Source of the DNA: a virus
Virus record (IMG/VR): IMGVR_UViG_3300043427_001528
Location: 1-34,292 of that record
Reading direction: 5' to 3' (one strand)
Length of the DNA: 34,292 bases
The position numbers and the translations under genes were made by a program. Numbering within the stretch: the stretch's first letter is position 1; each line of letters starts with the position of its first letter. This document shows positions 1 through 34,292 of this stretch, piece after piece. The notes beneath the pieces are model-generated. The model searched no databases, was not told the DNA's origin, and worked only from the letters and a program-made list of their open reading frames with translations.

Positions 1-127
1 ACTGTCTGCGCAGCTTGGCGTGCCGGTTGCGCAGCGCGACCCGTTTGCAAACATGTCAGGCAAGGGCCGCGAAGTGTTCCAGCGCGAACTCTACAAGCAG
101 GCCGACAAGAAGCTGACCGAGGCGGAA
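1..127. repeat. Terminal direct repeat, left copy (contig circularisation overlap)
   Basis: Bases 1-127 are identical to 34166-34292. A length of exactly 127 matches a common assembler k-mer, and one reading frame continues across the join. This is best read as the overlap of a circular assembly and not as biological terminal repeats. It implies a complete genome of 34,165 bp that is circular or circularly permuted (headful packaging, as expected for P22-like phages). Confidence 0.93.
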
Positions 128-679
128 GAGGGCGTATCTGCGGCCACGGCAATGGCGCGGGATGCGCAGCGGTTCCTGCAACTTCAAGGGAACGTTACGA
201 TGCAAGGCCCGGTCGCTGGCCGGGTTCCTGCGTTTTCTGACGCCGCGCAGGAGATGGACGCGATCACGGCGCGCATCACGCCGCAAATGCGTCAGCCAGG
301 ATCTGGCGCGACATCGGATTTCGATGCCAAGATGTTCCAGATGGCGACCGTGGGCCGCACGAAGAATCCGGCGACAAACGAAGCAATCGCAACGGGCATT
401 ATCGCCAACGCTCGCAATGCCGAGGACCGCGCACAATTCATGCGCGACTATGTGACCGTGAACGGGCACCTAGACGGGGCTGACCGCGAATGGAAACGCT
501 ACCTAAACGCCAATCCAATCTTTGACCCGGCATCGCCTAACACGCCGAAGATCAACGAATCGCGCCGGAGCTATCAGGAATTCTTCGGTGGTGCGCAACA
601 AGGTGCGCCGAACCTGCCGCCGCAAGATGCAGTCGAGGCCGAAATCCGCAGGCGTGCCGCTGCACGCGGGGGCCGCTGA
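1..679 (+). CDS. DNA-ejection/internal virion protein, C-terminal part (joins 33453-34165)
   Basis: This is the 3' part of a gene cut by the window edge. Joined across the 127-base overlap, the frame starting at 33453 continues without a stop to the TGA at 677-679, giving 463 residues. The GTG at 20 is an internal Val codon, not a start. The product is Ala/Gln/Arg-rich and mostly helical with no obvious enzyme motif. The C-terminal part has long amphipathic helices and a Pro/Gln-rich tail. It sits between the DNA-transfer-like protein at 32710 and the large protein at 679. That is the place where P22-like phages keep the ejected proteins (gp7, gp20, gp16), so I infer a role in DNA injection. 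TGATG overlap with the next gene. Function is from position only. Confidence 0.8.
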   Translation, partial: LSAQLGVPVAQRDPFANMSGKGREVFQRELYKQADKKLTEAEEGVSAATAMARDAQRFLQLQGNVTMQGPVAGRVPAFSDAAQEMDAITARITPQMRQPGSGATSDFDAKMFQMATVGRTKNPATNEAIATGIIANARNAEDRAQFMRDYVTVNGHLDGADREWKRYLNANPIFDPASPNTPKINESRRSYQEFFGGAQQGAPNLPPQDAVEAEIRRRAAARGGR

Positions 680-2589
680 TGGATTTGTCAAAGCTGTCTG
701 ATGATGACCTGATGGCGCTGCGCTCAGGCGATCTGTCTCGCGTTTCTGATGCGGGGCTGATGGCTATGCGTAGCGCTACTCCGCAAGACGCGCCTAGGCC
801 TAAAGCCACAGACACAGGCGGCACGCTGCAATTTGCCACGCCGTTTGGCCGCATTGATACGGGCGTCGGCCTTTCACCAGGAACGACGAATTTTCTGGCG
901 GGCATGGGCAAGGGCTTTACTGACGTTGCCCGTGGAGTTGGCCAGATGGCCCGTGTTGTCTCGCGCGATGATATTCGCCGTGCGCGAGAGCTTGACGAGG
1001 AATTGATGCAGACCGGCGCGGGGCAAGTCGGCAACATTGTCGGCGCTGCCGCATCGCTTGCGCCGCTTGCCTTTGTGCCAGGAGCGAACACCTATGCCGG
1101 TGCCGCCGCTATTGGCGCAGGCTCAGGACTTGCCGCCCCGAGTGCCAGCACGGGCGAAACCATTGCGAACACTGCAATTGGCGGTGCCGCTGGTACTGCC
1201 GCGCAACTTGCTGGCCGATTGATCGGTGCGGGTTATCAAGGAGTCAAGTCGCTAGCCGCGCCGTTTACGGAGCGTGGGCAGCAGCAGATTGCCGCAAGGA
1301 CAATGCAAGCGTTTGCGTCCGATCCGGCGCAAGCATCTGCCGCGCTTGCTGCGGCGCAGCCCTCGCGCATTCCTGGCGTTCAGCAGACCGCCGCCGAAAT
1401 TGCCCGCGATCCCGGACTAGCACAACTGCAACGGACGATTGCAAATAATCCGGACGCTGGTCGAGCCTTGGCGCAAAGGGCAATGCAAAACCAAGACGCC
1501 CGCGCCGCCGCACTGGAAAGCATTGCAGGAACTACCGCGCAACGTCAAGCCGCTGTGGCGTCAAGGGAGCAACTAGCGCAGCAAGCCTATCAAGCGGCGA
1601 CACAAGCTAACTACACGGTTGACGATCAACTCGCCAGCCTTTTGAGCAGGCCCGCAGTGCGGCAGGCTATGGCGCGGGCGAAAACCCTTGCTGAAAACGA
1701 GGGGCGTCAATTTTCGTTTGTAAGCGGGTCTCCAGCAAGACCGGCGCAAGTTTCAACCGTGCTTGACGCAAACGGCAATCCCGTTGTCATTTCTCCGGCT
1801 GCGCCGTCTACGCAAAAAGCGCAGGTTACCGGCCAAGGCTTGCAAGACCTCAAAATGGCAATGGATGAAATGCTGTCTGACCCTGCGTCCGGCTTTACCG
1901 GAAAAGCCGGTGATGCTGTCCGCAACCTGCAAAAGCAACTGTTGTCATGGATGGAGGGCGCAAACCCTCAATTTAAGGTCGCACGAGAGGGATACCGCGC
2001 CGCTTCGCAGCCGATCAATCAAATGGATGTCGGCCGCGCGTTGCTGGAAAAGCTGCAACCGGCCTCGGGTGCGGTTGGCGAACGTGGCGAGTCGTTTGCC
2101 CGTGCGCTGATGAATGCCGATGACCTTGCTCGAAGTGCTACCGGCTGGCGGGGTGCGCGGTTTGAGCAAATCATGTCGCCGGATCAGATGGCGACCGTCA
2201 ACGCATTGCGCGATCAGATTGCCGGTGTTGCCAATGCTGCAAACCTTGGGCGTGCGGTCGGATCAAACACTGGGCAGAATTTCGTTTCGCAGAATTTCCT
2301 GCGGCAAGTTCTCGGGCCTACCGGACTGCCGGAATCGTGGGCGGAAAGTACGCTGCTAGAAAGCCTTATGCGCCCGGTTCAGTTTGCTGCGCGGGCCGGA
2401 GAGCAGCGGATCACGCCGCAGATTGCAAACGCACTGCTAGACCCGCAAGAAGCCGCGTATTTGCTGAGTCTTGCGCAGCAGCGCAGTATGTTGGAGCGTG
2501 GTGGCGCTCGCGCGTTGGGCGCACTTGGCCCCGCAGGCGCTTCAGTTGCTCCTGCTATGACTCAATCACTGTTACCAGCGAATCAGTAA
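679..2589 (+). CDS. Large DNA-ejection/internal virion protein (gp16/gp20-like position)
   Basis: 636 residues. The start is set by a TGATG overlap with the preceding gene. The N-terminus carries a short duplicated motif, SDDDLMALRSGDLSRVSD followed by AGLMAMRS, which I recognise from internal virion proteins of podoviruses. Residues about 110-180 are Gly/Ala-rich and could insert in a membrane (LAPLAFVPGANTYAGAAAIG region). The rest is Ala/Gln-rich helix. By family habit such proteins leave the capsid with the DNA and help it cross the cell envelope. It is third in a row of three likely ejection proteins and precedes the tail fibre gene. The last 18 bases overlap an antisense small gene (2572-2709). 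No peptidoglycan hydrolase motif is apparent. Confidence 0.72.
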   Translation: MDLSKLSDDDLMALRSGDLSRVSDAGLMAMRSATPQDAPRPKATDTGGTLQFATPFGRIDTGVGLSPGTTNFLAGMGKGFTDVARGVGQMARVVSRDDIRRARELDEELMQTGAGQVGNIVGAAASLAPLAFVPGANTYAGAAAIGAGSGLAAPSASTGETIANTAIGGAAGTAAQLAGRLIGAGYQGVKSLAAPFTERGQQQIAARTMQAFASDPAQASAALAAAQPSRIPGVQQTAAEIARDPGLAQLQRTIANNPDAGRALAQRAMQNQDARAAALESIAGTTAQRQAAVASREQLAQQAYQAATQANYTVDDQLASLLSRPAVRQAMARAKTLAENEGRQFSFVSGSPARPAQVSTVLDANGNPVVISPAAPSTQKAQVTGQGLQDLKMAMDEMLSDPASGFTGKAGDAVRNLQKQLLSWMEGANPQFKVAREGYRAASQPINQMDVGRALLEKLQPASGAVGERGESFARALMNADDLARSATGWRGARFEQIMSPDQMATVNALRDQIAGVANAANLGRAVGSNTGQNFVSQNFLRQVLGPTGLPESWAESTLLESLMRPVQFAARAGEQRITPQIANALLDPQEAAYLLSLAQQRSMLERGGARALGALGPAGASVAPAMTQSLLPANQ

Positions 2590-2709
2590 TGCACGCTTCA
2601 ATCGGCCGTCCGGAAGTTTGTTTGTAATCCATCGACCGGCGGGCCTTGCGATACACAGCAAAAACGCGGCGACGAAACTTTTCAAGAAAATACCAATCGC
2701 GAGTTCCAT
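2572..2709 (-). CDS. Small antisense membrane protein, 45 aa
   Basis: Start ATG at 2709-2707, stop TAA at 2572. The protein begins MELAIGIFLKSFVAAFLLC, a single hydrophobic helix. It then has a basic tail (RWITNKLPDGRLKRALLIRW), which predicts a one-pass inner-membrane protein. The hydrophobic-then-basic design resembles small phage proteins ending in DGRLKR-type tails. It fills the only sizeable gap between the ejection-protein gene and the tail fibre, but lies on the opposite strand to all late genes. Its ATG directly abuts the ATG of the fibre gene (CATATG), so each gene's ribosome site lies in the other's coding sequence. The Shine-Dalgarno is weak (GGGGGAG about 13 bases upstream). It could be an envelope modifier, an antiholin-like peptide or a regulator; function unknown. 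Confidence 0.55.
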   Translation of the reverse strand: MELAIGIFLKSFVAAFLLCIARPAGRWITNKLPDGRLKRALLIRW

Positions 2710-3900
2710 ATGGCTAACGTAGCTCCCCCAGGTTTGGCGACATTCACATACCCGACGAGCGTACTCGTTAACGGGGTGCCGACGATTGTCCAACTGCCCG
2801 CCGCAGGATACCGGCTATTCACGTATGACGCCGGAACCACGAACCCGCGTACAACGTGGAGCAACGCAGGCGAAACGGTTGCAAATGCTAACCCGATCAT
2901 TTTAGACGCGAACGGGCAAGCGCAGATTTTCTATCGTGGCAATTACAAGCTCGAACTGCGGCAACCCGTAGCCCTTGGCGGCGCGGTTATCTGGACTGTG
3001 GACAATTTCAACGTCCCAGACCCTAGCGCATCGAACTCGATCCAGTTTGCCAACGGTACGGCCGCAACGCCCTCAATTCGATTTGCGCAGGCCACTAGCT
3101 CGGGGCTGTACTCTCCGGCCGCCAATCAGGTCGCGATGTCTGTCAGTGGCGTGCAGGCAATGCTGTGGGCCGCTGGGAACGTCGGCATCGGCGGAACCCC
3201 TACGCAGAAACTGGACGTATTTGGGACTGCGCGTATTCAAGGCACGACCACGATTACGACGGGCGGTCTAACCGTAACGGCTGGCGGCGCAACGATTACT
3301 GCCGGAGGTTTTACCGTTGCCGCTGGTGGCGCTGCGATCACCGGCAACTCGACCGTTGCGGGCACGTTCGGAGTTACTGGAAACACCACGATCAGCGGCG
3401 GCACGTTTGCAAGCCGTGGATTTGTCGACAACGCCACAGCGGCCGCGTGGAACATTGATAGCTCGGGGCGTTTCAGGAATAACGGGAACACGCAAATCAG
3501 CTTTGCAGCACGACGCATTACTAGCGATCAAACCACTAGCGGGGCACTTGTTTTCCAGGATGTTGCGTTTGCTGGTGGGCACAATGACGGAAGCGCATAT
3601 AACACTACAACTGGCATTTTTACGGTTCCGGCAGGACAAGGCGGCTCTTATCTAGTTTGCGCAACCGGCGAGGCTTACAACACAGGAGCCGTTGTCGACT
3701 GGACGATTGATCTGCGAGTTAACGCATCTGCCATCTTGACTCAGACAAAGCGCACTGACGCCAACGTGACCGATGGATGGGCGTTTGCAATCACATTGAA
3801 GCTGTCTGCTGGGGATACGGTAAACCTGAACGCAACACCTCTTAGTGCTTCGCTTTACATCAGGATTGGATCGTCTTTTTCGATTCGACAGGTGGGCTAA
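2710..3900 (+). CDS. Tail fibre/spike protein with C1q-like C-terminal domain
   Basis: 396 residues. The N-terminal 100 residues (MANVAPPGLATFTYPTSVLV, then a conserved-looking FTYDAGTTNPRTTWSNAGE block) resemble the virion-binding part of podovirus fibres. The middle (about 165-245) is a low-complexity Thr/Gly/Ala run, TTITTGGLTVTAGGATITAG and similar, typical of a beta-helical shaft. Residues about 280-396 contain the hallmarks of a C1q/TNF-like jelly-roll trimer (VFQDVAF, YNTTTGIFTVPAGQGGSYLV), a common receptor-binding tip. It is probably a trimer that recognises the host surface. It lies between ejection and lysis genes. The shaft repeats make it likely to vary between relatives. Confidence 0.8.
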   Translation: MANVAPPGLATFTYPTSVLVNGVPTIVQLPAAGYRLFTYDAGTTNPRTTWSNAGETVANANPIILDANGQAQIFYRGNYKLELRQPVALGGAVIWTVDNFNVPDPSASNSIQFANGTAATPSIRFAQATSSGLYSPAANQVAMSVSGVQAMLWAAGNVGIGGTPTQKLDVFGTARIQGTTTITTGGLTVTAGGATITAGGFTVAAGGAAITGNSTVAGTFGVTGNTTISGGTFASRGFVDNATAAAWNIDSSGRFRNNGNTQISFAARRITSDQTTSGALVFQDVAFAGGHNDGSAYNTTTGIFTVPAGQGGSYLVCATGEAYNTGAVVDWTIDLRVNASAILTQTKRTDANVTDGWAFAITLKLSAGDTVNLNATPLSASLYIRIGSSFSIRQVG

Positions 3901-4236
3901 ATGGATTTAACAGAAGTCTTCAGGAAATTCGGAGCTGAGGCTTTTGGCCTGTTAGGCGCATTAGTTGGCCTATCGTTTCACGAAAAATTGACGGTATTTG
4001 CCGTAGTCACTGCCATCATTGCCGGAGCTGCTGTTGCAGTTGTAGGCGCTCCAATCCTCACCCATTACATTGATCCACCGCAAGCCATCAGAGACCACGT
4101 TTTATCTGCGTGCGCTCTGGTGCTAGGTTTGATTGGTTTTTTGCTTGCCGGTGCTATTCACGCAAGTGCCGCCCATGCCCGCCACTGGTTGCCTGAGTTC
4201 ATCAGAAAAATGATTGAGCGCAAGGGGGGCGTGTAA
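3901..4236 (+). CDS. Putative holin
   Basis: 111 residues, starting at the base after the fibre stop codon. Hydrophobic segments lie at about 12-26, 30-54 and 68-90. They are followed by a basic tail (HWLPEFIRKMIERKGGV), as expected for a holin whose C-terminus stays in the cytoplasm. Next come a second membrane protein, a muramidase and spanins, so this is the first gene of the lysis cassette. Holins open the inner membrane at a set time so the endolysin can reach the wall. The exact class is uncertain because the first hydrophobic stretch is short, and either this gene or the next could be the antiholin. Confidence 0.72.
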   Translation: MDLTEVFRKFGAEAFGLLGALVGLSFHEKLTVFAVVTAIIAGAAVAVVGAPILTHYIDPPQAIRDHVLSACALVLGLIGFLLAGAIHASAAHARHWLPEFIRKMIERKGGV

Positions 4237-4529
4237 TGCTCGTTACTGCTGCCTACCTGATCGCGTGCGCAATTGTTGCCGTATTAGGTGTTAAGTGCCT
4301 CATTCGTATGAGCTGGCGCACGCAACACGCCCGCAGATTTGCGTTTGTGCTGATGACGGCGGGTGGATTGGTCCCCATGCTAGTGCTGATAACTCACGCT
4401 GCCGAGCTAATTTCAGCCGCTGATGCAATGCAAGCTTTGTCCGCTGTTAGCGCTGCTGCTCAAGTTTCTGGGCTGTTTTTTGCGCTTGGATTGGCGTGTT
4501 TGCTGATAATTGGCGCTAGGGGGCAATAA
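4236..4529 (+). CDS. Second lysis-cassette membrane protein (holin or antiholin candidate)
   Basis: 97 residues with three predicted membrane helices at about 3-22, 33-55 and 72-93, a loop rich in Arg (RMSWRTQHARR) after the first, and a very short tail. It is joined to the gene before and the gene after by TAATG overlaps, so the two membrane proteins and the endolysin are translated together. Two neighbouring membrane proteins before an endolysin usually mean a holin/antiholin pair or a holin plus accessory protein. I cannot tell which is which from sequence. Confidence 0.68.
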   Translation: MLVTAAYLIACAIVAVLGVKCLIRMSWRTQHARRFAFVLMTAGGLVPMLVLITHAAELISAADAMQALSAVSAAAQVSGLFFALGLACLLIIGARGQ

Positions 4530-5005
4530 TGGACTTCGACGCCGCGTTTGCCATTTTGCTAAAGCACGAGGGCGGGTTTTCGGATCACGCGGCCGATCCC
4601 GGTGGGAAGACCCGGTACGGAATAACTGAAGCTGTGGCGCGGGAAGTTGGCTACCGTGGCAACATGGAAGAATTGCCGATTGATCTTGCAAGGCGAATAT
4701 ATTTTGATCGGTACTGGACACCATGCCGAGCCGATGATTTACCTGGACCGCTTAGGTATCCGATGTTCGATGCCGCCGTTAACAGTGGAGTTCGTGCTGC
4801 GGTTAAGTGGCTACAACGCGCAGTAGGGTCTACGGTTGACGGAGTTATCGGACCGGAAACGATTAAAGCTGCAAACATGGCAGATGTTGATCGGGTGCGA
4901 GTGTGGATGATTGCCGACCGCCTTCGCGCAATGACATGGATGAACGGCTGGCCATCGTTTAGCCGAGGATGGGCGCGGCGTATTTGCGACGTTCTAGAAC
5001 AATGA
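4529..5005 (+). CDS. Endolysin, GH108 muramidase with peptidoglycan-binding domain
   Basis: 158 residues. The N-terminal domain matches the GH108 (N-acetylmuramidase) family: KHEGGFSDHAADPGGKTRYG holds the catalytic Glu (E14 in HEGG) and the DPGG..T.YGIT signature. The C-terminal half (about 75-158) matches the PG_binding_3 pattern: FDAAVNSGVRAAVKWLQRAV, then DGVIGPETI. It cleaves the glycan backbone of peptidoglycan once the holin has opened the membrane. There is no signal peptide or signal-anchor sequence, so export depends on the holin. The start overlaps the previous stop (TAATG) and its own stop overlaps the Rz start (ATGA). Full family length. Confidence 0.92.
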   Translation: MDFDAAFAILLKHEGGFSDHAADPGGKTRYGITEAVAREVGYRGNMEELPIDLARRIYFDRYWTPCRADDLPGPLRYPMFDAAVNSGVRAAVKWLQRAVGSTVDGVIGPETIKAANMADVDRVRVWMIADRLRAMTWMNGWPSFSRGWARRICDVLEQ

Positions 5006-5478
5006 ACTTGCTTGCGTTCCTTGCCGGGCCGTATCGAATGCTAGGCGCATTGCTTGCGGTGCTGCTGGCTTTGGGGGCGGTGTACTTCAAGGGCAGGGCA
5101 GACGGTAAGGACGCGATCCGTGCCGACTGGCAAATTGAGAAAGACGCGCTGGCAGATGCGCAGTCTCACACGCTGGCGGCTGCGATTGACAAAGCCAACG
5201 AATTGCAACGCAAGAAAACGGAAGCCGAGGCCACCTATGCGAAAGCCCTTGCAGACCGCGACCGCCGTATTTCTGCCCTTGCTGCTAGTAGCCTGCGCGA
5301 CGCCGCAGCCTTGCGTGCTGCCGGAACCGCTGCCGATTCCCTCGCCGCCTGCCGTGCCGATGCCGCCATCCTCCGGGACGTACTCAGCGGAGTTGATGAA
5401 GAAGCGGGAAGACTGGCGGCGGCTGCTGACGCAAGAGCCGACGAAGTAAGGGTGCTTTTGGAGGCATGGCCGCGATGA
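5002..5478 (+). CDS. Rz: i-spanin (Rz-like)
   Basis: 158 residues from the ATG at 5002, which overlaps the endolysin stop as ATGA. Residues about 12-28 form one membrane helix (MLGALLAVLLALGAVYF). They are followed by a long charged coiled coil (WQIEKDALADAQSHTLAAAI and onward), the architecture of inner-membrane spanin subunits. It would span the periplasm and pair with the nested lipoprotein Rz1 to fuse inner and outer membranes in the last step of lysis of a Gram-negative host. The stop overlaps the start of the next gene (ATGA at 5475-5478). Confidence 0.9.
   Translation: MNLLAFLAGPYRMLGALLAVLLALGAVYFKGRADGKDAIRADWQIEKDALADAQSHTLAAAIDKANELQRKKTEAEATYAKALADRDRRISALAASSLRDAAALRAAGTAADSLAACRADAAILRDVLSGVDEEAGRLAAAADARADEVRVLLEAWPR
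5237..5449 (+). CDS. Rz1: o-spanin lipoprotein (Rz1-like), nested in Rz
   Basis: 70 residues, entirely inside the Rz gene in the +1 frame. The ATG at 5237 begins MRKPLQTATAVFLPLLLVAC, a basic-hydrophobic signal ending in a lipobox (LVAC, Cys20). The mature part is short and proline-rich (PEPLPIPSPPAVPMPP), as is typical of Rz1, and ends at the TAA 5447-5449. Signal peptidase II would cleave before Cys20 and leave a 51-residue outer-membrane lipoprotein that binds Rz. The fully nested arrangement is that of phage lambda and confirms a Gram-negative host. Confidence 0.92.
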   Translation: MRKPLQTATAVFLPLLLVACATPQPCVLPEPLPIPSPPAVPMPPSSGTYSAELMKKREDWRRLLTQEPTK

Positions 5479-6554
5479 GCAACGCACTAACAAACGTCTA
5501 TTCTTTCGGCAACAAGCTGCGCAACAACCTGAAAGCGCTGCTGACCGACCCCGTAAATCATCTCGCCTCGCAGGCAAACATCTGGGCGGCGGACATGAAC
5601 CGCGCTCTCGACTCCCCTGCGACTGCGTACCGCCGTGCCGGTGGCGTTATGGCGGATGACACGTCAACCGTTGCCGCTGCGAACAGAGAGCAAGAAAGGA
5701 TGACTGCCGCTCTGATGGGCACCGCGCCGGGGTTTGTTGGGATGACTCGCCAATTTGTTGCCCCGCGTGACGAAGCAATGCGGATTGCGCAGCAAAACGC
5801 GGCAAAGCCGGTTAGCGATGGCGGACTAGGGCTGCGCCCGGATAACACGCCGATGGAGCGGGCTAGGGCGATGGGGTTTGATGAGCGAGAATATATCGGC
5901 GTTCACAAAGCGCCAACTTCAGCCAGCACAGGATACAGCGCTCCTTTGCATGAATTAAACAGAACTTATCCTGACGATATTTATTCAAGTATGGCCGCTA
6001 GGTATTACGGGGACGGCGCAAATCCTTCTCGTGATGCAACGTTAATTCGGAAAATGCAGGCTTTTCGTGCAAAACCTAATGCTCAAGTAGAAGTGTTTCG
6101 AGCGGTTCCTAAAAACGCCGGAGACTCTATTAATCAAGGAGATTGGGTGACTATGGATCGCCGGTATGCAATAGATCATGGAGAGGGAGCGCTAGGCGGC
6201 GATTACAAAATCATCAGTAAGAAAACGCCAGCAAAAACACTTTTTACTGAGGGCAATTCAATTTACGAACTTGGCATTGATAAAACTCAAAAGTTTGCCG
6301 AAGGGCCGGCATCAATGCCGACAATGGTAAGCAACGCAGCGCCATTTGAACGCTCCAGATTCGCCGCCTTTGACCCTGCCCGCGTCAACGAGAACGATAT
6401 GCTTGGATTTGTCAACCCGCGTCTACTTGCCGCACTTGGCCTCGGTAGCGCTGCCGCAGTAGCAGGGAATTCGCTACTGAACAGCGGCAAGAAGAAGATG
6501 GAAGACGCTAAAAAGGCGCGTCAGCAAGCGATTGACAAGGCCGAAGAAAAATAG
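5475..6554 (+). CDS. Protein with ADP-ribosyltransferase-like domain (phage polyvalent-protein type)
   Basis: 359 residues, taking the ATG at 5475 that overlaps the Rz stop (ATGA); an ATG at 5466 is possible but leaves one base after GGAGG. The N-terminal 125 residues are an Ala-rich linker. From about 128 the protein reads ERARAMGFDEREYIGVHKAP, close to the ARAMGFD..VYHGT opening of ADP-ribosyltransferase domains in phage polyvalent proteins. The pattern VFRAVP (Arg209), GDWVT..YA..HGE (222-237) and GNSIYELGID (Glu265) follows, which could be the Arg / Ser-Thr / Glu core of the ART fold. A hydrophobic stretch (about 315-337) and a Lys-rich tail end it. The middle (about 5890-6300) is visibly more A+T-rich than its flanks, so the domain may have been acquired. 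It is last in the late operon, after the spanins. It could be a virion toxin or a host modifier; ART identity is inference. Confidence 0.55.
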   Translation: MSNALTNVYSFGNKLRNNLKALLTDPVNHLASQANIWAADMNRALDSPATAYRRAGGVMADDTSTVAAANREQERMTAALMGTAPGFVGMTRQFVAPRDEAMRIAQQNAAKPVSDGGLGLRPDNTPMERARAMGFDEREYIGVHKAPTSASTGYSAPLHELNRTYPDDIYSSMAARYYGDGANPSRDATLIRKMQAFRAKPNAQVEVFRAVPKNAGDSINQGDWVTMDRRYAIDHGEGALGGDYKIISKKTPAKTLFTEGNSIYELGIDKTQKFAEGPASMPTMVSNAAPFERSRFAAFDPARVNENDMLGFVNPRLLAALGLGSAAAVAGNSLLNSGKKKMEDAKKARQQAIDKAEEK

Positions 6555-6569
6555 GGGGCCGAAGCCCCC
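6543..6569 (-). terminator. Rho-independent terminator of the leftward operon
   Basis: On the minus strand GGGGGC-TTCG-GCCCCC (6569 down to 6554) is a six-pair stem with a stable TTCG tetraloop, directly followed by TATTTTTCTT. It lies 5 bases past the stop of the 36-aa peptide gene. On the plus strand the same stem begins within the stop codon of the ART-like gene but has no T run after it. It therefore mainly ends leftward transcription and may also block read-through between converging operons. Confidence 0.82.
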
Positions 6570-6574
6570 GTGGG

Positions 6575-6685
6575 TTAGAACCAGATGCTCACGTGACCGC
6601 CGCCAATCTTTGATAGCAGTTCTTCGCTGATCTCAATTGCGTCGAGTTCTTCGTCAACAACAACTTCCACTTCGTTCTCGGTCAT
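6575..6685 (-). CDS. 36-aa peptide resembling a double-glycine leader (bacteriocin/RiPP-like) precursor
   Basis: The last gene of the leftward operon. ATG at 6685, TAA at 6577-6575. The peptide starts MTENEVEVVVDEELDAIEIS and ends EELLSKIGGGHVSIWF. The acidic amphipathic N-terminus followed by I-S-E-E-L-L-x-K-I-G-G matches the consensus of double-glycine leader peptides (L-S-x-E-E-L-x-x-I-x-GG) that C39-peptidase ABC transporters cut after GG. The remaining core would be only 7 residues (GHVSIWF), ending in two aromatics. No peptidase or transporter gene lies in this genome, so any processing would use host machinery. The ribosome site is weak (AGAAAG about 9 bases upstream). It is separated from the upstream gene by a 47-base gap with a hairpin. 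It could instead be an acidic host-takeover peptide whose GGG is chance. Confidence 0.55.
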   Translation of the reverse strand: MTENEVEVVVDEELDAIEISEELLSKIGGGHVSIWF

Positions 6686-6703
6686 GGCAGTTTCTTTCTA
6701 GGT

Positions 6704-6725
6704 GCGGGCTGAATCCGCCGCCCGC
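6704..6725. other. GC-rich hairpin between the last two early genes
   Basis: GCGGGC (6704-6709) pairs with GCCCGC (6720-6725) across a 10-base loop, in the 47-base gap between the gene at 6733 and the 36-aa peptide gene. There is no T run on either side, so it is not a standard terminator. It could slow polymerase or protect the 3' end of the longer upstream message. Confidence 0.45.
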
Positions 6726-6732
6726 TGCGCGG

Positions 6733-7017
6733 TTATTTCATATTCCTACCAATCTCAGCCGCGGCGCGGGTAATGGAGCGTCGGGTAGCTGCGCACGGGT
6801 CTTTGTCCGATGAATCAGCGTGTAGATAACCGTAACGCACCGCTTCCCACAAGTTCAACCTCACCGCCAGCCGCAGCGCATCTGAGTCATATATCAGCGG
6901 ACTCCATCCATACGCTTTATCGCCGTCGTTCACGACAACATAATTTTCCTGCACCCAACGCTTAATCGTTAACCCGGCCGCCTTTGCGGCAAGTTCGAGC
7001 AATTCTTTATCACTCAT
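6733..7017 (-). CDS. Conserved small phage protein of unknown function
   Basis: 94 residues, start ATG at 7017 overlapping the previous stop (ATGA). It has the pattern ELLELAAKAAG near the start and SPLIYDSDALRLAVRLNL in the middle. I recognise this layout from a widespread small early-region phage protein of unknown role (usually W.P..DDGDALRLAV.L). Soluble, with no membrane helix or metal-binding cluster. Function unknown. Confidence 0.75.
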   Translation of the reverse strand: MSDKELLELAAKAAGLTIKRWVQENYVVVNDGDKAYGWSPLIYDSDALRLAVRLNLWEAVRYGYLHADSSDKDPCAATRRSITRAAAEIGRNMK

Positions 7018-7325
7018 TGCAACCCCATCGCAGCACTCAGCCGCTTTCTATTCCGGTAGTTCACCTGCCGCTCACGGTCAGACAATCGTGGCCGCTTTGC
7101 ATCAGCCTTTTCGCCAAGGCCGTAAACCTTGATGCACGACCGGCCGTGTGCGTCTCGATCCCATGCCGCAATGTAGATCACGCCTTCTTTGTGCAGCGCA
7201 GCCAAATATTCCCGCGTGGTCACGTAGTGCAGGCCAGTCTCGTCGCACACTTCGCGGATTGTGCTGGGGCCGTCTGTGAGGCAGCGCAGCATCTTGGCGA
7301 AGCTAAGAGCGTTAACTCTAATCAC
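7014..7325 (-). CDS. Winged-helix DNA-binding protein
   Basis: 103 residues from a GTG start at 7325, preceded by GGGG at a suitable distance. Residues 1-65 form a winged-helix pattern: a first helix (SFAKMLRCL), a helix-turn-helix (STIREVCDETGLHYVTTREYL) and a wing (GVIYIAAWDRDAHGRSCIKV). The C-terminus is basic (KADAKRPRLSDRERQVNYRN) and may add nucleic-acid contacts. Likely an early regulator acting on phage or host promoters. The stop overlaps the next gene (ATGA). Confidence 0.7.
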   Translation of the reverse strand: MIRVNALSFAKMLRCLTDGPSTIREVCDETGLHYVTTREYLAALHKEGVIYIAAWDRDAHGRSCIKVYGLGEKADAKRPRLSDRERQVNYRNRKRLSAAMGLQ

Positions 7326-7354
7326 TGCTACCCCGTGCGCAGATGATTGTTTCC

Positions 7355-7582
7355 TTATTCATTGTTGGTTTCCTTGCATGAAACAATCCGTGCAATCTCA
7401 CGATCTATGTACCAGCGGGCTTTGCGCAAATCTTCCACAGGACTGCTGGACTTGATACCAGCACGCCAGATGTACTTAATGGCGTTGCCAATGCAAAAGT
7501 TCATATGTTCAGTCACCTGAATGCATTCCACACCACTTGGATGGCAGTTGTAATGAACAGGATGATTTATTTGATCGTTCAT
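7355..7582 (-). CDS. DUF3310 family protein
   Basis: 75 residues. The sequence shows the DUF3310 signature almost in full: HPVHYNCHPSGVECIQVTEH, then NFCIGNAIKYIWRAG, then EDLRKARWYIDREI. The family is common in phages of many hosts and its biochemical role is not established; a link to nucleotide metabolism has been suggested. Start ATG overlaps the previous stop (ATGA). Full family length. Confidence 0.85.
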   Translation of the reverse strand: MNDQINHPVHYNCHPSGVECIQVTEHMNFCIGNAIKYIWRAGIKSSSPVEDLRKARWYIDREIARIVSCKETNNE

Positions 7583-7869
7583 TGCTTGCCGTCCTTCTTG
7601 TTTTGCCGGGTAGGATGTGCTCCGAACCAGTACGGTATCGACTCAATCGGCCAGACTCCATCGACCTTGCTAGCGTCGTTAAATCTGATGGTGTCCGGGT
7701 AGTAACGGTATGCGTACCCACTGGGCGGCACCGGCTCGGCCTGTTGCTTCTCAACCTGCTGTGCCAGCGCGGCGCGGAGTAGCGCATGCTCCCCCGAATG
7801 CCGGTAAATGTTTTCTCCTGAATCTAGGACGCCGAGTAAAACTCTCGCCACGTTGTAAAGGTCACTCAT
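7579..7869 (-). CDS. Small early protein of the MSDL family
   Basis: 96 residues. It begins MSDLYNVARVLLGVLDSG and has HALLRAALAQQVEKQQ in the middle. It shares its first residues and its translation-start region (GGCCAGCGATGAGTGA) with the neighbouring gene 7866-8105 and with the decayed gene at 8830-8913. The C-terminal half (GYAYRYYPDTIRFNDASKVD and onward) has no family I recognise. The set looks like a small expanded family of early proteins with a shared head and swapped tails. ATGA overlaps on both sides. Function unknown. Confidence 0.68.
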   Translation of the reverse strand: MSDLYNVARVLLGVLDSGENIYRHSGEHALLRAALAQQVEKQQAEPVPPSGYAYRYYPDTIRFNDASKVDGVWPIESIPYWFGAHPTRQNKKDGKQ

Positions 7870-8105
7870 CGCTGGCCCCCACCACAGGTGGGGCAGTCAA
7901 CTGTAAGGGAATCATTTACAGTTTCCCCGCGCGCCACCATATCGAGCGCATCCTCGAACTGGTCAGTCGCTGAGTGCTGCGCCAGCGCGTGGCGGAGGGC
8001 TACTGACGCTTTACGTTCGGCTTGCCACTGTTCGCATCCCGGCTGCGTGTGTGTCTTCTCCAACGCCTCCAGCGCCTGCTGGGCTGCTTGTCTTAGATCA
8101 CTCAT
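7866..8105 (-). CDS. Small early protein of the MSDL family with CxxC end
   Basis: 79 residues. It starts MSDLRQAAQQALEALEKTHT, followed by VALRHALAQ, and ends DCPTCGGGQR, where one CxxC could bind metal or be redox-active. The head matches the pattern of its neighbours (MSDL...QALEAL). GGAGGGCCAGCG precedes the ATG. ATGA coupled to genes on both sides. Function unknown. Confidence 0.65.
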   Translation of the reverse strand: MSDLRQAAQQALEALEKTHTQPGCEQWQAERKASVALRHALAQHSATDQFEDALDMVARGETVNDSLTVDCPTCGGGQR

Positions 8106-8389
8106 CGCTGGCCCTCCGATTTGGCAATGGCGGCGCGGGCATCCTTGATTATTTTTGCGCTGATTTCTCCTCGAACCGCAACGGGTTTCAATGCCGCCAG
8201 CAGTTCGGCCTGCTGCGCCAGCAGCCGCTCGACATCTGCTTCAAGTAGATGGCGCTTGTCAAAGCACTCCTCACACTCTGCCTCAAACGGCGGAATATCT
8301 TTTAGCAGTTGCGCCAGACTTGCATTCTCCGCCTCCAAATCTGCCAGCCGCTCAGCCGTGCCAATAGGCAAGCATTCAAAGTCACTCAT
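8102..8389 (-). CDS. Coiled-coil early protein
   Basis: 95 residues from the ATG at 8389, chosen over the GTG at 8392 because AAGGAGG lies at a better distance. It contains ERLADLEAENASLAQLLKDI and a second helix, RHLLEADVERLLAQQAELL. Both are heptad-like Leu patterns and suggest a dimeric coiled coil. A CEEC pair (near residue 40) could bind metal. Leucine-zipper small proteins of this kind are common in early regions of Burkholderiales phages. Function unknown. Confidence 0.65.
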   Translation of the reverse strand: MSDFECLPIGTAERLADLEAENASLAQLLKDIPPFEAECEECFDKRHLLEADVERLLAQQAELLAALKPVAVRGEISAKIIKDARAAIAKSEGQR

Positions 8390-8391
8390 CA

Positions 8392-8457
8392 CTAACCCTC
8401 CTTGAGTGCGTCGGCAACTGCGTACTTGTCGTTCTCGTTGACATGTTTTATTAACAC
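8392..8457 (-). CDS. Possible 21-aa small ORF
   Basis: A GTG at 8457 opens a frame giving MLIKHVNENDKYAVADALKE and a final Gly, ending at the TAG 8394-8392 next to the following start. Composition looks protein-like (acidic, helix-forming) and its 3' end carries the AAGGAGG used by the next gene. In another frame the upstream bases read DSDEIIRALGVN without a start codon. This stretch may therefore be the frameshifted remnant of a longer gene. Weak evidence. Confidence 0.3.
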   Translation of the reverse strand: MLIKHVNENDKYAVADALKEG

Positions 8458-8487
8458 CTAACGCTCGGATAATTTCGTCGCTGTCAG

Positions 8488-8736
8488 TTATTTCTTGCCG
8501 TCAAGTTTTAATACTTTCGGCAATACGCCTAAGCCCCATATAAGACCATTAACAGCGCCAAGCGCGGCTTTCATAACAAGATCGTCAAACACTGGAAGCT
8601 CGGCAAGCTCAGATTCGCGCTTCACTTGGGTTTTATTTGCAAGCCCAGCCCCAAGATCATCAGCCCATTGTGAGCGCGTATCTGTAGTTGGCCATGTGGC
8701 TTTGGTTTGTTGAGATGTGTTTATTGAATTAATCAT
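8488..8736 (-). CDS. Small early protein of unknown function
   Basis: 82 residues from ATG 8736, with AGGCG a few bases upstream. The N-terminus is Asn/Ser/Thr/Gln-rich (MINSINTSQQTKATWPTTDT). The C-terminal part (LVMKAALGAVNGLIWGLGVL) is an amphipathic or weakly hydrophobic helix that could touch the membrane. This region is more A+T-rich than the genes downstream. Not recognised. Confidence 0.55.
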   Translation of the reverse strand: MINSINTSQQTKATWPTTDTRSQWADDLGAGLANKTQVKRESELAELPVFDDLVMKAALGAVNGLIWGLGVLPKVLKLDGKK

Positions 8737-8795
8737 TTTTCGCCTATTAGTTTGTTAATTGAATCAAACTTTTTGCGACTACCCGCTTGCAACGG

Positions 8796-8879
8796 CTGCA
8801 ATGTAACCACGCCAACTGCCGCAGTCAATCTAACCGTTGCGGATATACAACGATGTGATCGTGTCCGCCAGCGCATCCA
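8796..8879. repeat. 84-bp direct repeat, copy 1
   Basis: Bases 8796-8879 are identical to 9498-9581 (offset 702). On the minus strand each copy holds the last codons of a gene (DALADTITSLYIRNG, stop) and about 30 bases of spacer beyond. Copy 1 is attached to a decayed MSDL gene and copy 2 to the HNH nuclease gene. This is a recent duplication or recombination product. Confidence 0.93.
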
Positions 8880-8913
8880 GCGCTTACTTCGCTGCTTTGT
8901 AAAGGTCACTCAT
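8830..8913 (-). pseudogene. Decayed MSDL-family gene with in-frame stop
   Basis: ATG at 8913 has an excellent Shine-Dalgarno (GGAGG), yet the frame stops after 9 codons (MSDLYKAAK, TAA 8886-8884). It then continues in the same frame as ALDALADTITSLYIRNG to a TAG at 8832-8830. Compare the neighbour's MSDLRQAAQQALEALE: the TAA sits where Gln is expected, so one C-to-T change of CAA explains it. The 3' half lies in the 84-bp direct repeat shared with the HNH gene. Either a recent pseudogene of a 27-residue protein or a 9-residue leader peptide. Confidence 0.6.
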
Positions 8914-8923
8914 CATTCCTCCG

Positions 8924-9183
<260 letters not shown>

Positions 9184-9184
<1 letters not shown>

Positions 9185-9474
9185 CACAGACCCCAATCGT
9201 CTGCAACAGGAATACAAAAGATTTCAGCCGCTTCCGGCAAATCAACATCGGCAATCTTCCTCAGATCGGCTTTTTGCGTTTCAACCATTTTCGCAAAGCC
9301 AATCGACTCCCACTTGAAAACATGCACGGCGCGAGACAGCCGAATCCGGCCATTCTCTCGGGTAACGTCGCCTGCAAAAATCCAGCCGCGATCGACAACG
9401 ACAACAGCCCGATTTCCGGTCGGAACAGAATCGGCGCGGACATAATCAACGCCGTTTACAGTGATGGTGTTCAT
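9184..9474 (-). CDS. Conserved small early protein of unknown function
   Basis: 96 residues from ATG 9474 with AAAGGA 5 bases upstream. It begins MNTITVNGVDYVRADSVPTG and continues NRAVVVVDRGWIFAGDVTRE, a beta-strand-rich domain with a GW(I/V)FAGD motif. I recognise this type from small phage early proteins of unknown role. The C-terminal half is mixed helix. The stop overlaps the Gly-X ORF start (TGATG). Confidence 0.72.
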
Positions 9475-9497
9475 TTAATTCCTTTCGTTTGTGGAGA

Positions 9498-9581
9498 CTG
9501 CAATGTAACCACGCCAACTGCCGCAGTCAATCTAACCGTTGCGGATATACAACGATGTGATCGTGTCCGCCAGCGCATCCA
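9498..9581. repeat. 84-bp direct repeat, copy 2
   Basis: Identical to 8796-8879. It covers the last codons of the HNH nuclease gene, its stop codon (9534-9532) and 34 bases beyond. The flanks differ at both ends, so the limits of identity are sharp. Confidence 0.93.
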
Positions 9582-9810
9582 TCTCGCTGTACCGAGCATT
9601 CCGCCACGCAGACTTGTCGCCATGAATTCCAGTGCTGCCTCGATGATGCTCAGGGCAGGCGCAGATTGCCAGCGCATCGCTGCCACGCTGAGCCATTCCT
9701 TGATCCTCTCGGAGATGATGGATTTCCCCTGGCGTTGCGCCCAGACCCAAGTGCAGGCAAAGAGAGCAGCCGCGCTCGGCAACGCGGCTTAGGTGGCGCT
9801 TAATGCTCAT
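9532..9810 (-). CDS. HNH nuclease, Ref-like (RecA-dependent nuclease type)
   Basis: 92 residues from the ATG at 9810, which overlaps the previous stop (TGATG). Zinc and active-site residues are visible in order: C15xxC18 (GCSLC), EIHHLRED (H31, H32), then CACPEHHRG (C52, H55, H56). The pattern C..C..GLGA.P.EIHH....C..HHRG is that of the small HNH proteins related to phage P1 Ref, which cut DNA when RecA filaments are present. It sits next to the SSB-like, exonuclease and ERF genes, so a recombination or host-DNA-breakdown role fits. The 3' end lies in the 84-bp repeat. Confidence 0.78.
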   Translation of the reverse strand: MSIKRHLSRVAERGCSLCLHLGLGATPGEIHHLREDQGMAQRGSDALAICACPEHHRGSTGIHGDKSAWRNARYSEMDALADTITSLYIRNG

Positions 9811-10055
9811 CAAAACGGGATTTCATCGTCCGGCGCGGATACCTTCTGCGGCATTTGCTCACGCGGACCATCGGATTGCTTCAACTTTGCCGACAGGCTA
9901 AAAAACGCGCCGCGTGCGCCCTGTTTCTCCCATGCGGCAATCTCGTACAACTGCCCGCCGATCATCAGATCGCCACGGTAATCCGGCCGCTTGTCGTTGC
10001 CTTGCTTGTCATTTTTAAACAGACTGCCGCCGCCCTCTTTTGGCACATATGCCAT
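9810..10055 (-). CDS. SSB-like early protein with acidic C-terminal tip
   Basis: 81 residues from the ATG at 10055, chosen because GAAGGAG lies 7 bases upstream. The core (GDLMIGGQLYEIAAWEKQGA, then FFSLSAKLKQ) suggests a small beta-barrel. The last residues, PDDEIPF, copy the DDxIPF tip by which single-stranded-DNA-binding proteins recruit partner enzymes. The neighbouring exonuclease and the ERF annealing protein complete a recombination set. Similar short proteins are widespread in phages, and DNA binding is inferred, not shown. Confidence 0.68.
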   Translation of the reverse strand: MAYVPKEGGGSLFKNDKQGNDKRPDYRGDLMIGGQLYEIAAWEKQGARGAFFSLSAKLKQSDGPREQMPQKVSAPDDEIPF

Positions 10056-10057
10056 GC

Positions 10058-10675
10058 TCAAACTCCTTCGGTTACTTGCTGGAAAATGGCCTCGACTTCG
10101 GCCAAGAATTGCACTGCCGCCTGCTCCGTCGCCGCGATCTGATCTGCGGTCGGCTCAAACCGGCGGATGAAAATACGCTGCTCTCGAATCTTGACTCGCG
10201 GGTCATACGCAACGAAATCAACGAAACGTCGACGAGTGCAAGCAAGCTGCGCCAGCATTTGCGGTTGATGCTCGGCAGGAACCACGCCAGCGGCCCGCCA
10301 GTTGACATATGTGACGGTTGTAGGGCACTTAATCTCGACCAGCCCATCCGCCCCGAGTAGCCGGTCAGGCGTTGCGCCGAAAAACTCGATTGACGGATGC
10401 GGGAAGAAGCCGCAGTCGGTTAGCAGCGCACCGCTGACTTCCTCATACGCTGCCGCCGCTTCCTGTTCGCAGTCGATGCCGTGCTGCATTGCGGGGCTGA
10501 CGAAATGATCTAGCGCCCCGTCAACCATGCGCTCGGCTACAAGCTCCGTCGCGTATTTCCGCCGTGCCTCGGCAGGCTGGCCGTTTTTTAGCGTGGCGAG
10601 AACGTCTTTCATGCGACTAGCAGTAAGCCAGCCGATGCGCTGGCGTACCCATGCCGAGGACTGCTGCGGGATCAT
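10058..10675 (-). CDS. Lambda-type/YqaJ exonuclease
   Basis: 205 residues, full length for the family. PD-(D/E)xK catalytic residues are clear: GATPDRLL (Asp104), then GLVEIKCP (Glu114, Lys116), with an upstream Glu in HGIDCEQEAAA. The start region (SSAWVRQRIGWLTASRMKDV) is the YqaJ N-terminal motif W...R.G..TAS. It degrades one strand of double-stranded DNA ends to expose 3' tails, which the ERF protein coded upstream in the same operon would anneal. ATGA overlap with the previous gene. Confidence 0.92.
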   Translation of the reverse strand: MIPQQSSAWVRQRIGWLTASRMKDVLATLKNGQPAEARRKYATELVAERMVDGALDHFVSPAMQHGIDCEQEAAAAYEEVSGALLTDCGFFPHPSIEFFGATPDRLLGADGLVEIKCPTTVTYVNWRAAGVVPAEHQPQMLAQLACTRRRFVDFVAYDPRVKIREQRIFIRRFEPTADQIAATEQAAVQFLAEVEAIFQQVTEGV

Positions 10676-11073
10676 GGGCGAAACTCCCGCACTGCTTTGA
10701 TTGCGGCCTCAGATATGTCCCATGCGCTTGTGTTTACCCACCAGTCAGGAAACAATCCGCCCGCCGCCGCCATTTCTGTGCGGAAGCGTTTAAGAATCTC
10801 GCGTTGCTTTTTGGTGTATGGTTTTGCGTTGGCAGGAATGACTGGGCGCGATGTTTTTGCCTCTGATATTGCCTGCTCCATTGCCTCACGCGCAATCATT
10901 GCAGCAGCAACAAACCCTGCTGAATCCGGCGTGACGTTGTATTCGTAGCGTCTGCCACCACCGGAATAGCAATAGGTCAGCCGAAACTGACCGACCTTCA
11001 TCTGATCGTCGTCATACCATCGTTCGGATACTGGCACGTACTTACGGCCGCGCTTTTCGTATAGAATTGTCAT
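10672..11073 (-). CDS. Early protein of unknown function
   Basis: 133 residues. It begins MTILYEKRGRKYVPVSERWY, a short beta-rich opening containing YEKRGRKYVPV, a pattern seen at the start of several small phage proteins. The middle (SAGFVAAAMIAREAMEQAIS) and C-terminal part are helical. Tyr/Arg-rich and soluble. ATGA overlaps on both sides place it in the recombination part of the operon. No enzyme motif seen. Confidence 0.7.
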   Translation of the reverse strand: MTILYEKRGRKYVPVSERWYDDDQMKVGQFRLTYCYSGGGRRYEYNVTPDSAGFVAAAMIAREAMEQAISEAKTSRPVIPANAKPYTKKQREILKRFRTEMAAAGGLFPDWWVNTSAWDISEAAIKAVREFRP

Positions 11074-11690
11074 TTCCCCTCCGCGTTGGCGTTAGCCCAC
11101 TGCATCACCATGGCTTGCGCTATACCGTCAAACGTCTTGCTCCGGTCGCGCTTCCGTGTTAGCGAAGGTGGCATCTTCCAAATCCGCTGTTCCCTTCCTT
11201 CCACTTCGAAAGTCGGTTTCAGCGGCTCCAAATTGTGCAAGGCAAATCCGGTCTTCTTTGTTTCGCCGTGACCATGCTCATAAGGCTGCACATAGCAAAC
11301 CGGCGCGTTCAGGTGCTGGAAAATCACGCTTACAGGGTTCTCAAGCGCAACCTTGTCGCCGTGCTGCTTTGCCAGTTCCCATAACCCTACCGTCCAAGCT
11401 ATTGCTTGTTCGCGTTTGTGGTGGATCGGCATCCCGCGTCCATACCAGCGGTTCCCGCTCACAGCCATAGCCGTGCAGTCCGGGTGCAGAATAATCAACC
11501 CCCACCGCCTGCTAGGTATCACTTCGAGAATGTCCTGCTGGTAATGCCAATCAGGGTTCCCACGAGTCGGCGCAAGATCGCACGAGTACGCTTCATGCCC
11601 TGCCGCCCGCAGTGCCTTGGTTATCGTCTGGCTTTCTTCGCAGCCAATCAAAGCCGGGATAACACGGCGGTCAACACTGCCGCCTGACAT
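11070..11690 (-). CDS. Cytosine-C5-methyltransferase-like protein
   Basis: 206 residues. A Rossmann-like start (ALIGCEESQTITKALRAAGH, then CDLAPTRG) is followed by LIILHPDCTAMAVSGNRWY. The Cys72 there is where C5-methyltransferases carry the catalytic PC loop. ALENPVSVI (117-119) matches the ENV-type motif VI. Phages often carry this short form, annotated as a DNA cytosine methylase. It lacks a long target-recognition domain, so DNA specificity or even methylation is uncertain; pyrimidine modification is another option. Overlap TAATG before it and ATGA after it. Confidence 0.75.
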   Translation of the reverse strand: MSGGSVDRRVIPALIGCEESQTITKALRAAGHEAYSCDLAPTRGNPDWHYQQDILEVIPSRRWGLIILHPDCTAMAVSGNRWYGRGMPIHHKREQAIAWTVGLWELAKQHGDKVALENPVSVIFQHLNAPVCYVQPYEHGHGETKKTGFALHNLEPLKPTFEVEGREQRIWKMPPSLTRKRDRSKTFDGIAQAMVMQWANANAEGK

Positions 11691-11977
11691 TATTTCGCCT
11701 CCGCAAGTTTTATTGCGTTATTCAGCCGATCGACGATCCCAATAGGTACGTCGTACTCGCTCCAATACTCGGCACACTCAGACAGTTCTTTGCAAACCTC
11801 CAGTAGTTGCGGCGCGGAGGCAATCAGGCGGGCGTTGGCCTTTGCCGTGTCATCAAGTCCGGCCGACAGCGCAGACCTGCGAATGGTTGCTACAAGCGTC
11901 GCGGCATCGGCACTAAACACGTCTAGCCTTGACACATTCCAGTCAATTGCCCACGGCCCCGGCGTATGCGCGCTCAT
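11690..11977 (-). CDS. Small phage protein of the HTPGPW type
   Basis: 95 residues. The opening MSAHTPGPWAIDWN and the later KANARLIASAPQLLEVCKEL form a well-known pair of motifs in many phage early regions. The function is unknown. A helical C-terminus follows (LNNAIKLAEAK). ATGA overlap with the ERF gene upstream. The identification with this uncharacterised group is secure, but its role is not. Confidence 0.82.
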   Translation of the reverse strand: MSAHTPGPWAIDWNVSRLDVFSADAATLVATIRRSALSAGLDDTAKANARLIASAPQLLEVCKELSECAEYWSEYDVPIGIVDRLNNAIKLAEAK

Positions 11978-12525
11978 GCCGCCTCCAATTCCGCCTTGCG
12001 CGCATCTTTAACCGACGCATACCGCGCTCGCAGGTTTACGGGAATGTCCTTCCACGCCTGCGCCAGTTCGTCAACGGTCTTGGCAGTCTTCAGCCGGCCA
12101 ACAGTGACGGGGTCATGCGTGAACGGATCGGGCTGTTCATCAGGCCGCTTGTCCTTCGATGCACCATTGCCGTCATCGTCTTCGCTCGGCAGACCGACCG
12201 CCGTTTGCAGGCTGTAGCGGCGCGTGTACGTAATGGCAGACCCGTAACCCTGCGCGTCTTGTTTAGACGCCGGAACGAAAAGCGGGCCGCACGGGAACTG
12301 CTCGCCGCTTTCGTGAATGATAATAGTCTCGATTGTCACGCCGCCAGTAGCCTCGCGGAACACCTGGACAAACCCAAGGCCATGCTTTGACAACGCGGGT
12401 TTGATTGCCGAGACAACGCTGGAAAGATCAGCGTACTTGCTCTTAAAGTGCGGGTTAGTCGAATCCTTTACCGCTGCCGATATTTCCGATTGCGCCTTGA
12501 CCAACGCCGTAAACAAGTTCTTCAT
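11974..12525 (-). CDS. ERF-family single-strand annealing recombinase
   Basis: 183 residues. ERF signatures are visible: AQSEISAAVKDSTNPHFKSK, then YADLSSVVSAIKPAL, then GSAITYTRRYSLQTAVGL followed by EDDDGN. ERF of phage P22 anneals complementary single strands and circularises or recombines phage DNA. The partner exonuclease (10058) and an SSB-like protein lie downstream in the same operon. The C-terminal part (about 125-183) is a separate Lys/Asp-rich region. The start ATG overlaps the stop of a 24-aa gene (ATGA). Confidence 0.92.
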   Translation of the reverse strand: MKNLFTALVKAQSEISAAVKDSTNPHFKSKYADLSSVVSAIKPALSKHGLGFVQVFREATGGVTIETIIIHESGEQFPCGPLFVPASKQDAQGYGSAITYTRRYSLQTAVGLPSEDDDGNGASKDKRPDEQPDPFTHDPVTVGRLKTAKTVDELAQAWKDIPVNLRARYASVKDARKAELEAA

Positions 12526-12596
12526 TCTGTCCCTTCGTGCGCGTTTTGGCGCATACGGTTAAGCCACTCTTCATATTCCTGCTGTTCATCTGTCAT
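12522..12596 (-). CDS. 24-aa acidic peptide upstream of ERF
   Basis: ATG at 12596 to TGA at 12524-12522, which overlaps the ERF ATG (ATGA). The peptide is MTDEQQEYEEWLNRMRQNAH and EGTE. Strongly helical and acidic at its start. It overlaps the membrane-peptide gene upstream by 11 bases. Overlaps at both ends match the packing of the operon and support translation, possibly mainly to couple ERF synthesis. Function unknown. Confidence 0.6.
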   Translation of the reverse strand: MTDEQQEYEEWLNRMRQNAHEGTE

Positions 12597-12678
12597 GGCT
12601 AGCCCAAAAAATCCCGAGGAAGATTCCAAGAAAAATGCCGACCATGAACAACATTAGACCGATCAGCACTTCAATCAT
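12586..12678 (-). CDS. 30-aa single-pass membrane peptide
   Basis: ATG at 12678 overlaps the stop of the upstream gene (ATGA). The peptide is MIEVLIGLMLFMVGIFLGIF followed by LGIFWASHDR, almost one continuous hydrophobic helix with a GxxxG-like GIFLGIFLG run. It would insert in the inner membrane and could pack against itself or another helix. It is one of four neighbouring small membrane-type proteins. Confidence 0.62.
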   Translation of the reverse strand: MIEVLIGLMLFMVGIFLGIFLGIFWASHDR

Positions 12679-12893
12679 TTTTTACTACCCGACCCGGAAA
12701 CACAAGAAACAATGCCGGAATTCAACGCCATGAGTGCAATTCCGTTGCTTTTTGCACACGCCTCGATGTTCGCCCGTGTTTCCGCATTGCGTGTTGAGCG
12801 CTTTTCGTTGGCGCAAACCAAACTGGCATATATCCAAATGCTTGGCGTAACGACGGCCGCACCGACTACAGCCCAGACGATTTGATGCGCCAT
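12675..12893 (-). CDS. Small protein with N-terminal membrane or signal helix
   Basis: 72 residues from the ATG at 12893, preceded by AGGAGG at 5 bases; an upstream in-frame start at 12923 lacks such a site. Residues 4-24 (QIVWAVVGAAVVTPSIWIYA) are hydrophobic. The rest is soluble and has three Cys (C27, C46 and C64). It may be a one-pass protein with its tail in the periplasm, or exported. It ends SGSGSKK. Function unknown. Confidence 0.65.
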   Translation of the reverse strand: MAHQIVWAVVGAAVVTPSIWIYASLVCANEKRSTRNAETRANIEACAKSNGIALMALNSGIVSCVSGSGSKK

Positions 12894-12979
12894 AGCGCCC
12901 TCCTGATGGCTCGGAACAGGCATACAAACGCCAGCGCAATCGGAAACGAGACGCCTAGAAAAGCAACGCCAAATATCAC
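12866..12979 (-). CDS. 37-aa small membrane protein
   Basis: GTG at 12979, one base after the stop of the upstream gene, to TAG 12868-12866. It reads MIFGVAFLGVSFPIALAFVC then LFRAIRRALWRIKSSGL: one membrane helix and a strongly basic amphipathic tail, a design like small inner-membrane peptides. It overlaps the next gene by 28 bases and carries that gene's AGGAGG. There is no strong ribosome site of its own, so translation is probably coupled. Confidence 0.5.
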   Translation of the reverse strand: MIFGVAFLGVSFPIALAFVCLFRAIRRALWRIKSSGL

Positions 12980-12980
12980 G

Positions 12981-13172
12981 TCAAGAGCGTCCACGGATCA
13001 CCAGATTACGAAGTGCAAGCTCAGCCGCTGCAAGTTCTGTGTAAGCGGCATCCGTCTTGCGCTGTTCGGCAAGCCGGAAAGTTTCTCGAACGTCGGTTTG
13101 TGCTGCCGGGACATAACGAAATTCTGGCGACAAAATAGACGTTACGGGGGCTGTGGATCGCAGTTGTTTCAT
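12981..13172 (-). CDS. Small early protein of unknown function
   Basis: 63 residues. ATG at 13172 overlaps the stop of the 38-aa gene (ATGA). It begins MKQLRSTAPVTSILSPEFRY and is then helical (AAYTELAAAELALRNLVIRG). The opening, with Ser/Thr-Pro and an FRYVPA motif, is seen in short phage proteins of unknown role. Soluble and slightly basic. Confidence 0.6.
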   Translation of the reverse strand: MKQLRSTAPVTSILSPEFRYVPAAQTDVRETFRLAEQRKTDAAYTELAAAELALRNLVIRGRS

Positions 13173-13285
13173 CGGACAAGATCCGCAACGACCATTGCGC
13201 CAACCGCAATGCAGCTAATCACAAAAATCACCGTGAGGACAATCAGCTCGACCACTTCTTTTTTGCGCAGATATTTGATGTTCAT
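13169..13285 (-). CDS. 38-aa single-pass membrane protein
   Basis: ATG at 13285 overlaps the previous stop (ATGA), and the stop TGA at 13171-13169 overlaps the next ATG. It reads MNIKYLRKKEVVELIVLTVI then FVISCIAVGAMVVADLVR: a short basic head and one clear membrane helix (about 12-34). The positive-inside rule puts the head in the cytoplasm. Coupled start and stop strongly suggest a real gene. Confidence 0.68.
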   Translation of the reverse strand: MNIKYLRKKEVVELIVLTVIFVISCIAVGAMVVADLVR

Positions 13286-13623
13286 TTTCCGCTCCGTTCA
13301 AATTGTCTATTCAATTCAGATTGTCGGCAATGTTGCGCCATGTCAACGACAAGGGGCAGCAAAGACGTGGCCGGTTGAGGTACGTTTGCAGCTTTTATTG
13401 CGGCGGCCGCAACCGCAACGCAACGCGCTAAATCGTAGTATTTGGCATTAACTACAGCGGTAGCCGAATTCCATTCTTGGGCCGCCATGCCAATAACTGA
13501 TTCAGGCGATCGAGACAGCATTCTGATTCTGTGCATGTGTTGCGCTAAATCCTGCGCCTGGCGGGCCTCGACGTAAGCCGAGGCCGCATCAGACAGCGAG
13601 ATAAACGACGGCGGCAAGTTCAC
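13282..13623 (-). CDS. Early protein of unknown function
   Basis: 113 residues from a GTG at 13623 that overlaps the previous stop (GTGA) and has GGAGG close by. Mainly helical (AASAYVEARQAQDLAQHMHR and an Ala-rich CVAVAAAAIKAANVP segment). No transmembrane helix, HTH or metal cluster is evident. Second gene of the leftward operon. Confidence 0.65.
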   Translation of the reverse strand: MNLPPSFISLSDAASAYVEARQAQDLAQHMHRIRMLSRSPESVIGMAAQEWNSATAVVNAKYYDLARCVAVAAAAIKAANVPQPATSLLPLVVDMAQHCRQSELNRQFERSGK

Positions 13624-13973
13624 GCATCCTCCCGATCAATCTGCATCAGGTAATCGATGCGCCGGTCGCGCTCGATATCAGCCTGTTCGAGTCGGTATTC
13701 GTCTACGACGTCAACATCGTGAGATTCGGCCAGCGACTCGACAACGGCCCGCATTTGACGCTCAAAAATCTCCAGCAGACCGGCCGCATCGCCAGCGGCA
13801 GCGGCTAAAACCATTGCCTCGGCCGTCTTTGCGTCAATGCCGTCGAAAGTGATGTCGGTTACGTTGTCTAGCAGCGGCCTACGGCCGATGCTGAATGCTG
13901 GGTTGCGGCGCATCTCGCCGAGCCAGTTTTCTACGCGCTGGGAGATAAGACGGTCACGCAGTTGAGCGGTCAT
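13620..13973 (-). CDS. First gene of the leftward operon, unknown function
   Basis: 117 residues from the ATG at 13973, with AAGGA 6 bases upstream; a longer frame from 14033 would begin inside the promoter and is rejected. Helical and acidic (AMVLAAAAGDAAGLLEIFER, then VVDEYRLEQADIERDRRIDY). It lies about 25-30 bases after the predicted transcription start, where lambda has N and other antiterminator or takeover genes. I see no Arg-rich RNA-binding motif, so an antitermination role is unsupported. It is not a CI-type repressor: there is no HTH and no LexA-like domain. Confidence 0.68.
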   Translation of the reverse strand: MTAQLRDRLISQRVENWLGEMRRNPAFSIGRRPLLDNVTDITFDGIDAKTAEAMVLAAAAGDAAGLLEIFERQMRAVVESLAESHDVDVVDEYRLEQADIERDRRIDYLMQIDREDA

Positions 13974-14004
13974 TTCGTTTCCTTGTTTGCGTTGCGATGA
14001 CCGA

Positions 14005-14033
14005 ATAATGAGGCACGCCTTATGGGCTGTCAA
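14005..14033 (-). promoter_or_regulatory. Leftward early promoter
   Basis: On the minus strand TTGACA (14033-14028), a perfect sigma-70 -35 box, is followed by a 17-base spacer and CATTAT (14010-14005), four of six matches to the -10. Transcription would start near 13998 and reach the first gene at 13973. One operator half-site overlaps the -10 and another lies just upstream of the -35, so binding would block it. Confidence 0.75.
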
Positions 14034-14090
14034 TAGGCAAACCGAATTATTTCCGCGTGCGTTGCAAATTTACAACTGCCAATTCGGTGC

Positions 14091-14120
14091 TTGCATTTTT
14101 CCGGGTTGACGTGTGAATAT
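14091..14120 (+). promoter_or_regulatory. Weak candidate rightward promoter for cro
   Basis: TTGCAT (14091-14096) with an 18-base spacer leads to an extended -10-like TGTGAATAT (14112-14120) that runs into the fourth operator site. TTGACG at 14106-14111 is an alternative -35, but I see no good -10 for it. Placement by symmetry with the leftward promoter is reasonable, but the match is poor. Confidence 0.35.
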
Positions 14121-14147
14121 TCGGTTTCCCAAACGCAAGGAAACAAG

Positions 14148-14336
14148 ATGACACCCGATCAAGCGTTGCAGTATTTCGGCAGCAAGGCGGAAATCGCCCG
14201 CGTGCTGGAAGTGACTCCTCCTTCTGTTGCTGAGTGGTTCCAGGCCGGAGCGATCCCAGAGGGACGGCAGTATCAGCTCGAACTCGCTACGCAGGGAGAC
14301 CTCAAGGCAGACAAGCCGGCAAATCGAAAGGCGTGA
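14148..14336 (+). CDS. cro: Cro-like repressor
   Basis: 62 residues from the ATG at 14148 (AAGGA 7 bases upstream); a longer frame from 14091 starts inside the operators. The sequence MTPDQALQYFGSKAEIARVL then EVTPPSVAEWF is the P22-Cro/YdaS helix-turn-helix, with IPEGRQYQLELATQGDLKAD as the typical C-terminal strand and tail. As in lambdoid phages it would bind the operators in front of it and damp early transcription in both directions. Unlike a lambdoid phage, no CI gene lies opposite it. Confidence 0.85.
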   Translation: MTPDQALQYFGSKAEIARVLEVTPPSVAEWFQAGAIPEGRQYQLELATQGDLKADKPANRKA

Positions 14337-14337
14337 T

Positions 14338-14673
14338 ATGTGGCCCCCGCCTAAAGAGATAAAAGTCACATCTGGTCTAAAAATGAAGGACCTCAGGACC
14401 AGTTTTAAGCAGGAATTTGCAGATTCGGAAAAGGCTAGCAACCAAAAAACCGCAAAAACTAGCACGATGAAGGATGACGTATTAGCGGTGCTGGTTGAAG
14501 AAAGAAGATGGCTTAGTGCCAACGAAATTTGTGCAATTTTGCGCAGGAGTAAAACGCCGATTCGTGACTGTTTAAATGAGTTAATTGCCGACAAAATTGC
14601 ACGTTCAATGAAAATCAATCGATTGATGGTTTACGAGGCTACAAAATGGGCATTGCAAAAAGCAGACGACTAG
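14338..14673 (+). CDS. Winged-helix protein, early regulator or replication accessory
   Basis: 111 residues from the ATG at 14338 (GAAAGG 7 bases upstream), one base after the cro stop. The N-terminal 45 residues are basic and disordered. Residues about 46-111 form a winged helix: MKDDVLAVLVEERRWLSANE, ICAILRRSKTPIRDCLNELI, then a wing and KINRLMVYEATKW. This resembles the CII/replication-gene position in lambdoid phages, but the fold is more like an ArsR/MarR-type domain. It could regulate the rightward operon. Noticeably more A+T-rich than the following genes. Confidence 0.6.
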   Translation: MWPPPKEIKVTSGLKMKDLRTSFKQEFADSEKASNQKTAKTSTMKDDVLAVLVEERRWLSANEICAILRRSKTPIRDCLNELIADKIARSMKINRLMVYEATKWALQKADD

Positions 14674-14924
14674 ACCCTGATACAAGTCACGCCGCTGGCG
14701 ATTCAATGAAGCGTGCGGCAACTCGACAAGGGGCTTCAGTTCTTAACTGCCTGCGTGCAATTCGCAGCGCAGGTGCAGAGGAGATAGCCGAGTTGATCGG
14801 AATTGACGCTTACGCGGTTAGGAAGCGACTGCCTGAATTGCAGGACGCTGGACTGGCAGACACTACGGACGAAAAGCGAACTACTCGCTCTGGACGATCT
14901 GAGCGTATTTGGAGGGCAGTATGA
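14646..14924 (+). CDS. Winged-helix DNA-binding protein
   Basis: 92 residues. It opens with RRLDPDTSHAAGDSMKRAAT and contains GAEEIAELIGIDAYAVRKRL then PELQDAGLADTTDEKRTTRS. This is a common phage winged-helix type (DPxTS.AA..., EEIAxLxGxxxYxVxKRLxxLxxAGL, TRSGRxxRVW). It overlaps the previous gene by 28 bases and GAGG lies 8 bases before its ATG. The stop overlaps the helicase start. Likely binds DNA; target unknown. Confidence 0.75.
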   Translation: MGIAKSRRLDPDTSHAAGDSMKRAATRQGASVLNCLRAIRSAGAEEIAELIGIDAYAVRKRLPELQDAGLADTTDEKRTTRSGRSERIWRAV

Positions 14925-16300
14925 ACTACGCTGAATTTGTCTTTGAGAAACTGGCCGCTGCGGATCCGGTTGGCATTCAAGATGAGTTGCATCTTGCAGA
15001 TGGGCTGTTCCCGCATCAGGTTGATTTGGTGCGCTGGGCATTGAAGCGTGGCCGGGCCGCTATTTTTGCCGACACCGGCCTCGGCAAAACTCGAATGCAA
15101 CTTGCATGGGCCGATGCCGTTCATCGCAAAACCGGCCGCTCTGTGTTGATCTTGGCTCCGCTTGCTGTTTCAGCGCAAACCGCCGCAGAAGGAGAGGGAA
15201 TTGGCATTCAAGTTACTCATTTGCGCAGCGACTGGGAATTGACGCCAGGAATCAACATCACGAATTACGAGCGGATGCACAAGATTAATCCGGCGTGGTT
15301 CGGTGGCGTTGTTCTCGATGAATCGTCAATCATCAAGCATCACGACGCTAAGACATTTTCAATTCTGACCGAGGCATTTCGTAACACGCCTTATAAGCTC
15401 TGCGCTACCGCAACGCCAGCGCCGAACGATTGGACGGAACTCGGAACGCACGCGGAGTTTCTAGGCATCCGCCAGCGGCAGGAAATGCTCGCGGAGTTTT
15501 TCACCCACGACGGTGGCGACACTCAAACATGGCGACTGAAAGGCCACGCGCGGAAGATTTTCTGGCAGTGGGTTGTGTCTTGGGGCGCGTTGATCCGTCG
15601 CCCGTCAGACCTTGGGCACGATGACACCGCATACAAACTGCCGCCGCTTCACTTGCACGAACATCACGTAAGCGTTGAAATGCCAACAAATGGCATGCTT
15701 TTCGCACTGGAGGCGCAGACGTTGAGCGAGCGCCGGGATGCGCGCCGTGCATCACTGGCTGACCGCGTGGCTGAGTGTGCGGCAATCGTCAACGCAGACA
15801 ACGAGCCGTGGATTGTCTGGTGCGACCTGAACGCCGAGGGGGATGCATTGCGTCATGCGATTCCTGGTGCTGTGGAAATTCGCGGCAGCGACACGCCAGA
15901 AGACAAGGAGCGGCGGTTGATTGACTTCGCGCAGGGCCGCATTCGGGTGCTGATTACCAAGCCGTCGATTGCAGGATTTGGGCTGAATTGGCAGCACTGC
16001 AACAGGATGGCGTTTGTTGGCGTTACCGATTCATTTGAGAGCTATTACCAAGCAGTCCGCCGCTGCTGGCGATTTGGCCAAAAGCGCGAGGTGCATGTTC
16101 ACATTTTCGCTAGCGATGCTGAGGGCGCGATTGTTGCGAACCTGAAGAGAAAAGAACGCGATGCAATGGCAATGGCCGAAAGCCTTAGCGCAGAAACTAG
16201 AGATGCTGTTTTTTCCGAAGTTTGCGGCGCAAGCCGTGAATCCAACGAGTACGCGCCGGGTCGCAAGATTCAGGTGCCATCATTCTTGAGGGTCGCATGA
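14921..16300 (+). CDS. SNF2/DEAD-type helicase
   Basis: 459 residues from the ATG at 14921 (GGAGG 5 bases upstream, overlapping the previous stop). Motifs: Q-like LFPHQVDLVRWAL, Walker A DTGLGKT (51-57), VVLDESS as the DExx box (133-136), ATATPAPND as motif III (162-170), and SIAGFGLNWQHCNRMAF with QAVRRCWRFGQKREVHVHIF as motifs V-VI. This is a superfamily 2 ATPase of the SNF2-like group common in phages of Proteobacteria, probably unwinding or translocating on DNA in replication or recombination. It overlaps the methyltransferase gene by four bases (ATGA), so the two may act together. Confidence 0.88.
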   Translation: MNYAEFVFEKLAAADPVGIQDELHLADGLFPHQVDLVRWALKRGRAAIFADTGLGKTRMQLAWADAVHRKTGRSVLILAPLAVSAQTAAEGEGIGIQVTHLRSDWELTPGINITNYERMHKINPAWFGGVVLDESSIIKHHDAKTFSILTEAFRNTPYKLCATATPAPNDWTELGTHAEFLGIRQRQEMLAEFFTHDGGDTQTWRLKGHARKIFWQWVVSWGALIRRPSDLGHDDTAYKLPPLHLHEHHVSVEMPTNGMLFALEAQTLSERRDARRASLADRVAECAAIVNADNEPWIVWCDLNAEGDALRHAIPGAVEIRGSDTPEDKERRLIDFAQGRIRVLITKPSIAGFGLNWQHCNRMAFVGVTDSFESYYQAVRRCWRFGQKREVHVHIFASDAEGAIVANLKRKERDAMAMAESLSAETRDAVFSEVCGASRESNEYAPGRKIQVPSFLRVA

Positions 16301-17181
16301 ACGTCCTAGATCAAACCATCACGCCTGACTACGCCATTTATCACGGGGACTGCATTGAGGTGATGCGCGGACTGCCTTCGCAAAGCGTAGGCTATTCGAT
16401 TTTTTCGCCTCCGTTCGCATCGCTTTACACCTACAGCAACAGCCCGCGCGATCTTGGCAACTGCCGTAGCGATGCGGACTTTTTCTCCCATTTTGACTTC
16501 GTTGTGGCAGAACTGCGCCGCGTGATGATGCCGGGGCGCGATGTTTCTTTCCATTGCATGTTGCTTCCAGCAAGCAAAGAGCGCGATGGTTTCATCGGCC
16601 TCAAGGATTTTCGCGGAGAGTTGATCCGTGCGTTTCGCAAGCATGGATTCATCCATCATTCGGAAGCTGTGATCTGGAAAGACCCGGTTACAGCGATGCA
16701 GCGCACTAAGGCGCTAGGGTTATTGCACAAGAGCGTGCGAGAAAACTCTGCCATGTGTCGGCAGGGTATCCCTGACTATCTGGTGACGATGCGCACTCCT
16801 GGGGATCAAATGGAACGCGTTACGCATGACGCGAAGGATTACCCAGTAGACTTGTGGCAGAAGGTTGCGTCGCCCGTTTGGATGGATATCAACCCGTCAG
16901 ATACGCTCCAATATGCCAGCGCACGCGATCACGACGACGAGCGCCATATTTGCCCGTTGCAGCTTGAAGTGATCCGCCGTGGCGTGATGCTGTGGAGCAA
17001 TCCAGGAGATGTCGTGCTGTCTCCGTTTGCCGGTATTGGCAGCGAGGGCCATGTTGCTTTGCAGATGGGGCGCAAGTTTATCGGCGCGGAATTGAAGACC
17101 AGCTACTATCAGCAAGCAGTGCGCAACCTCGCCGCAGCGAAGGCGCAGACTGCGAGCCTTTTTGACGAGGCTGCCGCGTGA
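16297..17181 (+). CDS. DNA N4-cytosine/N6-adenine methyltransferase
   Basis: 294 residues. Motif IV SPPF (37-40) comes first and the AdoMet site LSPFAGIGSEGHVALQMGRK last, the beta-type order. SPP(F/Y/W) usually indicates N4-cytosine methylation, though adenine enzymes of this class exist. No restriction enzyme accompanies it. It is therefore probably an orphan enzyme that protects phage DNA from host restriction or marks it for the helicase encoded just upstream. ATGA overlap with the helicase and GTGA overlap with the next gene. Confidence 0.85.
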   Translation: MNVLDQTITPDYAIYHGDCIEVMRGLPSQSVGYSIFSPPFASLYTYSNSPRDLGNCRSDADFFSHFDFVVAELRRVMMPGRDVSFHCMLLPASKERDGFIGLKDFRGELIRAFRKHGFIHHSEAVIWKDPVTAMQRTKALGLLHKSVRENSAMCRQGIPDYLVTMRTPGDQMERVTHDAKDYPVDLWQKVASPVWMDINPSDTLQYASARDHDDERHICPLQLEVIRRGVMLWSNPGDVVLSPFAGIGSEGHVALQMGRKFIGAELKTSYYQQAVRNLAAAKAQTASLFDEAAA

Positions 17182-17942
17182 ACTTCTACCCATTCCACAT
17201 AGGAGATTACACAAGCGCTACCGCGCACCTTTCAATGATCGAGGACTCTGCCTATCGGAGACTGTTGGATATTTACTACACGCGGGAAAGCCCTATACCG
17301 GCAGACATGAAACAGGCTTGCCGATTGGTCAGGGCTCAAACGAAAGAGGAGCGCTCTGCGGTTGAAAGCGTGCTAACCGAATTCTTCACGCTTACCGATG
17401 AAGGGTGGCGGCACGCTCGCTGCGATGCTGAAATCGCAGTGCATAACGATAAGCGCGCGAAGGCTTCGCGCAGTGCTGCCGGACGATGGGCAGCATTGCA
17501 AACGGCAAAGCAATTGCAGAGCGAACCTGATGCAAACGCAATGCGAACGCATAGCGAACGCAGTGCCGACGCAATGCGAAGGCAATGCTACCAAGACCAA
17601 GACCAAGACCAAGACCAAGACCAAGACCAAGAAAAAGCGCGCATAGGAGCGGCCGGTGAAATTTCGCGCGCGCTACGGGAAAAGGGGATACAATCGAACC
17701 CCATGGAGCCGCGATTACTCGCTTTGGCAAAGGGCGGAATTACGCCCGCTTTAGCCGCTGCCGCAGCCGAGGAAGCGAAGCGGGTTAAGGGTCCGGGTGC
17801 ACGCATCCCACCAGCCTACGTTTACGCCGTTCTAGACCGCTGGCTAGCCGAACCTGAGAGCAGGCCGCAATCGGCCTATGACCCTGCCGCCGAGGCTGAA
17901 AAAGCGCTGCGGATGATGGAGGAACGCGATGCAAAAGCATGA
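17178..17942 (+). CDS. DUF1376 (YdaU-like) replication protein with embedded iterons
   Basis: 254 residues from a GTG at 17178 overlapping the methyltransferase stop. The N-terminal domain (FYPFHIGDYTSATAHLSMIE, DSAYRRLLDIYY, then FFTLTDEGWRHARCDAEI) is DUF1376, found in phage proteins at the place of replication initiators. Residues about 115-152 form a low-complexity linker that ends in six Asp-Gln-type pairs. The DNA of this linker carries five tandem 11-bp repeats and a 6-bp microsatellite. The C-terminal half is a helical domain (GGITPALAAAAAEEAKRVKG). This N-domain / repeat linker / C-domain plan matches lambda O, whose gene contains the origin. An initiator role is inferred. Confidence 0.75.
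   Translation: MNFYPFHIGDYTSATAHLSMIEDSAYRRLLDIYYTRESPIPADMKQACRLVRAQTKEERSAVESVLTEFFTLTDEGWRHARCDAEIAVHNDKRAKASRSAAGRWAALQTAKQLQSEPDANAMRTHSERSADAMRRQCYQDQDQDQDQDQDQEKARIGAAGEISRALREKGIQSNPMEPRLLALAKGGITPALAAAAAEEAKRVKGPGARIPPAYVYAVLDRWLAEPESRPQSAYDPAAEAEKALRMMEERDAKA
17536..17590. repeat. Five tandem 11-bp iterons, candidate replication origin
   Basis: Units start at 17536, 17547, 17558, 17569 and 17580. They read ACGCAATGCGA, ACGCATAGCGA, ACGCAGTGCCG, ACGCAATGCGA and AGGCAATGCTA; units 1 and 4 are identical. Eleven bases are about one helix turn, so a bound protein would sit on one face. An 11-bp period cannot arise from codon repetition. They lie in the linker of the replication-protein gene and are followed by an A-rich purine/pyrimidine-skewed tract, as in lambda ori. 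Confidence 0.7.
17592..17630 (+). repeat. CAAGAC microsatellite (Gln-Asp repeat)
   Basis: Six full CAAGAC units and a partial one follow the iterons directly and code for alternating Gln and Asp. The top strand is almost free of T and G-poor, giving a strong strand skew. Copy-number changes keep the frame. It may serve as flexible protein linker and as part of the unwinding region at once. Confidence 0.9.
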
Positions 17943-18495
17943 GCTATCTGAACTTTCGCAACGACTCGCGCAGCTTGCTGATGCGCTAGGTGGCAAGGCC
18001 CCGTCCGCCGCAGGTTTGCTCGTTTGGGGTGATGCGCTGGCCGAATGCGAGCGGATCGACGTTGTTGCCGTGCTAACGGATTGGCCTAAAAGCCACGCAA
18101 AGATGCCACTTCCTGCCGAAGTGCTGAAGCTTGCGAGGGAGTCTGCAACCGGGCGCAGGGAGCGCGCAGCATCTGCGGAACAGACGGCCGAACGTGACGC
18201 GGCAAAGGCGCTGCAAAAACCGGGGCACTGGAAACCCGAAGCGGGCGGAATGACTCCGGCATATGCCGAGTTTAAGCGCTCGCTAGATGAGCTTAAGCGC
18301 AGGACGAAACCGACCCCAAAGGCATGGGCATATCGTCTAAAAGACATTGAGGAAGTTGGGGTAAACCTGCCTCCAGTTGCGAAAGAAAACTGGCGGGCAG
18401 CGTTGAAGGAAAATTTGCGCATTAGCCCGGAAACCGAAGACCAGATCGAGGCCCGCTTAGAGCGTGAGGCAATCCAGGCTGAGGCGAGTGCGTGA
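17929..18495 (+). CDS. Replication accessory protein, helicase-loader position
   Basis: 188 residues. ATG at 17929 lies inside the end of the previous gene (14-base overlap, GAGG upstream). It begins MQKHELSELSQRLAQLADAL. A middle segment, VLTDWPKSHAKMPLPAEVLK, resembles patterns in phage replication loaders and zinc-free P-like proteins. The C-terminal half is charged and helical. It follows the putative initiator as P follows O in lambda, so I infer helicase loading. No Walker motif is present, so it is not a DnaC-type ATPase. Confidence 0.5.
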   Translation: MQKHELSELSQRLAQLADALGGKAPSAAGLLVWGDALAECERIDVVAVLTDWPKSHAKMPLPAEVLKLARESATGRRERAASAEQTAERDAAKALQKPGHWKPEAGGMTPAYAEFKRSLDELKRRTKPTPKAWAYRLKDIEEVGVNLPPVAKENWRAALKENLRISPETEDQIEARLEREAIQAEASA

Positions 18496-18677
18496 CATGC
18501 CCGGCTTGTGTGAAGCAATCCGGCTTGTACTTGCTGACCTGTGCCGTTTGTGTGCGTCGCTTGCTGATGAGCGCACCAAAAACGGCACGGGAGTCCATGA
18601 AGGCGCACATTGCTCGGACGCATCCCGATATTATTGCTGCGGCACGGAAACTGAATGAGACGAGCGGCAAGGGTTGA
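18492..18677 (+). CDS. Small zinc-ribbon-like protein
   Basis: 61 residues from a GTG at 18492 overlapping the previous stop. Two CxxC pairs (MTCPACVKQSG, then LTCAVCVRRLL) 14 residues apart suit a zinc knuckle. The tail ESMKAHIARTHPDIIAAARK adds an H....H pattern, so it could be a treble-clef or C2H2-like finger. Probably nucleic-acid or protein binding. It overlaps the next gene by 23 bases. Confidence 0.6.
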   Translation: MTCPACVKQSGLYLLTCAVCVRRLLMSAPKTARESMKAHIARTHPDIIAAARKLNETSGKG

Positions 18678-18942
18678 CGATAATCATGCCGAGATCGTGG
18701 CCGCGCTGCGCAAGTGCGGCTGTACGGTTCAATCGCTTGCCGCCGTTGGTAAAGGTGTGCCGGATTTGCTAGTGGGGCGGGCAGGCGTGAATTACCTGCT
18801 AGAAGTGAAAGACGGCAACAAGCCACGCAGCGCGCGCGATCTGACGCCGGATGAACTGCGCTGGCTGCATGGGTGGCGAGGCTCCGCCGTTGTGGTGGAG
18901 ACCGTAGACGAGGCATTGAGGGCGACAGGAGTGACGGCATGA
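18655..18942 (+). CDS. VRR-NUC-like nuclease/Holliday junction resolvase
   Basis: 95 residues. GKGVPDLLVGRAGVNYLLEV followed by KDG gives the PD-(D/E)xK arrangement G.PD....(10-12)...LEVK, and SAVVVETVDEAL is the closing strand. Small stand-alone VRR-NUC proteins occur in phages where lambda has rap or rusA, and cut branched DNA before packaging. It sits between replication and terminase genes, which fits. Full length for the small form. Confidence 0.8.
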   Translation: MRRAARVDDNHAEIVAALRKCGCTVQSLAAVGKGVPDLLVGRAGVNYLLEVKDGNKPRSARDLTPDELRWLHGWRGSAVVVETVDEALRATGVTA

Positions 18943-19274
18943 CCGAAACGCGGACACACGAAGGCGCGAGCCTGATGCTGAGTCGGCCCGAGATAGACGG
19001 ATTGCCGCCGGAAGCGAACCTAATCGAGATAACGCGGGTTTACACGAAGCCCGAACGGCGAAAGATGGGGGACGCACGCTGGCTGCTTTGCGAGGTTTGC
19101 GTAAACGCGGATGAAACGCAGACGTTCCTGATGCTCAGTCCGAAACCGTTCGACGATGAGCCGATGGACGCAGACGCGCTTGAGGGTTTCTATCGCCGCT
19201 TTGGGTTCAAAGTCATGCAGCGGGAAGCCGATGACGGAACCCCGCACGTCCTCATGGTCAGGCGGCCGAGATGA
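18939..19274 (+). CDS. GNAT-family acetyltransferase
   Basis: 111 residues from the ATG at 18939 (ATGA overlap). ANLIEITRVYTKPERRKMGD then ARWLLCEVC matches GNAT motif A (V.P..R..G.A..L), although the R/Q-x-x-G-x-G/A loop is reduced to RKMGDA. YRRFGFKVMQRE is the classic motif B (FY...GF). It would transfer an acetyl group from acetyl-CoA to an amine; the target is unknown. Such genes are common in Burkholderiales phages. It could modify host proteins or DNA precursors. Confidence 0.75.
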   Translation: MTETRTHEGASLMLSRPEIDGLPPEANLIEITRVYTKPERRKMGDARWLLCEVCVNADETQTFLMLSPKPFDDEPMDADALEGFYRRFGFKVMQREADDGTPHVLMVRRPR

Positions 19275-19489
19275 AGCACGCTGACGCATTGCTTGAACAG
19301 GAACGCGCCGCAGACGCCGTGATTGCCCGCGCGGGGCTGAAGTTCTCGGCAACGGATGAGCAACTATCCGAGAGAATGATGCGGTGCGGGATGGAGGCGC
19401 GGGTGTTCTGCCCGGATGACGAGGACGAATTGCGCCGACTGGCGCGCGTTACTCTCAAGATTGACTTTGCGAAAGGTTTGATGGAATGA
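19271..19489 (+). CDS. Small protein of unknown function
   Basis: 72 residues. ATG overlaps the GNAT stop (ATGA). It begins MKHADALLEQERAADAVIAR and has MRCGMEARVFCPDDEDELRR in the middle. Acidic and helical, with two Cys not in a CxxC pair. The overlap on both sides argues it is translated. Not recognised. Confidence 0.62.
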   Translation: MKHADALLEQERAADAVIARAGLKFSATDEQLSERMMRCGMEARVFCPDDEDELRRLARVTLKIDFAKGLME

Positions 19490-19566
19490 CCGCAACGCCA
19501 AAGCGCAACGAGTTAAATTGGCATGTAATGCACGGGGCAAAAATCGAAGGAAATTGCCATGAGTGA
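19486..19566 (+). CDS. Possible 26-aa small ORF before the small terminase
   Basis: ATG at 19486 overlaps the previous stop (ATGA); stop TGA at 19564-19566 overlaps the start of the small-terminase gene by 8 bases. It begins MTATPKRNELNWHVMHGAKI. It carries the GAAGGA ribosome site of the next gene, so its translation may serve to couple that gene. Coding status uncertain. Confidence 0.4.
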   Translation: MTATPKRNELNWHVMHGAKIEGNCHE

Positions 19567-19891
19567 AAACACAGAGGAAAGTGTTACAAAAACGCAACAG
19601 AAACGAATTGGCGAGGGTTTGCCCGGGCCTGGTCGGATTAAGGGCGTGCCGAACAAAAGCACAGTGGCCGCGCGAGAGTCAATTGCACGGTTCGTCGACG
19701 GCAACGTGGAACGGCTGCAAGGCTGGCTAGACGAGATTGCAGAAGACCCAAAGCACGGGCCGCTGGTGGCGTTTAAGTGCGTGCAAGAAATCCTCGAATA
19801 CCACGTTCCAAAGCTGGCGCGTACTGAGCACACAGGCAAAGACGGGGGCGCGATTATTGTGCAAGCGGCATCCGGGGATGATGCGTTATGA
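19559..19891 (+). CDS. terS: Terminase small subunit (putative)
   Basis: 110 residues with GAAGGA about 8 bases before the ATG. A basic DNA-binding start (GPGRIKGVPNKSTVAARESI) is followed by ERLQGWLDEIAEDPKHGPLV and LEYHVPKLART. This is the pattern (GR.KG..NK.T ... WL..IA ... P..A......LEYH.PKLAR) of the protein that precedes TerL in many podoviruses. It would recognise the packaging site and form a ring on DNA. Assignment rests on this motif and on position two genes before TerL. Confidence 0.78.
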   Translation: MSENTEESVTKTQQKRIGEGLPGPGRIKGVPNKSTVAARESIARFVDGNVERLQGWLDEIAEDPKHGPLVAFKCVQEILEYHVPKLARTEHTGKDGGAIIVQAASGDDAL

Positions 19892-20034
19892 GGATCACGC
19901 TTGAGTTTGGATTGAATGTTGCTACGCCGCACGCTTGTTTTATCAAACACTATGACAATCTCATGGGTGTAAACGTGCGCGGATTTGCAGTCTGTGTTCG
20001 CGTTGCGTTGCTGCATATTGTGTGGCGAGTATGA
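19888..20034 (+). CDS. 48-aa small protein between terminase genes
   Basis: ATG at 19888 overlaps the small-terminase stop (ATGA) and TGA at 20032-20034 overlaps the TerL ATG (ATGA). The two overlaps fix both ends and make translation likely. It begins MRITLEFGLNVATPHACFIK and ends VCVRVALLHIVWRV, a hydrophobic, basic end that might associate with membrane. It has three Cys. Function unknown; coupling of TerS to TerL synthesis is one possible role. Confidence 0.62.
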   Translation: MRITLEFGLNVATPHACFIKHYDNLMGVNVRGFAVCVRVALLHIVWRV

Positions 20035-21377
20035 CCCTCACCGCCCGCCAGCTAGAAGCGCAGTCGATCCTTGCCGGGAACTCGACGCACATTCTGCTAG
20101 AGGGCGGCAGTCGCTCCGGGAAAACGTTCCTGCTGACCCGTGCCGTCTGTATGCGGGCGATCAAAGCCCAGAAATCGCGCCACGCGATCTTCCGGTTCCG
20201 GTTCAACCACATCAAGGCCTCGATTATTTCCGACACTTTCCCGAAAGTGATGGAAACGTGTTTTCCGCAGGTGAAAGCGGAGATCAACCGAACTGACTGG
20301 TTTGCGCAGTTCCCGAACGGTTCGCAGATCTGGTTCGGCGGGCTGGATGACAAAGATAGAACCGAGAAAGTTCTAGGCCAAGAGTTCTCAACGCTGTACC
20401 TGAACGAAGTCTCGCAAATCCCGTGGCGCTCCCGCGACATGGCACTGACTCGACTGGCGCAGAAAGTCGATCAGGAAGTGGCCGGAACGCGCAAGCCGCT
20501 GCCGCTGCGTTTTTACTATGACCTAAATCCGACGAACAAAAACCACTGGGCCTATCGCCTGTTTCACGAAAAGCGCGACCCGGAAACAAAGATCGCGCTT
20601 AATCATCCCGACGACTACGCTTGGTTCCGGCTGAACCCCGAGGACAACGCGCAAAACCTGTCGGGCGCGTACATCGAAACACTACGGGGCATGAGCCAGC
20701 GCCAGCAAAAGCGCTTTTTGCGTGGCGAATGGGCGGACGCTAACCCATCTGCGTTATTCCACGATGAAGATATTGAGAAATGGCGCGTACTCGATGGCCG
20801 TGTGCCGGACTTTGTGCGCGTGGTGGTTGCGGTTGATCCGTCAGGCGCGGGTGATAGCGACAACGCAGATAACGACGCGATTGGCATTGTGGTGGCCGCT
20901 CTAGGCGTCGACGGCAATGCGTACATCCTTGAGGATTGCACGATCAAGGCCGGTCCGGCCGCATGGGGGCGCGTTGCTACATCGGCATTTGACCGGCATC
21001 GGGCTGACTGCGTAGTTGGAGAGGGAAATTTTGGCGGGGACATGGTGCGGCACACGATCCAGACATCGAGGCCGCGCACGCCGTTTAAGAAGGTTACCGC
21101 CAGCCGTGGCAAGTCTGTCCGTGCCGAGCCTGTAAGCGCTTTGTACGAGCAGGGCAAAGTAAGGCATGTGGGCCTGTTCCCCGAGCTTGAGGAGGAATTG
21201 TGCGGGTTCTCGACGTTTGGCTACACCGGAACCGGATCACCTAATCGGGCCGATGCGCTGGTCTGGGCGCTGACCGAGCTATTCCCTGGCATGACAAAGC
21301 CACAAGATACAGACAAAACAGAAGAAGAAACCGACTACGGCGCAATGTATGGGGGTTCGGGATGGATGGCGGCTTGA
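20031..21377 (+). CDS. terL: Terminase large subunit
   Basis: 448 residues from the ATG at 20031. ATPase domain: Walker A GGSRSGKT (25-32), a Walker B-type strand STLYLNEVSQ (near 120), and coupling motif YYDLNPTNKNHW. Nuclease domain: VVVAVDPSGAGDSDNADNDA supplies the first Asp, VVGEGNFGGDMV the middle acidic group, and SPNRADALVWAL the last Asp. It pumps DNA into the procapsid and cuts it. No sequence-specific cos-like structure is seen, and circular permutation of the contig fits headful cutting. Confidence 0.93.
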   Translation: MTLTARQLEAQSILAGNSTHILLEGGSRSGKTFLLTRAVCMRAIKAQKSRHAIFRFRFNHIKASIISDTFPKVMETCFPQVKAEINRTDWFAQFPNGSQIWFGGLDDKDRTEKVLGQEFSTLYLNEVSQIPWRSRDMALTRLAQKVDQEVAGTRKPLPLRFYYDLNPTNKNHWAYRLFHEKRDPETKIALNHPDDYAWFRLNPEDNAQNLSGAYIETLRGMSQRQQKRFLRGEWADANPSALFHDEDIEKWRVLDGRVPDFVRVVVAVDPSGAGDSDNADNDAIGIVVAALGVDGNAYILEDCTIKAGPAAWGRVATSAFDRHRADCVVGEGNFGGDMVRHTIQTSRPRTPFKKVTASRGKSVRAEPVSALYEQGKVRHVGLFPELEEELCGFSTFGYTGTGSPNRADALVWALTELFPGMTKPQDTDKTEEETDYGAMYGGSGWMAA

Positions 21378-21598
21378 CAATGTGGGCTGAGATCGGGCTG
21401 GAACTTCGCAAGCACGGATGGGGGCCGTCTAAGGTGGCGACGCATTTGAACGTTTCACGCTCAACCGTGCGGCATTGGTTCAACGCTGGCGGGACGCCGC
21501 TTTATCCGGCAGGGGCGCAACTAATCAGCCTGCACTCGCGGATTGTGTGCCACCAGAAAGAACCAAAGCCCGCGTGGAAGGCTGCAAACTGTCTTTAG
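21362..21598 (+). CDS. Small helix-turn-helix protein
   Basis: 78 residues from ATG 21362 (GGGGG upstream, overlap with TerL of 16 bases) or 72 from ATG 21380. LELRKHGWGPSKVATHLNVS then RSTVRHWFNAG is a clear helix-turn-helix of the homeodomain-like/HTH_23 type. A second part, TPLYPAGAQLISLHSRIV, follows. It lies between terminase and portal, and the first of three repeated hairpins (21598) starts in its stop codon. It may regulate late genes; untested. Confidence 0.6.
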   Translation: MDGGLTMWAEIGLELRKHGWGPSKVATHLNVSRSTVRHWFNAGGTPLYPAGAQLISLHSRIVCHQKEPKPAWKAANCL

Positions 21599-21611
21599 GC
21601 GATAAACCGCC
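21598..21611. repeat. Repeated hairpin GGCGATAAACCGCC, copy A (before portal)
   Basis: GGCG and CGCC form a stem around ATAAAC. TTTAGGCGATAAACCGCC (18 bases) is identical in copy C at 32650, and the element begins inside the TAG stop of the upstream gene in both. It lies 35 bases before the portal start. No T run follows, so it is not a normal terminator. It could be an RNA processing or translation-control element. Confidence 0.75.
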
Positions 21612-21645
21612 ACAATAGTAAACAGAATCGCGCTATTAAGTCGGG

Positions 21646-23964
21646 ATGATTGAAAACACCGGTAAACCGCAGGGCGTAAAAGACGCCGATATCGTTGCCG
21701 AAGCGCGTAAGCGCTATCGCGTGGCGTCTGACGCCGCATCAAAAAACCGCGAGAGCTTCCGCGAGGCGATGCGGTTTGCTGCCGGGAATCAGTGGGACGA
21801 TAGGCTAAAGCAAGCCCGCGAGTCGCAGAATAGGCCGTGTCTTACGATGGACCGGCTGGGCACGCACATTAATCAGATTGTTAACGATCAGCGGCAGTCG
21901 AAGCCTGCGATTAAATGCAACCCAGTCGACGATAGGGCAGACGTTAAAACTGCCGAGATTCTCAATGGCGTCATTCGGAACATCGAGCACCTGAGCAATG
22001 CGCCGATGGTTTACGAAACGGCCAGCTTCCCACAAGTTGCCGCAGGAATTGGCGTCTGGCGTGTGCTGACCGAGTATGCCGACGAGAACGCATTCGAGCA
22101 GGACATCCGGCTAAAGCGCATCCTCGACCCGATCTCCGTCACGTTTGATCCGAACGCCCGCGAGATGGATGCCTCGGACGCCATGTACGCTTTCGTCGAG
22201 GACTCCGTCGACCGCGAGACGTTCACGGAAATGTATCCGGACATTAACCCGGACGACTGGGCTGGTCAGTCTGACGATCTGGGCTGGTGGAATCCTGATA
22301 GCGTGCGCTGCGCCGAGTATTACCGCGTTGTGATGAAGAAAACCCGCTTGTTTTTGCTTGCCGATGGTTCGGTGATGGATGAGCAGGAATTTGCAAAAAG
22401 CGAGCGCAACCCGGCAGAAGTGATTGACCAGCGACCCAGCAAGCGGCGCGAGGTTCAATGGTTCAAGATCGCCGGGGCTTCCGTTGCCGACTCTCGCGTC
22501 TGGCCGGGTCGATGGATTCCGCTGGTTCGGATCGTTGGCAATGAAACCGTTGTCGACGGGAAAATCCTCTACACCGGACTAACGCAGCGCGCTTACGATG
22601 CGCAGCGCATGTATAACTACCAAGTCTCGACAATGGTCGAGATGCTGAGCCTGCAAAAGACGGCGCCATTCATCGGCGCAAAGGGTCAATTCAAGGGCGT
22701 AGAGCAACGCTGGGCGCGTGCCAATGCCACGAACCCAGCTTATCTGGAATACGAGCCTGTCGAGCTAAATGGACAGTTCCTGCCCGCCCCTCAGCGGCAA
22801 CCCGCGCCCCAAGTGCCGACCGGCAACGTTCAGGCCATGCAAGCGGCCGCGCAAGATTTGCAGTGGATCACCGGCCAACATGCTGCCAACTTCGGTGCCG
22901 CATCGAACGAGACCAGCGGCCGCGCCATTATGGCCCGGCAGCGCGAAGGCGACACGGCGACCTATCACTACCTCGACAACCTGAGCCGCGGCATTTTGCA
23001 CACCGGCCGCATTTTGGTTGACCTGATTCCGCGCATCTACGACACGAAGCGCATTCTGCGGGTATTGGGCGACGATGAAACGCCGTCTGTGGTCATGCAC
23101 GACCCTGAGCAACCAGAAGCCATGCGCAGGGTGCAAGACGAAACCGGCGCAATCAAGCGCATTTACAATCTGAACGTGGGCCGGTATGACGTTGCGGTCT
23201 CCGTCGGGCCGTCCTTTGGCACGTTACGCGCCGAGTCGACGGAGGCCATGACTCAGCTTCTATCGGGCAATCCGAACCTGTGGACGGTAATCGGTGACCT
23301 GTACGTGCGTGGCCAGAATTGGCCGAACGCGCAAGCTATTGCGGATCGACTGGCCAAAACCGTACCGCCTGAGATCAAAGGCGCGGAAGGCGAGGAGAAC
23401 GATCCAGAAGCTATGATGGGTCAGATGCAAGCGGCAATGCAGCAACTTGAGGGCGCATTGCAGGAGCGTGAGCAGGCGTTGCAGCAAGCGGCGCAGATTG
23501 TTCAGCAGCTTGAGGGCCAACTGCAAGAGGCTCAAGTAAAGCAGCAGACCGAGCAAGCCCAAGTGATGGACAAGACAAACGCCGAGATCATCAAGGCAGA
23601 AACCGAACGGTACAAAGCGGACGCATCAGCAAACGCTTCAATTGAGGTTGCTCGGATTGAAGCTGAAGTGGCTCAGGCGCAAACGCTACGCGATCAAACC
23701 GGGGCCGATATTGAGACAGTAAAGACACTAATCGGCGCCCTTGCCGAACGCATGAATAAAAACATGGAAGAAGAAGAAAACAAGGGGCCGGAGCCTGAGG
23801 AAATTATGCTAGCGCAGCTTTTGGAGCAACAACAGGGAATGCAGATTGCAATTGCGCGGCTTGCTGAAACAGTACAAAAAAAGCCGCCTATCGCAGTAGA
23901 TATTGTTAGAGGTTCCGACGGACGCGCGCAACAATTCGTGATGAGGCCAACAAATGGCGGTTAA
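21646..23964 (+). CDS. Portal protein (P22-like)
   Basis: 772 residues, close to the P22 portal. The start contains KRYRVASDAASKNRESFREA then MRFAAGNQWDD. Further on come NRPCLTMDRLGTHINQIVND and QRQSKPAIKCNP, the typical opening of P22-type portals. Residues about 590-700 form a long Gln/Glu-rich helical region (MQQLEGALQEREQALQQAAQ), matching the C-terminal barrel and coiled coil. Twelve copies would form the DNA channel at one capsid vertex, docking terminase and then the gp4-like factor. The start has a weak ribosome site. Confidence 0.9.
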   Translation: MIENTGKPQGVKDADIVAEARKRYRVASDAASKNRESFREAMRFAAGNQWDDRLKQARESQNRPCLTMDRLGTHINQIVNDQRQSKPAIKCNPVDDRADVKTAEILNGVIRNIEHLSNAPMVYETASFPQVAAGIGVWRVLTEYADENAFEQDIRLKRILDPISVTFDPNAREMDASDAMYAFVEDSVDRETFTEMYPDINPDDWAGQSDDLGWWNPDSVRCAEYYRVVMKKTRLFLLADGSVMDEQEFAKSERNPAEVIDQRPSKRREVQWFKIAGASVADSRVWPGRWIPLVRIVGNETVVDGKILYTGLTQRAYDAQRMYNYQVSTMVEMLSLQKTAPFIGAKGQFKGVEQRWARANATNPAYLEYEPVELNGQFLPAPQRQPAPQVPTGNVQAMQAAAQDLQWITGQHAANFGAASNETSGRAIMARQREGDTATYHYLDNLSRGILHTGRILVDLIPRIYDTKRILRVLGDDETPSVVMHDPEQPEAMRRVQDETGAIKRIYNLNVGRYDVAVSVGPSFGTLRAESTEAMTQLLSGNPNLWTVIGDLYVRGQNWPNAQAIADRLAKTVPPEIKGAEGEENDPEAMMGQMQAAMQQLEGALQEREQALQQAAQIVQQLEGQLQEAQVKQQTEQAQVMDKTNAEIIKAETERYKADASANASIEVARIEAEVAQAQTLRDQTGADIETVKTLIGALAERMNKNMEEEENKGPEPEEIMLAQLLEQQQGMQIAIARLAETVQKKPPIAVDIVRGSDGRAQQFVMRPTNGG

Positions 23965-24334
23965 TTATCGAACTTCGCTAAAAACCACGCGGATGACGTC
24001 TGTCCGAGATGATATCGACAGTGGAACCGGCGCTGGAATTTTGGAAATATGCACGGCGGCTTACGCGTCAGTGCTCGCCACGTTCACCTGTAATGATCCA
24101 TGTGGGACGGTATCGGGTGCGGTGCTGTCGTTTTCTGGGCTGACAAAAAGCGCAACGGCGGCCGCGTCTGGAACTGCCGCAATTGCTCGATTCCGCAATA
24201 GCTCTAACGTTGACATAGTGACCGGCCTGACTGTCGGAACTTCTGGTACCGATATCATCATCAGCCCGTCAACAACTATCACATCGGGGCAAACCGTCGA
24301 ATGGACGGCGGGCACCATCACGCATAGCGCATAA
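23954..24334 (+). CDS. Virion-associated protein of unknown function (decoration candidate)
   Basis: 126 residues. ATG lies inside the end of the portal gene with GAGG 7 bases upstream. Almost all beta-type and rich in Ser/Thr/Gly/Ala (TSGTDIIISPSTTITSGQTV). An N-terminal patch, YRTSLKTTRMTSVRDDIDSG, resembles an opening seen in phage proteins encoded between portal and coat. Small, Thr-rich and beta-sheeted, as capsid decoration proteins are. Role inferred from position. Confidence 0.65.
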   Translation: MAVNYRTSLKTTRMTSVRDDIDSGTGAGILEICTAAYASVLATFTCNDPCGTVSGAVLSFSGLTKSATAAASGTAAIARFRNSSNVDIVTGLTVGTSGTDIIISPSTTITSGQTVEWTAGTITHSA

Positions 24335-24335
24335 A

Positions 24336-24548
24336 ATGCAGATTACGCTCTCTCCTCCGCGAGTCGTTTACGACAACAACGATTGGCGCGTCACCGTCGA
24401 CGTAGAAGAGCCCGCGTTTATCATTTACCCGAAGCTGACTGGCGGCCTAGTGTTTTCGTCTGGTCGCAATCTTGACTCACTCGCGGAACTGATCGCTAGC
24501 GCCAAGGCCGATGCTATCTCGCGCGGTATCAACTGGTTGAACGACTGA
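24336..24548 (+). CDS. Small protein of unknown function in the head module
   Basis: 70 residues, start two bases after the previous stop. It reads MQITLSPPRVVYDNNDWRVT, then VDVEEPAFIIYPKLTGGLVF, then a helical end (LAELIASAKADAISRGINWL). A compact alpha/beta domain with no recognised family. No membrane helix. Probably structural or an assembly factor, by context only. Confidence 0.62.
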   Translation: MQITLSPPRVVYDNNDWRVTVDVEEPAFIIYPKLTGGLVFSSGRNLDSLAELIASAKADAISRGINWLND

Positions 24549-24549
24549 C

Positions 24550-25398
24550 ATGGCCGCAATCACTGACTTATCAGACCTCATACACCGCCAGTCTGGTGGC
24601 TCAAACGGCTCGCCGAACAACCTGTTTTTCCACAAGGTGCCTCGTGTGTCGGGGGTTGCCGCAACCACGCCTGTAATCGGTCGAGGTTGCAGCTTGTGGA
24701 CATACGACGGCATGCCCGCCGGTGGCGCAGTGCCGACCGCTGCCGCTATTCCTGACCGCACGACCACGGGCGCGCTACCGTTTACCGCGCCGGGCGGAAG
24801 CCGCGATTTGCATCTGATCGGCGCAAACGTCACGCCGCTTACCGCTGGCGTTTACTTGCTATACGACAGGCTCATGCACATTGGCGGGCTGTCTGCTGCT
24901 TCTACCGCTGACCAGACTGTGCAAGGCGCAACACCGACTCCAGCTATCACCCGCAACACTGGGGGCGCGGGGAATATGGCGTGGTATGAGATTTACACGA
25001 TCATCGGCACGACCAGCACGACCCTGACGATGACCTATACGGATGAGGCTGGAAACACGGGCCGGACAACGACCATCAACATCGGCGCAACAAACTTCCG
25101 AGAAGTCACTCGCGCACAACGCATTCCGCTTGCGGCAGGCGATAACGGCATTCGCGCTATCGAGAAAATTGCACTTACCGCGACGACTGCTGCGGCTGGC
25201 AACTTCGGGATTACTCTAGCGCAGCCGCTTGCGTGGATTCCTGTTGACACGGCGGGCACGTCTGGTTGGCGCGACTATACGACTGGTCTGCCAGGTATTC
25301 CGGTTATTGACCCGGACGCTTGCCTTGGAATAATGTTTATTCCTGCCGCTGCGACTGCCCCGGAGGTGTGGGGCTGCTTTGCCACTATTGAGAAATAA
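24550..25398 (+). CDS. Capsid-associated protein, tandem paralogue 1
   Basis: 282 residues. Residues about 135-230 (TRNTGGAGNMAWYEIYTIIG, TSTTLTMTYTDEAGNTGRTT, FREVTRAQRIPLAAGDNGIR, TAAAGNFGITLAQPL) line up along the whole length with the next gene. This shows an old tandem duplication. The fold is likely a beta-sandwich. The N-terminal part (LIHRQSGGSNGSPNNLFFHK) differs from the paralogue. By position (portal to scaffold) and composition I suggest a decoration or minor head protein. Confidence 0.65.
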   Translation: MAAITDLSDLIHRQSGGSNGSPNNLFFHKVPRVSGVAATTPVIGRGCSLWTYDGMPAGGAVPTAAAIPDRTTTGALPFTAPGGSRDLHLIGANVTPLTAGVYLLYDRLMHIGGLSAASTADQTVQGATPTPAITRNTGGAGNMAWYEIYTIIGTTSTTLTMTYTDEAGNTGRTTTINIGATNFREVTRAQRIPLAAGDNGIRAIEKIALTATTAAAGNFGITLAQPLAWIPVDTAGTSGWRDYTTGLPGIPVIDPDACLGIMFIPAAATAPEVWGCFATIEK

Positions 25399-25404
25399 GA
25401 AGCA

Positions 25405-26214
25405 ATGGCGCTCGCAGACTTCGATGCCTACGTGGCTGCGTTGCAGCTCAACCGCGCTGCTGATTTTAGTGCCGCGGCGATCCCATCAATACTGAGCCGC
25501 CCAATGGCCGTCTGGCCGTATTTTCAACCGGCCCCTGCTGTGCCGACGACGAGCGTTGCGCTAAACAAGAGTTCTGCGCAGGCCATCGGCCCGATCCCAG
25601 ACGCGACTAGCGGCACGCTTCAAATTGTTGGCGGGCGCTTTAACACATCTGCCCCCGCCGGAGCGTCTCTGTTTGCCATCGACCTGCTAAATGTTTCTGG
25701 CGGATTAAGCGGCATTGTAACGACCGAGCAAACGACAAACTTGCCGACCGCTGCGCTGACTAGAAACACCAGCGGCGCCGGTGTGATGATCGGCCTCATT
25801 ATTCACGCAGTCATCGGAACGACCGCTACAACCGTAACCGTGCGTTACACCAATCAGGCGGGTACAGCAAATCAAGTTAGTACCGCAACCACTTTTGGCA
25901 GCGCAGGCTTCCGAGAGGCGGGCCGCGTCGTTTTGATCCCGCTGGCCGCAGGTGACACTGGAGTGCAATCGGTTGAGGGCGTGACTGTGTTGGCGACAAC
26001 TGGCACGGCTGGCAACTTTGGCGTGTGCTTATTTCGGCCGATAATGATTTTCTCTCTTAACTCGACAACTGGCGCGATGCCGCTTGATGCGGTAAGCAGC
26101 GGAGGGATGATCGGAAGTATGGCCCAATTTGACGACGATGCTTGTCTGACATTTATAAGCGTTGCTCAAGGTACGCAAGCGATCGGCGGCGCTGTACTCG
26201 TAGCGGAGGCTTAA
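25405..26214 (+). CDS. Capsid-associated protein, tandem paralogue 2
   Basis: 269 residues, six bases after paralogue 1. Shared blocks: TRNTSGAGVMIGLIIHAVIG, TTATTVTVRYTNQAGTANQV, FREAGRVVLIPLAAGDTGVQ, TGTAGNFGVCLFRPI. The N-terminus (MALADFDAYVAALQLNRAAD) is helical and unlike the first copy, so head domains may bind different sites while the beta domain is common. Divergence between copies is high at both protein and DNA level, so the duplication is not recent. Confidence 0.65.
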   Translation: MALADFDAYVAALQLNRAADFSAAAIPSILSRPMAVWPYFQPAPAVPTTSVALNKSSAQAIGPIPDATSGTLQIVGGRFNTSAPAGASLFAIDLLNVSGGLSGIVTTEQTTNLPTAALTRNTSGAGVMIGLIIHAVIGTTATTVTVRYTNQAGTANQVSTATTFGSAGFREAGRVVLIPLAAGDTGVQSVEGVTVLATTGTAGNFGVCLFRPIMIFSLNSTTGAMPLDAVSSGGMIGSMAQFDDDACLTFISVAQGTQAIGGAVLVAEA

Positions 26215-26215
26215 C

Positions 26216-26962
26216 ATGGCCTCGCGTCGCCTATTTGACGGCGCGCAGATCGAGATCGGGTCAATCCCGATTGTCGGTGAGGGGATCAATCCTGGAATTT
26301 CTCTATCAGCGACCGAAGAAGCTGATTCAGCATCGTTTACGGTAAACATTGCCGGAGCAAATCCTGCAATATCTCTAAGCGCAACAGAATCGCCAGACGT
26401 TGCCGCGGTTAGTGTTGCGACAAGAATTGGGATATCTCTAAGCGCAACAGAAGCATCGGACGTTGCCGACTTTACGGTCGCATTGCGTGTCGGCGTAACT
26501 CTCGGAGCAACCGAAGGGCCTGACATTGCCGCGTTTGCTGTTGGCGTTGTCAGCGCAGCGCCAGTGATAAACCTCACGGCCACTGAGGGCGCGGACGTTG
26601 CCGACTTTTCCGTAGTTGGCCCAGACATCGAGCAGACTGGGGGAGGTGCTGGTGACTACTTCACCAACGTCCCGAACTTTGCCCGCCGATGGGTAGATAT
26701 CCGAGATGAGTTGGAGGAAAAGCCAACTCCTGAAGTTGTGCGTGAAGCGGCGCGGTCAATCGTCCAAGCGAAGCCGGACATTGAGCCCGCCGCCCTTCAG
26801 TCTCTGATTGACGAGCAACTGCGGGCGTATGATCTTCTTTCATCGCTTGTTGTCATTGCGCAAGAAGAGGCGCGACAAGAGCTAGATCGGCTGCAAATGA
26901 TCGAGCAGGAAGAAGAAGAAATTCAGCAGGCTATTAAGATTTTTGCAGCCTACATGCAATAA
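26216..26962 (+). CDS. Five-repeat beta protein with coiled-coil tail
   Basis: 248 residues. Residues 27-134 hold five repeats of about 21-24 residues with consensus I-S-L-S-A-T-E-x-x-D-V-A-x-F-T-V. The repeat Glu is at 34, 58, 79, 100 and 124, so spacing is 24, 21, 21, 24. Such ATE-repeats build beta-sheets in virion-surface proteins. After a Gly-rich hinge (TGGGAGDYF) the C-terminal 100 residues are helical and very acidic (EEARQELDRLQMIEQEEEEI). It lies just before the scaffold gene. Possibly a capsid fibre or decoration protein; role not known. Confidence 0.62.
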   Translation: MASRRLFDGAQIEIGSIPIVGEGINPGISLSATEEADSASFTVNIAGANPAISLSATESPDVAAVSVATRIGISLSATEASDVADFTVALRVGVTLGATEGPDIAAFAVGVVSAAPVINLTATEGADVADFSVVGPDIEQTGGGAGDYFTNVPNFARRWVDIRDELEEKPTPEVVREAARSIVQAKPDIEPAALQSLIDEQLRAYDLLSSLVVIAQEEARQELDRLQMIEQEEEEIQQAIKIFAAYMQ

Positions 26963-26976
26963 GGCGATAAATCGCC
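26963..26976. repeat. Repeated hairpin GGCGATAAATCGCC, copy B (before scaffold)
   Basis: Here the C of copies A and C is T, which extends the stem (GGCGA / TCGCC around TAAA) and keeps the hairpin. It starts right after the upstream TAA. ACAG follows, as ACAA does in copy A. It lies 58 bases before the scaffold start. The paired change suggests the structure itself is kept. Confidence 0.75.
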
Positions 26977-27034
26977 ACAGTTCAAGATAGTTTTATCGTA
27001 CTTTCAGCGCATCTCATTAATGCCAGAAGGCAAG

Positions 27035-27868
27035 ATGACGAACGAAAACAGCGCGCCCTCGCAGGGGAATGAAGCGGAGTCGCTACCCGCAACTGAAGCC
27101 GAACAGGTTAAAACGGCAGGCCAAGAGCAGGCCAGCGAAGAACATCAAAACGAAGAGCAGGGCGTCGATGACGCAGAGCCGCGTGACGATGGGAAGCGCA
27201 AGCGTGGTGGACTAGGCGAACGTGCGCTGGAGTATCGGAATCAAGCCCGAGACTTGGCACGCGTCAATGAGAGGCTGCTAAACCTGATGGAGCGAACCCT
27301 AGCGGGCGATGCTCCGAAGGTGGAGAAGCCCTCAGGCCCGCCGCAGCGTGAGAACTTCGACAGCTACGAGACCTACTTGGAGGCGAAAGCCGACTATCAG
27401 GTGGCCGCGAAGTTGCAAGAAGTTGAAGCGCGAGCGGAACGGGCACGCCAAGAGGCATCGATTCGTGAGCGTGAGGAGTCGTGGATCAACCGGCAGAAGC
27501 AGGCCGCGAAGAAATACGACGACTTTGCCGAAGTAACCATGTCGGACGATCTAACGATCACTCCGATCATGGCTGAAGCAATCAAGGATTCCGATATGGG
27601 GCCGGACGTTGCTTACTACCTCGGCAAGAACCCTGACCTTGCGGAAAAGATCGCCCGTATGAACCCCGCAGCTCAAGTGCGTGAACTCGGGAAAATCGAG
27701 GCACGTTTAGAAGTGAATAAAGAGCCTATTAAGCGCGCCAGCAAAGCGCCCGCACCGATTGAGCCTATTGGCGGTGGCAAGGCATCCTCGGATGAACTTG
27801 GCACGATGTCGCAATCTCAATACGAAGCGATGCGCAAGAAACAGGGCGCTTGGTGGGCAGGACGTTAA
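27035..27868 (+). CDS. Scaffolding protein (P22-like)
   Basis: 277 residues from the ATG at 27035 (AGAAGG 4 bases upstream; the ATG at 27020 has no site). The first 60 residues are acidic and disordered (Glu/Gln-rich), followed by long helices (ERARQEASIREREESWINRQ). The C-terminus is basic (KEPIKRASKAPAPIEPIGGG) and ends in a helix that would bind coat subunits. It lies directly before the coat gene, as gp8 precedes gp5 in P22. It guides procapsid assembly and leaves before DNA entry. Confidence 0.85.
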   Translation: MTNENSAPSQGNEAESLPATEAEQVKTAGQEQASEEHQNEEQGVDDAEPRDDGKRKRGGLGERALEYRNQARDLARVNERLLNLMERTLAGDAPKVEKPSGPPQRENFDSYETYLEAKADYQVAAKLQEVEARAERARQEASIREREESWINRQKQAAKKYDDFAEVTMSDDLTITPIMAEAIKDSDMGPDVAYYLGKNPDLAEKIARMNPAAQVRELGKIEARLEVNKEPIKRASKAPAPIEPIGGGKASSDELGTMSQSQYEAMRKKQGAWWAGR

Positions 27869-27891
27869 ACCATACCCTGCGGGAATAAATC

Positions 27892-29115
27892 ATGTCGAAT
27901 ACACTTGCTACTACCTCACTGGTCGCCAAAGAGTGCTTGGCGATCCTAAAGAACATGCTGACCTTTTCCAAGGGCGTCAACCGCTCGTGGCAAAGCGAGT
28001 ACGGCTCCAGCATGGCTCGCGGCTATGCCACTGGCCAGACCATCAACATCAAGCGCCCGCCGCGCTACACCTACCGTTCGGGCCGCGTTGCCAGCCCGCA
28101 ATCGACGGTATTTAGCACGGTGCCGCTGACCCTGAGTCAGGGCGGCTGCGACATCAACTTTCCGTTGATCGAGCGTACGGTTAGCATCAGCAACCCCGAT
28201 CTGCAAAAGGCACTTCAAGCCGCTGTTGCCACGGTGGCAAACGAAATCGACCGCCAAGGTCTGGCGCTGGCGCGTACCGCCGTCGCTAACCAAGTGTCGG
28301 TCAATACGACCACGATGGTTCAGCCTGCGACGCAAGCTGAAGCGCTGGCCCTCGCCACGCAATCGGGTCGAATTCTGGATGACAACGCCGCCCCGCGTGA
28401 CGGTCGCCGTAACCTGGTGCTGTCCTCGGGTCTTAATGCCTCGATGGTGCAAGGCCTTGCGGGCCTGTTCAACAACGCCTCGACCATCGGCCGTCAGTAC
28501 GGCGTGGGCATGATGGTTGACTCGCTGGGCTACAGCGTCGGCATGGATCAGAACGTCGCCCGTCACGCGAACGGCGCCGCGACCGCCACGAACATCTCGG
28601 GCGCCGGTCAGACGGGCTCCACGATTACCGTGGTTGCGATTACGGGCGGCACGCTGACGGCTGGCACGGTCATCACCCTGCCGGGCGTGTTCGATGTCAA
28701 CCCGCAGACCCGCGCCTCCACCGGCCGCCTCAAGCAGTTTGTGGTGACCGCCGATGCCCTTCTGGGTGCGACCTCGATCCCGATCAGCCCCGCTGTGACC
28801 CCGACCGGCGCGTTCCAGAACTGCACCGCCTCGCCCACGACCGCGCAGCCGTATGTAATCCAAGGCTCGGTCAACGTGTCCTATGACACCTCGGTTGCTT
28901 TCCATGAGGATGCCTTCACGCTGGCGATGGTGCCAATGTTTGTGCCGCAGGATCAAAACGCCAAGGTCTCGCAGGAGTCGGATCAGGGCTTTACGGTCAA
29001 GGTGACGGAGTACTACGACGGTGCCAACGACGTGTCGAACATGCGTCTAGACGTGCTGTTCGGTTGGGCCGCGACCTACCCCGAGCTGGCCTGCCGGATT
29101 GGTACTACGGGCTAA
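27892..29115 (+). CDS. Major capsid protein (P22 coat-like)
   Basis: 407 residues. The start MSNTLATTSLVAKECLAILK then NMLTFSKGVNRSW, with later GQTINIKRPPRYTYRSGRVA, is the P22 gp5-type coat pattern (HK97 fold). A Gly/Thr-rich segment (about 240-330) matches the inserted beta domain. Codon use is markedly different from its neighbours: mostly C or G in third positions, as expected for the most abundant protein. It ends at a strong terminator. Confidence 0.93.
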   Translation: MSNTLATTSLVAKECLAILKNMLTFSKGVNRSWQSEYGSSMARGYATGQTINIKRPPRYTYRSGRVASPQSTVFSTVPLTLSQGGCDINFPLIERTVSISNPDLQKALQAAVATVANEIDRQGLALARTAVANQVSVNTTTMVQPATQAEALALATQSGRILDDNAAPRDGRRNLVLSSGLNASMVQGLAGLFNNASTIGRQYGVGMMVDSLGYSVGMDQNVARHANGAATATNISGAGQTGSTITVVAITGGTLTAGTVITLPGVFDVNPQTRASTGRLKQFVVTADALLGATSIPISPAVTPTGAFQNCTASPTTAQPYVIQGSVNVSYDTSVAFHEDAFTLAMVPMFVPQDQNAKVSQESDQGFTVKVTEYYDGANDVSNMRLDVLFGWAATYPELACRIGTTG

Positions 29116-29139
29116 TTGTCTCGCTGCCATGGGACTTTA

Positions 29140-29164
29140 CGGGGGCTTCGCGCCCCCGTTTTTT
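29140..29164 (+). terminator. Rho-independent terminator after the coat gene
   Basis: CGGGGGC (29140-29146) pairs with GCCCCCG (29152-29158) over a 5-base loop, TTCGC, and TTTTTT follows directly. It lies 24 bases past the coat stop codon and 15 bases before the next gene. It would end most transcripts here, making coat more abundant than the tail genes, which then depend on read-through or another promoter. Confidence 0.9.
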
Positions 29165-29178
29165 CTTAGGGATCAGGA

Positions 29179-29895
29179 ATGCCGCGCACTGTAAGAGACA
29201 TACTTACCCGCTCAATGCGGGTCGCCACTATTCTCGGGGCATCCGAGACGATGGACGGTAACGACGCATCAGACGCACTGCTGACACTAAATCAGATGAT
29301 GGACGCTTGGCAGGCGGAGCGGCTGTTTGCATATCAAATCGTGTCGCGCACGCACGCACTGACAACCGGCGTTGCAACGTACTCAATCGGCCCCGGCGGA
29401 ACGATCAACGTAGACCGCCCCGTTAGGATCGAATGGGCGTTTACACGCGATTCGCAGCACTATGACCGGCCTATGGATATTGTGCCGGATCAAGTTTTTG
29501 CGTCGATCACGCTCAAGAATCAGGGGAACAATTTCCCGACGGTGCTGTACTACGCGCCGGGGTTCCCTCTAGGCTCTATCCGCATATGGGAGCATCCGTC
29601 GGCCAATCTGGTGCTGCATTTAGGCTGCTGGGTCACGCTCTCCGAGTTTGCCGACCTTAATGCATCTGTATCGCTGCCGCCAGGTTATGAGCAGGCCATT
29701 GTGCTGTCGATGGCTGAATTGCTTTCCCCAGAATACGGCAAAGAGCCGTCAGGAAGTCTGGTGCGCATGGCCGCAAAGTCAAGGGCGAACATCCAGCAAA
29801 ACAATCTGCCAGACCCGCGCATCGGGTGCGAGTTCATGGGAGTGCAGCAGAATACGCCTGCGCCTTACTATCGCTACGTTTCCGGGGACTTTTAA
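29179..29895 (+). CDS. Tail accessory factor, gp4-like (head completion)
   Basis: 238 residues. MPRTVRDILTRSMRVATILG then DASDALLTLNQMMDAWQAER, with LPPGYEQAIVLSMAELLSPE later, match the P22 gp4-type adaptor that binds beneath the portal after packaging. Such proteins stabilise packaged DNA and provide the docking place for the next tail protein. Its gene overlaps the gp10-like gene by one base (TAATG), the usual order in P22-like phages. Confidence 0.85.
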   Translation: MPRTVRDILTRSMRVATILGASETMDGNDASDALLTLNQMMDAWQAERLFAYQIVSRTHALTTGVATYSIGPGGTINVDRPVRIEWAFTRDSQHYDRPMDIVPDQVFASITLKNQGNNFPTVLYYAPGFPLGSIRIWEHPSANLVLHLGCWVTLSEFADLNASVSLPPGYEQAIVLSMAELLSPEYGKEPSGSLVRMAAKSRANIQQNNLPDPRIGCEFMGVQQNTPAPYYRYVSGDF

Positions 29896-31358
29896 TGCGC
29901 GTGCCGTTTGAGGGATTTATCGGCCCCGCATACGCTGCCGCGAGCTGGAAAGCCAGCACTCAGCGGGCCGTTAATCAGTACCCGGAAGGCGACCCAGAAA
30001 AGGGGCTTGTCTACTATCCTGCGCCTGGTCATACGACTATCGGGTCTAGAGGATCTTCGCCCGTGTTGGCAATGGAGCCAACACCGTCAGGATTGGTCAT
30101 CGTAACGGCTGATTCTGTTCACCTTGTGCCGGACATTCAAAGCGGAGCATTCCTAAATCCAGTGCAAGTCGGAACAACGGGAAGCGCTTACGCGATTGTG
30201 GCGCAGGCTGGCGATCAAGTAATGATCGTGAACGGCAATCAGGGATTCAGCTTTAATCGTGCCGATGCTGTGCCGACACTGACCACGATTACAGCGTATG
30301 CCTTTCCGCAAAATCCGCAAAGCTGCACCGCCCTTGACGGGTATTTCATCGCTCACGGTCCGAACAGCGATCAGTTCTATTGGTCATCGCCGTTTGATCC
30401 TCAAACATGGAACGCGCTCGACTTTGCCAGTGCTGAAAACCTAAACGACAAGCTACAACGGGCGATTACCGTAGAGCGCGAGCTGTACCTGATTGGATCG
30501 CAGTCAACGGAAATCTGGGCAACGACCGGCGGCGAGGAAGTATTCGACCGCATTCAAGGGACTTATATCCCCTACGGCACTGCCGCCCCGCTATCTGCTG
30601 CCGTAATCGGTCAGGCGCTGCTGTGGCTTGCGCAGGACACTAACGGCGGCTCTGTGGTCATGCAAGCCCGTGGACTGCAAAGCAAGCGCGTTTCTACACA
30701 TGCCATCGAGCAGGAAATTGCCAGTTATGTCACCACGACAGACGCCTATGCTTTGACGTATCAGCAGCACGGGCACTTGTTTTACGTGCTGTCGTTCCCT
30801 ACCGCCGGGAAAACATGGGTCTACGATATGGCCACGCAACTGTGGCATGAACGATCATCTTTAGTGCCTGACCCGACGCAACCAGATCAAGCGGCTCCAA
30901 TAAGCTACGTTGAGGGCGCGTGGCGGGCTAGGTGTCATGCGTACTTTGCCGGGTACAACCTGATCGGAGACTCGCGCGGGCCGAACATTGCGCAACTGTC
31001 TACCACGATTTACAGCGAAAACGGAGTGGACTTGATTTGTAAACGTGTTTCGCCGCACATCGCCAACAAAGCCGAGTACCTTACCGTTTCCGGTGCCGAA
31101 TTTATCTTCCAGCCAGGCGTCGGGCTTTTCAGCGGAAACGATGAGGATGTTAACCCGCAAGCAATGATGCGCGTCAGCAAAGACGGCGGGCGGCAATGGT
31201 CAGCGCAACGCACTGCGCCTATTGGCGCTCTAGGCGAATACTTTGAGTCAGTAAAATTTAACCGACTCGGCCGCGCGCGAGATATTGTGATTGAACTTAG
31301 TATGTCGGCACAGGTTTATAAGCCAATTTCCGGCGCGTATCTCGATTTGACGCCATGA
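29895..31358 (+). CDS. Packaged-DNA stabilisation/tail hub protein, gp10-like
   Basis: 487 residues from the ATG at 29895 (TAATG overlap). The start MRVPFEGFIGPAYAAASWKA then QRAVNQYPEGDPE is the P22 gp10-type opening. Inner blocks such as ALDGYFIAHGPNSDQFYWSS and ERELYLIGSQSTEIW are typical of this beta-rich hub. It seals the portal after packaging and carries the needle or tip. Full family length. ATGA overlap with the following tip gene. Confidence 0.88.
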   Translation: MRVPFEGFIGPAYAAASWKASTQRAVNQYPEGDPEKGLVYYPAPGHTTIGSRGSSPVLAMEPTPSGLVIVTADSVHLVPDIQSGAFLNPVQVGTTGSAYAIVAQAGDQVMIVNGNQGFSFNRADAVPTLTTITAYAFPQNPQSCTALDGYFIAHGPNSDQFYWSSPFDPQTWNALDFASAENLNDKLQRAITVERELYLIGSQSTEIWATTGGEEVFDRIQGTYIPYGTAAPLSAAVIGQALLWLAQDTNGGSVVMQARGLQSKRVSTHAIEQEIASYVTTTDAYALTYQQHGHLFYVLSFPTAGKTWVYDMATQLWHERSSLVPDPTQPDQAAPISYVEGAWRARCHAYFAGYNLIGDSRGPNIAQLSTTIYSENGVDLICKRVSPHIANKAEYLTVSGAEFIFQPGVGLFSGNDEDVNPQAMMRVSKDGGRQWSAQRTAPIGALGEYFESVKFNRLGRARDIVIELSMSAQVYKPISGAYLDLTP

Positions 31359-32650
31359 CGCCACGCATTCCCCCGATGACAACGCCAGTGGCTGGCGAGG
31401 GCGATGATTCGGACACAATGCCGATTAACTCGCTTTGGTACAGGTACTTTCAATCGTTGCAGCAATCCATACCGGGCGATGGAGTACAGGAAGCGCCGGA
31501 GGATGGTGTTATCTACGGGAGGCAAGACGCGGCATGGGTCAAAGCAACGCCTGACCTTGGATACGCAGCAGCAGCAACTAGCGGCACGGTAACAAACACA
31601 GTGGGCGACGATGCCACTATTCCCGTCTTTGCCGCTGGCGCTGCTGGATTGGTGCCGGGTGCAATCAATGTCAACTCTGGACGATTTTTGCGTGAGGATG
31701 GATCGTGGGCTGGCGCTGCCGGAGGTTCTCTGGTTGAGGTATACAGCACACCCGGCACGTTTACGTGGACAAAATCAGCTGGCGCACAATTTATTCGCGT
31801 CTTTGTTGTCGGTGGCGGTGGTGGTGGAGGTAGTGGAGGTTACGGATTAGCACAATTAAGAAGCGGAGGCGCTGGCGGCGGAGGAGCTGCGCTTGTTGAT
31901 TTTTCTGCTAATGCTAGTGATATGCCATTGTCTGCTGCCATCGTTGTTGGGGCGGGAGGCGCTGGTGGAGTCGGAATATCAACTGGAATTTTGGGCAACT
32001 CTGGAGCTATCGGCGCCAGTTCGTCTTTTGGATCAATAGTCACTGCATACGGTGGCGGTGGCGGTGGTGGTGGGCAAAATACAGGCACTGGCGGAGGAGG
32101 CGGTGCGGGCGCTTTGTCAGCCGGAGGGACTACCACCTTAGGTGGTACCGCCGGCGGTCTTGGTGGGCAGTACGGCGGAATTCAAGGCGGTGGTGTCTCC
32201 GCCGTTGCCAGGAATTCGTCGTGGATTGGTGGCGCAGGCGGAGGAGGCAATCAATTCGCCAGTTCGTCTCCTGGTGTTGGTGGTATGGCCTACGGAGGCG
32301 GCCAAGGTGGCGGACAAGGAGGAACTGTTATAACTCTAACTCCCCCCACGGCTACCTCAGGTGGGACGGCAAGCCGTTATTTATTGGAAAACAGTTTGCC
32401 CGGAGGAGCCCCAAACACAAATGCAGTTGGCGCTACCGGAGTGGCTGTGTCTTTTAGGGGTGCTGGCGGGCCGGGTGGAGGGGCGAGCGCAACAAACGCA
32501 GTCCCCGCCGGCAATGGAGCGGATGGACAGCAGCCTGGTGGTGGTGGTGGCGGTGGCGGCGCATGGGGGGGCGCGCCGATTGGTGCGGGAACTTCTGGAG
32601 CGGGCGGCGCTGGTGGTAGCGGCATTGTCGTTGTAATTACCAGTTTTTAG
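31355..32650 (+). CDS. Glycine-rich tail-tip/receptor-binding protein
   Basis: 431 residues. The first 125 (with MPINSLWYRYFQSLQQSIPG) look like a virion-binding head. From about 150 to the end the chain is filled with runs of Gly (GGGGGGGSGGYG, GGGGGGGG, GGGGGGGGAWGG) separated by short variable loops, and closes with GGAGGSGIVVVITSF, a known ending of phage Gly-rich tail proteins. This resembles the polyglycine-sandwich design of adhesins such as gp38 of phage S16, where the loops choose the receptor. Position after the gp10-like hub is that of the needle gp26 in P22, so it may serve as tip, fibre or both. Confidence 0.72.
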   Translation: MTPRIPPMTTPVAGEGDDSDTMPINSLWYRYFQSLQQSIPGDGVQEAPEDGVIYGRQDAAWVKATPDLGYAAAATSGTVTNTVGDDATIPVFAAGAAGLVPGAINVNSGRFLREDGSWAGAAGGSLVEVYSTPGTFTWTKSAGAQFIRVFVVGGGGGGGSGGYGLAQLRSGGAGGGGAALVDFSANASDMPLSAAIVVGAGGAGGVGISTGILGNSGAIGASSSFGSIVTAYGGGGGGGGQNTGTGGGGGAGALSAGGTTTLGGTAGGLGGQYGGIQGGGVSAVARNSSWIGGAGGGGNQFASSSPGVGGMAYGGGQGGGQGGTVITLTPPTATSGGTASRYLLENSLPGGAPNTNAVGATGVAVSFRGAGGPGGGASATNAVPAGNGADGQQPGGGGGGGGAWGGAPIGAGTSGAGGAGGSGIVVVITSF

Positions 32651-32663
32651 GCGATAAACCGCC
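32650..32663. repeat. Repeated hairpin GGCGATAAACCGCC, copy C (before ejection genes)
   Basis: Same element as at 21598, again starting inside the TAG of the upstream gene. A second hairpin follows: AGCCT (32675-32679) with AGGCT (32687-32691) around 7 bases. Then comes AGGAGG and the start of the next gene at 32710. There is no T run after either stem. Confidence 0.75.
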
Positions 32664-32709
32664 CCATGAGGGCAAGCCTTTGTAATAGGCTCGAACGATA
32701 GGAGGCCGT

Positions 32710-33453
32710 ATGGGTTGGGGAACTGCGTTATCAGTCGGAAGCAACATTCTCGGCGGGTTGATTGGCGGGCGATCTGCTCGCAGTGCTGCGCGTAGACAAG
32801 AAGCGGCGGCGCGCGAGGCCAATCAACTACTCGGTCAGACGCAGGAAGCCAACTATGCCGACCTGTCCCCGTATCGAGATATCGGCTCAGGTGCTACCGG
32901 CCGCCTCGCTTCGTTGCTGGGTGTTGGCGGAAGTGCAGAAGACCCGCGCTACGGTGAGCTGACCCGACGCTTTTCTGCTGCCGATTATGAAGAAGACCCC
33001 GGCATGCAGTTTCGCCGCGAGCAGGGGGAGCAGGCGATTAACCGCAACGCCCTCGCACGGGGCCGGTTTAACTCGGGGTCCGCGCTCAAAGAACTGCAAC
33101 GCTACAACTCCGGCCTTGCCTCGCAGGAATTTGGAAATGCCTTCGAGCGGTGGCGTGCGCAGAGTGCCGACATTGCGGGCCGCTTGGGCGTCGCTTCCGG
33201 TATGGGTCAGCGTGCGGTGGAAAGCGGCAACGCAGACCGCACTAACCTGCGCGGTCAAATGGCGGGCAATCTGATTGGCATCGGCAACGCTCAAGGCGCC
33301 GCCCGTATTGCCAGCGGTAACGCTTTGCTGCAAGGCTTGCAAGGCGCTACTGATTGGGGCATGAACGCACTGCGGCAGCGCCCGCCGACTCCGCGAACCG
33401 TTAGCAACTATTCGCCGTTCCTTGAGGGCGAAGACGCAATGGCGGGTCGGTGA
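32710..33453 (+). CDS. DNA transfer/ejection protein (gp7-like)
   Basis: 247 residues with AGGAGG 5 bases before the ATG. A Gly-rich start (ALSVGSNILGGLIGGRSARS) is followed by RRFSAADYEEDPGMQFRREQ, GEQAINRNALARGRFNSGSA, LKELQRYNSGLASQEFGNAF. I recognise this series from phage proteins annotated as DNA transfer protein. They are packed in the head and leave with the DNA to help it cross the envelope. It opens the group of three ejection-type genes; its stop overlaps the next start (TGATG). Confidence 0.82.
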   Translation: MGWGTALSVGSNILGGLIGGRSARSAARRQEAAAREANQLLGQTQEANYADLSPYRDIGSGATGRLASLLGVGGSAEDPRYGELTRRFSAADYEEDPGMQFRREQGEQAINRNALARGRFNSGSALKELQRYNSGLASQEFGNAFERWRAQSADIAGRLGVASGMGQRAVESGNADRTNLRGQMAGNLIGIGNAQGAARIASGNALLQGLQGATDWGMNALRQRPPTPRTVSNYSPFLEGEDAMAGR

Positions 33454-34292
33454 TGGCGCTTGATACCTCAATTTACGGCCGAATTCAGCCGTTTAAGGTC
33501 GCCAGTCCGGGCGAAGTAGAGCGTAACGCGCTCGCCATTGAAAACGCGCGGCAGGCCAACCGCATGAACGCGCTCAAGTTTGACGAGATGGAGCGTGCGC
33601 GTGCTGAAGCTGCGGCCGATCAGGAAACGCTGCGGGCCTACTTTCAAGAGGGCAATCTGAACGCACTAAACGTGCGTCCTGGCCTTCGCATGGCCGAGGA
33701 AAAGCGATTGCTAGAGGCGGCAAAGCAGCGCGAAGAAGCTGCCGCGAAACGCGCAACGACCGGCAAGACCACGCAGGAAACTTCGATTGCAGCCGCAAAT
33801 CGGCGGGCCAATCTTCTCCGAGGCGCTACCGATCAACAAAGCTGGACGATGCTGCGCGACATTATCGGTCAGGAGATGGGGCCGGATACGCTTGCCAGAG
33901 TGCCTGAGCAATTCAACCCGCAACTGCGCGACGCAATGTTGCAAGCCACGATAGACGAGTCGAAGCGGCTCGAGTTGCAGCAGAGCGGCGAACGGGATCG
34001 CAGGCAGGCGGCAAATGCCGAAGTGCTGATTGATGCACAAGGGCGCGCTACCGTAAACCCTGTCCTTGTTAGCGCCCGACGGCAAGCAGCTGAAGCCCGC
34101 CGCGCTCCCGTTGCCGCGCCTGTTGCTCCGGTAGCCGATCAGCCGATGCCGGATGACCGCACGCAACTGTCTGCGCAGCTTGGCGTGCCGGTTGCGCAGC
34201 GCGACCCGTTTGCAAACATGTCAGGCAAGGGCCGCGAAGTGTTCCAGCGCGAACTCTACAAGCAGGCCGACAAGAAGCTGACCGAGGCGGAA
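33453..34292 (+). CDS. DNA-ejection/internal virion protein, N-terminal part (continues at 1-679)
   Basis: ATG at 33453 overlaps the previous stop (TGATG). The frame is open to the window end and continues in register at position 1 of the circle, ending at 679; whole product 463 residues. It begins MALDTSIYGRIQPFKVASPG then EVERNALAIENARQ, an opening shared by podovirus internal proteins. A long Arg/Ala/Glu-rich helical region follows (MERARAEAAADQETLRAYFQ). It is likely ejected with DNA or lines the portal interior. No enzyme motif seen. Confidence 0.78.
   Translation, partial: MALDTSIYGRIQPFKVASPGEVERNALAIENARQANRMNALKFDEMERARAEAAADQETLRAYFQEGNLNALNVRPGLRMAEEKRLLEAAKQREEAAAKRATTGKTTQETSIAAANRRANLLRGATDQQSWTMLRDIIGQEMGPDTLARVPEQFNPQLRDAMLQATIDESKRLELQQSGERDRRQAANAEVLIDAQGRATVNPVLVSARRQAAEARRAPVAAPVAPVADQPMPDDRTQLSAQLGVPVAQRDPFANMSGKGREVFQRELYKQADKKLTEAE
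34166..34292. repeat. Terminal direct repeat, right copy
   Basis: Identical to bases 1-127. It is the closing overlap of the circular assembly. Features in this stretch should be counted once. Confidence 0.93.

Follow-up and report, generated by a model that had tools for sequence, protein, structure and literature searches.

The window analysed here spans a complete IMG/VR virus record (34,292 bases), that of a P22-portal podovirus. A reading made from the sequence alone had placed a 36-codon gene at 6575–6685, at the point where two operons meet, and we found it exactly there (6685–6575, minus strand), with a translation that matches the description. The plus strand across the same interval is not open and contains stops, and a regular expression for double-glycine (GG) leaders with a core of at most 15 residues matched this ORF and no other in the 34,292-base window. 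The gene is the final one of the minus-strand early operon, after 6733–7017 (minus), and converges with 5466–6554 (plus), in agreement with the position claimed for it. The features of the locus are as follows.

5466..6554, plus strand: convergent neighbour, 362 aa; part matches phrog_2579 (ParB C-terminal domain)
6554..6569, minus strand: terminator-like hairpin directly after the stop codon, GGGGGCTTCGGCCCCC-TATTTTT, read 6569–6554
6575..6685, minus strand: tiny double-glycine peptide gene, 36 codons plus stop, product MTENEVEVVVDEELDAIEISEELLSKIGGGHVSIWF; identified from the ORF list, homologues, purifying selection, and chromosomal relatives
6578..6595, minus strand: predicted 6-residue core HVSIWF; TVGIWFY (7 residues) in other phages
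6596..6685, minus strand: predicted leader, residues 1–30, ending I(-12)S E E L L(-7)S K I(-4)G G(-2)G(-1)
6686..6703, minus strand: 5′ spacer with the weak purine-rich site AGAAAG, from upstream sequences
6704..6725, minus strand: hairpin-forming element upstream of the peptide gene, GCGGGC(GGCGGATTCA)GCCCGC, sequence kept in all five phages
6733..7017, minus strand: early-operon neighbour upstream of the peptide gene, 94 aa, phrog_5086, no assigned function; served to find related loci

A stretch of the 362-aa protein also matches mycobacteriophage proteins, odd company on the lysis-cassette side.

To place the gene among its relatives, we used the 94-aa neighbour as bait, which gave 80 related loci. 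The same tiny ORF lies at the same position in three of these contigs, and a fourth was found in IMG/VR from its DNA pattern; the homologues are MTENNEVEVVVDEELDAIEISEELLSKIGGGHVSIWF (L002), MIENTEVQTCDDELEAVEITEETLEKVGGGTVGIWFY (L027), MEYNYEDQPVDSEVIEITEETLEKVGGGTVGIWFY (L031), and MQEYNYEDRPEPVDSEVIEITEETLEKVGGGTVGIWFY (L096). Start, stop, and frame are intact in all four, and the only insertions and deletions are of whole codons. In the alignment of the five phage copies, 18 columns are invariant, including G28, G29, G30, V32, I34, W35, and F36, so that the C-terminal end reads GGG-x-V-x-I-W-F throughout and the N-terminal part varies freely. The dN/dS ratio was 0.28 for the window against L027 and 0.23 for the window against L096, with fewer changes at amino-acid-altering than at silent sites (Fisher p 0.008 for L027 and 0.0016 for L096). 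The peptide gene is also kept where its convergent neighbour has been swapped: the window and L027 have a ParB-C-like protein there, and L002, L031, and L096 have a metallophosphoesterase. Together, these sequence comparisons establish 6685–6575 as a real gene under selection. The sequence-only reading had expected small ORFs in related phage genomes to keep the GG and vary in the core, and had named loss of the GG or a broken frame as evidence against it. Four further contigs carry the peptide with the GG kept in all, and neither a lost GG nor a broken frame was found among the phage homologues; the expectation of a variable core failed, since the core is nearly invariant among the phages.

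The elements flanking the gene are conserved to different degrees. Of the good terminator claimed for the locus, the hairpin is kept in the relatives, but its T-run occurs only in the window and L027 and is missing from L002, L031, and L096. The ribosome-binding site is weak in the window copy (AGAAAG) and good in L027 and L096, which have AGGAG at the same place. The G+C-rich hairpin at 6704–6725 (minus) may be a regulatory RNA element. In L031, the space that separates the GG-peptide gene from the conserved hairpin contains a second tiny ORF with an AGGAG site (MQDAVGFIIAILEWIRFII, 6619–6678, plus); its 19 residues are hydrophobic and amphipathic-looking. We considered an attenuator leader peptide, with W-F-Y codons before a hairpin, and ruled it out because that strand has no downstream gene. 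A sliding-clamp-type C-terminal motif was also considered and set aside, there being no Q.

Wider searches did not enlarge the phage set. A tblastn search with the peptide and a DNA search of 50,697 phage records returned nothing useful, strict DNA patterns run on IMG/VR recovered only the five related phages, and further copies were absent from the whole records of 100 related phages, portal relatives and metallophosphoesterase carriers included. A relaxed DNA pattern run on 84,980 genomes gave chance frames only; it found no true matches because the cores of the chromosomal relatives described below differ. Matches to GGGMVAIWF in prophage contigs belong to a separate repeated stretch and were rejected as homologues. 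That stretch, which ends in ACAALRAGGGMVAIWFGMGYYG and a stop, recurs in more than 20 prophage contigs (L087–L130), which we take to be of Pseudomonas type, in differing upstream frames; either a short RBS-ATG peptide or some repeated element could account for it. As clues to the host of the phage, we looked for tRNA genes, of which there were none, and for the 94-aa neighbour, which had one match in 200 Burkholderiales genomes and none in 101 genomes from the order to which a Xanthomonas MAG belongs.

We then compared the peptide with the substrates of PCAT exporters. The consensus leader of these substrates is L(-12)xxxE(-8)L(-7)xxxxG(-2)G(-1), with a helix from -10 to -4 and hydrophobic contacts at -7 and -12 in the PCAT1 cryo-EM structure (PMC6959990); the pneumococcal Rtg study lists hydrophobic positions at -4, -7, -12, and -15, and mutational data given there indicate that E(-8), although part of the consensus, is not strictly required (PMC7018657). 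When the third glycine is taken as -1, all five phage copies have I(-12), L(-7), I or V(-4), and G(-2)G(-1), and the GGG itself is invariant. They lack E(-8), having L or T there, with E at -9 and -10. The best PCAT register thus places the cut after the third glycine, leaving a predicted core of 6 residues (HVSIWF) in place of the 7 proposed from the sequence. An acidic helix had also been described; the N-terminal part is indeed acidic, but AF2 predicts one helix only, at residues 21–26 (-10 to -5), with low confidence (pLDDT ~60), a stretch that corresponds to the helical region of the PCAT1 substrate. The phage peptides score below the cut-off of every curated family. Below threshold, the only Pfam matches among 24,736 models are ComC and Bacteriocin_IIc, both GG-leader families, and the best weak NCBIfam matches are plantaricin C and pheromone VP1, listed together with a clear chance match; across Pfam and NCBIfam, GG-leader families are the only sub-threshold matches that recur. 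Fifty composition shuffles, including 30 with the GGG and core left intact, gave no match to Bacteriocin_IIc or ComC. The presence of GG-leader features in the phage peptide is therefore well supported by its residue pattern and profile matches.

To look for relatives outside phages, we built a profile solely from the phage peptides and searched 399 genomes belonging to the order Burkholderiales, which we reached via a Nitrosospira genome. Two matches fell in small frames (72 and 83 codons), both in genome G491, and six others in frames of 361–669. The G491 ORFs encode 35–36 aa, MDQIEVIVEEQIETVELSLEQLAQVGGGSLAIIEIY and MDQIEVAVEVQAETVELSLEQLAQVGGGSLAVVEM. The first of them (L358) shares 39% identity and 87% positives with the window peptide over 31 aa without gaps (E 2e-9, a figure for that single comparison), and none of 2,000 leader shuffles scored as high as this pair (p < 0.0005). 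Both ORFs are divergent to a gene, outside the query, that encodes TPR repeats and an HD-GYP-type HD domain (TPR-HD-GYP), the two matches being paralogues in one genome. With the two G491 peptides added, the profile reached another four small ORFs, one in each of four further genomes of the same family, MDQVIEQVEQEVVELSLAELAAVGGGGVPSFE, MNQVLEIVEEREEVEEQVLELSTEFLAQVGGGTNPQTL, MEALVQEVKAQEQVVELTLTELAQVGGGSGGAALV, and MDSTVVEKIVEVQELTLAELAQVGGGFADAIFA, each adjoining a TPR-HD-GYP gene; L371 has two TPR-HD-GYP genes with one peptide each, the second ending in IQLSLSDLDLVAGGSIVCTFG. A class-wide control of 369 genomes gave zero small-ORF matches, indicating that the profile does not match tiny ORFs by chance. 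In the reverse direction, a profile made from chromosomal peptides only (28 sequences) ranked a sister phage peptide first among 66,861 viral ORFs, but with E 0.14, and the window's own peptide was absent from the top 25 of that search. No chromosomal core was an exact match to the phage core, HVSIWF or TVGIWFY. We conclude from the similarity in sequence that the phage peptide is homologous to the chromosomal tiny GG peptides.

A third, weaker GG-type ORF in G491 (ISELALEQLEQVAGG, L370, G491:C2) has a longer tail, and we found no TPR-HD-GYP homologue beside it. In both G491 loci, the TPR-HD-GYP gene is followed by a gene for a 170–174 aa protein (L358:12185–12697, plus; L359:7421–7945, minus) that is 63% identical between the loci and has no Pfam match.

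The association with TPR-HD-GYP could be assessed on regions picked by that gene alone. We sought TPR-HD-GYP homologues in the 399 Burkholderiales genomes and took 18 such regions. Within 1.5 kb of the TPR-HD-GYP gene (84 kb) there were 21 tiny GG ORFs, compared with one in the other 142 kb (Fisher 1.6e-8), and mononucleotide shuffles of the 18 regions gave 2.9 GG ORFs in total. Ten of the 18 regions contain a tiny GG ORF; eight do not, some of them truncated by contig ends. Together with the 7 peptides from the peptide-chosen loci, these 21 make up the 28 chromosomal peptides. They are 32–53 aa long, with a core of 6–7 residues in 26 of the 28 and of 6–8 in 27, and the phage peptide fits this set, with 36 aa and a predicted core of 6 after [AG]GG. 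The typical chromosomal leader ends in LELALVGGG, the full PCAT consensus including E(-8), and example cores are GGDIHWG, GGDIVWG, CGDVIWG, GGDVFVG, AGDVIF, DVTVVIG, DVVQMGG, and EIAVVGS. Arrays occur in several regions: L406 has five peptides, L408 has four, and L412 and L416 have three each. In the tandem arrays at L406:4680–5691 and L408:9443–10135, no peptide scores above any family-model cut-off.

A PCAT-like ORF is present in 9 of the 18 TPR-HD-GYP regions. Pfam identifies C39 and ABC domains in L406, with HlyD beside them, and also confirms HlyD in L408 and L416. In the G491-type loci, the closest to the phage, the PCAT is not adjacent but sits elsewhere in the genome. A C39 gene was found in all 14 genomes tested; in a random sample of 100 Burkholderiales, 52 had one (p 2.5e-4). 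When the TPR-HD-GYP protein is compared with known structures, its TPR region finds many TPR structures, with a weak match to RapF among them (E 0.027), and its HD region finds phosphodiesterases of c-di-GMP and cGAMP. We conclude that, in genome arrangement, the chromosomal tiny GG peptides are tightly linked to TPR-HD-GYP and often to PCAT. The GG-leader interpretation first made from the window is thus strengthened by the conservation of the key PCAT residues, by weak family matches that recur only for GG-leader families, and by chromosomal relatives, several of which lie beside a PCAT. The phage record itself contains no exporter, in line with the sequence-only reading, and no TPR-HD-GYP gene; because no TPR-HD-GYP is adjacent, the phage peptide is an orphan, a phage-carried homologue and not a complete system.

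With moderate confidence, we propose that the phage gene is an orphan member of a Burkholderiales family of tiny GG peptides whose genes adjoin TPR-HD-GYP and, at many loci, an HlyD plus C39-ABC exporter, and that its product is an exported signal acting on the host. The chromosomal loci would read as the parts list of a peptide signalling system: an exporter, short peptides, and, in the cytoplasm, a TPR protein whose output is of c-di-GMP phosphodiesterase type. In this list, we infer that the peptides are the signals and TPR-HD-GYP their receptor. The phage precursor would be made late in the early operon, and its GG and the hydrophobic face at -12/-7/-4 would let the C39 domain of a host PCAT recognize it; after a cut behind the third glycine, the core would be exported as HVSIWF. 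Cleavage and export are predictions, and we assume that the host of the phage possesses the PCAT/TPR-HD-GYP system. The core would most likely be recognized by the host TPR-HD-GYP, of c-di-GMP phosphodiesterase type with a peptide-binding-type TPR front, and the strong constraint on the core may arise because it must be recognized. By mimicking or jamming a host peptide signal, the phage would shift c-di-GMP-controlled behaviour in the infected cell or its neighbours. Of the cargo roles that the sequence-only reading had offered (secreted signal, competition peptide, or decoy substrate), the signal is thus the likeliest, and the other two are less likely. The phage probably carries the peptide as a signal mimic, and the similarity to chromosomal peptides suggests that it copies a host message.

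Several other explanations have to be weighed against this proposal. The main rival is intracellular action on TPR-HD-GYP or another host protein. The product would be an unexported host-takeover microprotein, with the acidic N-terminal part and GGG as a flexible carrier and V-x-I-W-F binding a host protein; alternatively, the uncut precursor may bind TPR-HD-GYP directly in the cytoplasm. The lack of an exporter in the phage fits this explanation, as does a C-terminal motif that is the most conserved part of a peptide whose N-terminal part varies freely, and known phage blockers of quorum sensing such as paratox work inside the cell (PMC11129628). We nevertheless consider it unlikely, because the -12/-7/-4 pattern, the exact GGG register, and the homology to PCAT-linked peptides are left unexplained. 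A decoy that merely occupies the host PCAT peptidase, blocking host peptide export, would account for the conserved leader features in a phage that has no exporter of its own. For that task any core would do, yet all five phages have V-x-I-W-F without variation and chromosomal cores differ; the near invariance of the phage core argues for a function in the core itself, and we give the decoy explanation little weight.

We give slightly less to a competition peptide, a mini-bacteriocin whose core would leave through the host PCAT and inhibit nearby bacteria or the hosts of other phages. Class II bacteriocins and microcins typically have GG leaders, and weak Bacteriocin_IIc and lantibiotic profile matches point the same way, but no immunity-type gene adjoins the peptide in phage or chromosomal loci, the chromosomal relatives accompany a protein of signalling type, and a 6-residue core is far below the size of known class II microcins and bacteriocins. 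Finally, the shortness of the ORF and the weak ribosome-binding site of the window copy would suit a chance or relic ORF over a terminator region, with no protein function. This is highly improbable given the in-frame conservation, a dN/dS of ~0.3, the stronger ribosome-binding sites in relatives, and the survival of the gene while the adjacent one is exchanged.

An exported signal, the reading that we favour, resembles known systems in its parts. The phage peptide shares with PCAT GG peptides (PCAT1/CtA and the ComAB/BlpAB/RtgAB substrates) the GG at -2/-1, the hydrophobic -12/-7/-4 positions, and an acidic leader, in which a short helix is predicted at low confidence; it differs from them in its 6–7-residue core, in the missing E(-8), and in a genome that has no transporter. 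Class II microcins and bacteriocins combine a core of tens of residues with a linked immunity gene, and the phage peptide, with a predicted core of 6–7, has neither. Like many of the chromosomal loci as we read them, the pneumococcal rtg locus (RtgR/RtgS Rgg) has a PCAT (RtgAB), several GG peptides, and a peptide-responsive regulator, but it is Gram-positive, its regulator is an Rgg transcription factor in place of TPR-HD-GYP, and its pheromone RtgS is an SHP-like peptide that is not one of the GG peptides of the locus (PMC7018657). RRNPP systems are defined by a TPR receptor of the Rap/Rgg/NprR/PlcR/PrgX type and a linked propeptide, the mature form of which returns to the cell and binds the TPR domain. 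These systems, including arbitrium AimP/AimR, likewise pair a short linear peptide with an adjacent TPR protein in bacteria and phages; they are described for Firmicutes, with DNA binding or Rap-type activity as output and not HD-GYP (PMC10075063, PMC9126285). As to membership of RRNPP, the chromosomal relatives have a linked TPR protein and an HD-GYP output, with the weak RapF match (E 0.027), and the phage here, unlike arbitrium, has the peptide without a receptor. The phage phiCDHM1 also carries host-type peptide-signal genes, but these are for an agr autoinducing peptide accompanied by the genes that process and sense it (PMC3901668), whereas the podovirus here has a single GG peptide, with relatives of Burkholderiales type. 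Paratox (Prx), which blocks ComR in Streptococcus, is likewise a small phage protein acting on host peptide signalling; it is a folded receptor blocker, whereas the phage peptide here is a pheromone-like precursor (PMC11129628).

GG peptides, PCATs, TPR receptors, and phage-carried signals (arbitrium, phiCDHM1 agr, and paratox) are each already known. In the open-access literature, we found no description of a PCAT with tiny GG-peptide arrays and TPR-HD-GYP in Gram-negatives, or of a phage with a lone member of such a set. PCAT-exported, TPR-sensed peptide signals are known mainly from Gram-positive bacteria. We tentatively suggest, as a possibility somewhat short of even, that the chromosomal loci are an undescribed Gram-negative form of peptide quorum sensing with c-di-GMP output and that the phage carries a stray pheromone gene with which it could steer or jam its host. 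Even with another function, the exporter, peptide array, and TPR-HD-GYP form a conserved genomic unit for which we found no family model or description. The proposal offers a testable signal (HVSIWF/TVGIWFY), a candidate exporter, and a candidate receptor. If it is true, many Burkholderiales own a comparable system wired to c-di-GMP, with signals short enough for gene callers to miss, and one such signal has been taken up by phages.
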